A stretch of DNA of 64,000 bases from Candidatus Jettenia caeni (GTDB taxonomy: Bacteria > Planctomycetota > Brocadiia > Brocadiales > Brocadiaceae). The notes below the pieces were generated by a model. The model saw nothing but the letters and a program-made list of their open reading frames with translations. It was not told the DNA's origin and ran no database searches. A program made the translations under genes and the position numbers. Every line of letters starts with the position of its first letter. The stretch's first letter is position 1. The stretch is taken from NCBI GenBank assembly GCA_000296795.1, contig BAFH01000002.1, forward strand, positions 714,686-778,685, given 5' to 3'. Of this stretch, positions 1 to 64,000 are shown one piece after another.

Positions 1-1205
1 TCACCGGCAGCTTCTTGTTTAAATGCCTCTGAGATATCACGTTCCCTTTGTACACCCTTGAGTCCTACTGCCAGGGATTTATGTTGTTCAAAAGATACCC
101 TTAGTGCTTCACGCGCTATAGCATGCTCAATCTTGAGCTCTTCCAGGGTTTGGGGTATCGTCGTGGGGCGGATCATCTTATTTTTAATCCTATTTCGGAG
201 ATCCGATTCTTCCATATCAAATGGTACCCAACGGAGGATATTCTCAAGCCCGGCTTCAGCGAGTACATTAGAAATACTATAACTCATCCCGAGGTTAGCA
301 CTCACGGTTCGATTAAAGATTTCGCCATACACGGAAAAGACATCCGTGGTAGCGCCACCGATATCTACCCCAATTACATTAATATTATTTTTTCTGGCAA
401 TAGTTTGCATAATAAGGCCAACCGCACCGGGTGTTGGCATAATTGGTGCTCCGGTCCATGATATAAGTTTTTTGTAGCCAGGGGCCTGAGCCATGACGTG
501 TTCGAGAAAAAGCTTCTGGATCTCTTGTCGTGCGGGAAAAAGATTCTCTCGCTCAAGGGTAGGCCGGATATTTTCTGTAATGTGGAGAGAAGTTTTTTTA
601 TCTAAAATTTCTTTAATTTTTTCCCGTGCGTCTTTGTTACCCGCATAGATGACAGGAAGTTGAAAAGACATACCAAGCCGGGGCTTGGGGTTAGCTGCAG
701 ATATGTATTCTGCCAGCTCTACTACATGAGTAACTGTACCGCCATCCGTGCCACCGGAGAGAAGAATCATATCGGGTCTTAAGTGCCGAATGCGATCAAT
801 CTTCTCGTGGGGAAGGCGCTGATCGTTAGAAGCAATAACATCCATTACAATTGCACCCGCCCCTAATGCTGCACGTTGGGCGCTTTGAGCGGTCATTGTC
901 TTTACGGCCCCAGCGACCATCATTTGCAATCCACCACCGGCACTACTGGTAGAGACGTAAATATCTACTCCAACATTTCCTTGTGCTGGTGTAATAATCT
1001 TTTCTCCATCAAGTATTTTTCGGCCAGAGAGTTCTTCTAATTCCGCAAAGGCATTTAAGACACCTCTGGTTACATCCTCAAAAGGCGCCTCTACCGTAGT
1101 AGGCGACTCTCCACGGAAGGTTTGCCGGTATACCCCGTCCTTCTTTTCAATTAAGATGGCTTTTGTTGTAGTGCTACCGCAATCTGTAGCGATGATTACG
1201 TTCAC
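1..1205 (-). CDS. MutL/GlmL-family ATPase (glutamate mutase accessory-like), 3' end outside window
   Basis: A frame read leftward from a GTG at 1205 stays open to the window edge, giving about 401 residues; the C-terminus is missing. The start follows a purine-rich AGAGGATGATG ribosome site. The N-terminus shows an actin/ASKHA phosphate loop (IIATDCGSTTTKAI), then LLSGGTDGG near residue 145 and a second loop, GVDIGGATTDVF, near residue 278. This order matches MutL, the protein encoded beside glutamate mutase and related B12 mutases and thought to act as an ATP-dependent chaperone or reactivase. No mutase subunit is visible, so the partner may lie beyond position 1 or be unlinked. The 136-residue gene upstream is co-oriented, 84 bases away, and probably shares its transcript. 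Family assignment is good; the exact function is inferred. Confidence 0.8.
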   Translation of the reverse strand, partial: MNVIIATDCGSTTTKAILIEKKDGVYRQTFRGESPTTVEAPFEDVTRGVLNAFAELEELSGRKILDGEKIITPAQGNVGVDIYVSTSSAGGGLQMMVAGAVKTMTAQSAQRAALGAGAIVMDVIASNDQRLPHEKIDRIRHLRPDMILLSGGTDGGTVTHVVELAEYISAANPKPRLGMSFQLPVIYAGNKDAREKIKEILDKKTSLHITENIRPTLERENLFPARQEIQKLFLEHVMAQAPGYKKLISWTGAPIMPTPGAVGLIMQTIARKNNINVIGVDIGGATTDVFSVYGEIFNRTVSANLGMSYSISNVLAEAGLENILRWVPFDMEESDLRNRIKNKMIRPTTIPQTLEELKIEHAIAREALRVSFEQHKSLAVGLKGVQRERDISEAFKQEAAG

Positions 1206-1289
1206 AAATCATCATCCTCTCTTATAATAATTCATCGCAAGAATGTGAAAAAACAAAGTCTTAAATAGTATAGAAGTGTATTTTGTTTT

Positions 1290-1700
1290 TTATTGTTTCT
1301 TGCTTTCTCCTGGTATCTCTGCAATGATATTTCCCCTTTTTTCTAGCTCCTCAATGATTCTTTTAATGCCATCCCTTTTTTCAAGGATACCCTGAAGTAA
1401 ATCATATTCTGTAGGGGTAAAGAAAAAAGTTAAAAATGGCCTGAAGAATACCATCATCTGGCTTCCAATATAATTGAGCGGCTGTACACTTTCAAGAAAG
1501 AGCGAGGCTGGAACTGTAAGTTTCCGTTTTCCGACGATGGTAACTAATTTTGAAATAAGAACTTGTTCTTTTTCACTTAATGTTGTATTTTCACAAGACG
1601 TACCAACACTGAAGGCATGCTTGAATCCCTGCCGGATGGATTGCCTATCAATCTTATCAAAATATGAAAATATTCTTGAAAAAAATTTTTGTAAATACAC
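1290..1700 (-). CDS. Small conserved protein upstream of the MutL-like gene
   Basis: A 136-residue protein with GTG as the longest start. The N-terminal part is basic and aromatic. The middle has a conserved-looking stretch, VPASLFLESVQPLNYIGSQ, followed by a hydrophobic segment (MMVFFRPFLTFFF) that may dip into or lie on a membrane. The C-terminus is a charged helix (ILEKRDGIKRIIEELEKRG). I recall short proteins with this LFLES..PL...GSQ pattern beside MutL-like genes, but I cannot name a function. A sigma70-like promoter at 1711-1740 would start transcription only a few bases before the GTG, so the message would be nearly leaderless or the true start lies downstream. Existence likely; start uncertain. 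Confidence 0.6.
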   Translation of the reverse strand: MYLQKFFSRIFSYFDKIDRQSIRQGFKHAFSVGTSCENTTLSEKEQVLISKLVTIVGKRKLTVPASLFLESVQPLNYIGSQMMVFFRPFLTFFFTPTEYDLLQGILEKRDGIKRIIEELEKRGNIIAEIPGESKKQ

Positions 1701-1710
1701 GGTATTCGGA

Positions 1711-1740
1711 ATCTTATCAAAACTACAACGCCTTTGTCAA
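1711..1740 (-). promoter_or_regulatory. Candidate sigma70 promoter for the 136-aa/MutL-like unit
   Basis: On the minus strand TTGACA (1740-1735) is followed after 18 bases by TAAGAT (1716-1711). Transcription would start near 1704, about four bases before the GTG at 1700. Confidence 0.45.
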
Positions 1741-1973
1741 AATTAAAATAACTTCTGTATATACACCACATATTATACTTGTAATTATACGCTTCTCTGC
1801 CTATAATTAATTTACTATTTGTAATAAATATCAGTAGTTAAAATTTTGATTTATTTAGAACAATATTCGCTACTTAAGAGAGGTTTGTATTGAATTATTT
1901 GGAAAAACTATTCCCAAGAGAAATGTGAGTGAATTGTAAAATTTTTATAATGTTTGGAGAGGAGAAATAGTTC

Positions 1974-3311
1974 ATGCCATATCACGCATGGTTTCAATGC
2001 ATTTCAGGTTGCGATGAAAAGTATGAGCTGAACGAGATTATTTACCAATGCAGGAAGTGCGGTGATTTGCTGGAGGTAAAACACGATTTAAGTAAACTTC
2101 GCAGGCATTCCCCGGAGCATTGGAAAAAGTTATTTGATGAACGCTATAGGAGAACCAAGTGGCCTTACGGAAGTTCCGTCTGGGGTAAAAAGGAGTTTGT
2201 TTGTCCAAATGTTGATAATGAGAATATTGTTTCTCTTTATGAAGGGGGCAGTAATCTTTTTTGGGCAGAGCGACTCGGAAAGGAACTTGGTGTTGAAGAC
2301 CTTTGGATTAAACAGTGTGGGAATGCCCATACGGGTTCTTTTAAAGACTTAGGGATGACCGTACTGGTATCTATGGTTAAGCAAATGATTTCTGAAGGGA
2401 AAAGCATCCCGGCTGTTGCTTGTGCTTCTACCGGAGATACTTCTGCAGCATTGGCTTCGTATTGTGCTGCAGCCGGCATTCTTGCCATTGTATTTTTGCC
2501 AAAGAATAAGGTGTCTCATGCACAACTTATTCAGCCTATCGCAAATGGAGCTCTCACTTTATCGTTGGATACGGATTTCGATGGGTGCATGAAACTTGTT
2601 AGGGAAATATGCAGCAAAAATACTATCTACTTAGCGAACTCCATGAATTCTCTCCGAATTGAAGGACAGAAGACAGTAAGTATGGAAATAGTTCAGCAGT
2701 TTGATTGGGAAGTGCCTGATGTAATAATTGTTCCGGGAGGAAATTTGGGCAATACGGCAGCATTAGGAAAAGGCTTTCTCATGATGAAGGAATTGGGTCT
2801 GATAGAGAAACAACCTCGCATCGTATGTGCACAAGCAGCAAAGGCAAACCCTCTGTATCTTAGTTATTTACATGGATTCAAAGAATTTAGGCCGGTGAAG
2901 GCACAAAAGACCCTTGCTAATGCAATTCAAATAGGCGATCCTGTGAGTTATAAAAAGGCTATCAATGTCTTAAAAACTTTCCATGGTATTGTAGAACAGG
3001 CAACAGAGGATGAATTGGCAAATGCTTCTGCACAAGCAGATAGAACCGGTTTATTTAGTTGTCCCCATACAGGAGTAGCATTAGCAGTATTAATAAAATT
3101 AATAAAAAAGAATGAGATAATGCGGAACGAAAAGGTTGTAGTTATCTCTACTGCACACGGTTTGAAATTTCCTGAATTTAAAATAAACTATCACGAGAAT
3201 AAATTAGAAGAAGTAATCCCACGTTTTGCCAATCTTCCGGTAGAAGTTTCACCAAGGTACGATGAGATAATGACTGCGATCGACAGGAAACTTGAGAAAA
3301 TATCTTTATAA
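1974..3311 (+). CDS. thrC: Threonine synthase
   Basis: A 445-residue PLP enzyme that converts O-phosphohomoserine to threonine in the cytoplasm. The ATG follows a strong GGAGAGGAG ribosome site. The N-terminus carries four cysteines (C9, C13, C26, C29) in a zinc-ribbon-like arrangement, as in many bacterial and archaeal threonine synthases. The PLP lysine is in TGSFKDLG (K124), followed by the substrate-binding [13 protein letters not shown] segment and the PGGNLGN phosphate-binding turn near residue 260. The C-terminal SCPHTGVAL motif near residue 360 is typical of the class. Length is normal. It is transcribed away from the MutL-like pair across a 270-base AT-rich gap, and I see no other threonine-pathway genes nearby. 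Confidence 0.93.
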
Positions 3312-3560
3312 GCCCTAAATATCTCTTTAAACATCAATAACATTATTTATCTCTCTCTTTGATACTATCCAGATTAAATTCCTTGACAAAAGATTAGCTA
3401 TACTTATAATAATTTTTAATAGCAATATTTAATAATAAATTTTTATCATATGTAAGTTCGCTATATTCTTTAGTAATTCCTAATATATTATGTTTAAAAT
3501 ATTTAATAAGAGCTCCTTTCTTTATGTTTTAAATATGTTGTAAATTGGAGAAGTTGTGGT

Positions 3561-4409
3561 ATGAGTTATTTTAAGACAGCTATATTATTAATTGCCTTGA
3601 CGCTATTATTCATATGGGTTGGTAACATGGTTGGAGGGCGGCAAGGAGCGATGTTTGCCTTTGTTATGGCAATGGGTATGAATTTCTTCAGTTATTGGTT
3701 CAGCGATAAGATTGTTTTGAAGATGTACGGCGCTAAGGAAATCTCTGAGCAACATCTGCCGACTTACTATGGAATTGTTAAGGAGCTAACAACGCAGGCA
3801 GGAATTCCTATGCCTAAAATATATGTTATACCAACAAATGCTATGAATGCATTTGCAACAGGGAGAAACCCAAGCCATGCCGCTGTAGCTGTTACCGAAG
3901 GAATGCTCAACTCTTTGACTCGTGAAGAATTAAAAGGAGTTTTGGGGCATGAGTTAAGTCATATCAGACATAGAGATATACTTATATCTACCATCGTAGC
4001 TACTATTGCAGGTGCTATTATGCTATTAGCGGATATGGCCCGATGGGGGGCGCTTTTTGGCGGAGTTGGAGGAAGAGAAGAGGAAGAAGGTAGAGGGGGC
4101 GGCGGTATCGGAGTTTTATTTTTGGCTATTTTAGCGCCTATTGCAGCCCTTTTAATCCAAATGGCAATCTCACGCTCACGAGAGTATGCTGCCGATGAAG
4201 GTGGTGCCTTATTGACTAGAAATCCATTAGGGTTAGCTAGCGCCCTTGAAAAATTACAAAGGGCAGCAATCGCTAAGCCAATGGATGCAGGTAAATCTAC
4301 TGCACATTTATTTATTGTGAATCCATTAAGCGGCCGCTCATTCGCTGCAATTTTTAGTACTCACCCACCAATCGAAGAACGGATCAAGAGGCTCAGGGCT
4401 ATGGCATAA
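3561..4409 (+). CDS. htpX: HtpX-type M48 zinc metalloprotease
   Basis: A 282-residue inner-membrane protease of the HtpX family, which degrades misfolded membrane proteins with its active site facing the cytoplasm. Two hydrophobic helices open the protein (about residues 5-50). The zinc motif HELSH is at 130-134, and the third ligand is expected in [11 protein letters not shown] near residue 215. Two more hydrophobic segments lie around 145-160 and 190-210. Between them is a loop, [18 protein letters not shown], with a run of acids and glycines, which is common in HtpX homologues. The ATG follows TTGGAGAAG. It stands alone, with about 250 bases of AT-rich DNA before it and 180 after. Confidence 0.92.
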
Positions 4410-4591
4410 AAAGGCCATTCAAGAATGGCAGCTTCAGACAGAAATTGCTTACATAGAGATTAAAATCACAATCCTTTTCTGTAGTTGGTTTTAAAATCTT
4501 GCATGAAGATCTGTTATACCTTCGAACTCTACATCCTGAGCTATTAACAAAATAAACTATGATTCTATAAATATTACTTGGAGGAATATGA

Positions 4592-4900
4592 ATGGTTCAC
4601 TATACTTGCGATATGTGCGGTAAACCATTGCTAGCAGAAGAGGATACCCGATATGTTGTAAAAATTGAGGTTTATACCGCATGTGACGCTATAGACATGG
4701 ATGAGGATATAGATGAAGAAATTATGGAGATAGAAGAAACGGTCGAAGAGCGTGATAATATTGCTGATGCTGTTGATATGTTAGAAAACGGAGAATACAA
4801 GACCTTTCGCTTTGATTTGTGTGCCAAATGCCATAAAAAATATCTACAGGACCCTTTGTTCTTAAAATCATGGCGCCGAACGCGATTTTCAGAAAATTAA
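4592..4900 (+). CDS. Small zinc-ribbon-like protein with acidic middle
   Basis: A 102-residue protein opening with a CDMC knuckle (YTCDMCGKPL) and closing with a second CAKC knuckle followed by HKKYLQDPLF. The pair could hold one zinc. Between them is a highly acidic stretch (DMDEDIDEEIMEIEE). Small proteins of this shape seem common in planctomycetes and may act as regulators or adaptors, but no function is established here. A TTGGAGGAAT ribosome site precedes the ATG. It lies alone between htpX and leuC, same strand. Confidence 0.75.
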   Translation: MVHYTCDMCGKPLLAEEDTRYVVKIEVYTACDAIDMDEDIDEEIMEIEETVEERDNIADAVDMLENGEYKTFRFDLCAKCHKKYLQDPLFLKSWRRTRFSEN

Positions 4901-4984
4901 AAATTACTTTCTTTCTTTTTTAACAATTATCCAGGCTGCTTATGTCTTGAAAGATAAAACGAAGCACGCTACTATAAAAAATCT

Positions 4985-6253
4985 ATGGGAATGACAATAA
5001 CAGAGAAGATTATTGCTGCACACAGTAATCTCAAAGAAGTACATCCAGGACAATTTGTTTATGCGAATGTCGACATTTGTTTAGGAAATGATATTACTGC
5101 GCCTATTGCTATCGAAGAATTTGAAAAGACCGGAATTAAAAAAGTTTTTGATCCGGAAAAAATCGTATTAGTCCCGGATCATTTCACTCCCAATAAAGAT
5201 ATTAAATCTGCCCAACAATCAAAATCCCTTCGTGAATTTTCTGTAGAGCATAACTTGAAGCATTATTTTGAAATTGGTCGGATGGGAATAGAACACGCGC
5301 TTCTTCCGGAAAAAGGTATTGTAGCTCCTGGCGACCTTGTCATAGGCGCCGATTCTCATACTTGCACATATGGCGCACTTGGGGCGTTTTCCACCGGGGT
5401 TGGAAGCACTGATCTTGCCGCATGCTTTGCTACGGGAAAGGTGTGGTTGAAGGTACCTGAATCAATTAAGTTTATTTTTCATGGTCAGGCAAAAAACTGG
5501 ACATCCGGGAAAGACTTAATCCTTTATACGATTGGGAAGATAGGTGTGGACGGCGCTCTTTATAAGGCAATGGAATTTACCGGTAGCGCCATTACTCATT
5601 TGTCTATGGATGATCGTTTTGCTATATGCAATATGGCAATAGAAGCCGGTGCGAAGAGTGGGATTATCTCTCCTGATAAAAATACAGAAGATTATATAAA
5701 AGGCAGGGTAGGGAAGAAATATACAATGTATCAAAGCGATTCTGATTGTGGATATACGAAAACGTATGAATTTGATGCCAATGATATTTCACCCCAGATA
5801 GCGCTTCCCAGTTTGCCTGAGAATACAAAACCAGTAGAAGATGTCTCAGGGATTAAGATTGATCAGGTAGTTATAGGCTCTTGTACTAATGGAAGGATTT
5901 CAGACCTTCGCATAGCAGCTCAAATCCTCAAAGGGAAAAAGATACATCCCTCTATTCGACTTATCATTATACCAGCAACCCAGGATATTTACAGACAAGC
6001 ATTAAAAGAGAGCCTGATTGAGATATTTATTGAAGCTGAAGCAGTAGTTTCTACTCCGACATGTGGTCCCTGTCTGGGAGGACATATGGGAATTCTGGCA
6101 GAAGGAGAGCGGGCATTATCAACGACTAACCGTAACTTTGTTGGTCGTATGGGTCATCCTAAAAGCGAGATATATCTTTGCAGTCCCGCTGTTGCCGCTG
6201 CGTCTGCCATTACAGGTGTTATAACACCACCTAATGAGGTGGTAAAGAAGTAA
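4985..6253 (+). CDS. leuC: 3-isopropylmalate dehydratase large subunit (LeuC-type)
   Basis: A 422-residue aconitase-superfamily protein. Together with LeuD it isomerises 2- to 3-isopropylmalate in leucine synthesis; homologues acting on homocitrate or methylmalate look alike. The [4Fe-4S] ligands are visible as one cysteine in VIGSCTNGR and two in [10 protein letters not shown]. The [21 protein letters not shown] segment near residue 125 is the substrate and cluster region. The length fits the shorter archaeal/bacterial LeuC type encoded with a separate small subunit. The start is uncertain: ATG at 4985 and at 4991 (MTITEKII) are both possible, and neither has a clear ribosome site. leuD lies 4.7 kb downstream, with a very large activase-like gene between them. 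Confidence 0.88.
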
Positions 6254-6389
6254 GAAGTTGAATGTTTATGTTTAGGAATTTCAAGAGTCAAGATTCTTGA
6301 ACTGCTTGTATTTAGTTGCAATGTGCAACAAATTCTATCGCCGCTTCTTCAGAATGATAAAGCAGTACTACAATAAACAATATCATCCA

Positions 6390-6410
6390 GCCGAAGCGAA
6401 GAATCTATTC
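6390..6410. repeat. Degenerate dispersed REP-like fragment
   Basis: AGCCGAAGCGAAGAATCT, with CAGAATGATAAAG about 40 bases before it, resembles the two halves of a common bacterial intergenic repeat (AGATTCTTCGCTTCGGCT...CAGAATGACA). The call rests on memory of the motif; no second copy was found in the window. Confidence 0.25.
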
Positions 6411-6479
6411 CTTATGTAGTTAGTTTTTCAGCGTGCTCAGAGTATTTCATAAATAACGATATAGAGAGTGGATAAAATT

Positions 6480-9400
6480 ATGTCCCGGAAAAAATATATA
6501 GGACTGGATATTGGCTCAGTCAGTGTGAAAGCGGTATTGATTAATGAGCATAAGGAAATTTTGGAAGACCATTATATCCGCGCGCATGGTCAACCGGTAG
6601 AAACATTTCTCCTTGTCTTAAAAGATCTATTCAACAGAACCCACATTGACGATATCGATGGTATGGCTATTACAGGGTCTGGCGGCAAGTTAGTGTCTGA
6701 GTTAATGAACATTGCGTTTATTAACGAAGTTGTGGCTCATAGCAAGGCGACTACAACATTACACCCTGAAGTACGGACTATTGTCGAAATTGGCGGTGAA
6801 GACTCAAAGCTCATGCTTATTGAACGTGACCCTACAACACAACAAACAAAGGTCTCGGATTTCTCAATGAATACTATGTGCGCTGCGGGCACAGGCTCAT
6901 TTTTAGATCAACAAGCCACAAGGCTCGGCATTGCTATAGAGAAAGAATTTGGGGAATTGGCATTAAAATCTAAGAACCCGCCACGCATAGCCGGCCGCTG
7001 CAGTGTGTTTGCCAAAACTGATATGATCCATCTTCAGCAAGAGGGTACACCTGTACATGATATTGTTGCTGGCCTCTGTTATGCTATGGCAAGGAATTTT
7101 AAAAGCAATATCGGAAAGGGAAAGGAATTTTTCAGACCTATTGTCTTGCAAGGTGGTGTAGCAGCAAATGCTGGTATGGTTAAGGCGTTCGAGGATATTT
7201 TAGAACTTAAACTAGGGGAACTGATTATACCAAAATATTTTAAGGTAATGGGAGCAATTGGGGCGGTATTTACTATTATGGATAAAGGTATTCATTCACC
7301 TTTCAGAGGACTGAAGGAGATTGAGGAGTACCTGAGGAACCGCAGCGCAAAGGCATCTAACCTTGAACCTCTCCGTACAGATAACTATAAAATCATTGAT
7401 GGATTACATCCGGTTATTGGAGATGAGAAGATTGAGGCATATGTCGGTGTAGACGTTGGTTCAATTAGCACAAATGTTGTTGTTATCGATAAATATAAAA
7501 ATGTCTTATCAAGACGCTATCTTATGACGGCGGGAAGACCATTAGAAGCTGTAAAGCAAGGTCTTTATGAAGTGGGATTGGAGATAGGAGATAAAGTGGT
7601 TATCTGTGGTGCTGGAACCACAGGCTCCGGCCGTTACCTGACAGGAGATTTTATCGGCGCTGATATTGCAAAAAATGAAATAACAGCTCATGCTACTGCT
7701 GCGGCTTGTGTGGATAAAAATGTAGATACTATTTTTGAAATCGGTGGACAAGATTCAAAATTTATACGATTAGAAAATGGCGCTATTGTTGATTTTGCCA
7801 TGAATAAAGTATGTGCTGCTGGCACGGGTTCATTTTTAGAAGAGCAGGCCGAAAAGCTGAGTATAAGTATCAAAGGTGAATTTAGCAAACGAGCCCTTTC
7901 TTCGTGTTGTCCCTCCCATCTTGGTGAACGGTGCACCGTTTTTATGGAATCCGATCTTAACCATCACCAACAACGGGGAACATCCAAGGATGATTTACTG
8001 GCAGGTCTTAGTTACTCTGTAGTGTTGAACTTTATTAACCGCGTGGTTGAGGATAGAAAGATTGGAAATACTATTTTCTTTCAGGGAGGAGTGGCCGCTA
8101 ACCGAGGTGTGAAGGCAGCTTTCGAGAAAGTAACAGGGAAAAAGATTATAGTTCCCCCTCATCATGATATTATGGGCGCCATTGGCTCTGCCATTATTGC
8201 TATGGAAGAAAAAACCTGGGAAAAATCAAGATTTAAAGGATTTGATCTCCGCCACAAAAGATATGAGCTGTCCTCTTTTGTTTGCAAGGATTGTTCAAAC
8301 ATCTGCGAAATTAGAAAAGTCAGTATTGAGGGAGAAAATCCGCTTCATTATGGCAGTCGTTGTGGTAAATTTGACGATGAACGGTCTTTAAAAAAGGGGA
8401 AACACCTGCCCAGACTCTTTCGTGAAAGGAAGGAAGCCCTCTTTAATACCTACAAGAAAAACAAACCAGACCAGCCTATCGGGAAAAAGATCGGTATACC
8501 CCAGGTGTCTACCTTCCATGATTTTTATCCTATGTGGAAGGCATTTTTCATAGAATTAGGTTTTGATGTTATAACTTCCAGCGATACCAATAAAGATATT
8601 GTTTATAATGGGGTAGAAGTAATTACCGCAGAAACATGCTTTCCCATTAAAGTAGCCCACGGACATGTAATAGATCTTTTAGACAGGGATATTGATTATC
8701 TGTTCCTTCCCAGCGTTATTAATTTAACACATGCCAGTTCAAAACTTACACACTCATATGCATGTCCTTATGTACAATGTATTCCCTATCTTGTGCGCTC
8801 GGCTATTGATTTTAGGGAAAAGAGCTTTAAGGTCTTGTCTCCCATTATTCATTTTGAATACGGAGAGGAGTATGTAAATAAGACACTGCGGCAAATGGCA
8901 AGAGATATAGGAAGAACAGGGAAAGTAGTAGAAACGTCTATCAAGGCAGCACATGAAGCACAGCAAGCTTTTAACAAAACTTTAGAGGCTCGGGGAAAAG
9001 AAATTTTAGAGAAATTAGGAGAAAATGAAAGGGCATTTGTGCTGATTAGTCGCTCTTACAATGGATGTGATACCGGTATGAACTTAGGTCTTCCGGAAAA
9101 ACTGCGTGATTTAGGAATTATGACCATTCCTCTCGATTTTTTGAAGTTAGACCTTGAAGATGTTGCTCATAATTATCCAAATATGTACTGGAAAACGGGG
9201 CAAAAATTTCTTGCGGCTGCCAGATTAATAGCTAAAGATAAGAGACTCTATCCGTTGTATATTACTAATTTTGGCTGTGGTCCTGATTCATTTATAACTA
9301 AATTCTTTACTAAAGAGCTAGAGGGAAAACCTTGTTTGACCATAGAAATTGATGAGCACAGTTCTGATGTGGGGGCAATAACTCGATGTGAGGCATTTAT

Positions 9401-10787
9401 CGACAGCCTGAAAAATGTTAAGCCCGGCCATAACGGTAAAAGATTAAGAGAAACTATTCCTGTTGAAGGATTCATTGAAAAAAAGAAAAGGACGATTTAC
9501 ATTCCTTATATGTGCGATCATGGAAGAATGATTGCCGCCTCTATGAGAGCGAATGGAGTACTGGCAGAGGCGCTGCCTATGGCAAACAGGCAATCGGTTG
9601 ATATCGGGCGCAAATTTACTTCAGGAAAGGAATGTTATCCTGCGATTCTTACAACAGGAGATATTGTAAAAAAGGCGTTAAATCCTGATTTTGATCCCGA
9701 ATCCAGCGCATTCTTTATGGCAACAGCATCCGGTCCTTGCCGATTTGGACAATATAATACATTCCATCGTATGGTATTGGATGAGCTTGGATTTCATAAT
9801 GTGCCTATATACACAATGGATCAAGGAGAAAACTATGGCGAAGATACTAAAAAATTGGGCACCCATTTTCGCAAGTTAGCATGGAACGGCATTATGTATA
9901 TTGACCTCTTGCAAAAGCTACAAAGAGAAACAAGGCCTTATGAAGTAAATACAGGTGAAACGGATGTGCTCTATGAAAATTACGTAAAAAAGTCAGAAAT
10001 CGCGCTTGAAAAGCATCTAGATCTCGTTGAACTCTCCAGGGAAGCTTGCAAGGCTTTTACCGATATAAAGGTAGACCGGAGTAAACCCAGACCGTTAATC
10101 GGTGTCATCGGAGAAACCTATGTTCGATGCAATGAATTTGCAAATAATTTTCTCGCAAGGAATATTGAGCGTTTGGGAGGAGAGGCTTTTATTCCGCCTT
10201 TTGCCGAATGGATTAATTATATTGCACACTGCCGTAGGGAGAATTGCCTCTCTGAGAAGAATTACAAAGGTTTTTTAGGCGAATTTATTTCGGATATTGT
10301 CCAGAGATATGATGCCTATAGACTCACACAGGTATTTAAAGGGAGAATTCGGCACTTCTTGAAAGATACATCTATCAAAGAACTTATTAAAAAAGGGAAG
10401 CCGTATATAGATGATTCTTACAAAGGCGATCCGGTGCTGAGTATGGGCAAAGCAATTGAGTATTTTGAGGAAGGGTTTGATGGAATTGTAAATGTAATTC
10501 CTTTCCACTGTATGCCGGGAACGGTTGTAAATGGAGTGCTTGAAAAGTTTCAAAGAGATTTTAATGGTCTTCCATGTCTCAAATTATCCTTCGATGGTCA
10601 GGAGCAAACTAACGAAGAAACGAGGTTGGAAGCATTTATACACCAGGCACACCAAAGGATGGAAAGCAAATTAAATTCGAAAAAATATGATAAAGTAAAC
10701 GATAGACAAAAAAAGCCTTTCGTTGCTTTTCATTCACAAGATAAAGAAAGAAAAAAGATTTCTAAAAAAGAAGTTTTTTCAGAGTAG
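6480..10787 (+). CDS. Giant duplicated 2-hydroxyacyl-CoA dehydratase activase-like protein
   Basis: A 1435-residue cytoplasmic protein. I place the start at ATG 6480 because GAGAGTGG sits 8 bases before it; the in-frame GTG at 6468 falls inside that ribosome site. Domain order: BcrAD/BadFG ATPase 1 (about 1-290; YIGLDIGSVSVKAV, MCAAGTGSFLDQQ), ATPase 2 (about 320-600; YVGVDVGSISTNVV, VCAAGTGSFLEEQ), a cysteine-rich linker (CKDCSNICEIRK...RCGKF, about 610-640), a DUF2229-like domain (about 660-880) and a C-terminal dehydratase-component-like region with several conserved cysteines. Each ATPase resembles HgdC, which drives an electron from a bridging [4Fe-4S] cluster into 2-hydroxyglutaryl- or benzoyl-CoA-type enzymes. 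The substrate is unknown. The position between leuC and leuD is notable. Confidence 0.85.
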   Translation: MSRKKYIGLDIGSVSVKAVLINEHKEILEDHYIRAHGQPVETFLLVLKDLFNRTHIDDIDGMAITGSGGKLVSELMNIAFINEVVAHSKATTTLHPEVRTIVEIGGEDSKLMLIERDPTTQQTKVSDFSMNTMCAAGTGSFLDQQATRLGIAIEKEFGELALKSKNPPRIAGRCSVFAKTDMIHLQQEGTPVHDIVAGLCYAMARNFKSNIGKGKEFFRPIVLQGGVAANAGMVKAFEDILELKLGELIIPKYFKVMGAIGAVFTIMDKGIHSPFRGLKEIEEYLRNRSAKASNLEPLRTDNYKIIDGLHPVIGDEKIEAYVGVDVGSISTNVVVIDKYKNVLSRRYLMTAGRPLEAVKQGLYEVGLEIGDKVVICGAGTTGSGRYLTGDFIGADIAKNEITAHATAAACVDKNVDTIFEIGGQDSKFIRLENGAIVDFAMNKVCAAGTGSFLEEQAEKLSISIKGEFSKRALSSCCPSHLGERCTVFMESDLNHHQQRGTSKDDLLAGLSYSVVLNFINRVVEDRKIGNTIFFQGGVAANRGVKAAFEKVTGKKIIVPPHHDIMGAIGSAIIAMEEKTWEKSRFKGFDLRHKRYELSSFVCKDCSNICEIRKVSIEGENPLHYGSRCGKFDDERSLKKGKHLPRLFRERKEALFNTYKKNKPDQPIGKKIGIPQVSTFHDFYPMWKAFFIELGFDVITSSDTNKDIVYNGVEVITAETCFPIKVAHGHVIDLLDRDIDYLFLPSVINLTHASSKLTHSYACPYVQCIPYLVRSAIDFREKSFKVLSPIIHFEYGEEYVNKTLRQMARDIGRTGKVVETSIKAAHEAQQAFNKTLEARGKEILEKLGENERAFVLISRSYNGCDTGMNLGLPEKLRDLGIMTIPLDFLKLDLEDVAHNYPNMYWKTGQKFLAAARLIAKDKRLYPLYITNFGCGPDSFITKFFTKELEGKPCLTIEIDEHSSDVGAITRCEAFIDSLKNVKPGHNGKRLRETIPVEGFIEKKKRTIYIPYMCDHGRMIAASMRANGVLAEALPMANRQSVDIGRKFTSGKECYPAILTTGDIVKKALNPDFDPESSAFFMATASGPCRFGQYNTFHRMVLDELGFHNVPIYTMDQGENYGEDTKKLGTHFRKLAWNGIMYIDLLQKLQRETRPYEVNTGETDVLYENYVKKSEIALEKHLDLVELSREACKAFTDIKVDRSKPRPLIGVIGETYVRCNEFANNFLARNIERLGGEAFIPPFAEWINYIAHCRRENCLSEKNYKGFLGEFISDIVQRYDAYRLTQVFKGRIRHFLKDTSIKELIKKGKPYIDDSYKGDPVLSMGKAIEYFEEGFDGIVNVIPFHCMPGTVVNGVLEKFQRDFNGLPCLKLSFDGQEQTNEETRLEAFIHQAHQRMESKLNSKKYDKVNDRQKKPFVAFHSQDKERKKISKKEVFSE

Positions 10788-10950
10788 ATCCCTCAGTATA
10801 AGAAACCAGCTTATAGGATGTATCGTGATAGTTTTCTTGAGTTAATTTGGGTTTTTTAAAGTCAGACACGGTGATTATAACTAGGATTAGATTCTAGATA
10901 TTCCGAATATTATTACAAAAGAATTATTATATACTAAAGAGATTAACCAT

Positions 10951-11454
10951 ATGAAAGGCACATGTTGGAAATTTGGGGATAATATCAATACTGATGAAAT
11001 CATCCCGGCGCGATATTTGAATACTATTAATACAAAAGAACTAGCATCTCACTGCATGGAGGATATTGATCCAAATTTTATAAAGAAAGCTAAAGGTGGT
11101 GATGTTATTGTGGCAGGAGATAACTTTGGATGCGGTTCCTCCCGTGAGCATGCGCCAATTGCCATCAAAGCTGCAGGGATTTCATGTGTTATCGCAAAAT
11201 CCTTTGCCCGCATATTCTTTAGAAATGCTATCAATATTGGTTTGCCTATTTTTGAATGTCCTGAAGCGGTAGAACAAATTCAGGAGGGAGATGAAATAGA
11301 AATTGATCTGGCAACTGCTGAGATTCTCAACCATACTTCAAAAAAGAAATTCAAATTTGAACCGTTTCCGCGAGAGATGCAGGAGATTATTCAGGCTGGC
11401 GGATTAATGAATTTTGTAAAAAAGAATATAGCTCATTCTAAAAATGCGCTCTAG
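10951..11454 (+). CDS. leuD: 3-isopropylmalate dehydratase small subunit (LeuD-type)
   Basis: A 167-residue swivel-domain subunit that pairs with the LeuC-type protein encoded at 4985-6253. The signature [14 protein letters not shown] near residue 55 and the opening [18 protein letters not shown] are characteristic. The length is that of the short LeuD type. The adjacent flavodiiron gene begins 74 bases downstream on the same strand. An aconitase-family isomerase with another substrate cannot be excluded, since family members share these motifs. Confidence 0.9.
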
Positions 11455-11528
11455 TTTTGGTTGGATCTTTGCAAGGATTTATCCTCTAAAACATTAATAT
11501 TTTATACCCTTACTGGTAATAAGTAATC

Positions 11529-12725
11529 ATGCAAACCTTGGAGATTAAAAAAAATATACATTGGGTAGGCGCATTAAATGCTACTCTGAGGGTATTCGAT
11601 GTAGTATTTCAAACCCGATATGGCACTACATACAATTCTTATTTAATCAAAGCAGATAAACCTGCGCTTATTGATTCCGTTCATGCCAAGTTTACCGAAG
11701 AACATATCGCCAAACTCAAATCATTAATTGATCTAAAAGATATTTATTACGTTGTTGTCAATCATACAGAAATGGACCATTCAGGGGCGCTGGGTGATTT
11801 ACTGAGAGAAGCTCCGAATGCTCAAATTTTATCTACAAAAACAGCGGCGTTTTTTCTAAAAAATATTCTTCATAAGGATTTTAACGGAAAAATAGTTGAA
11901 GATGGTGAGATTGTTAGTTTGGGCAATAAACAATTAAAGTTTATCCATGCTCCTTTTTGGCATTGGCCTGATACGATGTTTTCCTATTTAGAAGAAGATC
12001 GAGTGCTCTTTCCTTGTGACGGATTCGCAACACATTTTTGCGATGAACGGCTCTTTGATGACAGGGTAGATGATTTCAAGGAAGATTTTCAGCACTATTA
12101 CGAGCACATAATGGGTCCTTATAGAAAGAAGATCCTTGAGGCGATAGAAAAGATTAGAAATTTAGACATCCAGTTGATTGCACCAAGTCACGGTCCTATT
12201 CTCCGAACTAATCCAGGGAAGTATATTAAAGCGTATGAAGATTGGAGTACATCGAGAAAAGATCCTAATAAAAAACAGATAGTAATTTTTTATGCGTCTA
12301 TGTATGGAAATACGAAAAAAATGGCGGAAGCAGTAGCGAAGGGAGCATCTACAATAAACACAGAGGTAAAACTTTTTGATGCTGCTCAAATATCTCCGGA
12401 ATTTATACGGTGTGAGATTGAATCGGCGGATGGTATATTGTTCGGGTCTTCAACTCTGAATGGCGATGCAATACGGCCGATGTGGGACATTATCGATATT
12501 ATGTTTAGTGTTAATGCAAAAGGCAAGAAGTGCGCGACATTCGGTACGTATGGCTGGAGCGGTGAGGCAACAAAACAAATGGAAGACCGATTAAACGGGC
12601 TTAAATTAAAAGTTGTTCAGCCTCCCATAAAAGTTGTTCTTACTCCTACAGAAGACGATTTAAAAAGGTGTTCCATCTTCGGGTATGATTTTGTTAAGAC
12701 ACTAACAAACAACCCATCGGCATGA
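11529..12725 (+). CDS. Flavodiiron protein (A-type flavoprotein, O2/NO reductase)
   Basis: A 398-residue protein with the two-domain flavodiiron layout. The metallo-beta-lactamase-like domain (1-250) contains NHTEMDHSG (HxExDH), APFWHWPD, PCDGFATHF and APSHGP, which supply the expected His, Glu and Asp ligands to the diiron site. The flavodoxin domain (about 255-398) starts IVIFYASMYGNTKKMAEAV, binding FMN phosphate. Such proteins reduce O2 to water or NO to N2O. In an anammox cell that uses NO as an intermediate and dies in oxygen, either role would be useful. No rubredoxin gene is adjacent, so the electron donor is unknown. Confidence 0.92.
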   Translation: MQTLEIKKNIHWVGALNATLRVFDVVFQTRYGTTYNSYLIKADKPALIDSVHAKFTEEHIAKLKSLIDLKDIYYVVVNHTEMDHSGALGDLLREAPNAQILSTKTAAFFLKNILHKDFNGKIVEDGEIVSLGNKQLKFIHAPFWHWPDTMFSYLEEDRVLFPCDGFATHFCDERLFDDRVDDFKEDFQHYYEHIMGPYRKKILEAIEKIRNLDIQLIAPSHGPILRTNPGKYIKAYEDWSTSRKDPNKKQIVIFYASMYGNTKKMAEAVAKGASTINTEVKLFDAAQISPEFIRCEIESADGILFGSSTLNGDAIRPMWDIIDIMFSVNAKGKKCATFGTYGWSGEATKQMEDRLNGLKLKVVQPPIKVVLTPTEDDLKRCSIFGYDFVKTLTNNPSA

Positions 12726-12846
12726 GTAAAAAGAAATCTTTCTGACATAAACACATACATCATGTCCAGGCATATCCTATAATTATTCTTTTCTCCACTT
12801 CTTTCTATTATTTATTAATAATAGAATTATTCTAGAGAACACGTGG

Positions 12847-13662
12847 TTAAGCTGCCATAGAATTTCTTGCAAATATATAGAGAAATTGCTGGGCATATCC
12901 AGCGTATTTCCCAAAATATTTTGCCCCAAAGGCTGATAGTTCTTTGTTTGATATTACTTTATTTTTGAAATAAAGTTTCTGGAGAATTTTCTTCATCCAC
13001 GTATCAATAGGAAAAGCTTCAGTAAAACCAAGCGAAAACAAAAGAATACAATCGGCAATCTTATCTCCGATGCCCGGGATATTTCTCAGTGTTTGTTTTG
13101 CCTCGCCATAGGAAAGCTTTCTTAATGATTTTAAAAAATCCTCACTAACAAGACTATTAGCGATTTTGATATATTTTGCCCGAAATCCTGTCTTTGCTAA
13201 TAAAATTTGCTCATAATTATTTAATTCTCCCGGATTTGGGAATGAATATTGTTCAAATTCATTTAACTCGATTTTTTTCCCAAAGGCTCGTGATAACATC
13301 TCAAGGTTTAATGTTATTTTAGGGATATTTGCTGCCGAAGAGCACAGGAAAGATATCAGGCATTCCCAAGGATCTTGTCGTATAATCCTCAAACCGTAAT
13401 ATCTCTTGATAGCACTATTTATGTGTGGATCCTTGTTTATCTGTGTAAGGATAGTAGAATATGGCTCATCAAGGGCAAAATAATACATTAAAAATTCTTT
13501 GCTAACCCCATCAAATTCCAGATATGCAGGAGATTGACGAACCTTAAAAATACGGTCTCTTACGGTAATATAATACCAATCTTCTACTTTAGACACCCGA
13601 AATAACTGTCCACACGATAACGTATACTCCAAATGAAAATCTTTTATTGGAATTTTGGGCAA
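12847..13662 (-). CDS. OGG1-type 8-oxoguanine DNA glycosylase/lyase
   Basis: A 271-residue protein of the bifunctional OGG1 family, which excises 8-oxoguanine and nicks the strand. The N-terminal OGG domain (about 1-110) includes FSLEYTLSCGQ-like beta strands and DPWECLISFLCSS. The HhH-GPD core has IPGIGDKIADCILLFSLG (about 195-212), whose lysine in GDKIADC is the expected Schiff-base nucleophile, and AFPIDTWMKK, whose Asp is the expected catalytic acid. Length is close to the clostridial/archaeal OGG type. It is convergent with the flavodiiron gene, 120 bases apart; both fit oxidative-stress defence, but they do not share a transcript. Confidence 0.88.
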   Translation of the reverse strand: MPKIPIKDFHLEYTLSCGQLFRVSKVEDWYYITVRDRIFKVRQSPAYLEFDGVSKEFLMYYFALDEPYSTILTQINKDPHINSAIKRYYGLRIIRQDPWECLISFLCSSAANIPKITLNLEMLSRAFGKKIELNEFEQYSFPNPGELNNYEQILLAKTGFRAKYIKIANSLVSEDFLKSLRKLSYGEAKQTLRNIPGIGDKIADCILLFSLGFTEAFPIDTWMKKILQKLYFKNKVISNKELSAFGAKYFGKYAGYAQQFLYIFARNSMAA

Positions 13663-13994
13663 GATGTATTCTAAAAAATATATTTATAAAGTATCTAGTA
13701 AAGGGAATGCAAACCTTATGATTTTAAATCTTAACTGTTAAATATTATAAGATTCATATCTTTAGTTTGTCAAGCCTTCCAATAATATTAATCAAATGTA
13801 TATATGTGTTGCTATTCCTGAAGGACATAATAATTTACAATTTACCTAACCAAATAAATAAACTTTGATGATAAAAAATAAAGCATATTGATATTTACTA
13901 TCTAATTTGGTAAATTTATCCCCTAAAAGGTATTAGCTTTAGCAATTAACGTGATATTCTATCCTGAGGAAATTCAAAAAAGAAAGGCATCATA
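13663..13994. other. AT-rich divergent spacer
   Basis: 332 bases between the glycosylase start (minus) and the 67-residue gene (plus). It holds no supportable gene and presumably both promoters; no promoter stands out among many AT-rich boxes. Confidence 0.5.
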
Positions 13995-14198
13995 ATGAAC
14001 TTATCCGAAGCAATGGATATGGTAGCAAAGGATGAAAGAGAGTTACAAGAAAAATACTCGAAACTTGCAAGTCAGGAAACAGACCCTTTTGTTCAGGTAT
14101 TCTTGAAAAGAATTGTCAAAGATGCTATAAAACATGAGAAGAAAGTGCGTAAGAAATATTCGAAACTTTTGTCAACATTAAATAAAAAGACTTATTAG
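13995..14198 (+). CDS. Small helical hypothetical protein
   Basis: A 67-residue protein predicted to be almost wholly helical and rich in Lys and Glu, forming two amphipathic helices (DERELQEKYSKLASQ and VKDAIKHEKKVRKKYSKLLS). The repeated EKYSKLAS/KKYSKLLS pattern suggests an antiparallel hairpin. The Asp/His/Glu spacing in DAIKHEKK faintly recalls half of a ferritin-like bundle, but this is only an impression. AAAGAAAGG precedes the ATG. It is not clearly in an operon. Function unknown. Confidence 0.6.
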   Translation: MNLSEAMDMVAKDERELQEKYSKLASQETDPFVQVFLKRIVKDAIKHEKKVRKKYSKLLSTLNKKTY

Positions 14199-14643
14199 AT
14201 TTCATTAGTAAGGAGTTAAAGGATTGACTATATAAAAGAGGGGAAGATGCTCGAATAATCCTGGTTCCGAGAATCCATAACTTCAATGCCCCCTATGGCC
14301 ACTCCATAGTATCGGATTAACATCGAACATCCTTTCTGTGATCATATCAAATTCAATGCCCCTTTTCGTTATGTCTATTTGGTATTCTAAAATCATTTCT
14401 TCCCATAATTATCCAGCGAAATACTGCAGAGTTTGCGGAGTTTATCTCTTCTGTTTCTTCTATCAATCATTAAATATATATTCCGATAAATAAAGAGAAA
14501 TAATAAATTATCATACTATGGATATGTCATAAATTTTAGTTGAATTTTTGACGTATGTTTGTTAAACTACGACTTTTAAAGCTATCAAAGGTGTTCATTT
14601 TAATAACAGATATATTTTAGGTAGTAACGGAGGTTAAATAAGA
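14199..14643. other. Spacer with a direct repeat and possible tiny ORF
   Basis: 445 bases before the TPR gene. It contains two copies of TTCAATGCCCC (around 14282 and 14352). On the minus strand lies a 37-codon frame (14396 to 14283) preceded by GGGAAGAA. Nothing else supports it as a gene. Confidence 0.4.
14540..14568 (+). promoter_or_regulatory. Candidate sigma70 promoter for the TPR/alpha-CTD gene
   Basis: TTGAAT (14540) is followed after 17 bases by TAAACT (14563). A clear AACGGAGG ribosome site lies about 60 bases downstream. Confidence 0.35.
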
Positions 14644-16020
14644 ATGATTACAGCTATCATTGATATCGACCTTGATAAATTGCTAGATACAGAATCAATA
14701 TCAAGGGAAACAATTGCATATATAAGAGAACAGGTGTATAGTTCCAAAGAAAATAGAGAGAGATTAGATAAAAAAATTGAGGAATTAAAGCTTGGTATTA
14801 ATAAAGAGCGCGATAGTGCAAAATCAAAAGATTTAACGCTGTTATTCGGAATATGCAAGTGGATTACCGGAAAGATAGAGGAGGCATCAAATACTCTAAA
14901 AGAGGTAAAATCAAGAAAGATAGGATCGTATTATTTAGGGAAATGTTATCAGGAGTTTGGCGACTATAGTCAGGCTTTAGAGTGTTTCGGACGTTCTAAA
15001 AGAACAGATATTGAAGAATTTGATATTGCTATGGATATTGCTGAGACAAAAAGAATGTCCGGAGACGTCGAAGGTGCAGTGGAAATAATTAAGCGTTTTT
15101 TACCATCACACGAAAATAACGCTGAGTTGCTTTATCAATGGGGACATTGTTTGGATGACTTGGGAGAATATCAAGAAGCGCTTGGGAAGTATGAACAGGC
15201 GATCCAAATTGATCCAAATCATGCAAAGGCTCTTTTCCGTATAGCATTTAATTATGATATAGATGGAGAAGATGAAAAGGCTATTGAGTACTACGAAAGG
15301 TGTACAAAACTAAATCCTACGTATAAAAATGCATTTATGAATTTAGGAATATTGTATGAGGATAAAGGTGAATATGATGACGCAGTATATTGCTTTGAAG
15401 CAGTTTTAGATGTTGAGCCGACTAATGCGAGGGCATCTCTGTTTGTAAAAGATGCAAAAGCTTCAACAGCTATGTATTACGATGAAGAGGTTTCGAAAAA
15501 ACAAGGCCGGGAAACTGAAGTATTAAATATTCCTATTTCTGACTTTGAACTTTCAGTAAGAAGTAAGAACTGCCTTGAAAAAATGAATATTCGTACGTTA
15601 AAAGACCTTACACGAATTACCGAGGCCGATCTCCTCTCTTTTAAAAATTTTGGAGAAACATCACTGAATGAAATTAAAGCTATTTTATCCCAAAAAGGAT
15701 TACGGTTAGGACAAGCGTTCGAAAGTGATGATGAAGCTGAATTATTTGGCAATAATAAAGGTAAAGAGAAAATAATGGATACCGTCGAGACTATTTCAGA
15801 GCTTGGACTTTCTACCCGTTGTAGAAATGCACTCTGGAAGGCCGGCATAGAAACCGTTAGGGATATTATAGAAAAGAGTGAGGCTGAGCTAATCCAAAAA
15901 GATATCAAACAAAATTATGTAGATGAGATAAAGGAAAGCCTTTCCAAATTCGGCTTAAGTTTAAAAGTACATAATAATATGAGTACAGAGACAGAGTTAG
16001 AAAATAGTTCTACAAAGTAG
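14644..16020 (+). CDS. TPR protein with two RNA-polymerase alpha C-terminal-like domains
   Basis: A 458-residue soluble protein. Residues about 60-275 contain several TPR units (for example SQALECFGRSKR, AELLYQWGHCLDDLGEYQEAL, AKALFRIAFNYDIDGEDEKAI, AFMNLGILYEDKGEYDDAV). Residues about 290-355 match the helix-hairpin-helix fold of RpoA's C-terminal domain (ISDFELSVRSKNCLEKM, IRTLKDLTR, LLSFKNFGETSLNEIK). A second, more divergent copy spans about 378-441 (ISELGLSTRCRNALWKAGI). AlphaCTDs bind UP-element DNA or activators, so this protein may compete with or decorate RNA polymerase. That role is inference. It precedes ruvAB by 58 bases, same strand, after a strong GGAGG site. Confidence 0.85.
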   Translation: MITAIIDIDLDKLLDTESISRETIAYIREQVYSSKENRERLDKKIEELKLGINKERDSAKSKDLTLLFGICKWITGKIEEASNTLKEVKSRKIGSYYLGKCYQEFGDYSQALECFGRSKRTDIEEFDIAMDIAETKRMSGDVEGAVEIIKRFLPSHENNAELLYQWGHCLDDLGEYQEALGKYEQAIQIDPNHAKALFRIAFNYDIDGEDEKAIEYYERCTKLNPTYKNAFMNLGILYEDKGEYDDAVYCFEAVLDVEPTNARASLFVKDAKASTAMYYDEEVSKKQGRETEVLNIPISDFELSVRSKNCLEKMNIRTLKDLTRITEADLLSFKNFGETSLNEIKAILSQKGLRLGQAFESDDEAELFGNNKGKEKIMDTVETISELGLSTRCRNALWKAGIETVRDIIEKSEAELIQKDIKQNYVDEIKESLSKFGLSLKVHNNMSTETELENSSTK

Positions 16021-16078
16021 TATATTTAGAAACAATTTTTGGATGACATAAGTATAATATAGCAGGGACGATGCATAC

Positions 16079-16675
16079 ATGCTGGATTACATCCGAGGAC
16101 GGGTGATTAGTAAGTCTCCTACTCGCTTAATTTTGGAAGTATTGGGCATCGGTTATCGATTACACATTCCCCTATCTACCTTCGAGAAAATCCCTAACCA
16201 TGGCGAAGTTACCATTCTTACCCAGCTATTCATAAGGGAAGACCAAATAAAGATGTTTGGATTTGCAACAGGAGAAGAAAGGGATTTATTTCAATTGTTG
16301 CTGTCCGTGAAGGGCATAGGGCCTAATACAGCCATTACAATACTCTCTGGTAGTACCGTTGATGATATTAGATATGCCGTGATGCATGAAGATGTAAAGG
16401 CTTTAGAAAAAATTAAAGGGATAGGGAAAAAAACGGCTGAACGAATTATCCTAGAATTAAAGGAAAATGTTAAAGAACTGGAGAAGTCTATGCCTATTGG
16501 TATGAGTATGAGTGTTCAGCAAAGGGCGCTTATATCTGATGCTGTTATGGCTTTAATATCTTTAGGTTATGGGCGAATGGTCGCTGAGAAAGCAGTAAGC
16601 GAGGCAGCTAAAAAATTACAGGAGATCGATACTATCGAGACGCTTGTCAGAGAAGCACTGAAATATAAGGTTTAA
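16079..16675 (+). CDS. ruvA: Holliday junction branch migration protein RuvA
   Basis: A 198-residue protein with the OB-fold N-terminal domain (MLDYIRGRVISKSPTRLILE), two helix-hairpin-helix motifs (LLSVKGIGPNTAITILSG near 80 and LEKIKGIGKKTAERIILEL near 115) and a C-terminal domain III (about 150-198) that contacts RuvB. The length is normal. RuvA tetramers bind four-way junctions and load RuvB hexamers. ruvB starts 41 bases downstream on the same strand; no ruvC is visible here. Confidence 0.96.
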   Translation: MLDYIRGRVISKSPTRLILEVLGIGYRLHIPLSTFEKIPNHGEVTILTQLFIREDQIKMFGFATGEERDLFQLLLSVKGIGPNTAITILSGSTVDDIRYAVMHEDVKALEKIKGIGKKTAERIILELKENVKELEKSMPIGMSMSVQQRALISDAVMALISLGYGRMVAEKAVSEAAKKLQEIDTIETLVREALKYKV

Positions 16676-16716
16676 TTTTTCGTATGGTTCTGAATTATAT
16701 ATGGTAGGATTTAAGT

Positions 16717-17742
16717 ATGGTAAACGAAGATGTTTTATCCTCTACGGCCATAGTTGAGGATAAGAATTTAGACCTTACACTCAGGCCTAAACGATTTAAT
16801 GATTTTATTGGGCAGGATCGCATAAAAGAAAACCTCCGTATTTATATCGAAGCTGCAAAGAAAAGAGGAGAGTTTTTAGATCACATCTTATTCTCTGGCC
16901 CCCCTGGTTTAGGGAAAACAACGTTATCGCAAATTATAGCAAATGAAGCTCATGCATCAATTAAAACGACCTCAGGTCCTATTTTAGATAAGCCTGTAGA
17001 CCTTGCGGGTATCCTAACGAATTTGCAACAAGGAGATATTCTTTTTATTGATGAAATTCATAGACTTCATGCAACGGTTGAAGAGTATCTTTATTCAGCA
17101 ATGGAAGACTTTACTATTGATATTATTATTGACCAGGGGCCTAAGGCAAGATCAGTAAAAATCAAATTACCAAAATTTACGCTCATTGGATCTACTACCA
17201 GGGAGGGATTACTTACAGCACCTCTCCGTTCACGTTTTGGGGTGTTAGAGAAACTAGAGTTTTATCCCTGGACTGATCTTTACAAAATTGTGCAGAATTC
17301 TGCCCGCATGCTCTCTATTCAAATAGATGAGAAAGGAGCCGAAATTGTTGCAAAACGGTCGCGAGGCACACCAAGAATAACCAATAGATTCTTGAGACGT
17401 CTTCGCGATGTTGCTCAGGTCCGTGGAAATGATATCATCAATGAAGAAGTTGCCAGAAGAGGATTAGAGATGTTGGGTGTTGATGAGAACGGACTGGGAG
17501 ATATGGATCGCAGAATCCTGGAAACTGTTATTCGGTATGATGGTGGCCCTGTTGGCTTAAAAACCATTGCAGTTTCAGTAAGCGAAGAAGAGGATACCAT
17601 AGAGGAAGTATATGAGTCATTTCTGATACAAAGTGGATATCTGGATAAAACACCTCGGGGAAGAATTGCAACAAAACTGGCGTATGAGCATTTAGGATAT
17701 CAATACCATCCGGAAGCAGGGCTCCAGAAAAGATTATTTTAG
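16717..17742 (+). CDS. ruvB: Holliday junction helicase RuvB
   Basis: A 341-residue AAA+ motor that drives branch migration with RuvA. Clear motifs: LRPKRFNDFIGQ at the start, Walker A GPPGLGKTT (about 66-74), Walker B LFIDEIHRL (about 110), sensor 1 LIGSTTREGLL with the arginine finger nearby, and the C-terminal winged-helix domain ending in GRIATKLAYEHLGY. The length is typical. It follows ruvA and runs into queH after 13 bases, suggesting one transcript. Confidence 0.97.
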   Translation: MVNEDVLSSTAIVEDKNLDLTLRPKRFNDFIGQDRIKENLRIYIEAAKKRGEFLDHILFSGPPGLGKTTLSQIIANEAHASIKTTSGPILDKPVDLAGILTNLQQGDILFIDEIHRLHATVEEYLYSAMEDFTIDIIIDQGPKARSVKIKLPKFTLIGSTTREGLLTAPLRSRFGVLEKLEFYPWTDLYKIVQNSARMLSIQIDEKGAEIVAKRSRGTPRITNRFLRRLRDVAQVRGNDIINEEVARRGLEMLGVDENGLGDMDRRILETVIRYDGGPVGLKTIAVSVSEEEDTIEEVYESFLIQSGYLDKTPRGRIATKLAYEHLGYQYHPEAGLQKRLF

Positions 17743-17755
17743 AGGAGTCGTTCGT

Positions 17756-18397
17756 ATGAATTTATTATTGCATATTTGTTGTGCCTGCTGCCTCTGTGCA
17801 CCACTAGGCGAATTGAGGAGGGAAGGTTTCAAAGTAACAGGGCTTTTTTATAACCCGAATATACATCCGTTTCTTGAATTTAGAAAGCGGTTAAAAGCGT
17901 TGCGTGTATTTCAGGAAACCGATCCTATTCCGGTAATCTATTGTGAAGATTATGGCATAAAGGAATATTTGAAGAATGTGAATTACGAGGGAAACGATCG
18001 CTGTGCCGATTGTTATGCCATGCGATTGAGATTTGTGGCCGCTTTTTCAAAAAAAAATGGATTTGATGCTTTTACATCTACCATGTTATTTAGTGTTTAT
18101 CAGAATCATGAGCAATTAAAAACACTTTCAGAAAATCTAGCAAGAGAGCATAATAGTAAATTTATTTATCGTGATTATCGCTATTTATCTGAATGCAGTC
18201 ATGATCTTGCCAAAAAGAAAATGATCTATAGGCAGGGTTATTGCGGCTGTATTTTCAGCGAATATGAGAGATATAAAGATACTACCCGAGAGTTATATAA
18301 AGGTAACCTTTCATATAGTAAAGAGGAGAAAAACACCGTAGAAGTTTTTAATACGGAAGATGATATATCGCAAAAATGTAACTGTTTTGGTGGATAA
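17756..18397 (+). CDS. queH: Epoxyqueuosine reductase QueH
   Basis: A 213-residue member of the QueH (formerly DUF208) family, the QueG-independent enzyme that reduces epoxyqueuosine to queuosine in tRNA wobble positions. Cysteine motifs: HICCACC at the N-terminus, RCADCYAMRL near residue 82 and YCGCIFSEYERY near residue 160, which bind an iron-sulfur cluster and an extra iron. LFYNPNIHPFLEFRKR is the conserved nucleotide-fold signature. AGAGGAG precedes the ATG. The functional link is tgt, two genes downstream. Confidence 0.9.
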   Translation: MNLLLHICCACCLCAPLGELRREGFKVTGLFYNPNIHPFLEFRKRLKALRVFQETDPIPVIYCEDYGIKEYLKNVNYEGNDRCADCYAMRLRFVAAFSKKNGFDAFTSTMLFSVYQNHEQLKTLSENLAREHNSKFIYRDYRYLSECSHDLAKKKMIYRQGYCGCIFSEYERYKDTTRELYKGNLSYSKEEKNTVEVFNTEDDISQKCNCFGG

Positions 18398-18513
18398 ACA
18401 CATGCATAAGGATTTTCTTGTTATAGAATAAGACGCATCTGGTACATGGAAAATGGATTTATCATTTCTATGAAAAAATAGAGAGAACAAAACGATTAAA
18501 TAAATTATCTTCG

Positions 18514-19722
18514 ATGACTCTGGATATAAAGAGTATGGTTAGGCCACTATTATTAATGATTGCTACCTTGTTATCATCTATAGCTGGAGGGATGCCTCTT
18601 TCGTGTCAAAGAAGCGCTCCCGAAGTTCAAGATGGGATTTATGATTATAAAAATCTTTTAGAAAAGAAACCTGTCATACGTGTGCTTCTTGTAAAGGATG
18701 CCCGAGAAGCCCGATTAGCAATCGATGATTGTTATCAAATTACTGATAGTTTAGCTAATAGTATAGATCAGGGTCAGGGATTACAAAAATCTACAATATC
18801 AATAAACGAAGGTAGTATTTCTGTAGGAAGCAGACATTACAATACCAGTGAAATACGAATTACAACTCTGCGAGAAGGAAGGATCGAATTTAATAATATA
18901 CGGTATCGTGGCGAAATTAGGATTTTACAGCAACCTAATAATAGATTTTCAGTCATCGAAGAGGTGGATCTCGAGAGTTTTATTGCAGGTGTTGTTGGTA
19001 GTGAAATGCCGAAAGCCTGGAATGAAGAGGCGTTGCGTGCTCAGGCAATAATAGCAAGAACCTATGCGATGTATAAGAGAAGGGTAAAACAGGATAAAGT
19101 TTACCATCTGGATATGTTGGAACTTGCGTATCGTGGCATGTTAAATGAGACTGTGAGAATCAATAAAATAGTGCAAGAAACCAAAGGTATTATTATGGTA
19201 TACAATTGGAATATTTTCCCTGCTTATTTCCATAGCACTTGTGGAGGTCATACGGAAAATTGCAATCATGTATTTGGAGACGATAGCATACCACCTTTAA
19301 GAGGCGTCGTATGCAATTATTGTAATAACTCAAAATATTCCCTATGGAGCAAGGACATTAGCAAATCAGATATCGAAAAAAAATTAAGAGAAGCAAATAT
19401 TTATGTTTCGAATATTCACACAATAAATGCTCTAGATCAGGGATTGGGTGAGCACTGTTCAAGGATTGAAATTATTTCTGCGGATGGAACCAGAGAAATG
19501 AGCGCAAATGGTTTTCGGCTTCTGATCGGCCCAAATTACTTATACAGCACTGCTTTTGATTCCAGAAGTAATGGGAAAAGTATAACCTTTTCGGGGAAAG
19601 GTTTGGGTCACGGTGTAGGACTTTGTCAATACGGCGCACAGAACATGGCTAAAAATGGCTTTGGGTATGAATCTATTTTAAAACATTACTATCCAAAGAT
19701 AGAACTGGTTCGGGTATACTGA
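18514..19722 (+). CDS. SpoIID/LytB-domain protein, exported
   Basis: A 402-residue protein with a hydrophobic N-terminal segment (about 8-30, LLLMIATLLSSIAGGMPLS), consistent with a signal peptide or anchor. The SpoIID domain covers about 150-400: SEMPKAWNEEALRAQAIIARTYAMYKRR, HSTCGGHTENCNHVFG and the C-terminal GLGHGVGLCQYGAQNMAKNG. SpoIID-family proteins are lytic transglycosylases acting on stripped peptidoglycan. A wall role is plausible because anammox bacteria do have peptidoglycan. The start is not certain: ATG 18514 lacks a clear ribosome site and ATG 18535 is an alternative. It lies between queH and tgt in a same-strand run. Confidence 0.85.
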   Translation: MTLDIKSMVRPLLLMIATLLSSIAGGMPLSCQRSAPEVQDGIYDYKNLLEKKPVIRVLLVKDAREARLAIDDCYQITDSLANSIDQGQGLQKSTISINEGSISVGSRHYNTSEIRITTLREGRIEFNNIRYRGEIRILQQPNNRFSVIEEVDLESFIAGVVGSEMPKAWNEEALRAQAIIARTYAMYKRRVKQDKVYHLDMLELAYRGMLNETVRINKIVQETKGIIMVYNWNIFPAYFHSTCGGHTENCNHVFGDDSIPPLRGVVCNYCNNSKYSLWSKDISKSDIEKKLREANIYVSNIHTINALDQGLGEHCSRIEIISADGTREMSANGFRLLIGPNYLYSTAFDSRSNGKSITFSGKGLGHGVGLCQYGAQNMAKNGFGYESILKHYYPKIELVRVY

Positions 19723-20847
<1,125 letters not shown>

Positions 20848-20885
20848 GTTCTCATTGAAAATTTTTAACAGTTAGGAGGAATAGT

Positions 20886-21251
20886 ATGTTTTTTTTGTTA
20901 CAGGCGGCCGGAAAGCAATCATCACCAGGTGGCATGTTATCTATGTTGCTTCCTTTTATATTGATGTTTGTTGTAATGTATTTCTTAATCTTAAGACCGC
21001 AGAAAAAAAAGGAAAGAGAGCGCAAGGAGTTACTATCAAGGATTAAAAAGAATGATCGGGTGATAACAGCTGGCGGAATTCATGGAACCATTACATCTGT
21101 TAGAGAAACCGAAGTCATACTCCGTATAGATGATACAAAAGATATAAAGATCAAGGTTGATAGAGGTTCCATCGCTACCGTATTGGAAGTTTCTCACGAT
21201 GATGCAGGTGATGTAGAAGAACCTAAAGAAATCACAAAAGAAAGTAAGTAG
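20886..21251 (+). CDS. yajC: Preprotein translocase accessory subunit YajC
   Basis: A 121-residue inner-membrane protein with one N-terminal helix (MLSMLLPFILMFVVMYFLILRPQKKKERE) and the conserved sequence RVITAGGIHGTITSV in its cytoplasmic domain. The C-terminal tail is acidic (DDAGDVEEPKEITKE). AGTTAGGAGG precedes the ATG. The order tgt-yajC-secDF is the classic bacterial arrangement; YajC associates with SecDF at the Sec translocon. Confidence 0.95.
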   Translation: MFFLLQAAGKQSSPGGMLSMLLPFILMFVVMYFLILRPQKKKERERKELLSRIKKNDRVITAGGIHGTITSVRETEVILRIDDTKDIKIKVDRGSIATVLEVSHDDAGDVEEPKEITKESK

Positions 21252-21333
21252 CCAGGGTAATTCTGTAATGTATGATAAATCAAATTTTTATTTTCAATAA
21301 ACAACGGAAAGGGAGCCTGTTGAGGAGAAACAA

Positions 21334-24300
21334 ATGACGAAAAATTTAAGGTGGAGGATACCTCTTATTATCATAGTTATTGCTATCGGCGCCATGATTT
21401 TGTATCCACCATCGGAAAAGGTCTTAAAGAGGGAACAAGTCAAAGAGATTGATGGCAAGGTTGTAGATCGCACTATCTTAGAAAAATCATGGACACGCGT
21501 TTTCGTGACAAACCCAACTATCCGGGAGACGATTGTACATGAAGAAGTTAATAAAGATGGTAAAAAGGTAAGCACGAAGACCGTTGAGTATGTATCAAAG
21601 GGTAAAGTTAAGCTTGGGTTAGACCTCAAAGGCGGTTCCGAGTTGCTTTATAAAGTCAGGGTGGAAGAGAAAGAAGATCGTCCGGGGATTACTAATGAAA
21701 TTATTGAGGTATTAAAAAAGAGAATTGACCCGCAAGGGGTTATAGAATACAGAATTCAAGAGCAGGGAAGCCATCGCATACTTATTCAGGTTCCCGGTGC
21801 AACCAGGGCAGAGGTCGAAGGTTTAAAGAATCGAATTACCCGTCTTGGGAAACTTGAGTTCAGGTTGGGGGCTAGTCCTGATAGTCCTGAGTATAAAGAT
21901 GCAATGGAAGGAAAACAAGTTCCCGGTTATTATAAACATTGGCTGCGAAAGAAAAAGGGAGAAGAGGGTGAGGCAGGCAAGTGGTTTCTTGTTCAGAATA
22001 AAATAGCAATTTCAGGAGAACATCTATCCAGAATATATGCTGACCGTAAGGGTATTGAGCCTGTGGTTGGTTTTGAATTTGATGCGATTGGCAAATCTAA
22101 ATTTGGCCAACTTACCGAGCGTAACATTGGTAAACCTTTAGCAATTATCCTGGATGGCACTCTCTATTCAGCGCCAGTAATACGCGATCGTATTCCGGGG
22201 CAAGGGATTATTGAGGGAAGTTTCACCCAAGATGAAGTTAATGATCTTATTGCTGTAATGCGTGCGGGAAGTCTTCCTGCAGATCTTGAGCTAGAGATGG
22301 AAACCATGGTAGGACCCAGCCTGGGAAGGGATTCGATCAATAAAGGATTATTAGCCGGTGCTATCGGCGGCGCCTTTGCCCTCCTCTTTATTGGAATTTA
22401 TTATTTAGGAATCGGATGGGTTGCTAACTTTGCAAATGTTTTGAATATCTTTTTGGTAGTTGCAACGATGGTGTTACTCAATGCCACCATGACACTTCCT
22501 GGTATAGCAGGTTTAGTGCTCATGCTAGGTATGGGAATTGATTCCAATGTGCTTATTTTCGAGAGAATTCGTGAGGAAAGAGCAAAAGGAAAGCCCCATC
22601 GCGCAGCCGTAAAGGCTGGATATGAGAAGGCGTTTTCAGCTATTTTTGACTCTAATGTTACTACGTTAATTACAGGAGTGATACTCGCTGCAGTCGGTAC
22701 GGGCCCTGTAAAAGGCTTTGCATGGACATTAATCCTTGGAATGATTATCAACTTGTTTACAGCTATTTTTGTAACACGGGTTATGTATGATTTTTTCATG
22801 GATTTAGGCTGGATAAAGAATTTTTCCATGTTCAAATTAATTGGTATTCCTCACGTTAAATTTGTTAATTACCGATATACTCTGGCGATTATTTCCGGCA
22901 TATGCCTTATTGGCGGGATGACCATATTTATTCTTCGTGGAAACAAGAAATATGATATTGATTTTACCGGTGGTACCCTGGTTCATTTGCATCTCAATAA
23001 TCCAATACAACCTGGAGTCGTAAGGAATGAGCTGGCCGAGACAAGTTATAAAGAGGCTGAGGTCCAGAGTATTTGGGCTGGTGAGAATTTAACGCAGTTT
23101 GTATCATCATCCAATGAATTCGGAATCCGAATAAAAGAATTGAATGATGAAAAGATAAAAGAAAAATTAACGGAAGATATAAAGGGCGCTTTAGATAAAG
23201 TAGGTTTATTTGCAGGAATTGATTTTCTTGAGCCAACAGTATTTAATCTTAAGTTGCAAAAGCCGATAGAGGAGAATTCGATTCGGGATATTCTCAAAAC
23301 AGTCGGGTATGGCCAGGAAGATTTACTATCGCTAATGCCTGTTGACCAGCCTGCAAAAAAATATGCAATAAACGTAAAAGGAATGGAAGATGCCAAAAAG
23401 CGTTTACCGCTTGTTAATGCAGTTGTGGATGGATTAAAAAATAACTTACATTTTCATGATGTTCATATAACGTTGTCTGAAATCACTGAAATGGTACCGA
23501 CTCAGGATACAGATATAATATCACCGAAGCCTTTCCTGAATGTGGAAGTTAGTGAAGCAATAGAACCAGCCCTTCTCAGTTTTGAATTAAACAGGATGGG
23601 ATTTCAGGGTGTTACCGTAAAAAAACAGTTACAAGATTCTGAAAAGATGCGTTCTTATAAATTAATGATCGAAGGTTCAAAAACAATTTTGCAAGATATA
23701 AAACAAACAGTGAAGGAGCAGATCTCTATACCGAGCATTTCTATCAGAGATGATGCTATTCGGGTGGAATTAAAAGAGGGTATTACGAAAAAAGATTTTG
23801 TAGCTACGATTGAAGGAATTAAACCTCTAAAAAATGATGTAAAAAGTATTTACGCACTGGATGCTCCCTCACAATTATTTACTGTTCATGTACAACCCTT
23901 AAGCGCCGCAAAGGTACAAGAGAAAATTCGAGAGGATATAATTAATACCTTTCAAGATAATTTGTATAAAGAAAAAATAAATGTTTCTTTTGAATTCATC
24001 GGGAACGTTTCTCAAGGCACAGAACTTAGTGATACACAATCGATTGACGATAGTGTTCCACCAGTCCCATCTGCAGAAGCAATCCAAAAAAACGAATCAA
24101 ATCAAGTACGGGCCCGTATGACTTTATCAAAACCTTTAAAAAAGGAAGTTATTGAAGAGGTGCTAGCCTCGGCTGGCTACCCCAATATCCTCGATGAAGG
24201 TTTGGAGGAAGGGCAAGAATACCAGGCTGTTTCTGTTGTTTTCAATGCTCAAGATGCAGAAGCAGTAAAAAAGACCTTAATAAATGCATTCGAAATACCT

Positions 24301-24921
24301 CAGCCACTGAAGAGAATTGTTAGTATCGGTTCCACTGTTGCTGGCGAAATGAAGGGCCGGGCTATTCTGGCTGTGATATTCTCTTGTATTGCAACGATAT
24401 TTTATGTGTGGTTCCGGTTTGGAGATTTTCGATTTGGCTCATCCGCAATTGTTGCTGTTATCCACGATATTTTGATTACCCTTGGCGCTGTAGCTATAGC
24501 TGATTATTTATTTGGAAATATGAAGATAGACGGAGCCATAGTAGCGGCATTTCTTACAGTAATCGGCTATTCTCTGAATGATACGATTGTTATATTTGAT
24601 AGAATTAGGGAAAATATGGGTGGACGGGGTAAAATACTCACACCTCAACTGGTTAATGATAGTATTAATCAAACTTTAAGCCGAACTCTTTTAACAGGTA
24701 TTACTACTATTGGCGTATTGTTTGCCCTGTTCTTCCTGGGTGGACCAGAGATTCATGGATTCGCGTTTGTTATGCTGGTCGGAATTATAATAGGTACCTA
24801 TTCTACCATTTTTATTGCATGCCCCATGTTGCTTAGATGGAGGGGTCTCTCTCTGGAAAGCCCGATGTTGCCAAAGCACAATTACCCAATGAAAGGGAAA
24901 GAAGCTGCTTTAAGGCGATGA
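21334..24921 (+). CDS. secDF: SecD-SecF fusion with a very large extra periplasmic region
   Basis: A 1195-residue fused export factor. SecD part: N-terminal helix (about 7-25), VKLGLDLKGGSELLYKV near 90, the P1 region with GLKNRITRLGKLEFRL, then helices at about 330-490 with GIDSNVLIFERIREE. SecF part: helix near 515-535 and YDIDFTGGTLVHL near 545, then helices from 1006 to the end with GYSLNDTIVIFDRIREN. Bacterial SecDF fusions are usually about 730-850 residues. Here the segment between the SecF first helix and its second is about 460 residues instead of roughly 110. The extra part seems built of repeated P1-like ferredoxin folds (VRNELAETSYKE, IRDILKTVGYG and IEEVLASAGYP recur). It uses the proton-motive force to pull proteins through SecYEG. 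Confidence 0.95.
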   Translation: MTKNLRWRIPLIIIVIAIGAMILYPPSEKVLKREQVKEIDGKVVDRTILEKSWTRVFVTNPTIRETIVHEEVNKDGKKVSTKTVEYVSKGKVKLGLDLKGGSELLYKVRVEEKEDRPGITNEIIEVLKKRIDPQGVIEYRIQEQGSHRILIQVPGATRAEVEGLKNRITRLGKLEFRLGASPDSPEYKDAMEGKQVPGYYKHWLRKKKGEEGEAGKWFLVQNKIAISGEHLSRIYADRKGIEPVVGFEFDAIGKSKFGQLTERNIGKPLAIILDGTLYSAPVIRDRIPGQGIIEGSFTQDEVNDLIAVMRAGSLPADLELEMETMVGPSLGRDSINKGLLAGAIGGAFALLFIGIYYLGIGWVANFANVLNIFLVVATMVLLNATMTLPGIAGLVLMLGMGIDSNVLIFERIREERAKGKPHRAAVKAGYEKAFSAIFDSNVTTLITGVILAAVGTGPVKGFAWTLILGMIINLFTAIFVTRVMYDFFMDLGWIKNFSMFKLIGIPHVKFVNYRYTLAIISGICLIGGMTIFILRGNKKYDIDFTGGTLVHLHLNNPIQPGVVRNELAETSYKEAEVQSIWAGENLTQFVSSSNEFGIRIKELNDEKIKEKLTEDIKGALDKVGLFAGIDFLEPTVFNLKLQKPIEENSIRDILKTVGYGQEDLLSLMPVDQPAKKYAINVKGMEDAKKRLPLVNAVVDGLKNNLHFHDVHITLSEITEMVPTQDTDIISPKPFLNVEVSEAIEPALLSFELNRMGFQGVTVKKQLQDSEKMRSYKLMIEGSKTILQDIKQTVKEQISIPSISIRDDAIRVELKEGITKKDFVATIEGIKPLKNDVKSIYALDAPSQLFTVHVQPLSAAKVQEKIREDIINTFQDNLYKEKINVSFEFIGNVSQGTELSDTQSIDDSVPPVPSAEAIQKNESNQVRARMTLSKPLKKEVIEEVLASAGYPNILDEGLEEGQEYQAVSVVFNAQDAEAVKKTLINAFEIPQPLKRIVSIGSTVAGEMKGRAILAVIFSCIATIFYVWFRFGDFRFGSSAIVAVIHDILITLGAVAIADYLFGNMKIDGAIVAAFLTVIGYSLNDTIVIFDRIRENMGGRGKILTPQLVNDSINQTLSRTLLTGITTIGVLFALFFLGGPEIHGFAFVMLVGIIIGTYSTIFIACPMLLRWRGLSLESPMLPKHNYPMKGKEAALRR

Positions 24922-24989
24922 AAGACTAAATAACACTATGATCATTACCGGATACAATTTGGATATTTAACAGAAAGTAGTAAATTAAT

Positions 24990-25028
24990 GTGAGATCATA
25001 TTGAATTAAAATTATCATATGATCTCAC
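24990..25028 (+). terminator. Hairpin after secDF
   Basis: Perfect 12-bp inverted repeat GTGAGATCATAT (24990-25001) and ATATGATCTCAC (25017-25028) with a 15-base loop, 69 bases after the secDF stop, followed by a T-rich GATTCTTTATTTTT. AT-rich stem, so a terminator is likely but an operator is possible. Confidence 0.55.
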
Positions 25029-25191
25029 GATTCTTTATTTTTCCATCTGACGAAAAACAAGAGCAGGGAAGATATTCCATGCATCTATAATACTTCTGAA
25101 GAGTTCTAAGTTTCTTTGGTCTTATGTAATTGATAAAAAGACGAGTTAATTTGTTTTGTCATTCCTATAACCTTTGAAAGGAATTAAGACA

Positions 25192-26031
25192 ATGAAAAGA
25201 GATGTACAAGTCGGTGTAATTTTAGGGGTAATTATTTTGGCAATTATTGGTGTGTTCCTGAGCACGAGAACCACGGTTAAAGAACCGAATATCCCTATCC
25301 CCGAAATAGAAGAAGATACTCAAGTGGGTATACTTGATATACACGACTTGCCGCAGGATTCTCTTGATGAATCTCAGGAAACTTTTCATGAGGTAACTAC
25401 TGTTCAGAACTCAGAACAAAAAAAGCCTGCCACTGTGAATACGGTAAAAGTGGAGGAGTATCAAATGAAAGATCAAGACAATATAATTGTAGGTGAATGG
25501 AATAAGGCAAAGGAAGAAGATAACAATACAACTACGAATGACCAGGCATCGTATGCAACGGCAACCAAAGAAGATTGGATGGATGTTTCTTTAGAAGGTA
25601 AAGAAAAAATTACCAAAAAATCTCAGGTATATAAGGTTCAACAAAAGGACGATCTTTCTAAAATAGCAAGAAAATATTATGGTGATGCCTCTAAATGGAT
25701 TATTATTTTCGATGCAAACCGAAGCAAAATTCACGACCGTAATAACCTTAAGATTGGTACTGAACTTATTATACCTGAAGAGAAAATAGTATCCCAAAAA
25801 TCGAAAGGAGAAATAATCACTCCATCGCTTTCCCAAATAATCGAAGTGGAAGATACAAAATCAGCGGTGAAAACACATAGAGTTCAGCAAGGAGACTCGT
25901 TATATAAACTAGCCGTAAAATACTACGATAATGGTGCAAAATGGAACAAAATATTAGATGCAAATAAAAAAATTCTGAAAAATAAAAAATCTTTGAAGGT
26001 TGGGCAAGAACTGATTATACCGGAACTTTAA
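25192..26031 (+). CDS. Membrane-anchored protein with two LysM domains
   Basis: A 279-residue protein. I use ATG 25192, with GAAAGGA nine bases before; TTG 25174 would place that ribosome site inside the gene. One N-terminal helix (VGVILGVIILAIIGVFL, about 6-23) anchors it, followed by an acidic low-complexity stalk of about 120 residues. LysM domains lie at about 147-196 (YKVQQKDDLSKIARKYYGD...LIIPE) and 230-279 (HRVQQGDSLYKLAVKYYDN...LIIPEL). LysM binds N-acetylglucosamine in peptidoglycan, so it probably tethers the inner membrane to the wall. It lies 21 bases before the beta-propeller gene. Confidence 0.85.
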   Translation: MKRDVQVGVILGVIILAIIGVFLSTRTTVKEPNIPIPEIEEDTQVGILDIHDLPQDSLDESQETFHEVTTVQNSEQKKPATVNTVKVEEYQMKDQDNIIVGEWNKAKEEDNNTTTNDQASYATATKEDWMDVSLEGKEKITKKSQVYKVQQKDDLSKIARKYYGDASKWIIIFDANRSKIHDRNNLKIGTELIIPEEKIVSQKSKGEIITPSLSQIIEVEDTKSAVKTHRVQQGDSLYKLAVKYYDNGAKWNKILDANKKILKNKKSLKVGQELIIPEL

Positions 26032-26052
26032 TGTTTAATAAGGAGTGCAATA

Positions 26053-27198
26053 GTGAAGACTAAAAATATTCTCTTTTGTGCAATACCTCCCTTTTTGTAT
26101 TTAGCCATAATTATACTCATTATGTCTAGTATATCACCAATCTCTCCTCTGTATGCTCAAGACATTCCGAATAATTTCCCTATGTTTAAATACAATTTAC
26201 AAAGAACAGGCCGGGTGCCTTTTGCTGGTCCCTCTGACAATAGCCTGAAATGGAGTATTTCTACTGCAGGGGAGATCTGGTCGTCCCCTGTTGTGAATAC
26301 AGAAGGGGTTATTTATATAGGAAGTACCGATGGCAGCTTACTAGCCATAACTCCAAAAGGGAAGGTTATGTGGGCCTTTAAAGCTGCAGACGAAATATTT
26401 GTTACCCCAGCAATTGGCACAGATGGTACTATTTACTTTGGTTCAGCCGATGGAAGATTTTGTGCGGTTCATCCTGATGGAAGGTTAAAATGGAAATTTC
26501 AGACAAAAGGAGCGATTCATTCATCTCCTGTTGTTGATGAAAAGGGAACGGTGTATTTCGGTTCTTATGAAGGGAAGCTTTATGCTATTGCCAGTAATGG
26601 GAAACTTTTATGGAGTTTTAAGACCGAAGCGCCGATAATGACTTCTTCCCCTGCTGTAGGACAAGAGAATACGATCTATGTTGGTTCCTGGGATAAACAC
26701 CTTTATGCTTTAAATCCAGATGGAAGTTTGAAATGGAAGATGGAAACGGAAGGTAAGATAGATGCTACACCTGCCATTGGGAATGATACTATTTATATCG
26801 CAGATATCCATGGAAAGTTATATGCCATCAATTTGGACGGATCATTGAAATGGGGCTTTGACCTGGGAAGCCGAACACATTCTTCTCCAGCAATTGATAC
26901 AGATGAAACAACGTATATAGGGTCACAGGATGGTAATGTATATGCAATAAAAAAAGATGGCACGCTGAAATGGAAATTCAAGGCGGGAAATTCGATTACC
27001 GCTTCTCCTGGCATCGATGCAAATGGTGTTATTTATGTAGGCTCATGGGACGGCAAAGTATATGCTATCAATAATGACGGCTCTCTCAAGTGGAGCATGA
27101 CTATTGGAGAACCACTACTCTCTTCTCCTGCAATTGACTCAAAAAATACCTTATACATTGGTTGTGTAGATTGGAAATTCTATGCATTAGGCCAATAG
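26053..27198 (+). CDS. Exported PQQ-like beta-propeller protein
   Basis: A 381-residue protein starting at GTG after AAGGAG. The first 35 residues form a signal peptide or anchor (IPPFLYLAIIILIMSSISPISPLYAQD). The rest is about eight propeller blades with the recurring core SSPVVDEKGTVYFGSYEGKLYAI...GKLLWSF. The blades resemble PQQ-dehydrogenase or BamB repeats, but no PQQ-binding residues are recognisable, so a scaffold or sensor role outside the cytoplasmic membrane is more likely than catalysis. It probably shares a transcript with the LysM gene. Confidence 0.85.
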   Translation: MKTKNILFCAIPPFLYLAIIILIMSSISPISPLYAQDIPNNFPMFKYNLQRTGRVPFAGPSDNSLKWSISTAGEIWSSPVVNTEGVIYIGSTDGSLLAITPKGKVMWAFKAADEIFVTPAIGTDGTIYFGSADGRFCAVHPDGRLKWKFQTKGAIHSSPVVDEKGTVYFGSYEGKLYAIASNGKLLWSFKTEAPIMTSSPAVGQENTIYVGSWDKHLYALNPDGSLKWKMETEGKIDATPAIGNDTIYIADIHGKLYAINLDGSLKWGFDLGSRTHSSPAIDTDETTYIGSQDGNVYAIKKDGTLKWKFKAGNSITASPGIDANGVIYVGSWDGKVYAINNDGSLKWSMTIGEPLLSSPAIDSKNTLYIGCVDWKFYALGQ

Positions 27199-27300
27199 TT
27201 AATAATAAAATCTTTTACTTAATAATTATTTTAGGGTATAATTGTTTTCAATAGATAAAGCTTATTAATCATTATTATCTTTATACTCACTATTAACATG

Positions 27301-27323
27301 ACATATGGTCTATAGCCATATGT
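27301..27323 (+). promoter_or_regulatory. Palindrome before the ahbC-type gene
   Basis: ACATATGG (27301-27308) and CCATATGT (27316-27323) form a perfect 8-bp inverted repeat with a 7-base loop, 23 bases before the AGGAGA ribosome site. It could be an operator or an mRNA hairpin. Confidence 0.4.
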
Positions 27324-27358
27324 TTCTTCAATACGTATACATTTGCAGGAGACGTAAC

Positions 27359-28582
27359 ATGATTGGCATATCAAAGCTGTATTGCGGCACCGTGGAACCC
27401 TCTGATGCGCTACGATATGGTAGAGAATCTAAGAAACTACCATCGCATTTATTACAATTCTCTCAGGATAAAAAACCCGTTGTGGTGTGGAACGTTGGAC
27501 AGCGTTGTAACCTGAAATGCATTCATTGCTATTCTCAATCAAAGGATATTGAATATCCTAATGAATTATCAACACAAGAGGCAAAGGCCATGCTGGATGA
27601 TATTGCAAATTATGGAGCTCCCGTAATCTTATTCTCCGGAGGAGAGCCTCTTATGAGACCTGATCTTCTTGAATTAATCGGTTATGCAAAAGAGAGAGGC
27701 TTGCGCGCGGTTATTAGTACGAATGGTACATTAATTACCAGAGAGAAGGCAAATGAATTAAAAAAATTTGGACTCTCTTATGTTGGAATTAGTCTGGATG
27801 GTCTTAAAGTTACCAACGACCGTTTTCGTGGTATTCCGGGTGCATTTGACGCCGCATTGGAAGGTATTCGGAATTGTATGTCAGTAGGCATTAAAGTCGG
27901 TTTGCGTTTTACCATTAATAAAAGGAATGCCCATGATATCCCCGGTATTTTTCAGCTTATTGAAGAAGAAAATATCCCAAGAGTGTGTTTCTATCACCTT
28001 GTCTATTCAGGCAGAGGGTCTAATTTAATTGAGGAAGACCTTTCTCATAAAGAGACACGGGATGTTGTTGATCTTATTATCAACAAAACCAAAGAAGCGC
28101 ATGATAAAGGCAAAAAAATTGAAGTGCTTACTGTAGATAATCATGCCGATGGCCCATATATATATCTACGATTATTGAGGGAGAATTCTCATAGGGCAAA
28201 AGACGTGCTAGAGCTCCTCCAGTGGAATGAGGGGAACAGTTCTGGTAAAGGGCTTGCCTGCATAAGTTGGGATGGCGAGGTATATGCTGACCAATTCTGG
28301 AGACAATATTCTTTCGGAAATATCAGAAAAAGGAAGTTTAGCGATATATGGGAGGATACTTCCAATGAGTTAATGGCTAAACTTAAGAACAAAAATCCTT
28401 ATATCAAAGGACGCTGTGCAAAGTGTAAATGGCTTAATATCTGTAGTGGGAATTTTAGAGCAAGAGCTGAGGCATACTATGGTGATATATGGGAACAAGA
28501 CCCTGCTTGCTATCTCACTGATGAAGAAATAGGTCTTAAAGCTGAATTACCGAAGAAGGTAAGGCAAAAAGTAGCTATTTAA
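27359..28582 (+). CDS. ahbC: Radical SAM/SPASM enzyme of siroheme-dependent haem synthesis (AhbC/NirJ type)
   Basis: A 407-residue protein from ATG 27359 (AGGAGA six bases upstream; an earlier in-frame ATG at 27305 lacks a site). The opening MIGISKLYCGTVEPSDALRYG and the radical SAM motif CNLKCIHCY near residue 57 match the AhbC/NirJ group. The C-terminal region has extra cluster ligands (GLACISWDGEVYADQFW, then CAKCKWLNICSGN and DPACYL). AhbC removes the acetate side chains of 12,18-didecarboxysiroheme to give Fe-coproporphyrin III; NirJ acts in haem d1 synthesis on related substrates. An organism this rich in cytochromes needs both haem b/c and d1, so I lean to AhbC by the N-terminal match but cannot exclude NirJ. 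Confidence 0.75.
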   Translation: MIGISKLYCGTVEPSDALRYGRESKKLPSHLLQFSQDKKPVVVWNVGQRCNLKCIHCYSQSKDIEYPNELSTQEAKAMLDDIANYGAPVILFSGGEPLMRPDLLELIGYAKERGLRAVISTNGTLITREKANELKKFGLSYVGISLDGLKVTNDRFRGIPGAFDAALEGIRNCMSVGIKVGLRFTINKRNAHDIPGIFQLIEEENIPRVCFYHLVYSGRGSNLIEEDLSHKETRDVVDLIINKTKEAHDKGKKIEVLTVDNHADGPYIYLRLLRENSHRAKDVLELLQWNEGNSSGKGLACISWDGEVYADQFWRQYSFGNIRKRKFSDIWEDTSNELMAKLKNKNPYIKGRCAKCKWLNICSGNFRARAEAYYGDIWEQDPACYLTDEEIGLKAELPKKVRQKVAI

Positions 28583-28625
28583 GAAAAAATCTAGTATTTT
28601 TCATAAAATATTGAAAGTTCTATAA

Positions 28626-28697
28626 AACCACAGAACTCACAGAAAATACCAGTTGGAAGAATATAAATTGTTCATCTGTGCATTCTGTGGTTTTTTT
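28626..28697. terminator. Bidirectional terminator-like hairpin
   Basis: AACCACAGAACTCACAGA (28626-28643) pairs with TCTGTGCATTCTGTGGTT (28675-28692) except for two central bases, with a run of seven T at 28691-28697. It lies between the convergent ahbC-type gene and the methyltransferase-like gene. AAAA precedes the left arm, so it can serve both strands. Confidence 0.65.
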
Positions 28698-28707
28698 ATT
28701 AATATTA

Positions 28708-29331
28708 TTAGGGAAACTGAGGATATCCGAGTAGATAGGTAATTGTGATCATTTTAGTCTTGGGAGATACGGCATATCCTATTTCCCATATATAATCAGT
28801 GTTTTTGATAGAACCAACAAGTTTTTCTAATTCTAAAGGACAATATGTTCTTAAGTTAGAAACAATACTATCCCACGAAATGGCTAAAGGGACAACGGGA
28901 ATACCGTAGGTCCAAAAGAATCTTGTAAAAGAGATTGGTCTTATCAGTGGTGTTGTTAAAAGAACAGTCAGTGGTGTAATAATAGGCGTTAGGAGTAAAT
29001 TTCGCAAACACCTTTTTGTGAACTCAAAAATGCCAATTGCTACTCGTTGATCGACTGCATTCTGCAATATTGCCTTTGCAAGGTCAGGCTGAAAATGGTG
29101 AAAACCAGTAAACATGGTTCTTACCCCTTTCAAATAAGCTGGCACATTAGTTGCGTCGATTGATTCTGCAATGTAATGTATGTGATTTTTGGACAGTTTT
29201 GAAGTTTTCTCAAATGCCCTAATGTTTGGATACTTATCAGTGAGTGTGACCGATATGGGGTATTGTTCAAGTGCTAATTGAGTTGGAAACCACCATTGGT
29301 CTTCTAGCTCAAACAAGTGAATACGCTTCAT
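28708..29331 (-). CDS. Shortened methyltransferase-like protein, SAM motif apparently lost
   Basis: A 207-residue protein starting MKRIHLFELEDQWWFP. The parts VTLTDKYPNIRAFEKT, ESIDATNVPAYLKGVRTMFTGFHHF and IPVVPLAISWDSIVSNLRTY resemble a conserved bacterial family annotated as class I SAM-dependent methyltransferases. In that family, as I remember it, about 50-60 residues with the glycine-rich SAM motif lie between the WFP segment and LTD.YPN; here those two are almost adjacent. The downstream acidic loop (LTDKYPN) remains. So this is probably an in-frame deletion derivative that no longer binds SAM normally, or a pseudogene. A hydrophobic stretch (LLLTPIITPLTVLLTTPLI) sits near residue 115. 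Confidence 0.55.
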   Translation of the reverse strand: MKRIHLFELEDQWWFPTQLALEQYPISVTLTDKYPNIRAFEKTSKLSKNHIHYIAESIDATNVPAYLKGVRTMFTGFHHFQPDLAKAILQNAVDQRVAIGIFEFTKRCLRNLLLTPIITPLTVLLTTPLIRPISFTRFFWTYGIPVVPLAISWDSIVSNLRTYCPLELEKLVGSIKNTDYIWEIGYAVSPKTKMITITYLLGYPQFP

Positions 29332-29412
29332 AGGAATGTCCTTTTGCCCTATTTGCAGGTCAGGTATTGTATCATGCGTAGAATTAGTATATTTGCTATG
29401 TAACCTGGGCTC

Positions 29413-30693
29413 TTAAAATTTATAACTAAAATCTATAGCAATTATATGGGTAAGTAAGTCATAACGTCCATCTATGGGCGGCCCTGTCATGAGTGGCTTA
29501 GTGGCATCTTCTCCGACTGAGTTATCTATTTTTCTGTTCTCATAAAATACTATTCCATAAGTGAAGTTAACCCATTTGTTCAGACTTCTTCCCCAGCCAT
29601 ATCCTAATCCAGTAAATAAGGCATGCCGGCTGCTTTGAGGAACAGAAGGCTCAAAGGTTTCACTGGGAACAGGTGATTCGTGAAAGGCGTAACCTCCTCT
29701 TACTTTTGTAGCATCATTTAAACAATATTCTCCACCCAGGGCAAAACCCAGGGTATTGTCCCAATTTCGGACATCTTCATGGCTTGCCCCTAAGAAGGTA
29801 TTTGCTGGCTCAAAATCAGATTTAAGAACATCGAATCGTGACCAATTAGTCCACTGGATATCAGCTTCTATACTCCAAAGATTTCCATGTCTATATGCAT
29901 AGCCGAATGAGAGCATTTCTGGTATAGTTGCAGTCGTCTTGGTATCTACATCAAAATCGGGTACGACCCCAAGCTGAGAAAGTTTTAGATTGCCATCAAA
30001 ATCGAAATCTGCCTTACTCCGGAATGCAATACCAATACTATGGCGGGGAGTAATATTACAGAGTATACCAGCGTTGTACCCAAAGGCATCACCATGAGCA
30101 TCAATGTCCTCAAATCCTTCAGGAGCGCCAGGAGCTAAGGGTGCGAATCTCTTGTTTTGGCTAGACTCAGCGTAGTAGTAATCAAGTCCCACACCTAATG
30201 AAAGGAAAGAGAATGGTTTAAAAGTAAGAGTTGGATTTACATTAATTATTTTCAAATCAAATTCAGTAATTACAAACCGGGAAAAGCCTTCATCGTCCCA
30301 TTCACCGCTCAATCCATAGGGAACCGTTACCCCTATGCCTGCAGCTAATTTATTCTTTAAGATCGGACTAGCAAAATAAAAATAGGGTATAGCATTTAGC
30401 TTTGTCTCCATGTCTTCACTAGCTCCGTTACCCTCATATTCAACCGAAGAAATCAGAAAGCTAGAACCCAGAGACACTTGTGGTCTTTCAAGTTGTGTGA
30501 GACCGGCAGGATTAAATTCAATTGCAGACGCATCGTCTGCACGAGCCACAAAAGCATTTCCTTGTGATAGCGCTAAAGCACCAAAGACAGGATTATGTAA
30601 ACCAGAGGCTATCTGCGCTAATACGTGTGTTGTCTTAAAGGAGAAAATGAGAGTGAAAACGCAAACTACAACTAGTTTTTTTATGGTAAGCAT
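29413..30693 (-). CDS. FadL/TodX-family outer-membrane transport protein
   Basis: A 426-residue protein with a signal peptide (LVVVCVFTLIFSFKTTHVLA, about 6-25) and the FadL N-terminal signature (ASGLHNPVFGALALSQGNAFVARADDASAIEFNPAGLTQL), where NPAG is the family hallmark. Amphipathic beta strands fill the rest, and the protein ends in YKF, an aromatic terminal residue typical of Bam substrates. FadL porins pass hydrophobic molecules such as fatty acids or aromatics across the outer membrane. Here the substrate is unknown. The presence of the gene supports a diderm envelope. Confidence 0.88.
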   Translation of the reverse strand: MLTIKKLVVVCVFTLIFSFKTTHVLAQIASGLHNPVFGALALSQGNAFVARADDASAIEFNPAGLTQLERPQVSLGSSFLISSVEYEGNGASEDMETKLNAIPYFYFASPILKNKLAAGIGVTVPYGLSGEWDDEGFSRFVITEFDLKIINVNPTLTFKPFSFLSLGVGLDYYYAESSQNKRFAPLAPGAPEGFEDIDAHGDAFGYNAGILCNITPRHSIGIAFRSKADFDFDGNLKLSQLGVVPDFDVDTKTTATIPEMLSFGYAYRHGNLWSIEADIQWTNWSRFDVLKSDFEPANTFLGASHEDVRNWDNTLGFALGGEYCLNDATKVRGGYAFHESPVPSETFEPSVPQSSRHALFTGLGYGWGRSLNKWVNFTYGIVFYENRKIDNSVGEDATKPLMTGPPIDGRYDLLTHIIAIDFSYKF

Positions 30694-30768
30694 CTTTATG
30701 ATATGAGATTTATTAGGTAATTATTTAACCTATTTTAAGAAGTCACGCTTAAATAATAATTCGATAGA

Positions 30769-31818
30769 TTATTGTACATTATCGCCTGGTTCTGAAAATT
30801 CATCAATCTGCTTATTCTCATTGCTAATCTCATAGTACTTATCAATGATAGTAAGAACCTCTTCGGTCAGATTAGGTACAAACTGAGTATTTATCCCTTC
30901 CGTGATAATTTCGAGCGCCTTTTCATGAGAAAATTTTTTACGGTAATGCCTGTCAGAAGTTAAGGCATCGTAAACATCTATTATAGAGAAAATGGCAGCC
31001 TCATAAGGAATTTCTGTTTCCTTCAGGCCATCAGGATAACCCTGACCGTTATACCATTCGTGATGATGACGCACAATTGGCAAGCTTTCTTTTAAAAAAT
31101 TTATAGGCTCAAGAATATTATAACCGATCTCAGGATGTCGCTTCATTAAAAGAAATTCATCCGCAGTAAGATAGTTTGGTTTCATAAGTACTGTATCACT
31201 TACACCAATCTTTCCTATATCGTGAAGGAATGCGCCATACCGCAAAACTTCAATTTTTGATTTACTCATGCCAAGTTCGTCGGCCACTAAAGAAAATAGC
31301 CAGGATACATTCTTCGAGTGAGTTGCTGTATAAGAATCTTTAGCATCTATCGCAAGTAAAAGAGCATGTGCAGTTGAAAAGAAATTCTTATGAACAGCCA
31401 TCTTCAGATTGTATACCAGCATATCCTTTTTTGATAATTCATTACGGTAGTTAAGAGCCTTATCTACCGCTGCATGTATTTCGGAAAGATTGAAGGGTTT
31501 TATAATATAATCAAATGCGCCATTTCGTAAAGCAGTGATCGCAGTTTGTGAGGAAGGGTATGCTGTAATCATAACTATTGGGATTGTAGAATTAATAGAT
31601 TGCATTTGCTTAAGAAAATCTAAGCCATTTGACTTTGGCATTCGTATATCAAGGAATATCATTTCTGGTTTAATACTTTTTAGATTATTCAGTGCTTCAT
31701 TAACACTTGATAATGTAAAAACGGAATACCTGTCTTTTAGAGTCATTTTTAATGATTCTCTTACACCAAGATCATCATCGATTACCAGTATATTTGCTGA
31801 TTTAGTTTTTTGTTCCAT
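30769..31818 (-). CDS. Response regulator with HD-GYP phosphodiesterase domain
   Basis: A 349-residue cytoplasmic protein. The receiver domain (about 8-125) shows IDDDLGVRES, the phospho-acceptor Asp in MIFLDIRMPKSNG and the lysine in YIIKPFN. The HD-GYP domain (about 150-330) shows FLHDIGKIGVSD, RHPEIGYNIL, HHEWYNGQGYPDGLK and IDVYDALTSDRHYR. HD-GYP proteins hydrolyse cyclic di-GMP. An AGAGGAATTATCAT ribosome region precedes ATG. It is divergent from the second regulator across about 1 kb. No partner kinase is adjacent on this strand. Confidence 0.93.
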   Translation of the reverse strand: MEQKTKSANILVIDDDLGVRESLKMTLKDRYSVFTLSSVNEALNNLKSIKPEMIFLDIRMPKSNGLDFLKQMQSINSTIPIVMITAYPSSQTAITALRNGAFDYIIKPFNLSEIHAAVDKALNYRNELSKKDMLVYNLKMAVHKNFFSTAHALLLAIDAKDSYTATHSKNVSWLFSLVADELGMSKSKIEVLRYGAFLHDIGKIGVSDTVLMKPNYLTADEFLLMKRHPEIGYNILEPINFLKESLPIVRHHHEWYNGQGYPDGLKETEIPYEAAIFSIIDVYDALTSDRHYRKKFSHEKALEIITEGINTQFVPNLTEEVLTIIDKYYEISNENKQIDEFSEPGDNVQ

Positions 31819-32833
31819 ATGATAATTCCTCTAATCCAGAATTATGACGCATTTTTTGTACCAACTTGCTTTGAGAGTTTGGTAATGAATTGTATCTTAC
31901 TTGTATTTGAGACTAATTATTCATAGCGTAATTTAGAAAGAGAATTTCATGGAAAATTTTACACAAAAGCTATATTAATAAACACTTAAGTATTATCATA
32001 AGTAAAGACCGTCCATCTTTTTATTATTTCGCATTAGACTATCTAAACATCTCAAAACTTAACTATCTATCAACTTACAAGTTAAGATAAATTTTGTAAT
32101 CTTATTAACAGTATAAAAATTGGAAACTAACTTCTGGTTTATGTATTGATTATCCACTGTCTATTTTAGACAAAAATGTTCACTATTACCCAGAATTGAA
32201 CACTTATTATTGGATTTTATTTTAATAAAGATATAAAATTTTCAGAAAAATTTATAAATTTTTAGATGACTAATAAAGAGATGCAGGAGAGTTGGGAAAG
32301 CAAGGCATCCACATAATATTTTTTCAAAAACCTTAACGTTTTATTGAATTGCCAGATTATTAAATAATGGCTAACATAAAAAATACCTTAAGTATTTAAC
32401 GCATTGAATAATCATTCTCTGCACGCAGCAACCTTAAAGCGAATATTATCAAAGAACAATATAGCCTTGTAAATGTCTATTTCAATAGCTATAGTATGAG
32501 GCGTTATAATTTAATAGTAATGATTGCTTTTGTCAATATATATTCAATAAATGAATACAACATAATTATTATAGTATTATGTTGGAATTACCTTGCCTAA
32601 ATAATTTTTGGGATCAGAAATAAATCAACCATGTTGTCACTAAATTATTTAAACATGGGTATAAAAATTGCGATCTTAACTGCAGTATTCAAACTAAGAT
32701 ATTGTGATAAAATTTTTCCAAAGTATTACCGAATTATATCTTAGATATAACTTTTCTATTATCATAATAAGGCAAGTTCGAACATAATTTTGACATTATT
32801 GTATACTTTTAGTGGATTAATGAGGAGGTGACT
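31819..32833. other. 1-kb AT-rich divergent spacer between two response regulators
   Basis: About 1015 bases without a supportable gene, unusually long here. It holds two adjacent inverted repeats (32541-32557 and 32558-32584) and paired CTTAAGTATT motifs near 31985 and 32392. It probably contains promoters and operators for both regulators; a small RNA is possible. Confidence 0.5.
32541..32584. promoter_or_regulatory. Adjacent inverted repeats in the regulator spacer
   Basis: TATTCA-N5-TGAATA (32541-32557) is followed directly by CAACATAAT-N9-ATTATGTTG (32558-32584), both perfect. They lie about 250 bases before the plus-strand regulator. Confidence 0.4.
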
Positions 32834-34318
32834 ATGTACTCTTTTCTCGTAGTCTCAAATGATAATTCAGTTTGCAATTTTTTTAAAAAGAATTTAGATG
32901 GAGACTATATAGTTTATGCTGCCAGAACACCTGACGAAGCATTACAAATATTCCTCGATAGAGACATAGATGTAACTTTCCTTGATATTCTTTTATCTGA
33001 TGATGGGGCAAATAAATTGTTGGAAACGCTTCGCCAGGCAAATCAAGACCCAATGATTGTTACGTTAATTCCAGAATCGCAACCAACATTATCTGAAGAG
33101 GCTATAAAATTGGGAGCTTATGAATTTCTTGAAAAACCTTTTAAAAAAGAAACAATACAGCTTGTTGCAAAGAGAGCGCTGGAAAAACAGGAACTTAAAA
33201 GAGAGCTTGGTTTCATCCAATCACAAATAAAAAGTTTAAAACCCGAAGATACTAGATCTTCTGAGTTAACATTTAATAAACAGCCAACCGTTAGTAATCT
33301 GCACCTGGCATACAAAGAAGTCTTCCAGAAATTCTCGAAGGCATTAACGCAGGTTTATGACCTTGGGAAGCTTGCTGATTCGATTGTTGATGCAATTGCT
33401 GATATATTCAAAGTGGGAAAAATAGTGTTTATGCTGGTAAATAAACATGAGGGTCTTAGCAGGCCTTATCGTTGTCTGGGTTTTGATGAAGTAACTGCCA
33501 GAAGTATTTTCTTTACCAACAACCAGGGTATCATATTATGGCTATCCAAGAACCATCAGATATTAAATAAGGATGTTATAGATAGAGAAATTACCACGAA
33601 TAAATTAACTATGCGTGAAGTAATAAATGTACAGAAGGAAATAAATCTTTTGCAAGCGCAATTATGTATACCTATCTTTGCTAATGGAAATCTCAGTTGT
33701 GTAATCGCCTTGGGTAATAAGATTACCGGTAAGGTGTTTTTTGATGAGGATATTGAATTATTATCTATGTTGGCAGGATACATAGGCATGGCTGTGGAGA
33801 ATGCATTCCTTTATCAGGAGGTAAATCTCAGGAAAATTCATAATGAGAATGTATTGGAAAATATTCCTTACGGTATAATTGCTATAAATACAGCATATAA
33901 GATTAACACCTTCAATAGAAGTGCTTCAAAGATGTTAAATATTTCTTCTCATGATGTATTGGGAAAGGATGTTAAGTATATTGGCTCTCTCTTTGCCGAT
34001 TTTCTCCTGAGAACTTTAAAAGAGAAAAAAACATATAAGATGAAAGAGGTCACACATCCGGTTACCCAAGCTACTTATGATGTCAGTACATCTTTATTGT
34101 TAGACTCTTATACAGAAATTGGCGCAATTATGATATTTTCAGATCTGAGCGAGGTTGTAAAATTAGAAACAAAGATAAAGGAATTAGAAAAATTAGTAAT
34201 CGGATATTTAGGTAACTCTGAGAATGCAATTCCTCATGATGTAACACAGGCGGTTACCGATCTGTCTAAAGATTGGATTTCCGAACGTCAACGGTTAAGT
34301 TTAAAGCAGGATTCATAG
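32834..34318 (+). CDS. Response regulator with GAF and PAS domains
   Basis: A 494-residue protein starting at ATG 32834 after GAGGAGG; GTG 32828 overlaps that site. Receiver domain about 1-125, with DVTFLDILLSDDG (acceptor Asp) and FLEKPFKKE. A GAF domain lies about 165-330 (LCIPIFANGNLSCVIALGNK, LLSMLAGYIGMAVENA) and a PAS domain about 345-445 (VLENIPYGIIAINTAYKINTFNRSASKML). No histidine kinase, GGDEF or DNA-binding domain follows, so the output is protein-protein contact or ligand sensing. The GAF-PAS part closely resembles the same region in the histidine kinase at 37903-40473, which suggests they work together or share ancestry. Confidence 0.85.
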   Translation: MYSFLVVSNDNSVCNFFKKNLDGDYIVYAARTPDEALQIFLDRDIDVTFLDILLSDDGANKLLETLRQANQDPMIVTLIPESQPTLSEEAIKLGAYEFLEKPFKKETIQLVAKRALEKQELKRELGFIQSQIKSLKPEDTRSSELTFNKQPTVSNLHLAYKEVFQKFSKALTQVYDLGKLADSIVDAIADIFKVGKIVFMLVNKHEGLSRPYRCLGFDEVTARSIFFTNNQGIILWLSKNHQILNKDVIDREITTNKLTMREVINVQKEINLLQAQLCIPIFANGNLSCVIALGNKITGKVFFDEDIELLSMLAGYIGMAVENAFLYQEVNLRKIHNENVLENIPYGIIAINTAYKINTFNRSASKMLNISSHDVLGKDVKYIGSLFADFLLRTLKEKKTYKMKEVTHPVTQATYDVSTSLLLDSYTEIGAIMIFSDLSEVVKLETKIKELEKLVIGYLGNSENAIPHDVTQAVTDLSKDWISERQRLSLKQDS

Positions 34319-34830
34319 CATAGATGCATTTAATATTCTTTTATTTCCTCCTAAAATAGATTTTTTGACTATAAATTCGCCTTAGTTCGATAAAAGAGGA
34401 TAAAGTAATATCATTTCATTTATGCATGAGCAAATAATTCTTTGAATAGAGTATCTTATGGTATCTCTGATAATTCAGGAAAGAGTCACAATTTTCTCTT
34501 CCCCTTCTCAATGTGCCTATATATCTTATGGAAATGGCATGTGAATAATTTAGCTAGCGCTTGATTAACAAAGAGATAATTACCAAATCAGTTTCTTCTC
34601 AAGTAGCTCATCAGATTCTATCCCATCAAAGACTCAAAAGTCTGCAGTATCATCTGTTGCAATATCTTAAACACTTGTGCGATAAGATATTTTATCTTAC
34701 TGTCTTCAAAATTATTGCCTTTTATAAATGTCAAAGTGGTGAAATTTAGGAATAGATAATTAAGAAATCAGACTATCTAGCGTAATTGTTTTTTGCTATC
34801 TCAATCTATGCAATTTTTAGGAGGCTTGTT
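34319..34830. other. Spacer before the radical SAM operon
   Basis: 512 bases with no supportable gene. A short frame at 34561-34749 has no ribosome site and no recognisable protein features. The true gene start at 34831 follows TAGGAGG. Confidence 0.45.
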
Positions 34831-35022
34831 ATGGACAATTCTCAAAGCATAGACCTTATGCTATGGAATTCATTTATGGGAAAGGCCTATTCTCTTAGTG
34901 ACTGCTTTAAAGAGAATGGTATTGGAGTACTCGCGAGGGCTTGCAGGAATGCAGGGTTTGATATTACGATTGAAGATCCAGCGCAAATCGAATTTTATAC
35001 CTCATTCACAAAAATGATTTAA
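34831..35022 (+). pseudogene. N-terminal fragment of a frameshifted B12-binding radical SAM gene
   Basis: ATG 34831 has AGGAGG seven bases upstream. It encodes 63 residues (MDNSQSIDLMLWNSFMGKAY...) ending at a stop (35020-35022) just after a run of five A. Reading one base back at that run joins it to the frame of the next gene without a gap (FTKNDLTQKLSELAFRIFHKE). The fragment is therefore the natural N-terminus of the following protein. Either an A was lost from a six-A run, or this is a sequencing error, or the ribosome shifts by -1. Confidence 0.75.
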
Positions 35023-35144
35023 CGCAAAAATTATCAGAACTTGCCTTTCGTATCTTCCATAAGGAACGTGTTGAAGATATTGTATCTTTAAGAGGAGAAT
35101 GGAATCTGCTTCAGGATAATCTCACAAAAATTGTTAAAAAAAGA

Positions 35145-36614
35145 ATGGAGAACTATATTGATGCCTTGGCGACGAAGATAGGCAAGAAGCGAGTAAAAGT
35201 ACTTGGTATAAAAACCTGGCTTGGAGATAGATTTGTATACTCCGAAAAGCTTGCGCAAAGGGTCCATGAATTGAGTCCGGATACATTAGTTATTGCCGGC
35301 GGACCACAGGTTAATCAATTTAAGACAAACGCATTAGAAAAAAGCCCCTTTGACTTTTGTATAGATGTCGAGGGTGAAATAACCCTAATAAAAATTATTA
35401 CCCTGGTAAAAGAGATGTATGCTCAGGGAGGTACAAAACCTGATGTAATAAAAAAGATTATTTCCCTTGCTGAAGCTGATGAAATTCCTAATCTGATATA
35501 CAGAAGCAGTAACGGCAAGGTAAAAGAAACAACTATTCAAAGACTTCCTTTAAACTCAAAACTTTTTCCTTTTTATGAGAAGGATGATGGAAAGGTAGAT
35601 ATAGCAGTAATCCATGAATCCTCAGGATGCTATTATGGAAAGTGTAACTTTTGTACACATCCCAATATTACCGGAAGGTATCAGAGCCGGGATATTCATC
35701 TAACTATTGATGAAATTAAGGAAACGATCCGGGAGCTGGGTATCGGACTTTTCAGATTTGCCGGCTCTACCACACCTGTTTCTCTTGCCAAACGGATTGC
35801 AGATGCAGTAGTAAAAGAAGGCTTAATTATAGAGTACTCTATGTTTGTGCGGGCAGAACGTGGGGCAAGGGAACGAATGGCGGAGTTAATTGATTCTTAT
35901 GAGAGAATTGTAAGCTCAGGGCTTCGGGCTGTTTTCATGGGTGTTGAAGCTGCTAACGATGAAATCCTTACAAAAGTCATGAACAAAGGTAATTCTGTAG
36001 AAGATATTTATTTTACCATTAAAGCCATAAAGCAGGCATCATATAATCAAAGAAAATATCTTGACGTAGGACTAAGTTTTATATATCCTTGCCCATTACC
36101 CCATGATAGTGATGTAAATCATGAGCAAGTTTTGGAAGAGAATTTATGTTTACTTCATAAATTAAAAAATGAGGATTATAAGCCAGATTCCATTCTCATA
36201 ACCCCTGGCGCACCGTTGCCTGCAACAAACTGGCAATTAGAACCCAAACAATTTGGCTTCGAACTGCCTGAAGGTTATATGCAAACTATTTTACGCTATG
36301 AATATGAGCTAACAAAGGATCCAAGTACATGGCCTGAACTAAATATCTCCTTACATGGAATAAAGTTTTTGGATATGCTTAAGATGGCCGGACTCATGGA
36401 GAAAAAGGTTCGGGAAATGGGTTATCCGGTTAACATTTCTGATGAACATTGTCTTGCAGCAAGAAGTGCAGGATTTATGGGTCAAAAAGGGCTGGAAGAA
36501 TTTAAGATGAGGAGTGATTTGGCTTTACTAACTACAGATTACAGTTTCCTTAGAGATGTTTACCAAAGGATAAATATGTACAGCCGTAAATTAGCCGAGA
36601 AAAACGCTCTTTAA
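35145..36614 (+). CDS. B12-binding-domain radical SAM protein (main part)
   Basis: From the first ATG after the frameshift, 489 residues; the frame is open further upstream and the intact protein would be about 594. The N-terminal half is a cobalamin-binding-like Rossmann domain (TLVIAGGPQVNQ, DFCIDVEGEITLI). The radical SAM cluster motif is CYYGKCNFC near residue 164, spaced CX4CX2C, followed by FRFAGSTTPVSL and a TIM-barrel-like region (FMGVEAANDEILTKVMNKG). B12 radical SAM enzymes do methyl transfers and ring or carbon-skeleton rearrangements. It lies 34 bases before the ketoacyl synthase gene, so a role in modifying a fatty-acyl or polyketide chain is a fair inference. Confidence 0.8.
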   Translation: MENYIDALATKIGKKRVKVLGIKTWLGDRFVYSEKLAQRVHELSPDTLVIAGGPQVNQFKTNALEKSPFDFCIDVEGEITLIKIITLVKEMYAQGGTKPDVIKKIISLAEADEIPNLIYRSSNGKVKETTIQRLPLNSKLFPFYEKDDGKVDIAVIHESSGCYYGKCNFCTHPNITGRYQSRDIHLTIDEIKETIRELGIGLFRFAGSTTPVSLAKRIADAVVKEGLIIEYSMFVRAERGARERMAELIDSYERIVSSGLRAVFMGVEAANDEILTKVMNKGNSVEDIYFTIKAIKQASYNQRKYLDVGLSFIYPCPLPHDSDVNHEQVLEENLCLLHKLKNEDYKPDSILITPGAPLPATNWQLEPKQFGFELPEGYMQTILRYEYELTKDPSTWPELNISLHGIKFLDMLKMAGLMEKKVREMGYPVNISDEHCLAARSAGFMGQKGLEEFKMRSDLALLTTDYSFLRDVYQRINMYSRKLAEKNAL

Positions 36615-36648
36615 TAAATAAAGATATTCTTTAAGGAGGAAAAGCTCA

Positions 36649-37893
36649 ATGGTTACGAGGCGCGCTGTTATTACTGGCTTGGGAATATTGGCACCAAATG
36701 GGAATGGGAAAGATGAGTACTGGGATGCGCTTATTCATGGAAGGTCAGGTATAAGAAAGATCGTTTCTTTTGATCCCTCTCCTTTCAGTACACAAATCGC
36801 TGGTGAGGTAAAAAATTTTGATCCTTGCGATTATTTTGATCCAAAATTGGTCAAAAGAAGTGGAAGATTCACTCACTTTGGTGTTGCAACAGCAAAGATG
36901 GCAGTAGCAGATTCCGGCATTAATTTAAACAGAGAGAATCGAGATAGATTCGGGGTATGTTTTGGATCAACGATAGGGGCTGAGAATGATATATATGAGG
37001 GTCAACATAAGAAATTCTTAGACTCTGGCCCAAAGGCTGTTAGCCGCTTTACTGCTCCTGAATTTACACCTCATGTAACAACTGGTTATATATGTTCGGA
37101 ATTAAATATTGCCGGGCCTAATTCTACATTGTGTTCAGGATGTTCAACCGGACTTGATGTTGTAAATTGGGGTTATAATATGGTAAAACAAGGAACAGTA
37201 GATGTGGCAATTGTAGGAAGTGCAGATGCCCCAATCTTTCCTTTTGCCATGGCAACTTTCTGTGCTTTGGGAATTCTTTCAAAAAGAAATGAAGAACCTG
37301 AGGTGGCCTCACGACCATATGATAAGGATCGTGATGGTATGGTACTTAGTGAGGGTGGCGCAGCAATAGTGATTGAGGAATTGAATCATGCTGTAAACAG
37401 AGGTGCAGATATATATGCTGAGATTATATCCTATGCATCTGCAAGTGATGGGCAAGATGTTGTTCGGGTTGATGCTAATGGGCTAGGATTAGTCACCGCA
37501 TTGGAACAAGCATTGAATTCCGGAAAGATTAGAAAAGAAGAGATAGACTATATTTGTGCTCACGGAAACGCCATTCCTAGTTATGATGTGTCAGAAACAA
37601 ATGCCTTTAAGTCGTTTTTCGGGGAACATGCATATAAAATTCCGATAAGTTCCATTAAATCCATGACTGGTCAGGCTTATGCTGCCGGAGGTAGTTTTCA
37701 AGTAGTAGCAACGAGTCTCATTATAAAAAATGGAATTATTTCTCCTACAATTAATTTAGATGTGCCAGATTCCCTTTGTGATCTAGACTATGTTCCGCAC
37801 CATGCCAGATATTTCAACATGGATACAGCATTAATAAATAGCCATAGTGTCGGTGGTACACATGCCGTGCTCGTATTAAGAAAATATTTATAG
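36649..37893 (+). CDS. Atypical beta-ketoacyl synthase (FabF-like), Cys-His-Gln
   Basis: A 414-residue thiolase-fold protein of the FabF/KAS II family, starting after AAGGAGG. The nucleophile Cys165 is in SGCSTG and His305 is in CAHGN. The second catalytic histidine, normally in KSMTGH, is Gln342 (KSMTGQ). The gatekeeper loop NSFGFGGTN reads NSHSVGGTH, so the Phe is Val. KAS III uses Cys-His-Asn, so a C-H-Q enzyme might condense but decarboxylate differently, prime chains or act as a partner subunit. It lies between the radical SAM gene (34 bases) and the kinase (10 bases). Anammox genomes contain several radical SAM plus ketoacyl synthase clusters proposed for ladderane lipids. Confidence 0.88.
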   Translation: MVTRRAVITGLGILAPNGNGKDEYWDALIHGRSGIRKIVSFDPSPFSTQIAGEVKNFDPCDYFDPKLVKRSGRFTHFGVATAKMAVADSGINLNRENRDRFGVCFGSTIGAENDIYEGQHKKFLDSGPKAVSRFTAPEFTPHVTTGYICSELNIAGPNSTLCSGCSTGLDVVNWGYNMVKQGTVDVAIVGSADAPIFPFAMATFCALGILSKRNEEPEVASRPYDKDRDGMVLSEGGAAIVIEELNHAVNRGADIYAEIISYASASDGQDVVRVDANGLGLVTALEQALNSGKIRKEEIDYICAHGNAIPSYDVSETNAFKSFFGEHAYKIPISSIKSMTGQAYAAGGSFQVVATSLIIKNGIISPTINLDVPDSLCDLDYVPHHARYFNMDTALINSHSVGGTHAVLVLRKYL

Positions 37894-37902
37894 AAAGAGA
37901 TT

Positions 37903-40473
37903 ATGCCTGCGAGCAGAATCGTATTCATTCTTATATCTTTATTAATTGCAGGACTTGGAATCTTTGTTTTTTTAAGAAATCCTACAAATGGTATTAATAA
38001 AAGATTCTGTCTCTTTTCGCATGTTATATCAATATGGATATTCTTTGTTTTTCTTGTACTCCATACAACCGATCCAATTTTGGCTACTTTTAGACTGAAG
38101 TTAGTCTTTAGCGCTGCTATCTTTATTCCTTCTACTTTTTTCTTTTTTTCATCTATCTTTCCTGATCGAAAGGAAAGACTTATCGATAGGTACCTAAGCA
38201 TATCTTTTTTTGTTATAAGTATCTTCCTGGCATTTTCTTCTTCCTATATTGTTGAATCTGTATCCTTTGACAAGGGGTGGCCTTGTACCAAGTATGGCCC
38301 ATTATTTTCTGTATTTTGGTTTTATTTTATTATGTGTATGGCGCACTCTTTTTATATCCTTTACAGAAAAAGTGTTAACTATTACGGAATAAAAAGATTA
38401 CAGATTCAATATTTATATTTTGGGGTAGCAATATCCGTGTTTTTTGGAAGCATCACAAATTTTCTTTTACCGGTATTAGGTGTATGGCAAGTTGAGATGT
38501 TTGTACCTCTGGTATCCATTCCTATTCCGATAGCGGTAGCCTATGCTATTGCGAAATACCACCTCATGGATATCAGCGTGGTAATCAAGCGAAGTACAGT
38601 TTACCTTACTCTATCCATTGCCATGAGTGCAATCTATTTCATTATTGGAGTATTTCTGAGTAGTATTCTTCCGGCATCAGAGCACAGGAATACCATTACT
38701 AACGTAGTATCTATAATAGTAACATTTATAGCCTTTGTGTCTGCTCGAGAATCAATCCAGCATGTTATTGAGAAGATTTTTTTCCACACCAGGTATAGCC
38801 ATTCAAAGATACTGAGTGATTCTACAACAATGTTCTCTTCTATCCATGATTTGAGCGGCCTTCTTCATTATGCCATCCAGTACTTGTATGTTTCTGTAGG
38901 CATTGAAAAGATATGTATATTGCTAAAAGAAGAGGAGACCAAAAACTATAGATTAAAGGCAGCTATAAATTTTACACCTGAAGATAATTTGTTTCTCCTG
39001 AGCCAGGATATCATCGCTACGTGGCTTTACCAGAATAGAACAGTTCTTTCACGGGATCAGTTGTACCGTTTTACCCACAGCGAGCTTGACCGCGTACTAG
39101 AGGAGAAATTAGCATCCCTGAATGTCGAAAGTTGTGTTCCGGTTTTTCAAAAGAATGACCTCTTCGGTATAATTTTTTTGGGGAAGAAGATAAACAAAAA
39201 AATTTTTATCCAGGAAGATATTCAGATGTTTCTTGCCTTTTCTGGCCAATTAGCCATGGCGGCTAATAATGCCCGTCTTTATGCAGGATTGAAAGAGGCT
39301 AAAGTTTATAGAGATAATATCCTTCAGAGTCTGAAAACCGGTGTTATCGTTATGGATAATAATAGTAATCTTACTCTTATCAATAACGAAGCGAAAAGAA
39401 TTCTCGGGCTGGAAAATGCCGGTACAACCGAAATAATACTTAAGTACCTTGGCAGAGATGCTCGCGAAGCGATTCGATATACCCTGAACAATGAGGGAGA
39501 ATGTCATAATTTCGAAGTTCTTGTCGAACGTGAAAATAAAAAAACACCTTGTGGTATGACCACAACAAGCCTCAGGACTGAAGATGGGGAGAAGCTTGGG
39601 GCCTTAATAATTTTGACAGACCTGACAGAATTGAAGCTGCTTCAGAGCGAAAAGCAGCATTCCGAACGGTTAGCTTATCTCGGTACTCTTGCAGCCAATA
39701 TTGCACATGAGATAAAAAATCCACTGGTAGCAATAAACACCTATTTTCAGCTACTTCCTCACAAGAAAAATGATGAAGAATTTCATAATGATTTTCAGAA
39801 AATTGCTATAAAAGAAATAGAGAGGATTAATAGAATTATTGAAGATTTATTAGATTTGGCAAAACCTTCTAAACCCGTCCTGCAGAATATAGATCCTCAT
39901 GGCGCCATAATAGATACCGTAAATTTTCTCAGGAATATTGCTGCAGAGAAAGGTATTAAAATAATTACCGCCTTTGAGGAAAAAAGATGCCAGCTTATTG
40001 TAGATGAAGATAAGATAAAGCAGGTGCTGATAAATCTTCTGCAGAATAGTCTTGATGCGCTGCCAGAAAACGGGCATATCAGGGTAAGCACAAGCTTGAC
40101 AGAAGGTCTTTCTGCGTTTAAGAAAATGGCAAAAATACATCTGAATAGCACTTTCTTTTCCTTCGCTTCACTTTCAGTGCACAATCGAAATGACAAACTA
40201 TATTTTGTTATTAAGGTCTCAGATAACGGCATCGGAATTTCTGCCGAGAAAATCTCACAGATCTTTGAGCCTTTCTTTACTGATAAGGATAGAGGCACAG
40301 GGCTTGGACTCGCTATGGTATACAGAATTATAAAAGATCATGAAGGAGCTATCTACGTAGAAAGCAAAGAGGGCATTGGAACTGATTTTTATATTAGCCT
40401 GCCTTTAAATCGCATGAACATAAATAACACAGATAATTTCGTATCAGAGACAACAGAGATACATTCAGCATAA
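37903..40473 (+). CDS. Membrane histidine kinase with GAF and PAS domains
   Basis: An 856-residue sensor. The first about 275 residues are polytopic (roughly eight helices, beginning IVFILISLLIAGLGIFVFL), resembling the 7TM-type sensors of MASE or PlsC-like kinases. A GAF domain follows (about 300-460; VPVFQKNDLFGIIFLGKK), then PAS (about 470-570; ILQSLKTGVIVMDNNSNLTLINNEAKRIL), HisKA with the phospho-acceptor in AANIAHEIKNPLVAI near 605, and HATPase with DNGIGIS and GTGLGLAMVYRII near 800. All catalytic boxes look intact. It starts 10 bases after the ketoacyl synthase gene. The cognate regulator could be the GAF-PAS receiver protein at 32834-34318 or unlinked. Confidence 0.9.
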   Translation: MPASRIVFILISLLIAGLGIFVFLRNPTNGINKRFCLFSHVISIWIFFVFLVLHTTDPILATFRLKLVFSAAIFIPSTFFFFSSIFPDRKERLIDRYLSISFFVISIFLAFSSSYIVESVSFDKGWPCTKYGPLFSVFWFYFIMCMAHSFYILYRKSVNYYGIKRLQIQYLYFGVAISVFFGSITNFLLPVLGVWQVEMFVPLVSIPIPIAVAYAIAKYHLMDISVVIKRSTVYLTLSIAMSAIYFIIGVFLSSILPASEHRNTITNVVSIIVTFIAFVSARESIQHVIEKIFFHTRYSHSKILSDSTTMFSSIHDLSGLLHYAIQYLYVSVGIEKICILLKEEETKNYRLKAAINFTPEDNLFLLSQDIIATWLYQNRTVLSRDQLYRFTHSELDRVLEEKLASLNVESCVPVFQKNDLFGIIFLGKKINKKIFIQEDIQMFLAFSGQLAMAANNARLYAGLKEAKVYRDNILQSLKTGVIVMDNNSNLTLINNEAKRILGLENAGTTEIILKYLGRDAREAIRYTLNNEGECHNFEVLVERENKKTPCGMTTTSLRTEDGEKLGALIILTDLTELKLLQSEKQHSERLAYLGTLAANIAHEIKNPLVAINTYFQLLPHKKNDEEFHNDFQKIAIKEIERINRIIEDLLDLAKPSKPVLQNIDPHGAIIDTVNFLRNIAAEKGIKIITAFEEKRCQLIVDEDKIKQVLINLLQNSLDALPENGHIRVSTSLTEGLSAFKKMAKIHLNSTFFSFASLSVHNRNDKLYFVIKVSDNGIGISAEKISQIFEPFFTDKDRGTGLGLAMVYRIIKDHEGAIYVESKEGIGTDFYISLPLNRMNINNTDNFVSETTEIHSA

Positions 40474-40478
40474 TGTGC

Positions 40479-40505
40479 TGTTTGCATAAGGGATGGGAGC
40501 AAACA
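40479..40505 (+). terminator. Hairpin after the histidine kinase
   Basis: Perfect 7-bp inverted repeat TGTTTGC/GCAAACA with a 13-base loop, six bases after the stop codon. There is no T run, so Rho-independent termination is uncertain. Confidence 0.35.
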
Positions 40506-40877
40506 CAAGGTTCGCCTCTCCTGTGATCCAACAATATTTTGTGTAGCTACGAGCATATTGACCAGCGAGGATTGACAAGACCATTCCCTGAATACATTTA
40601 CTATCACTTACCCAACGATGATTCTTTCTGTAATTCCCATGCAGCTTGTCCTCGTGGAAAGGGGAGTAGGAATCCAGTCGCCTTTCCTGTTTTCTTCCGC
40701 CAGATGGATTCCCGATAAAGACATTCGAGAATGACAGGAAGAACTATCATAGTTGCTCAAAATACTGATTGTTGAATCATAAGGAGGTATGGATAAGGGC
40801 TGTCCAAGAGGGTAATAGGTAGTATCGTATCATCGCGAAGAAGGAGGAACGATTGAAGCATCTTAATCCCCCTTGAT

Positions 40878-40895
40878 CCCCCTTTAAAAAGGGGG
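40878..40895. repeat. CCCCCTT-TAAA-AAGGGGG hairpin
   Basis: 7-bp perfect stem with a four-base loop, preceded by AATCCCCCTTGAT. This resembles the CCCCTTGATCCCC...AAAAGGGGG intergenic repeats seen in many bacterial genomes. Confidence 0.5.
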
Positions 40896-41199
40896 GAAAT
40901 GTGCAAGTGATTCAAAAAGGAGGGAAATGTATGAGTATCGAGAAAGTAGGAAATAATGAGGTTATTTCTTTCGTTTCGGAAAGAGGAAAGAGAATTAACA
41001 ATTCCTGTATTTCCCCCTTTGACAGAGCCCCAAACCCTTCCCTTTCAAAATACTCACCTATCTCCTCCTTTTCTCAATCATTCATACGTCTCCCCCCCTT
41101 TTCTAAACTTATCCTTACCCACATCTTTAGAATACCCTGAAGAGACGTCTCGCCGGGGGTATCTCTAGAGAAATTTTTATTCTCTGTAAGCCTATTCCT

Positions 41200-41323
41200 G
41201 GGTGGCACTGACAAACTCTGTTTGTCAGTGTGGTATATTCCCTATCCACGGAGTATTCGAACAACACGGACAAACCATATCCCCGTTCAAGACGTACGGG
41301 GACATGGTTTGTCCGTGCCACCC
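41200..41323. repeat. Compound hairpin element with GGGTGGCAC terminal repeats
   Basis: The outer repeats GGGTGGCAC (41200-41208) and GTGCCACCC (41315-41323) are perfect inverts. Inside are two hairpins: ACTGACAAAC/GTTTGTCAGT (41207-41216, 41220-41229; 3-base loop) and a 22-bp stem (41265-41286 with 41296-41317; 9-base loop, one G-T pair). This is the shape of a REP/BIME or small non-autonomous mobile element. Confidence 0.7.
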
Positions 41324-41625
41324 TGTTTAATCTTATCGCAATACTCAAATTTACCCCTTTGACTTATGGGCAATAATAAGTTTTCTAAAGGGGATTACTT
41401 CTTCTTTGCTTTGCTCTGGGCGTTGGCTTGCCCGCAATGATTATGAAAAGATGACCTTTTTGGACAACTTTTGAGTCAGGCTTGCACCTTATTTTGAGTA
41501 ATTACGAACTATCTTAGATTATACAAATCCAACATTTGATGTTGCAACCAATCAACCGTTAAAAAATATTTCTTCTGCTCAGCTTAAAAGAAAACCTCTT
41601 GCATATCTCCCCATAGCGTTCCTGA

Positions 41626-43161
41626 TTATTTTTTCTCCCGTATCTTTTTTGACCTTAATTTTGTCTTTTTCTCTAATGCAGCCAATCGCCTTAAGGTATT
41701 AGCCTCACTCTGTATATCCACGTACTTCTTGAGTAAATTCGACCATGAGATATAGGTAAAGCCGTTGGGATTCATGTGCGCTAAACCCTTCCTGACCAAA
41801 AAAGCATCATTCTCCCACATATATAAAAAGTCCTTCTCAATCCTGCTCGGATTTCCTCCTTTTGCCCAGAATTCTCCATAAAAACCGCCAAGCAGATCAG
41901 GATATTTTTCTATTACGGGGGCAGGAGCTTTAGGCCTGTTTTCGGGCATAGGGTAAAGTATTTCTTCTTCATAGAGTGATTTAATCGTAGCATAGGCATC
42001 GCTTACATAGTGGAAAATCGAATCAGATGCCTTATCCATGGAATCAAGATAATCACGGGAAAATCTTTGTGAATGGCACTGAACACATACCTCTATCCAT
42101 GCTTCTCGCCTTGATTGCAGTTCTTTACTGTTCTTAATATAATCTGTTGGTTTGATCCCTTTAAAAATATTATCATAAAAGAGCACGTCCCCTTCACCCA
42201 TGATGGCTTTCCTAACCATATTATGTGAATATTGTCCTTTGTAATACATATGACAGGATTGACAGGTAGGAGAGATGTAGTTAGCATCCTTTAATTGCTT
42301 ATTCCAATCCCAGCTATTGCCCTCAATAAAATAGATAGAGCCATGTTTAGAATCCCTGTAATATTCAATATCAGGGTGATCTGGCCCGTTATGACAAGTT
42401 TGGCATGCCTCGGGCCTTCTCGCTTCGGATGCCCTGAAGGCATGGCGGGTATGGCAGCTATCACACTTATGCTGGATGTTATGGCACATATCGCAGCCCT
42501 GAACGATATTCTTATCCTGTGCTGCCCATACATCGACGTCCAGATTTGCATCATAAGCCTTTGCGTGACTTTCTCTGCCTGGCTTCCAATCAGGAATACC
42601 GTAGTGTTTCTCAGATTCAAACTCCTCAAATTCTTGCTTATGGCATTCACCGCAATGAGCGGCGCTTGGCATTACCAATTCTTTTGCATGGTCCAGCTTT
42701 TCAGCTCCAATCTTTCCATGACAGTCAATACATCCTACCGCAGTAAGTTTTTTCCCGAGGTGCTTCTCTATTTCGGCTAATTTCTCTCTCTGGTAATCCT
42801 GAAGTTTGCCAATAGGCGCATACGGAGGATTGGTTACTGGAGCCAGGCGGCTATCAATATTCTGATAATTCTGTATCTTATCGATCTTATCAAAATTTGC
42901 ATGATTACTTTCCTCCCATGCCTTTACTAAACCCGGATTTAATGCTTTATGACAGGCCACACATTCCTCTTCGCTATAAACACCTTTTGGCTCTTCCGGC
43001 GGTGTATAGAAATAGTCCGGGGCCCAGTATCTTTGAGTAGGAATCGGCTTCCAGAACTCTCCGTATGGCCCTACTCCTTTATCCAGCCCTTTAGCCTCTA
43101 CTGTATCATCTGAAATACTAAAAATTATTGATGCTGCGATAATTACTAAAATACTTCTCAT
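41626..43161 (-). CDS. Octaheme hydroxylamine-oxidoreductase-like cytochrome c
   Basis: A 511-residue exported protein. I start at ATG 43161 because GGAGGGG lies six bases before it and a signal peptide follows directly (MRSILVIIAASIIFSISDDTVEA). There are eight CXXCH haem sites (CVACH, CIDCH, CGECH, CDMCH, CDSCH, CQTCH, CQSCH, CVQCH), the HAO-family count. In anammox bacteria, HAO-like proteins oxidise hydrazine or hydroxylamine or reduce nitrite. Whether this one has the cross-linking tyrosine that sets the oxidative direction I cannot decide by eye. The tail is basic (KKTKLRSKKIREKK). An IS5-type element sits 63 bases upstream and probably broke its promoter. Its nearness to the Rieske/b operon recalls other anammox genomes. 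Confidence 0.92.
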   Translation of the reverse strand: MRSILVIIAASIIFSISDDTVEAKGLDKGVGPYGEFWKPIPTQRYWAPDYFYTPPEEPKGVYSEEECVACHKALNPGLVKAWEESNHANFDKIDKIQNYQNIDSRLAPVTNPPYAPIGKLQDYQREKLAEIEKHLGKKLTAVGCIDCHGKIGAEKLDHAKELVMPSAAHCGECHKQEFEEFESEKHYGIPDWKPGRESHAKAYDANLDVDVWAAQDKNIVQGCDMCHNIQHKCDSCHTRHAFRASEARRPEACQTCHNGPDHPDIEYYRDSKHGSIYFIEGNSWDWNKQLKDANYISPTCQSCHMYYKGQYSHNMVRKAIMGEGDVLFYDNIFKGIKPTDYIKNSKELQSRREAWIEVCVQCHSQRFSRDYLDSMDKASDSIFHYVSDAYATIKSLYEEEILYPMPENRPKAPAPVIEKYPDLLGGFYGEFWAKGGNPSRIEKDFLYMWENDAFLVRKGLAHMNPNGFTYISWSNLLKKYVDIQSEANTLRRLAALEKKTKLRSKKIREKK

Positions 43162-43215
43162 GAACAACCCCTCCAATAAATAAAGTGTTTGTAAAGGTAA
43201 CTCTCGGTTATCATA

Positions 43216-43224
43216 ATGTGAGAT
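43216..43224. repeat. Left target-site duplication of the IS
   Basis: ATGTGAGAT, identical to 44376-44384 on the other side of the element. A 9-bp duplication is usual for the IS903-like branch of the IS5 family. Confidence 0.85.
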
Positions 43225-44375
43225 GGCTTTGTTGCACAAATCCGATAAAAAAGCAGTTTTTCCCTGTAGTATGCAATTTATGAGATCGCATAACTTTCCG
43301 GCATTCCTAATTTCATCATACGGTTTAAAACAGATGCCTTGATACCTACTTCTGTTCTTTGTTGAGCAAGATTTCTGGCATAAAGCCTATCGCCAAAGAT
43401 GGTTTTGAATCGAAATATCGCATTCTCAACCAGAGAGCGGACGTGGTAACCAACACGCTCTTTCCACTGTCTTAGGGAAGTTCTTCTGATATGCCTTATC
43501 GTCTCATCTCGGACATGTGGCTCTGTACTGCAGTTGCCATGCTGCCATATCTTTGCATCCTTCCTCGGAGGAATAAGTATTCTGAGAATCCCTCTTCTCT
43601 TACAACTCTCATAGACCTTCCTCTTATCATAGGAGCCATCACCGGCAAAGGTATCAATCCTTGACTCTTCCTGGCTTAGAAGCTTATCTACTACCTCTGA
43701 ATCACCAGTACTATTCTCGGTAAGCTCTTGTGCTCTTATCTCTCCATCAGGAGTAATGGACAAATGAATCTTTCTCCATGTTCTTCTCTTGGTATATCCA
43801 TGCTGTCTTACCTTCCATTCCCCTTCCCCATAGACCTTTAACCCACTGCTATCAAGGACTAATACCAGATTCTCTTTCTTCTCTTTCGCTAAAGAAATTC
43901 CCACTGTTTCACCTCTTCGAGACAGGGTTGAATAATCAGGAACCTTCAGAGGGATATTCATGAGCCGAAACAGTGATTTGACTAATCCTTCTGTTTGACG
44001 AAGTCTTTGATGAAATACGATACCCAACTGAAGCGTTGATGTTATGGCCAGATCACTATACGTAGGGGGAGACCCTCTTTGGCCCGTTGGCTCTGCATTC
44101 CATTTCTCTTGTACCCCCTCGTCTATCCATACATCAAGAGACCCTCTTTGTCTTAATGCCTCTGTATACTCTGACCAGTTTCTTACCCGGTAGTCCTTCT
44201 TTGATTTCTTCTTTTTCTGTTCTTGGAGCGGCCTTTTATCTGTTCCTGCTAGTTTCTTTACGTCCCGTTTCTGTTGCTTCATACTGATATACTTATCCTA
44301 CAAAATAATTTATGGTACTCTTTCCCTTATTCTCTTAGTATATCAGATATTTATCCGGCTTTGTGCAACAAAGCC
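43225..44375 (-). mobile_element. Intact IS5-family insertion sequence (IS903-like ends)
   Basis: An 1151-base element. The left end starts GGCTTTGTTGCACAAATCCGATA and the right end read inward is GGCTTTGTTGCACAAAGCCGGATA, near-perfect terminal repeats. It carries one transposase gene on the minus strand and is flanked by 9-bp direct repeats ATGTGAGAT. Intact ends and duplications point to a recent insertion. Removing the element and one repeat restores a continuous leader for the HAO-like gene. Confidence 0.9.
43278..44282 (-). CDS. IS5-family DDE transposase
   Basis: A 334-residue transposase. The N-terminus is very basic (KKKKSKKDYRVRN). The DDE residues are expected in LVLVLDSSGLKVYGEGEW (first Asp near 145), FAGDGSYDKRK (second Asp near 218) and RSLVENAIFRFKTIFG (Glu near 290), the last in the Y-R-E-like context of IS5 enzymes. 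The gene fills most of the element and its frame is complete, so it is probably active. It is co-directional with the HAO-like gene, so read-through from it could reach that gene. Confidence 0.92.
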   Translation of the reverse strand: MKQQKRDVKKLAGTDKRPLQEQKKKKSKKDYRVRNWSEYTEALRQRGSLDVWIDEGVQEKWNAEPTGQRGSPPTYSDLAITSTLQLGIVFHQRLRQTEGLVKSLFRLMNIPLKVPDYSTLSRRGETVGISLAKEKKENLVLVLDSSGLKVYGEGEWKVRQHGYTKRRTWRKIHLSITPDGEIRAQELTENSTGDSEVVDKLLSQEESRIDTFAGDGSYDKRKVYESCKRRGILRILIPPRKDAKIWQHGNCSTEPHVRDETIRHIRRTSLRQWKERVGYHVRSLVENAIFRFKTIFGDRLYARNLAQQRTEVGIKASVLNRMMKLGMPESYAIS

Positions 44376-44384
44376 ATGTGAGAT
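44376..44384. repeat. Right target-site duplication of the IS
   Basis: ATGTGAGAT, matching 43216-43224. It overlaps a minus-strand TATAAT (44388-44383), a likely -10 box of the former HAO-like promoter. Confidence 0.85.
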
Positions 44385-44526
44385 TATAGTATTACTCTGT
44401 AAAAACCTTCCTTAAATTTTTGGAATTTGGCGTCTGGCATTCATTATTTCTTATAGAGTACATCACCATGTATATTTTCCCTTTCCAACTATTCATCGCA
44501 GCCTCATTATCCTATGGAGCCTATTC

Positions 44527-45426
44527 TTATATTTGAAGGTATTGAGATATTCCTTCCTTAAAGCCAATAGGTTTAATACCGAAATGTTCAAAAAACGGTC
44601 TCTCATCACAAACGTTACCCTCAAGAAGCATGGTGATTTGCTCTGTTGTTATAGGGAAGGATGGTATCCAATCGAACATTTCGGCCATACAACGCATTAT
44701 AAATGCGGGAATATGAATCTTGTATGGTGGTAAACAGAGCACTTCACCTATGATATCAATAAGCTTGTCGAATTCCATCTTCTCCGGTCCTCCAATCTCG
44801 AAGGTTTTACCGATAGCATTTTTTTGTCCTATCGATTTTACAAAACCTGATGAGACATTTTCAAGCGCCACGGGCTGCATTTTATACTTTCCATTACCCA
44901 CAACAGGCACAAATTGTTGAGTTTTGAGCATATTGGCAAACAGATTAACAAATTTGTCACCCGGTCCGAATATAATGGAAGGGCGAAAGATTGTATAATC
45001 AAGTCCACTATCTCTCACGAATTCTTCCGCACGAAACTTGGTTTGTTGATATTGAGTTTTTCCCTGTGGCCGCGCTCCCAATGCGCTCATATGTATAAAC
45101 CGTCTGATTCCTTGTGTTCTGGCTGCTGTAACAAGGTTTGCTGTACCCTCATAATGGAGTCTCTCAAAGGTAACCCCTTTCCCGGGAAACTCTCGAATAA
45201 TACCGACAAGATTAATTACCGCATCACACCCCTTTAGTGTATCGTCCAAACTACGGGCATCGGTAGTATCACCATATACGATATCAATATTTTTATCTTT
45301 GTAATTCGTGATTTTGTTCTCAGATCCCTGCCTAACAAGGCATCTAACCTGATAATCATTATCGATCAAATCGTGCAGTAACTGCTTTCCAACAAAACCT
45401 GTACTGCCGGTCAAAAGTATCTTCAT
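44527..45426 (-). CDS. NAD(P)-binding SDR protein of the NDUFA9/YbjT type
   Basis: A 299-residue extended or atypical short-chain dehydrogenase. Start ATG 45426 is chosen for its GAGGAGG site; the upstream frame has none. The N-terminus MKILLTGSTGFVGKQL is the nucleotide-binding motif (TGxxGxxG). GCDAVINLVGIIREFP and HMSALGARPQGKTQYQQTKFRAE are typical of the complex I NDUFA9-like and plant CP-type group, where the Tyr-x3-Lys here is YQQTK. Such proteins often bind NAD(P)H without a known reaction, acting on ubiquinone biosynthesis or as assembly factors. It stands alone before the helicase gene. Confidence 0.85.
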   Translation of the reverse strand: MKILLTGSTGFVGKQLLHDLIDNDYQVRCLVRQGSENKITNYKDKNIDIVYGDTTDARSLDDTLKGCDAVINLVGIIREFPGKGVTFERLHYEGTANLVTAARTQGIRRFIHMSALGARPQGKTQYQQTKFRAEEFVRDSGLDYTIFRPSIIFGPGDKFVNLFANMLKTQQFVPVVGNGKYKMQPVALENVSSGFVKSIGQKNAIGKTFEIGGPEKMEFDKLIDIIGEVLCLPPYKIHIPAFIMRCMAEMFDWIPSFPITTEQITMLLEGNVCDERPFFEHFGIKPIGFKEGISQYLQI

Positions 45427-45533
45427 CGTTTTTGCCTCCTCTATCATGAATTATTCGACATTATAGTTTAACGATTCGAAGTAGGGAAGAACCTTACATT
45501 CGCCTATATGAACGGGCAAATAGTAAGATTTAA

Positions 45534-45551
45534 GCAAGGCTAAAGCCTTGC
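45534..45551. repeat. GCAAGGCT-AA-AGCCTTGC hairpin
   Basis: Perfect 8-bp inverted repeat with a two-base loop in the gap between the SDR and helicase genes, followed by CCTAC. Related AAGGC/GCCTT palindromes occur at 58618-58639 and near 60246. Confidence 0.6.
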
Positions 45552-45594
45552 CCTACTTACTCGACAACTTAACCTATCCTCTGTATCTGCATGG

Positions 45595-48150
45595 TTAATG
45601 AAGAGACTGCGCCAGGAATTCTTTCATTTCCCGAAAAACAACCTCCCCTTTATCCTTAATGTATCTTATATCGGGAAGGGATTCGAGAAATATATGCCCA
45701 TACCTCTTGGTAACCACCCGACTGTCAAAAATAACCACTACACCCTTATCATCACGGCTCCGTATAAGCCTTCCAAAGCCCTGTTTAAATTTAATTACAG
45801 CCATAGGTAAAGAATAGTTATAGAAAGCATCACCACCGGAATTCTCAATAGCTTCTGCCCGCGCCTCAATAATAGGTTCTGTAGGTACTTTAAAGGGTAA
45901 TCTGGTAAGGATAACACATTCCAGGGCGTCTCCTTTAACATCAATCCCTTCCCAGAAACTATCGGTAGCAAAAAGAACGGACGTCTTGTCTTTTTTGAAA
46001 GTATCAAGGAGGCTGTGGCGGTTATCCATTCCTTGTTTTAAGCAGGTATAGCCCATATGTGTAATCCGAGGTTCTAGTTTTTGATAAAGATTATCAAGAA
46101 GGTTATAAGAGGTAAACAGGATTAATGCCCTTCCTTCAGAAATTTCTATAGTCTTAAAGATATTGTGCTCGAGCGCCAATGCATAACCAGACCCATTAGG
46201 TTCTGAAATATCTGTGGGAATGCCAACGATAACCTGCTTTTTATAATCAAATGGAGAGCGGAGCATCAATTCAGATAATCGATCCTCCGGGATTTGATCC
46301 AGGCCAATATTCTCTTTAAAAAACGTAAAATTATTGTTGACTGCTAATGTAGCTGACGTCAATAGTATTGTAGGGTAATTATCATAGAGGCAGGCCTTCA
46401 AACCATCAGAAACGGAAAGGGGCGCTGTACAAAACCGGATAATAGGATTTTCTTTGTATCTTTTAATTTCTATCCACTTGCAAAACTTTTCGTCCGTGGT
46501 GATGAAAAAAGATATATCATGTGCCACCATTTTTAAACGCATCTTACACGATACAATATCTATTAATACCGATGATAAAATATCCTGCGACTTTTTGGAT
46601 AATTCTCCTATCTTATCTAATACTGTCTTTAACAACAGGGTAAATTTATGGATCTCTATACATAAGGACTTCAGCTTTACCTCTATACCAGCATGCCACA
46701 GGTCTGTGGAAGCGAAGTGTGTGGTTATACGGAGTTTCATTTCTTCATTTTTATCTTTTTGTAAACCAGCATTTACAATATACTTGCCTACGGCATGGGA
46801 GATATCTTCAAAGACTTCCAGGACTGTATTATAGAGATGCTGTCTTGCTTCAATGATTTCTGTGTTGATTTTGTCAGTAATATCTATTGCTATGGATTTG
46901 TCATGATCTGAGCTTACTTCTTTTAGTTTACCTTTGATGTGCTGTAAAAGACCTTTCCTGGCATCTTTTAGATTAATTAATCTTCCCAGTAGCTTTGTTA
47001 TTCTTAACCGTGAGACTACACTGCTCAGGTTACTTGTTGCCACGGCTTCTAAATGATGCGCCTCGTCTATGATGATTTTTTTGAAGGGTGGCAAGATAGC
47101 GACACCTTCGTAGCCCTTCGATTCCTGACGCACAATCAGGTCGGCCATCAAAAGATAATGGTTTATGACAAGAATATCAGCGCTGGCTGCGTTTCTCCGT
47201 GCAATATAAAAGAAACATGCATCATAAAACTGGCACTTCAACCGTGTACATTGGTCTGCCTCTGATTGTATCGATTCCCAGGCATCCTCACGGGGTATGA
47301 AATTCAGGTCTGCCTTGCTCCCATCCCGTGTCTTTATAGCCCATTCTAATAGGGTATTCAATTGCTGTCTGTTATTGTCTTCAATCAGCGTGCCACCCTC
47401 GGAGCGTAAATTATAAACCTTTCTAAGACAAAGGTAGTTATTCCTTCCTTTTACCAGGACGCTCTTAAAATTCAATCCACAACACTTCTGCAGTATCGGT
47501 ATATCTTTTTCAATCAACTGTTCCTGCAGGTTTATTGTATTGGTGGAAATTACTACCCGCTCCTGATTTTTTATGCTCCAAAACACCGCCGGAACAAGGT
47601 ATGCGAGAGATTTACCAGTTCCTGTTCCTGCTTCAATGAGGGCGATCTTATGGCAATTAAAGGCGTTGATTACCGACTTTAACATCTCGATTTGCTGTTC
47701 GCGGTACTCATAGCGCGGTAGCTGTTGAGCAAAATTTCCCCCGGGCAGAAATTGCCCCAAAAGCTCTTTAAAATTGAGCTCTTCATACAGAGGTTTTTTC
47801 TTTACCTTCACCACTGGATACAGATACTTTACCTGGTTATCTGTGATATAGAATCCCACTCCTAATGTCCCCATACATGAAGCAATTTCGATGTCTGCAT
47901 CGGACGGATCTAAGATACCATCCGGGTGATTGTGAATAATTACATCCCCATATTTTGCATCTTTGGTAATCGCCGGGACAGCATTCTTATTTCCCATAGC
48001 ATAAACATCAACATCAATTACCAAAAGTTCTTCGTTAAGTTTGCCAATCAGGAATATCTCATTTCCGCCTGCCTTTTTAATGGCGTCTTGAATAGAAGAC
48101 AGTGCTTCGGGCGCTATAAAATTTCCGGCTAACCATTTTGTCGTTTTCAT
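45595..48150 (-). CDS. dinG: JAMM-domain/DinG-like ATP-dependent helicase fusion
   Basis: An 851-residue protein (from ATG 48150; a TTG at 48186 is an alternative, neither with a clear ribosome site). Residues about 1-120 form a JAB/MPN domain with a full JAMM motif: Glu31, then H73-N-H75 and S83/D86. The rest is an XPD/DinG superfamily 2 helicase: Walker A EAGTGTGKSLAYLVP near 180, an iron-sulfur insertion with CLRK then CTRLKCQFYDACFF, DEAH in IIDEAHHLEA near 365, FATDSFWEGIDVKGD and the C-terminal GFGRLIRSRDDKG. DinG unwinds R-loops, D-loops and G-quadruplexes. The extra metalloprotease-type domain is unusual. Confidence 0.9.
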   Translation of the reverse strand: MKTTKWLAGNFIAPEALSSIQDAIKKAGGNEIFLIGKLNEELLVIDVDVYAMGNKNAVPAITKDAKYGDVIIHNHPDGILDPSDADIEIASCMGTLGVGFYITDNQVKYLYPVVKVKKKPLYEELNFKELLGQFLPGGNFAQQLPRYEYREQQIEMLKSVINAFNCHKIALIEAGTGTGKSLAYLVPAVFWSIKNQERVVISTNTINLQEQLIEKDIPILQKCCGLNFKSVLVKGRNNYLCLRKVYNLRSEGGTLIEDNNRQQLNTLLEWAIKTRDGSKADLNFIPREDAWESIQSEADQCTRLKCQFYDACFFYIARRNAASADILVINHYLLMADLIVRQESKGYEGVAILPPFKKIIIDEAHHLEAVATSNLSSVVSRLRITKLLGRLINLKDARKGLLQHIKGKLKEVSSDHDKSIAIDITDKINTEIIEARQHLYNTVLEVFEDISHAVGKYIVNAGLQKDKNEEMKLRITTHFASTDLWHAGIEVKLKSLCIEIHKFTLLLKTVLDKIGELSKKSQDILSSVLIDIVSCKMRLKMVAHDISFFITTDEKFCKWIEIKRYKENPIIRFCTAPLSVSDGLKACLYDNYPTILLTSATLAVNNNFTFFKENIGLDQIPEDRLSELMLRSPFDYKKQVIVGIPTDISEPNGSGYALALEHNIFKTIEISEGRALILFTSYNLLDNLYQKLEPRITHMGYTCLKQGMDNRHSLLDTFKKDKTSVLFATDSFWEGIDVKGDALECVILTRLPFKVPTEPIIEARAEAIENSGGDAFYNYSLPMAVIKFKQGFGRLIRSRDDKGVVVIFDSRVVTKRYGHIFLESLPDIRYIKDKGEVVFREMKEFLAQSLH

Positions 48151-48394
48151 AAATAAAGTATAAGATAAAATATGTGTGTTGTACAATTAAAAACAGGCTG
48201 AAAATCTTGTAAATACTGATCTGCCAGGGCATAAAGATACTAAAAAACGGGAGAACGATATAGGTATAATACGAATTTTCGGCGATCAATTTTCTATCAA
48301 AATTCTTTGATTTTTTCTCATATTTGGTATCTTTGTAATCATGGGATAACTAACGAATGGTTATAGGAAGAACCGTCGCCTCTGGTTTTATCCC

Positions 48395-48422
48395 TTGACT
48401 CTTTTTTCCGTTTTCATATAAT
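48395..48422 (+). promoter_or_regulatory. Candidate sigma70 promoter for the aminotransferase
   Basis: TTGACT (48395) and TATAAT (48417) with a 16-base spacer. This gives a leader of about 160 bases before the ATG at 48589. Confidence 0.5.
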
Positions 48423-48515
48423 AATTTTTCTTCGAATCCATTTTGGATTCAGCTTTGGTTCATTTCCTCTCTGAGGATATTTACCATCGTAATTAAGAGA
48501 GTAAAAGAATAATAA

Positions 48516-48566
48516 GTAGCGCAGGGGGATGTTCCCATTATTGGCTGATATCGAGGTCGGCGCTAC
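48516..48566 (+). promoter_or_regulatory. Hairpin in the aminotransferase leader
   Basis: GTAGCGC (48516-48522) pairs with GCGCTAC (48560-48566) around an interior GGGGATGTTCCC. It closes 22 bases before the start codon, so it could act as an attenuator, as a translation block or simply as a repeat. Confidence 0.4.
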
Positions 48567-48588
48567 AAGATAAGTGAAAGGATAGAGA

Positions 48589-49734
48589 ATGAAGAAGAAT
48601 TATCTGTTTACGCCAGGCCCAACCATGGTGCCACCTGAAGTGGCGCTGGCCGAAGCACAATCAATGATCCATCACAGGACGCCGCAATTCTCTCAAATAT
48701 TTTACGAGGTGAGCGAGGACTTAAAATACCTGTTTCAGACGAAGGCGGGAGATGTGTTTACCCTTATGTCTTCCGGAACGGGCGCTATGGAGGCGTGCGT
48801 TGCGAATGTTTTGTCCAGAGGAAATAAGGCGCTGGTAGTTGTCAGTGGAAAATTTGGTGAACGCTGGGCAGAGCTATGTAAATGTTTTGGTATTGAGACC
48901 ATTACGATTGATGTTGAAAACGGGAAGGCTGTAAATCCACAAGATATTGAGACTGCTCTCAATAAGACCCGTGGAATTAACGTAGTATTTACAACCCAAT
49001 GTGAAACATCTACGGGTGTTGTCCACGATATAAAGTCTATTTCCCCTATCGTAAAAAAACACGGGGCCTTGCTCGTTGTCGATGCCATTACCGGAATCGG
49101 CGTCCATCAATTATTGATGGACGAATGGAATATCGATGTCGCTATTACCGGATCACAGAAAGGATGTATGATGCCGCCCGGCCTGGCCTTTGTTTGTGTT
49201 AACAACAGCGCCTGGAGTGTGATAGAAAAGGCCGATTTACCCAGATATTACTGGGATTTCAGGAAGATGAGAAAAGAGTTAAAAGACAAAACAACCCCTT
49301 TTACCCCTGCCGTTTCGCTGGTTATGGCTATGAAGGCAGCCCTGGATATGATCAAAAAGGAAGGGATTGAGAATGTATGGAAAAGACATGCCCGCCTTGC
49401 TCATGCCACGAGAGAAGGCGCAAAGGCGCTTGGGTTGGAACTCTTTGCCGGGGAATATGCAAGCAATGTATTGACTGCTATTAAGGCGCCAACAGGAATA
49501 GATGTTGATAAGATTATCAAAAAATTACGCGATGAAACGGGGGTAACCTTTACCGGCGGACAAGATGAATTAAAAGGGAAGATGATCCGTATCGGTCATA
49601 TGGGTTATGTAAATGATTTCGATATTATTGTTGCCATTGCCGCCCTTGAAAAAGGACTTTATGAGGCAGGATATCCTGTGGAACCAGGTAAAGGATTATC
49701 GAAAGTGCAATCATTGCTGGTAAGCAAAAAATAA
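48589..49734 (+). CDS. Class V aminotransferase (alanine/serine-glyoxylate or -pyruvate type)
   Basis: A 381-residue PLP enzyme. The opening MKKNYLFTPGPTMVPPEV is the family signature, with MIHHRTPQFSQI next and SSGTGAMEACVANVLS as the cofactor-phosphate region near residue 65. The PLP lysine is in TGSQKGCMMPPG near residue 195, preceded by VVDAITGIG with the ring-binding Asp. Members interconvert alanine or serine with glyoxylate; some are annotated as hydrogenase small subunit or phosphoserine-like enzymes, so the substrate is uncertain. The gene is convergent with the cytochrome operon, 84 bases apart, and has its own promoter candidate. Confidence 0.87.
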   Translation: MKKNYLFTPGPTMVPPEVALAEAQSMIHHRTPQFSQIFYEVSEDLKYLFQTKAGDVFTLMSSGTGAMEACVANVLSRGNKALVVVSGKFGERWAELCKCFGIETITIDVENGKAVNPQDIETALNKTRGINVVFTTQCETSTGVVHDIKSISPIVKKHGALLVVDAITGIGVHQLLMDEWNIDVAITGSQKGCMMPPGLAFVCVNNSAWSVIEKADLPRYYWDFRKMRKELKDKTTPFTPAVSLVMAMKAALDMIKKEGIENVWKRHARLAHATREGAKALGLELFAGEYASNVLTAIKAPTGIDVDKIIKKLRDETGVTFTGGQDELKGKMIRIGHMGYVNDFDIIVAIAALEKGLYEAGYPVEPGKGLSKVQSLLVSKK

Positions 49735-49751
49735 CAATCCAGTTCGTCTCA

Positions 49752-49810
49752 TCCACCCTGCTCCGTGGCTCTGTAATGAGTAGGGTGGACTAAGCGAAGC
49801 AAATCCGCCA
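49752..49810. repeat. Inverted repeat and TAAGCGAAGC motif between convergent genes
   Basis: TCCACCCT (49752-49759) pairs with AGGGTGGA (49782-49789). This is followed by CTAAGCGAAGCAAATCCGCC, a copy of the sequence at 63961-63984. It may serve as a bidirectional terminator, but there is no T run. Confidence 0.55.
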
Positions 49811-49818
49811 AAGAGAAG

Positions 49819-52656
49819 CTATTCCTCTAGATTCATTAAATAATCCTTCATTGCTTCTGCTTGTTCCTGTGGTGTTCCCGGAATATAATCCTGGAACTCT
49901 CCCTCTCTGAAAAACTTTGGCATCTTTGTACCTGGCTGGATCGATTGCGGGTCAAGCAACCACCTCTTTATCCAGTCCGGTTTTAATCTTGTCCTGGCAA
50001 GCATGAGATCAGGCGCCCAGCCCGTTGGGTCACCTTCCGGCATTTTTTCTCCTTTTACGTGACATAAGGTACAGTTGACATCTTTGGATTCAAACAGCTT
50101 CTTTGCTGCTAAGAGATAGCCCGGCGATCTTGCCTCTTTCTCCTCTCTATACTCTTTCTTTGTTTCGACTATATACTCATAAGGATATTCTTCATTTTCC
50201 CTCATAGCAAAGAATCTGACAAGGCTGGCAGCCTCCTCATTTGGTAAACTAAACGACGGCATCTTTACATCCAGCCATGGTCTCAGATCTATGGGATCTT
50301 TTAAGAATTCAAATGCCCACGCAGGCTGAACCTTCTTACCTTCGCCATATAACAAGGGCGGAGCGAATACCCTTGCCTCTTCAGGCACGAGACCCTCATT
50401 ATCGACATGGTATTCTATAATCGACGATGCAAAATTAACCTTCTTAACCCATTCCTTACGCACGATTCGTTCTGTATCAATGAAGACAGTCTCGCCTGCT
50501 TTTTGCTTAAGTTCACCGCTATCTTTCATAAGTTGAAAATATACCCCATCTTCCTCATCCAGCTTTACCATTCCCGTAAGTTCTATTCCTTCTTCAATAT
50601 ACAATCTGTCCACATCAAGCTGGTGGCATCCGGTACAATGGTACTTTCCAATGAGTCTCTTCCCCTCTGCTATGCCCCGTTCGCTCTCTGTAAGCCTGCC
50701 GATATACGCATCGGGAAGTTTTTCCTCTTTCAGCCCGGTAAGCAGCACGAGCAATGATTCTATTTCTTCACCAGTTAATACGAAATCAGGCATCTTCAAT
50801 TGATCCTCAGGTTTTTTGTACTTTCCTTTATCAAATTGTCTTGGATCTTGCAATTTTGCCCGTAGCCATGCCCGCCTTGCCTCACCTGCATTCTCTGAGA
50901 TATGCTTGAGCCCAACTTCGCCCAGTATTCTTTTTTCCAAAAGTCCAAAATCGAGTAATTCCACATGTTTAGACCCGATAGCCGATAACTCGACTCCAAT
51001 TTTACCTAGCCCTTCCATACCCTGTATTTCATGACAGCTAAAACAACCATATTTCTTAATTAAGGCCTCTCCTGCACGCGCCCGTTCCTTATCCTCTGAC
51101 CACGCCACATCTGTCAACCCGTCTCTTGTAAAACCCATAGCTGTCTTACTTATCAGGTATCCAGCAACTAAACTTGCTTTTTCCTGATTAAGCCTGAAGT
51201 TTGGCATACGGGTAAGCGGCTCTTTTCCTTTCGGGTTTATAATCCACTCTACCAGATACCCATAGTTTATCTTCTCTCCTATCCTTGCCAGATTAGGCGC
51301 AAACCCACGCTCTGTATCTTTCTCATAAGAATGGCATGCCATGCATCCAATATACTCAAAGATAAAGTCTCCGCTAGATAATTGTCCTTCATCAAATTTG
51401 GGTATCTCATCATGTATACCGCTTTCATCTGCATGCTGCCACAGATAGGCTGCTATGGATTGAGATTCCTCTTCTGAAAGTTTGAAATTGGGCATCAACG
51501 TGGTAGGGCGGAAGGATTTTGGATCTTTTATCCATTTTGTAATCCAGCCAGGTTTTACTTTATTTTTTATATTTCTCAGGCCAGGACCTATCATTCTGTG
51601 TTTATCTTTACCGAAACCCGTTGTTTCGTGGCATCCATGGCAGCCAAGCTCTTCGAATAGCCTTCTCCCTTGCCAGAGAATTTCTGCGCCTTTTACTTCT
51701 TTGCCTTCGTTATGGCACCGGATGCATGATCCCTGAGCGGATTTACCCCGGTGTATCGGTGTAAGCCAGTATTCAACCTCTCCATGCGCCTTCTTTACCC
51801 CTGATGTAGCGTTAGCCTGACCCTCGTGACAGAGCACGCAGCCAAATCTTTCCGGTGGATGATTACCTAAATATAAATCACGATTAGGATGGCTTACATA
51901 CGGTTGTTCTGTAGATACATTTTCTGTCCTGGTAATACCCACATGGCACGACATACACCGGTCTACGATAGATAAGTCCTCCAGATACATCTGGTATATT
52001 TGCAGACTCGGCCGGGTCTTTTTGAAATTTTTTAATTGCGCTTCGTATTTTTTCATTCCTGCCGTATAGGAATCTAATTCCCCGGTATAGGTAGTAATGC
52101 CGCGCTTCAGTTCTGTCAATCTCGTCTCTACAGAAACTAAATTGTCTTCAGCCTCTTTTACCTTTGCAGCAAGGTCATTACCCTTCTCCTCCAGCGCTGC
52201 AATTTCATGTATGATATATTCACTCGGATCTTTTCCAAAGATATACTCCTTCTCCATGCGTCCATTCCGCGCCACAATTGCCTTAAACCGTAAGGATTCT
52301 AATGTTTTACTCAATACCGTTTGTTCTTCTGATAACTTTTTGTATTCATTTTGTATTGGTGGTTTTTTGAAGTCTTCCCACGCATGTTCCAGGTTGTTTT
52401 TTGCCTCTCCATAGTTCTTTTGGGTGTCTGGGCTTTCAAAAATTGCACGTTCCTTTTCGTATGCCTGTCTGATTTTGTCTAATTCTAGGCGATAAAATTG
52501 CTTTTGATATTTTTTCCACGGCCGTCTGTCAACAGTCTCATTTACAAGCGCCCATATGGTGACTGCTACAAGGATAAAACTCACCATGACATATATGACC
52601 AGGTAAGACTTGTCTTCCTCTCTTCTCATGGGATGCAGATTTTTGTTGTCAGACAT
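49819..52656 (-). CDS. Membrane-anchored eight-haem cytochrome c of the Rieske/b complex
   Basis: A 945-residue protein with one N-terminal helix (LVIYVMVSFILVAVTIWALV, about 19-38), then a coiled coil (about 50-215). Eight CXXCH haem sites follow: CMSCH, CVLCH, CIRCH, CHGCH, CMACH, CFSCH, CTGCH and CTLCH. After the third, MPNF, MPNF, MPDF, MPSF and MPKF recur, each in the place of the sixth Met ligand of a class I cytochrome c domain. That suggests three bis-His-type haems near the membrane and about five Met-ligated domains in a row. It is the last gene of the operon, ten bases after the cytochrome b half, and would accept electrons from the Rieske centre in the periplasm or anammoxosome lumen. 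Confidence 0.9.
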   Translation of the reverse strand: MSDNKNLHPMRREEDKSYLVIYVMVSFILVAVTIWALVNETVDRRPWKKYQKQFYRLELDKIRQAYEKERAIFESPDTQKNYGEAKNNLEHAWEDFKKPPIQNEYKKLSEEQTVLSKTLESLRFKAIVARNGRMEKEYIFGKDPSEYIIHEIAALEEKGNDLAAKVKEAEDNLVSVETRLTELKRGITTYTGELDSYTAGMKKYEAQLKNFKKTRPSLQIYQMYLEDLSIVDRCMSCHVGITRTENVSTEQPYVSHPNRDLYLGNHPPERFGCVLCHEGQANATSGVKKAHGEVEYWLTPIHRGKSAQGSCIRCHNEGKEVKGAEILWQGRRLFEELGCHGCHETTGFGKDKHRMIGPGLRNIKNKVKPGWITKWIKDPKSFRPTTLMPNFKLSEEESQSIAAYLWQHADESGIHDEIPKFDEGQLSSGDFIFEYIGCMACHSYEKDTERGFAPNLARIGEKINYGYLVEWIINPKGKEPLTRMPNFRLNQEKASLVAGYLISKTAMGFTRDGLTDVAWSEDKERARAGEALIKKYGCFSCHEIQGMEGLGKIGVELSAIGSKHVELLDFGLLEKRILGEVGLKHISENAGEARRAWLRAKLQDPRQFDKGKYKKPEDQLKMPDFVLTGEEIESLLVLLTGLKEEKLPDAYIGRLTESERGIAEGKRLIGKYHCTGCHQLDVDRLYIEEGIELTGMVKLDEEDGVYFQLMKDSGELKQKAGETVFIDTERIVRKEWVKKVNFASSIIEYHVDNEGLVPEEARVFAPPLLYGEGKKVQPAWAFEFLKDPIDLRPWLDVKMPSFSLPNEEAASLVRFFAMRENEEYPYEYIVETKKEYREEKEARSPGYLLAAKKLFESKDVNCTLCHVKGEKMPEGDPTGWAPDLMLARTRLKPDWIKRWLLDPQSIQPGTKMPKFFREGEFQDYIPGTPQEQAEAMKDYLMNLEE

Positions 52657-52666
52657 AATTTATATC

Positions 52667-53500
52667 TTATATGTTAAACCACGGTGTTACCCATATATAT
52701 TTTACATGAAATACAAGCCTCAGAAATACCTTTATCGGCAGTGCAACCATAGATAAGAAAAGAAACGCCACGATGGAGTATTTGATAATGCCGAGTTTTT
52801 CTAATGCTACGCTCTCTTTTGCCTTCATAAGGCGGTACGGAATTGTTATACCCATGAAGAAGTATCCTATCACAACTGCGCCGCCTATGATAAAGCCCAA
52901 CAAAGATTTCGAATCAATACCTATGAAACTGGTCAGATCATAGTTGGTTTCAGCTACGATCCGGTGGGGATCCCATTCTTGCCACGGCCAGAACCAAAGC
53001 CAACCCGGCCCACGCATGAAGACGCCGATGATAATAAGCAATATCCATAAGATATGAAATCCAAAACAGAAGGTAAGTAAGGCAAATTTTCTTTCCTTAA
53101 AGGTATAATATCCGTTGCCTTTGGGATTAAAATCTACGTAGGGTATAGCCATCAAGCCTATAATTATGAGCATAGGAAAAACGACCCCGGCAATCCATGG
53201 ATCAAAGTAAACAAGCATTTCCTGAAGTCCTAAAAAATACCAGGGCGCCTTTGCCGGATTTGGGGTCATAGTAGGATCTGAATGCTCTTCAAGCGGCGCA
53301 TCAAGCAAAACAGACCAGACAATGAGGAGGATTGTACAGATGATTACCGTCAGAAATTCCTTTCTTACCAGATATGGCCATGTAGGCAGTTCGCTTTCGG
53401 AAATATCGGCATCCTTCTCCTTTGCAAGTGCAGGACCTTTAATAAATGTCAATGCCCTGTATCTTCCCTTCTCTTTTGTTTTTTCTTCTTTCGTATCCAT
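52667..53500 (-). CDS. Cytochrome b C-terminal half (subunit IV-like)
   Basis: A 277-residue membrane protein with about five helices (starts around FLTVIICTILLIVWSVLL and PWIAGVVFPMLIIIGLMAIP). The quinol-oxidation loop is recognisable as PNPAKAPWYFLGLQEML near residue 80, where b6f subunit IV has its PEWY segment. It contains no haem-ligand histidine pair of its own; the b haems sit in the other half (55406-56233). Compared with the three-helix b6f subunit IV it is longer, with two extra helices at the C-terminus. It starts 12 bases after the flavoprotein stop. Confidence 0.88.
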   Translation of the reverse strand: MDTKEEKTKEKGRYRALTFIKGPALAKEKDADISESELPTWPYLVRKEFLTVIICTILLIVWSVLLDAPLEEHSDPTMTPNPAKAPWYFLGLQEMLVYFDPWIAGVVFPMLIIIGLMAIPYVDFNPKGNGYYTFKERKFALLTFCFGFHILWILLIIIGVFMRGPGWLWFWPWQEWDPHRIVAETNYDLTSFIGIDSKSLLGFIIGGAVVIGYFFMGITIPYRLMKAKESVALEKLGIIKYSIVAFLFLSMVALPIKVFLRLVFHVKYIWVTPWFNI

Positions 53501-53512
53501 ATTTTCTGTTTT

Positions 53513-55219
53513 TTATTCTTCGGAATAGGCAAAGCGTTTCATCGTAATGGCATCTACAGGACAGCGATTAACACACAATCCGCACCGGATGCATTTTTCT
53601 TCATTGATAACCATAACGGCATCCCAATCATCAGGGACTGAATCTTTATTATCTAAAATACCGGCATCCTCAACATATTCACGTGATACCATAGATATAC
53701 AATTGTGTGGGCAGACATCAATACAACCACCACATAATATGCATTTTTCATCGATAAATATATTAAAATGGCAAAGCAGACACCTCCCGGCCTCCTTAAA
53801 GGTATTTTCCTTCGAAAGCCCCGGTTCTGTCTCTGTATGGAGATCCAGCCTTTCTTCCATGGGAATGTTATCTTGTTTTTGTCTGGGTATTGCCTCATAA
53901 TCAGGTATTCTTCCGGAAGGGGATTGCTCTTTATAATAAAATTTATATCCTGTCCTTTCCTGCCCTGTTAAGAATTTATGTATCGACCTTGCAGCTTTTC
54001 TGCCGTCTGCTATCACCTCAATTACATTTCTGGGGCCTGTTACACAATCACCGCCTGCAAATACACCTTCTCTTGTAGTCATAAAACTTCCCTGGTCTAT
54101 GATAGGCATTCCCCAGTGATTCACCTTTATACCAAACTTTTCTGAAAGAAATCCTATATCTGGTGATTGCCCAATAGCCGCTATTATTACATTTACCGGT
54201 ATCGTAAAATTGCTTCCTTCAATAGGTACCGGACGCCTTCGGCCTTTGTCGTCTGGTTCGCCGAGTCTGTTTTTTATACATTCGAGATGCGTTACCTTCG
54301 AGCCATGCCCTTCAACGATTTTTATCGGTGAAGTTAAAAAATATATCTTTATACCTTCTTCCTCTGCCATGCTTACCTCTGCTTCACCGGCCGGCATCTC
54401 CTCTAAACTTCTCCGATAAACGACAGAAACCTCCTGAGCGCCCAGCCTGAGCGAAGAGCGTGCGCAATCTATAGCGGTAAATCCCCCTCCAATCACTACA
54501 ACTTTTTCGGGGATAGTTTTTATCATTCCGAGGTTTGTATTCTTCATAAAGGTAATGCCATGCATTACCCCGGAAATATCTTCGCCGGGAATATCAAGTG
54601 ACTGTGATCTGTGGGCTCCCGTGGCAATGTATACAGCCTCGAATTCCTTTAATAAGGTATTAAACTTATCATAGGTATCGACAGGGCTGTTTAAGCGGAT
54701 ATCGACCCCAATCTCTTTTGTCCGGTTCACGGCGTCTTCTATAGTACTGCGAGGTAACCGGTAAGGCGGGATACCTACACTTAACATGCCGCCAGCAAGT
54801 GGTAAAGCCTCGTAGATAACAACATCGTGCCCTTTAAAAGCCAAATCGTTTGCTGCGGCAAGGCCTGAAGGTCCTGAACCAATTATTGCAATACGATTAC
54901 CTGTTTTTTCTCTGTTTCCTGGTTTTCCAGGAAACATTTTGCCGGCGAAATCTGCTGCGCTTCTCTTGAGCGAGCATATGGCGATAGGCTTATCGATTGT
55001 GCCGCGTCGGCATGCGGTTTCACAGGGATGGGTACATACCCTGCCGAGAATATGAGGGAAAAGATTTGCTATGAAATTAAGATGTAAGGAACCATCGAAG
55101 TCCCCCTCAGCTATGCGTTCTATGTAATTCATGGCTGGCGTATTGACAGGGCATGCATACTGGCAGTTTATGTTTTCTCTGAACCAGTGGTCATCGGCCT
55201 TAACTATCTTATAATTCAC
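53513..55219 (-). CDS. GltD/NfnB-like NAD(P) oxidoreductase with two ferredoxin clusters
   Basis: A 568-residue cytoplasmic flavoprotein starting at GTG 55219; GGAGAG, inside the end of the 50-residue gene, provides the ribosome site. N-terminal cysteines (CQYACPVN, CTHPCETACRRG) bind clusters as in glutamate synthase small subunit. FAD motif IAIIGSGPSGLAAA near 110, NAD(P) motif VVVIGGGFTAIDCARS near 245, FAGGDCVTGPRNVIEV near 400. The C-terminus carries two four-Cys ferredoxin motifs (CILCGGCIDVCPHNC and CIRCGLCVNRCPVDA). Placed between two cytochrome b halves, it probably docks on the cytoplasmic face and exchanges electrons between NAD(P) and the b haems or quinone. That is inference. Confidence 0.9.
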   Translation of the reverse strand: MNYKIVKADDHWFRENINCQYACPVNTPAMNYIERIAEGDFDGSLHLNFIANLFPHILGRVCTHPCETACRRGTIDKPIAICSLKRSAADFAGKMFPGKPGNREKTGNRIAIIGSGPSGLAAANDLAFKGHDVVIYEALPLAGGMLSVGIPPYRLPRSTIEDAVNRTKEIGVDIRLNSPVDTYDKFNTLLKEFEAVYIATGAHRSQSLDIPGEDISGVMHGITFMKNTNLGMIKTIPEKVVVIGGGFTAIDCARSSLRLGAQEVSVVYRRSLEEMPAGEAEVSMAEEEGIKIYFLTSPIKIVEGHGSKVTHLECIKNRLGEPDDKGRRRPVPIEGSNFTIPVNVIIAAIGQSPDIGFLSEKFGIKVNHWGMPIIDQGSFMTTREGVFAGGDCVTGPRNVIEVIADGRKAARSIHKFLTGQERTGYKFYYKEQSPSGRIPDYEAIPRQKQDNIPMEERLDLHTETEPGLSKENTFKEAGRCLLCHFNIFIDEKCILCGGCIDVCPHNCISMVSREYVEDAGILDNKDSVPDDWDAVMVINEEKCIRCGLCVNRCPVDAITMKRFAYSEE

Positions 55220-55225
55220 GGGATA

Positions 55226-55378
55226 TTACTCTCCTTTTTGACGCCTTTTCTGTTCCATCCGCTTATCGTTTTCGAATGCTTGCTTGAAAGTAAGCCATGT
55301 AAAGAAAAATAGCAAGAGTATGAGGCCGACAATGGGAATGTTATCAGGTTTTGTTATAATTGCCCGGATGTGTTCCAT
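55226..55378 (-). CDS. 50-residue single-helix membrane peptide of the Rieske/b operon
   Basis: A small gene read from ATG 55378: MEHIRAIITKPDNIPIVGLI then a hydrophobic helix (LLLFFFTWLTF), ending in a basic tail (KRMEQKRRQKGE). It lies between cytochrome b (27 bases) and the flavoprotein (6 bases), and the flavoprotein's ribosome site overlaps its last codons, which suggests translational coupling. Its shape matches the small one-helix subunits of b6f or cytochrome oxidase complexes. It is supported by position, phase and composition rather than by a recognised family. Confidence 0.65.
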   Translation of the reverse strand: MEHIRAIITKPDNIPIVGLILLLFFFTWLTFKQAFENDKRMEQKRRQKGE

Positions 55379-55405
55379 GATTATCTGTTAAAATTTACCT
55401 TATAG

Positions 55406-56233
55406 TTAGAGTGGTCCAGAGATGCCTCCATCCTTGCGAATTCGCCAGAAGTGCACCATCATAAATACGCTGATGATAAGCGGCAATCCTATACAATGCC
55501 ATACGTATGCCCTTAATAAGGCATTTCCACCAACGATTGAACCACCTAAGAGCGCAAATCGTATATCATTATGTGCCGTCATTCCGAGTTGTTCTCCAAA
55601 AGGCCCCTCGTGGCCCAGTAAGGGCGTCGAACGGGCCATGTTTGTGCCTACCGTTACAGCCCAAAATCCTAATTGATCCCAGGTAAGCAAGTAGCCGGTA
55701 AAACTTAAAAGGAGGGTCAGTACCAGCAGAACAACGCCCACACACCAGTTAAATTCCCTTGGTGGTTTGTAAGACCCTGTTGCAAATACACGAAACATAT
55801 GGAACCATACCGTTATAACCATCAGATGAGCGCTCCATCGGTGCAAATTCCTTAAAATTACACCGAAAGGTACTTGAGACTCCAGGTCTTTTATGTCCCA
55901 ATATGCATCACGAACGGTAGGGTGATAATAAAACATCAAGAGTACGCCCGTAAATGTTAGTACCAGAAACAAGAAGAAACTGATGCCGCCCATACACCAG
56001 GTGAATTTTAATTGGGGCGCATGTCTTTTAACCTTTGCCGGATGCAAATGCATAAAGACATTTGAGACAATCTTTAGCATGCGGTTCTTGGGCGTATCTG
56101 CAAAGGTGTGCCTGAAAATAGATTTCCAGACCTGAGAATGAACGGTTACATCTTTCAACATGCCAGGCAATCCCTTTTCTTTCAGCATGTTTCTGTATTT
56201 TTCCAAAAAATTTTTGTTCGGTTTATGAGTCAT
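55406..56233 (-). CDS. Cytochrome b N-terminal half, b6-like
   Basis: A 275-residue membrane protein. The four haem-ligand histidines are in [25 protein letters not shown] and MVHFWRIRK, giving two b haems. The C-terminal [10 protein letters not shown] is nearly the end of chloroplast cytochrome b6. Cys80 in FTWCMGG aligns with b6 Cys35, which holds the covalent haem c_i, so an extra haem near the quinone-reduction site is likely. An approximately 70-residue N-terminal extension is not found in b6. It begins one base after the Rieske stop codon. Confidence 0.93.
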
Positions 56234-56234
56234 T

Positions 56235-56741
56235 TTACACCTTCAAGAATGCGCCAGTCTTATTCCATTCCCCCCGTTCACCTCTGAACCTTATTCCTTC
56301 ATCAACGATTATTTGGCCGTTATCATCCAATGCAACCTTAAATCTTTCCAAAGGTCTTGGAGCAGGGCCCTCAATATTCAATCCTTCCGGAGTAAACCCG
56401 CTCCCATGACAGGGGCATTTAAATTTTCCTTCTGCTGCAAGCCAGTTAGGAGTGCAACCCAGATGGGTGCATTTTGCCTCGATTACATACAATTTATCAA
56501 CCTCTCTGATTATCCATATCCTGAACTGTTTTTTGAACCTTTCGCTTACCCCTGTCGTGTATTGAAAAGGGTACCCGATTGTATACCTTGTTGGTGGTTC
56601 AAGGATAGTTCTGGGGTAAAAGAACCTGACAACTGTACCCAATACGGTTGTCAAAAATACCCCTATAAACCCCCACCCGATGAAGTACAAGAATCTTCGG
56701 CGATTTACCGGGATCTCTCTCTCTTTTATTGCTATTGACAT
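56235..56741 (-). CDS. Rieske iron-sulfur protein
   Basis: A 168-residue protein with an N-terminal helix ([21 protein letters not shown], about 17-37; the RRRFLYFIG context suits Tat-type insertion) and a Rieske domain with CTHLGC and CPCHGSGF supplying the two Cys and two His ligands of the [2Fe-2S] cluster, plus the disulfide cysteines. It is the first gene of the six-gene operon and accepts one electron from quinol on the positive side. AGAGGTGTT precedes the ATG. The promoter region is the gap up to 56934; I could not place boxes with confidence. Confidence 0.95.
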
Positions 56742-56934
56742 AACACCTCTGATTTACATTTTCATAAGAATGTTTACGTTTCACAGTCATTCATCGGTAC
56801 TCCATTTACACTTTTACGCCAATCATATTCTTATAACAACAACAAGACAGTATGTCCATAAAATTTAATGTTAATTAGGAATTTTCACTTTATGTAAGCG
56901 GTTTTCAGGGTGGTATGGACAAATATATTTATTT

Positions 56935-58182
56935 CTATTTAGTAGCTAAACTATGCAAAACGTCTACAGCCCTGTTAAATTGCATGATATTATTAAGTAT
57001 GAGAAACACAAGGAGTATCCCCGTGAGTGTTAAGGCAATCAGGCGTACACGCGTCTGTGTGCTTAATGCTGCGAGAATCACTAAAAGTGGCGCAAAATGT
57101 AACGAGTAAAGAAATGTTTCCGTTCCGTACATAAGATGCAAAACAAATTGTCCTAATAAGATAAGACCCAAAACAATGCGCAGTTGCCGGTTTCGTCCCG
57201 AAAAAAACAAGCTCCACAAACCTAAACCAAACAGTGGCGTCCATAGCCCAACGGCAATAACGCCCCAGACACTTCCTGAACCTGGTGAAGAGGACTGGGT
57301 AGTCATTATCGTTATTACCTTATCATTGTCTTTTACCTTCTCCTGTAACTTGAAGGCAGGCATTACTATCGAATGAAATACAAATGACCTGGCAACATGT
57401 ACCCGGTCAGAGAATTTTGGAGGAAGCATATATCTTTTTTCGCCGCTAATTTTATGAAAAAGTAGTACTTTTGGGAAAAAATGAGATTGTATTGTCCACA
57501 ATAAGACTACAGCACAAAATGCACTAGCCGTGATGATCAAAGCCCGTTTCCGGGAAAATTTCACAAAGGCCATGATGATTCCGGCCATCCAATTGGTTAT
57601 CGTGAAGCTAAAGGTCAGGACACTGACAATGACATACCAAAACGAAGAGATCTTTCGATGTTGGGCTAGCACAATAATTCCCAGAGATAACAAGATACTT
57701 AGTGAGCCAAAAGAAAAAGTTTCCGGAACAGTAAACCAGAAAACTGAGGCTGCGCTCATTGCTCCTAATATGCTAAACAACGTTGCATCAATACGGCGGC
57801 ACCCGATGAGGCGTAAGAGTATAAACAGGGCGCTAATCCAAAGCGAAGCTACTATAGTAATGATTGTTCTTACCGATTCAGCAGGTGTAAGTTGAAAAAT
57901 AATACGCAATGCTTTCGTTGGCGGATACGTCATAAGTGGAAATAATGGATGTACGTTCGTGCGCCAATGGTTACCAAATCGATTTGTCATGTCGTTGGTA
58001 ACGCGAAGAACATCTGTATCAAACCAAAAATCTGATTTGTGATATATGAAATCATCTATGTACTGTGAAAATTGATACGATACAAGGGTTATGAGCGCAA
58101 TGAGAAACATTAAGGTTAGCAAATCATGTCTTATCTCTTGCATGACAACGATCTTTGTCGTGGTAATTTCTTGGCTTTCCAT
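56935..58182 (-). CDS. Polytopic membrane protein, possible GT39-like glycosyltransferase
   Basis: A 415-residue protein with roughly ten hydrophobic helices. After the first helix comes a luminal loop, DTDVLRVTNDMTNRFGNHWRTNVHPLFPLMTYP, with an early Asp and an HPLFPL context, like acceptor-binding loops of polyprenol-sugar glycosyltransferases (GT39/GT-C). That is suggestive, not diagnostic. The start at 58182 lacks a ribosome site; ATG 58143 is an alternative. It is separate from the Rieske operon, with about 190 bases between them, and divergent from the HAD-UbiA gene. Confidence 0.6.
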   Translation of the reverse strand: MESQEITTTKIVVMQEIRHDLLTLMFLIALITLVSYQFSQYIDDFIYHKSDFWFDTDVLRVTNDMTNRFGNHWRTNVHPLFPLMTYPPTKALRIIFQLTPAESVRTIITIVASLWISALFILLRLIGCRRIDATLFSILGAMSAASVFWFTVPETFSFGSLSILLSLGIIVLAQHRKISSFWYVIVSVLTFSFTITNWMAGIIMAFVKFSRKRALIITASAFCAVVLLWTIQSHFFPKVLLFHKISGEKRYMLPPKFSDRVHVARSFVFHSIVMPAFKLQEKVKDNDKVITIMTTQSSSPGSGSVWGVIAVGLWTPLFGLGLWSLFFSGRNRQLRIVLGLILLGQFVLHLMYGTETFLYSLHFAPLLVILAALSTQTRVRLIALTLTGILLVFLILNNIMQFNRAVDVLHSLATK

Positions 58183-58404
58183 CAGAATTTAGTTCCAATA
58201 ACCAAATACTGTACTTCTAAGTTCATGCTATTAGGAAATTCAAAGTTTTTCATTATGGCGTTACAAAAAAATAGGTTCTTTATATTTTATAAATTCCTTC
58301 GCATTTTATGTTCCTTTTTTGGGAAAAATGAAAGATTTCATCAGTTGTTTAACCCTTGCATCTTTCAGCAATACAATATATCACACTTTTTATCCCTGTT
58401 CTTG

Positions 58405-58442
58405 TGTGACATGTTACGCTTTTGTGAAGGCACATTTATGTG
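58405..58442 (+). promoter_or_regulatory. Two-site operator module A
   Basis: TGTGACATGTTACG (58405-58418), then 12 bases, then the perfect CACAT-TT-ATGTG (58431-58442). The same order and spacing occur at 61897-61934. Confidence 0.55.
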
Positions 58443-58563
58443 ACATAATAAATACTGACTATTTTTATTATTCGTTCATCTCCTTACCCTCTGCCATAAT
58501 TTTCAATGAAATTAAAGAATTATTCTCCTCCACAACAAATTTTTATTTATTTTTTCTTTTGTA

Positions 58564-58577
58564 TGGTATGTTTTTTG
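58564..58577 (+). promoter_or_regulatory. Sigma54-like promoter candidate A
   Basis: TGGTATGTTTTTTG: GG then ten bases then GA, where sigma54 promoters have GG-N10-GC. It matches TGGTATATTTTTTG at 62063. Its -12 element is not consensus, so this is tentative. Confidence 0.35.
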
Positions 58578-58617
58578 AGGCTTATAGACTAAGCCTTCGG
58601 CGACTTTTATAACAGCA

Positions 58618-58639
58618 GTGGTAAGGCGCGCCTTGCCAC
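58618..58639. repeat. Near-perfect 22-base palindrome GTGGTAAGGCG/CGCCTTGCCAC
   Basis: 11-bp arms with no loop and one G-T pair. It belongs to the AAGGC/GCCTT group also found at 45534-45551 and near 60246. Confidence 0.6.
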
Positions 58640-58760
58640 TACGTAGTTTGTTTGAATTTCCTATACATAAATATAATTATCATTACTTCTTGAAACGAAA
58701 CCTCAAAAGTACAATTCGGAAAATAACTTTCCCTTTGCTTTTCATCTTCGTTTTAGAACC

Positions 58761-60194
58761 ATGAACAAAAATAACAACCTGGAAAATAGTATTCCCCTTT
58801 GTATCGATCCGGATGGCACGCTGATTAAAACTGATATTCTGATCGAGGCCTTCCTTATCTTACTAAGACGCAACATCCTGTTCGCCTTTATTGCTCCCCT
58901 TTGGCTCTTAAAGGGAAAGTCTTACTTCGCGCAGCAGATCGCTAATCGGGTAGATCTGGATATCCATTCATTACCTTACAATAGAAAATTCATAGGCTAC
59001 TTGCAGGAACAACACGAAGAAGGGCGATGCCTGATTTTGATCACAACCTTAAACGATAAGTATGCCCGTCAAATTGCCAAATACATTGGTTTTTTTGATC
59101 ATGTCTTAACGAGTAATGACCATGGAAAGCTTAAGCAGTTAAAAGACAGCTTTGGGATAAAAGGATTCGATTACGCAGGCAATTTACGTAACGATTTGGA
59201 GATTTGGCAGCACGCACGACAGGTAATTCCGATTAATCCGAGATCTCACGCCAGATCCACTATTCGTCCTCCTCCGGAAAAGACAACAAGTATCAGACAG
59301 GTATTTCACAGATGGTACCGGAATATCAAGGTTTACCTGCATGCGTTGCGCATACACCAGTGGCTTAAGAATCTCCTGGTATTCGTACCTTTGATTACTG
59401 CCCATCAACTTAATAATATCCCGCTTTTCTTACAAACCACGATTGGATTTTTCGCTTTTAGTCTGTGCGCTTCCAGCGTTTACTTACTCAATGATCTGCT
59501 TGACTTATCTGTTGACCGAAAACATCCACGAAAACGATATCGGCCTTTTGCTGCGGGTACCATTCCCATTAAGCATGGCATGCTGCTAATTCCTGCACTC
59601 CTTCTGGCATCCTTTGGCATCGCGCTCTCGCTCCCAGGAAAATTTCTCGCTATACTGGGCACTTACTATGTTCTAACCCTGGCTTACTCCTTATGGCTGA
59701 AGAAGAAAATGCTCGTAGATGTACTGGCATTGACAGCGCTTTATACCCTGAGAATCCTTGCTGGTTCATCAACAGTCTTTATCGTATCATCATTCTGGCT
59801 TCTGGCCTTCTCCTTATTTATCTTCCTCAGCCTGGCAATGACCAAACGATATTCGGAATTAATTGGGTTACGGGGCCCTTTTGAGAAATTCATAAAGGGA
59901 CGCAATTATCATATATCCGATTTATCTACGCTCAAGGGACTGGGAATTTCAAGTGGACACATGGCAGTGCTTGTACTTGCCTTGTATATCAATAGCGAGG
60001 ATATTCGGGTGATGTACACCCATCCCACCATGATCTGGCTGTTATGTCCTCTCGTGCTCTATTGGATAAGCCGGATCTGGCTGCTTGCCGGACGAGGCAA
60101 GTTGCATGATGACCCTATAATTTTTGCCATCAAAGACCGAATCAGCAAATTAATAGCCATTGTAACCATCGTTATTCTGTGGATGGCAATATAA
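58761..60194 (+). CDS. HAD-like domain fused to UbiA-family prenyltransferase
   Basis: A 477-residue protein. Residues about 1-165 form a haloacid-dehalogenase-like domain: CIDPDGTLIKTD (the DxDGT nucleophile motif), LITTLNDKYARQIA and the last-motif region FDYAGNLRNDLEIW, with Asn where many HAD enzymes have Asp. The UbiA prenyltransferase follows, about 190-477: HQWLKNLLVFVPL, SSVYLLNDLLDLSVDRKHPRKRYRPFAAGTI with the first Asp-rich motif, and about eight helices. This fusion type is related to decaprenyl-phosphate phosphoribosyltransferase-like proteins, which prepare polyprenyl sugars. The divergent neighbour resembles a polyprenol-dependent glycosyltransferase, which would fit. The leader carries operator-like repeats. 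Confidence 0.87.
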   Translation: MNKNNNLENSIPLCIDPDGTLIKTDILIEAFLILLRRNILFAFIAPLWLLKGKSYFAQQIANRVDLDIHSLPYNRKFIGYLQEQHEEGRCLILITTLNDKYARQIAKYIGFFDHVLTSNDHGKLKQLKDSFGIKGFDYAGNLRNDLEIWQHARQVIPINPRSHARSTIRPPPEKTTSIRQVFHRWYRNIKVYLHALRIHQWLKNLLVFVPLITAHQLNNIPLFLQTTIGFFAFSLCASSVYLLNDLLDLSVDRKHPRKRYRPFAAGTIPIKHGMLLIPALLLASFGIALSLPGKFLAILGTYYVLTLAYSLWLKKKMLVDVLALTALYTLRILAGSSTVFIVSSFWLLAFSLFIFLSLAMTKRYSELIGLRGPFEKFIKGRNYHISDLSTLKGLGISSGHMAVLVLALYINSEDIRVMYTHPTMIWLLCPLVLYWISRIWLLAGRGKLHDDPIIFAIKDRISKLIAIVTIVILWMAI

Positions 60195-60239
60195 GCATGC
60201 CCTTAGCACAGCGCTTTGGTTGTCCGTGCTCCCAAAGGT

Positions 60240-60275
60240 CAATGTAGGACGAGGCTTAGCCTTGCCAGGCGTCTT
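60240..60275. repeat. AGGCTTAGCCTT-containing hairpin repeat
   Basis: GACGAGGCTTAGCCTTGCCAGGCGTC has GACG/CGTC ends and an inner GGC-TTA-GCC, related to the AAGGC/GCCTT palindromes elsewhere in the window. Confidence 0.4.
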
Positions 60276-60360
60276 AAAGAATGCCCTGCGTAATTGTAAT
60301 TGAGAAATTCCTTATAACGTTAAACAAGGTATCTATATTTTCAAAATTATACATTCATAC

Positions 60361-61314
60361 TCAAAACAACACCCGTTTCTTCTCTTCAAAGATCGCTTCA
60401 AAATGCTTGTCCCAATTCGCGCCACACAGGGGCTCTTCTGTAATATCAGGATTTTTACAACCGCATACATACGCATAAATACCAAATGCCCCTGCCCACT
60501 CAGTAATTTGCTGGTAAGCCTGTTCTCTGTAGTGCGTATCCAGAACAAATATGCGGGATTTTTCTGCCGATAAATTCAGAGGCTTTCCTTTCTCGTAGTG
60601 CCTGAGAATCGTCTGCAAAAACGGTGTATTCCTGAGCGCCTTACAGAGGTTCTTCTTTATCTGCGGCCTCAGGAATAAATAGTTAATACCTGTCGAATTC
60701 ACACCAAATCCCTGGAGAATTTTAAACAAAGCCGTTAGATTTGGCTTTGTATCGGTTACGCCTGGAATTAGCGGATCTAATTTTATTTCCGGCAAAATAC
60801 CGATAGCACAGAGCCGTTCAATATTTTGTATCCTCTCGCGTGGTGTTGAGGCATAAGGCTCAATTCTCTTTTGAATATCCCGGCTTATTGTCGTAATGCC
60901 AATTTGGACATGCACTAATTTTTTGTACTGCTGAAATACCTGTAAAATTTTTATGGGAATTCTGCCCTTTGTAAGTAAATTTATACCAATACCATGCTCG
61001 AATAATACACACATCAATTCATACGTTATATTAATCACTTGCGGTACGGGCTGTAAGATATCGCAGGTGGGGCTAAAGAATACATAGGCAGGCAGCTTTC
61101 GGCGTGTCAGCAATTCTTTCTTTAATTTTTCGACCATATTCCCGTAGACATACACGTTACCATCGCCCGGATACATCGAATAACCCCTTGCATAGCAATA
61201 TGCACACTGATGAATACATCCCAGGGTTGGATTAATAGCAGCTACCTGGCTGAGACATTTTAACGCGGGCCTGGTAAGAATGTGTCCTTTACGCTCGATA
61301 TACCCTATGTACAT
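60361..61314 (-). CDS. SPL-family radical SAM protein
   Basis: A 317-residue protein of the spore-photoproduct-lyase-like radical SAM family (Rv2578c type). The cluster motif is CIHQCAYCYARGY near residue 33, preceded by NPTLG. VFFSPTCDILQPVPQ and LLTKGRI follow, then IGITTISRDIQKRIEPYASTPRERI, the usual family landmarks. No SPASM or B12 domain is present. The substrate is unknown: members outside Firmicutes are not proven photoproduct lyases. It is convergent with the HAD-UbiA gene. Confidence 0.85.
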   Translation of the reverse strand: MYIGYIERKGHILTRPALKCLSQVAAINPTLGCIHQCAYCYARGYSMYPGDGNVYVYGNMVEKLKKELLTRRKLPAYVFFSPTCDILQPVPQVINITYELMCVLFEHGIGINLLTKGRIPIKILQVFQQYKKLVHVQIGITTISRDIQKRIEPYASTPRERIQNIERLCAIGILPEIKLDPLIPGVTDTKPNLTALFKILQGFGVNSTGINYLFLRPQIKKNLCKALRNTPFLQTILRHYEKGKPLNLSAEKSRIFVLDTHYREQAYQQITEWAGAFGIYAYVCGCKNPDITEEPLCGANWDKHFEAIFEEKKRVLF

Positions 61315-61473
61315 AGAATATCTCTTTTGCTTAGACAGAAAAATGGCATCAAAATTTCTCTCATCATTTTACCCCTTCGGGCTTAGGTTATATCATCGCT
61401 CTTTTTCCTGTAACGATCCCTCTGTTCAATGCCGTGCCGTATACCGGTAAAAGCTGAATTTCTTTTTTCGTTT

Positions 61474-61502
61474 TCTCATCCCAAAGGGATTGGATGATGA
61501 GA
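61474..61502. repeat. ATCCC-AAA-GGGAT hairpin repeat 1
   Basis: Outer arms TCTCAT/ATGAGA surround an inner perfect ATCCC-AAA-GGGAT. The same design is at 61684-61716. Confidence 0.5.
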
Positions 61503-61683
61503 GCAATTTTGTACAGACGATTGTGCCTCTCCTTTACCTATAGTCTCCAAAGAATGAAACCGAACATATCCTTACCTGACAAAAGACTATCTGATGTGGT
61601 TAAGAGTTCCGTACATCCCATACACCTGCATATAACAAAAGTCTTGACTCTCTCCATATCCTGTTCAGCTTCATCTCTTGGAT

Positions 61684-61716
61684 GCTATAATCCCGTAGGG
61701 ATGTCATGATTATAGC
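61684..61716. repeat. ATCCC-GTA-GGGAT hairpin repeat 2
   Basis: Outer perfect arms GCTATAAT (61684-61691) and ATTATAGC (61709-61716) surround ATCCC-GTA-GGGAT. The sequence AATCCCGTAGGGATGTCATGATTATAG recurs in many bacterial genomes. Confidence 0.55.
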
Positions 61717-61896
61717 AAAAAACAGGAAAAAATCCTTTTGCATTCTTCATTTATAATACCATGAATGTCCAGCATCATTCTTAGAAGCTATCTCAAAACC
61801 TATTTCTTTACGGAAACCTCTTTCTCTTCAAATGATTCCAGGCGCGAAATTAAGGTTTTGAAATGACCTCTAAGGAACTACACAAGGGTTATACAA

Positions 61897-61934
61897 TGTG
61901 ACATGTCACACACACGCCAAGACACACTTGTGTG
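61897..61934 (+). promoter_or_regulatory. Two-site operator module B
   Basis: Perfect palindrome TGTGACATGTCACA (61897-61910), then 12 bases, then CACAC-TT-GTGTG (61923-61934). It has the same layout and spacing as the module at 58405-58442. Confidence 0.6.
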
Positions 61935-62062
61935 CCGTGGCACATAAGTTTTACCCCCGCGTCACACTTTTGCCGCTTTCACGCATTATTTGTTCCATTC
62001 TCCTTGATGCAAAATTTATTTTTATTCATCAAAATATTACAAAATCACCTTTTCCCTTACAA

Positions 62063-62076
62063 TGGTATATTTTTTG
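62063..62076 (+). promoter_or_regulatory. Sigma54-like promoter candidate B
   Basis: TGGTATATTTTTTG, with GG-N10-GA, about 140 bases after operator module B and 148 before the reductase start. Its -12 element is not consensus. Confidence 0.35.
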
Positions 62077-62223
62077 ATACTCTTAACAGTTAGAGTTAAA
62101 ACTACTTTTTTCTTACTTATATTATCTCGATAGAGTCTCGTTTACTCCTGAGTAAATGCGATCGTTTTTATTTTACCGGCAAATCCGAACCAACAACTTA
62201 AAATCAAAAGGGAACTACCAAAA

Positions 62224-63249
62224 ATGACTCCTGAGAAAAACAGATTCACAAATCGGAGAGATTTTCTTAAAGATACCTTTTCTGTTGCTGTTGGCCTTGG
62301 ATTTACCAAGAATTTGAATACAATACTTCAGAGAAATCCTGTATCTTCTCCACCTGCAGAGATAGAAGGCATACCAAAACGCCGCCTGGGAAAAACGGAA
62401 GAAATGGTTTCCGTGCTTTGTATAGGCGGATACCATATTGGCCGGATGCATGATGAACACTATGCTATCCGTATGCTCCATGCTGCCATTGACGAAGGCG
62501 CCAATTTTTTTGATTCTGCCTGGTGTTACAATAATGGCGAAAGTGAGCGGAGACTTGGAAAAGCGTTGAAATCTCGTCGGGATAAGGCATTCATTATGAC
62601 GAAAAATCATGGACGCGATGTTGATACAGCCTCATACCAATTACATGAAAGTCTCCATCGGCTACAAACCGATCATATCGATTTATTACAATTCCATAAT
62701 TTACAAACAAGGGAGGAAGTTGAATCGGTCTTTCGGGAGGGTGGCGCCGTTGAAGTAGCTCTTCAAGCTAAAAAAGAAGGGAAGGTCCGTTACGTGGGAT
62801 TTACGGGACATAGAAATCCAGAAGTACTTTTAGAAGCCATTCAAAAGTACCACAATCATATTGATACTGTACAAATGCCGGTGAATCTTGTAGACCCGCA
62901 CTATTTCAGCTTTGTTCAGCAGGTCATTCCCAAAGCCGTAGAATACGATATTGGAATTCTTGCAATGAAAACAGTAGCAAACGGCATATTACTGGAAGAT
63001 AATGTAGCCACGATAAAAGAGTGTTTATGTTTTGCCTGGAATCAACCTATCAGTACTTTAGTTTCGGGTATGGACAGTATTGAACAGCTTAAAGAAAATA
63101 TAACCCTTGCACGGCAGTTTAAGGAACTTTCAGAAGAGCAGCAATCTCAATTACTCGTCCGGACAGAACCTTTCGGCGGAATTGAAAGAGAATTTTACAA
63201 ACACCCATCCCAAAACTGGCGCGTTTATCCTGCACAACCGGTGCATTAA
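62224..63249 (+). CDS. Tat-exported aldo/keto reductase
   Basis: A 341-residue protein with a twin-arginine signal (TNRRDFLKDTFSVAVGLG, about 9-26). The AKR domain shows GANFFDSAWCY (catalytic Asp and Tyr), FIMTKNHG (catalytic Lys) and DHIDLLQFHNL (His). VRYVGFTGH follows and SGMDSIEQLKENI lies in the usual NADP-binding C-terminal part. Tat export suggests that it folds with its nicotinamide cofactor in the cytoplasm before transport. Members are common in planctomycete genomes, with unknown substrates. A lipoprotein gene starts 36 bases downstream and probably shares its transcript. Confidence 0.88.
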   Translation: MTPEKNRFTNRRDFLKDTFSVAVGLGFTKNLNTILQRNPVSSPPAEIEGIPKRRLGKTEEMVSVLCIGGYHIGRMHDEHYAIRMLHAAIDEGANFFDSAWCYNNGESERRLGKALKSRRDKAFIMTKNHGRDVDTASYQLHESLHRLQTDHIDLLQFHNLQTREEVESVFREGGAVEVALQAKKEGKVRYVGFTGHRNPEVLLEAIQKYHNHIDTVQMPVNLVDPHYFSFVQQVIPKAVEYDIGILAMKTVANGILLEDNVATIKECLCFAWNQPISTLVSGMDSIEQLKENITLARQFKELSEEQQSQLLVRTEPFGGIEREFYKHPSQNWRVYPAQPVH

Positions 63250-63285
63250 TATAAAAGACGCAAAAACTCAAATTCGGGAATAAAA

Positions 63286-63939
63286 ATGATTCTGCAACAA
63301 TTTCGTTGGAGTTGGATTTATGTATCTGTTTTATCTATCATAGTAATATCAGGTTGTTCCACTGAAAAGCCTCCACAGGAAGCAGCCCAAAAATTTTGGG
63401 ATGCTATAAAGACCCAGGACATTGAAAATGCCCGTAAGTATGCTACAGCAGAAACACGCGATTTGATAAACGCTTCCCGTGAACAATTTCGTGATACAAA
63501 TGTCGCATTCGGTAAAATCCTCATTGACGGCGACACAACCACCATTGAGACAACATTGCACCTGTATAAAAATGGCACGGAAACTACGCTTCCGTTGCAA
63601 ACAATCCTAAAACAGGAACATGGAGAATGGAAAGTAGATTATCAACAGACGCGACAGAGCATAAAAGAAACCGATACTCTTCCTGATATTGCGAAAGACA
63701 TACAAGAACTCGGTAAAAAATTATCAGATCGTATGGACGAAGCACTTGGAGAGATAAAACAGAAAATTCCCGAATATGAGGAAAAAATAAAGGAATTAGG
63801 TGAGACAGCATCGAAAAAAATGGAAGAAGTATGGCAACGACAGGTAGCAGAGATTAAGAAAAGCATTGAAAAATTGGGGAAAATTCTGGATGAAGTACTA
63901 AAAGAAGAAGGTAAAAACGATCAACAAGATAAACCATAA
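63286..63939 (+). CDS. Lipoprotein with DUF4878-like domain and coiled-coil tail
   Basis: A 217-residue protein. The lipobox VISGC (Cys near 24) follows a hydrophobic signal (WIYVSVLSIIVIS). Residues about 28-125 (PPQEAAQKFWDAIKTQDIENARKYAT...GEWKVDYQQT) look like the NTF2-like DUF4878 fold of bacterial lipoproteins. The C-terminal 80 residues are a charged coiled coil (LGEIKQKIPEYEEKIKELGETASKK). Function unknown. It ends 61 bases before the window edge. Confidence 0.8.
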   Translation: MILQQFRWSWIYVSVLSIIVISGCSTEKPPQEAAQKFWDAIKTQDIENARKYATAETRDLINASREQFRDTNVAFGKILIDGDTTTIETTLHLYKNGTETTLPLQTILKQEHGEWKVDYQQTRQSIKETDTLPDIAKDIQELGKKLSDRMDEALGEIKQKIPEYEEKIKELGETASKKMEEVWQRQVAEIKKSIEKLGKILDEVLKEEGKNDQQDKP

Positions 63940-63960
63940 TTGGATAAGCGCTTAGTTACC

Positions 63961-63984
63961 TAGGTTAAGCGAAGCAAACCCAAC
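63961..63984. repeat. TTAAGCGAAGCAAACCCAAC dispersed repeat
   Basis: TAGGTTAAGCGAAGCAAACC closely matches TGGACTAAGCGAAGCAAATCC at about 49787-49807. A TAAGCGCTTA palindrome precedes it (63945-63954). The motif GGTGGGTTAAGCGAAGCGAAACCCACC is a familiar bacterial repeat. Confidence 0.5.
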
Positions 63985-64000
63985 AATAAAATTCTGATCG

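Follow-up and report, generated by a model that had tools for sequence, protein, structure and literature searches.

In a window of 64,000 nucleotides from Candidatus Jettenia caeni, the whole stretch of DNA analysed here, we identified a FabF-type ketosynthase gene (positions 36649 to 37893, plus strand) whose product, CHQ-KS, has the catalytic triad Cys165-His305-Gln342. The assignment was based on Pfam and NCBIfam models, an alignment with FabF and a fold model. At a probability of roughly 40%, we read CHQ-KS as a working, remodelled FabF-type condensing enzyme, whose product would be modified by a neighbouring radical SAM protein and sensed by a histidine kinase of the same gene module. 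The module thus read probably makes an unusual lipid-like molecule which the cell itself senses.

Residues and fold of the ketosynthase

The open reading frame codes for 414 amino acids, starts with ATG and contains no internal stop. Its product carries both ketosynthase Pfam domains, PF00109 and PF02801, as a full-length KAS match, and shows about 40% identity to FabF. With TIGR03150, the equivalog model of FabF, it reached 424.6 bits, under the cut-off of 493.75, and with the broader FabF model PRK07314 it reached 405.9, over the cut-off of 387. Structure prediction, with one model per protein, gave a monomer with a pLDDT of 83 and a TM score of 0.92 to B. subtilis FabF, and FabF proteins were the top Foldseek matches.

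Residues were compared with the E. coli FabF gene, whose numbering is used for clade-wide substitutions. The alignment paired FabF Cys163 with Cys165 (codon at 37141 to 37143, plus strand, as for all codons given here), His303 with His305 (37561 to 37563), Lys335 with Lys337 and His340 with Gln342 (codon CAG, 37672 to 37674, also placed by codon comparison). Gating loop 1, GFGGTN in FabF, is rebuilt as SVGGTH (37846 to 37863, plus strand), where Phe400 corresponds to Val401 and Asn404 to His405. The original prediction had singled out the intact Cys165 and His305, the Gln in place of the KSMTGH histidine and the Val and His of the loop, and the alignment bears it out. It had also held that all else is conserved, which was wrong. 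His305 is followed by Asn307, Ile309 and Tyr312 in place of Thr305, Thr307 and Gly310, and the substitutions F400V, G399S, N404H, F398H, T305N, G310Y, E349Q and F133T are found in all or nearly all of 26 orthologues. In the same set T307 is replaced by Ile or Met and H268 by Asp or Glu, and D265 stays Asp or Glu. The loop reads SVGGTH in 24 of the 26, with SVGGSH or SVGNTH in the remaining two. Cys165 is invariant (26/26), as are the first His and the Lys.

Thr305 and Thr307 of ketosynthases make contacts to the pantetheine arm. Judged by its residues, the CHQ-KS clade has a rebuilt gate, and its pantetheine contacts and acyl pocket are probably rebuilt too. Phe400 serves as the gate of E. coli FabF, the two gating loops are coupled via Asn404 and Asp265, and filling the Gly310 pocket (G310F, G310M) left loading of a C2 probe at about 70% and of a C12 probe at about 30% (PMC7138838). 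Since the gate, pantetheine-contact and pocket positions of CHQ-KS are remodelled, we infer a short or polar acyl substrate. The favoured reading, with a short or polar acyl group, is supported by the sparing of C2 and the impairment of C12 in the FabF G310M/F enzymes; the clade has Tyr in place of Gly310 and His in place of Asn404.

KAS III (FabH), with its Cys-His-Asn triad, condenses with Asn where FabF has the second His. This parallel, already drawn in the original prediction, still seems reasonable: Gln342 likewise puts an amide side chain at this place, and short or polar substrates might be common to both enzymes. However, the amide of CHQ-KS belongs to Gln, the clade has Gln or His at this position, and the sequence and fold matches were to KAS II, KAS III models not being among them. 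CHQ-KS shares the fold, Cys, first His and Lys with FabF (KAS II), but its second His is replaced by Gln and E349, Thr305, Thr307, Gly310, Gly399, Phe400 and Asn404 are changed; the Cys-His-His triad of FabF is lacking in the window protein and in 20 of 27 orthologues. Our best reading is a KAS III-like condensing enzyme (or acyltransferase) for short or polar acyl groups, whose lipid-type metabolite would be sensed by its own two-component system.

We also considered a chain-length factor (KS beta), in which the catalytic Cys is replaced and which lies beside KS alpha. A chain-length subunit, proposed earlier as an option for this protein, is unlikely because of the invariant Cys165.

Descent and selection of the Cys-His-Gln clade

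Orthologues of CHQ-KS were found in 26 of the 33 genomes of the window's anammox family, some of them incomplete, at 68-100% identity, and one at 61% identity in G002, a genome from another family within this order. These 27 sequences form a single clade in the maximum-likelihood tree, with a support of 100/100. Beyond the Brocadiales, the C-H-Q type was found neither among 392 sampled Planctomycetota genomes nor in a peptide scan of genome contigs; the nearest other homologues (L036, L037, L038, L072, L055) are canonical C-H-H enzymes. Neither a Cys-His-Gln ketosynthase nor this module in Jettenia came up in literature searches.

Position 342 is Gln (codon CAA or CAG) in 20 of the 27 orthologues and His (CAT) in seven, so Gln is not peculiar to one strain with His in its close orthologues. 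The seven His342 sequences make up one branch (support 100/99), which keeps all other substitutions of the clade. The sequence of G002, the earliest branch, has Gln342, indicating that Gln is ancestral in the clade; by this branching order the change from Gln to His is a single later reversal. The original prediction had asked whether C-H-Q defines a clade, and this is supported. Since one subclade reverted with the other changes retained, Gln342 is not strictly required. This natural return to C-H-H, with the other changes constant, provides a ready-made experiment on the second histidine in condensing enzymes.

The loss of this His in 20 of 27 sequences, together with that of E349 and both pantetheine-binding Thr, and the direct operon link with a kinase would also fit a protein that no longer condenses but acts as an acyltransferase or acyl-thioester sensor, using its retained Cys-His dyad to load an acyl group for transfer to the signalling proteins or a non-malonyl acceptor. 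We think this unlikely. His342 was regained in seven orthologues with the rest unchanged, which suggests that a condensing-type geometry still matters, and KAS III condenses with Asn at the same place.

Pairwise dN/dS values were 0.04-0.09 (about 0.05), with 0.14 in one very close pair. On these values CHQ-KS is a maintained enzyme gene under purifying selection, in agreement with the earlier view that the gene is not broken. The altered active-site residues, and the broken frame of the window's radical SAM gene described below, could be taken as signs that a duplicated FabF is slowly decaying, with Gln as a product of drift. This is very improbable, and decay of CHQ-KS was rejected as contradicted by the dN/dS test. 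Moreover, Cys, His and Lys are invariant, every complete copy has an open frame and synteny has been retained over two families.

In the Brocadia MAG_8 genome (G020), three copies of the module ketosynthase were observed on L010, L039 and L049; one shares 100% identity with the protein of the window, and two lie on short contigs. This is probably contamination by Jettenia-type strains.

Gene content and inheritance of the module

The genes of the module keep a fixed order, and synteny spans two families. In all complete loci examined, a B12-binding-type radical SAM gene precedes CHQ-KS. In the family loci, a 7TM-PAS histidine kinase gene lies directly 3' of CHQ-KS and a receiver-GAF-PAS gene lies upstream, and genes for a receiver-HD-GYP protein and a FadL protein are divergently oriented in most. 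The most informative context of CHQ-KS, overlooked in the original prediction, consists of the kinase, the FadL porin, the HD-GYP regulator and a sigma-54 promoter. In the window, the kinase (7TM-PAS-HisKA-HATPase; 37903 to 40473, plus strand) has an intact H box (AHEIKNP) and intact G boxes (DNGIGI, DRGTGLGL). The receiver-GAF-PAS protein (32828 to 34318, plus strand) was assigned by domain matches; it has no HATPase domain in Jettenia and Brocadia, and one is present in Kuenenia-type loci and G002 (L052:2474-4642, L067:14214-16313). The receiver-HD-GYP protein (30769 to 31818, minus strand) carries the motifs HDIGK and HHEWYNGQGYP. The FadL/TodX-type outer-membrane transporter (29413 to 30693, minus strand) is co-inherited with the module. 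The G002 locus has adjoining genes for NtrC, the radical SAM protein and the ketosynthase, and its kinase gene lies about 7 kb away.

The presence of the ketosynthase, radical SAM and kinase genes was concordant in 75 genomes of the class, with one exception, G037, and with four more distant genomes set aside that had ketosynthase matches of 40-44% and are not clade members. The link to the radical SAM gene, which the original prediction had named as possible support for a special role, was found in 25 of the 26 family genomes; G037, the one without it, is 58% complete and its contig stops short of the radical SAM gene. Where CHQ-KS is missing, in seven family genomes, so is the whole module. 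A FadL orthologue better than 1e-90 was found in 22 of the 26 module-positive family genomes and in none of the seven module-negative ones, from all of which the HD-GYP orthologue is absent as well.

The radical SAM partner of the window (34831 to 36614, plus strand) combines a radical SAM domain with an N-terminal part of the B12 type, and the L048 protein matched PF02310 and PF04055 above cut-off. Its frame is broken, and the listed open reading frame begins only at 35145. Compared with J. ecosi, one A is missing (A5 for A6 at 35010 to 35014), and the DNA from 34831 to 35145 is otherwise nearly identical. The frameshift is possibly a sequencing error or a recent mutation; the gene is interrupted in one further genome, G014. 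The cluster motif has the spacing CX4CX2C (GCxYGxCxFC), invariant in 19 sequences (e.g. L040:6182-7966), in place of the usual CX3CX2C. The closest solved folds were OxsB and TsrM, and a search by sequence gave no credible solved homologue. The protein thus shares B12-binding and radical SAM domains with the cobalamin-dependent enzymes of the OxsB, TsrM and PhpK family, but differs in its cluster spacing and in its weak scores, far under every NCBIfam cut-off. In G002, the ketosynthase gene is followed by another, distinct B12-type radical SAM gene (L067:7300-8703).

Most loci have a -24/-12 sigma-54 site 5' of the first operon gene; it was found in 16 (15 distinct), with scores of 12.8-15 of 15, and first-order resampling gave a chance probability of 0-0.018 for each region. 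The site of L060, TGGCACGAAAGTTGCT, is perfect (15/15), and that of L058, scoring 12.8, lies somewhat farther upstream. The sigma-54-like site of the window, GGGTATAAAAATTGCG (32657 to 32672, plus strand), is the weakest of the conserved set, with a chance probability of 0.037. The same promoter scan found no site in Kuenenia-type loci. The clusters of Brocadia, K. hertensis and G002 encode an NtrC-type regulator, and those of Jettenia have no such gene. Together, the promoter sites and the NtrC gene point to sigma-54 control.

Brocadia-type loci often add a further ketosynthase pair along with the NtrC gene. This pair lies between the NtrC and radical SAM genes (L048:3221-5802, L060, L063, L064, L066, L071) and comprises one canonical C-H-H enzyme and a second whose triad positions hold Ala, Ser and Phe, leaving it with no catalytic triad. 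It resembles a pair of ketosynthase and chain-length factor.

Candidate signalling role and relation to ladderane synthesis

In the favoured reading, Cys165 would be loaded with a short or polar acyl group, and the second substrate would be polarised by His305 and Gln342, which would act like the His and Asn of KAS III. The product might then be methylated or rearranged by the radical SAM protein, the FadL porin could carry the molecule across the outer membrane and the 7TM kinase could sense it. Output would pass through the NtrC-type regulator, with sigma-54 autoregulation, and through cyclic-di-GMP turnover by the HD-GYP protein; phosphotransfer from the kinase to the HD-GYP protein goes beyond the sequence evidence. 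The favoured reading is supported by the clade (100/100) with its one reversal, the low dN/dS, the clade-wide residues, co-inheritance, gene order and the sigma-54 sites with NtrC. It is weakened by the broken radical SAM frame, by the Jettenia loci without NtrC in the cluster and by the gene content: a motif scan of the cluster gaps for an acyl carrier protein turned up nothing beyond pieces of known genes or noise, and the conserved genes of the module include no reductase, exporter or thioesterase. The kinase could also sense something unrelated to the ketosynthase product. It is doubtful, though conceivable, that the entire chain exists in anammox bacteria as a lipid-type signalling system not described before, from a signal made by CHQ-KS and the radical SAM protein through the 7TM kinase to sigma-54 transcription and cyclic-di-GMP turnover.

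In Rpf/DSF signalling by RpfF, RpfC and RpfG, too, a single locus encodes a membrane kinase and a receiver-HD-GYP protein together with an enzyme of acyl chemistry. The proposed system may work like this fatty-acid signalling with unrelated synthesis enzymes, and the receiver-HD-GYP protein of the module, with its two motifs, is of the RpfG type. However, no crotonase-type synthase like RpfF is among the conserved module genes, the module kinase is without receiver and HPt domains, and the module adds a ketosynthase, a B12-type radical SAM protein and sigma-54 control. Because synthase type, kinase architecture and sigma-54 control differ, we did not file the module as a member of the Rpf/DSF systems.

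Anammox bacteria account for a major share of global nitrogen loss and are genetically hard to handle. With the fixed module, lipid-based cell signalling in these organisms gains a concrete candidate that can be tested.

The genome of the window carries ladderane-type ketosynthase pairs elsewhere (L003/L006 and L004/L005), and the published signature residues of kuste2805 and kuste3606 recur in L005 and L006. Anammox FabF paralogues with altered sites are known, of which the non-canonical ones lack Cys and both His (PMC2649909, Table 2). These pairs and paralogues, the FabF fold of CHQ-KS and the fold relation of its partner to the B12-type enzymes OxsB and TsrM would suit an enzyme of membrane-lipid or ladderane modification (e.g. 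special elongation or priming), with the kinase, HD-GYP and FadL proteins only regulating the composition or sensing the state of the membrane. We find this rather unlikely. The paralogues kuste2805, kuste3606 and kuste3348 also lie near radical SAM genes, and two of them share Gln at FabB position 342 (FabF 349) with CHQ-KS, but they lack Cys and both His, of which CHQ-KS keeps Cys and the first His. The ladderane paralogues belong to other clades (L005, L006), separate from that of CHQ-KS, and are present where the module is missing.

Specifically, five of the seven module-negative family genomes carry the L005-type ladderane-cluster ketosynthase (G013, G025, G026 and G034 at 74-77%, G031 at 71%), and five have hydrazine dehydrogenase above the model cut-off (G013, G025, G031, G034, G036). 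Since these genes occur in genomes without the module, it is not required for ladderane clusters or anammox metabolism, and a necessary role in the ladderane pathway was rejected. The module varies even within Kuenenia, because module-negative G031 shares its genus code with K. hertensis (G029). The radical SAM-ketosynthase pair of the module can now be separated from ladderane synthesis, with which it could be confused.

Two further genes were observed near the module. At positions 41626 to 44282 of the window, a multihaem cytochrome gene weakly related to hydrazine dehydrogenase adjoins an IS5-family transposase, and the same cytochrome gene also flanks the module in L040-L043, L059 and L070. 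A gene for 12,18-didecarboxysiroheme deacetylase (AhbC; 27305 to 28582), an enzyme of siroheme-dependent haem synthesis, was found above the model cut-off.
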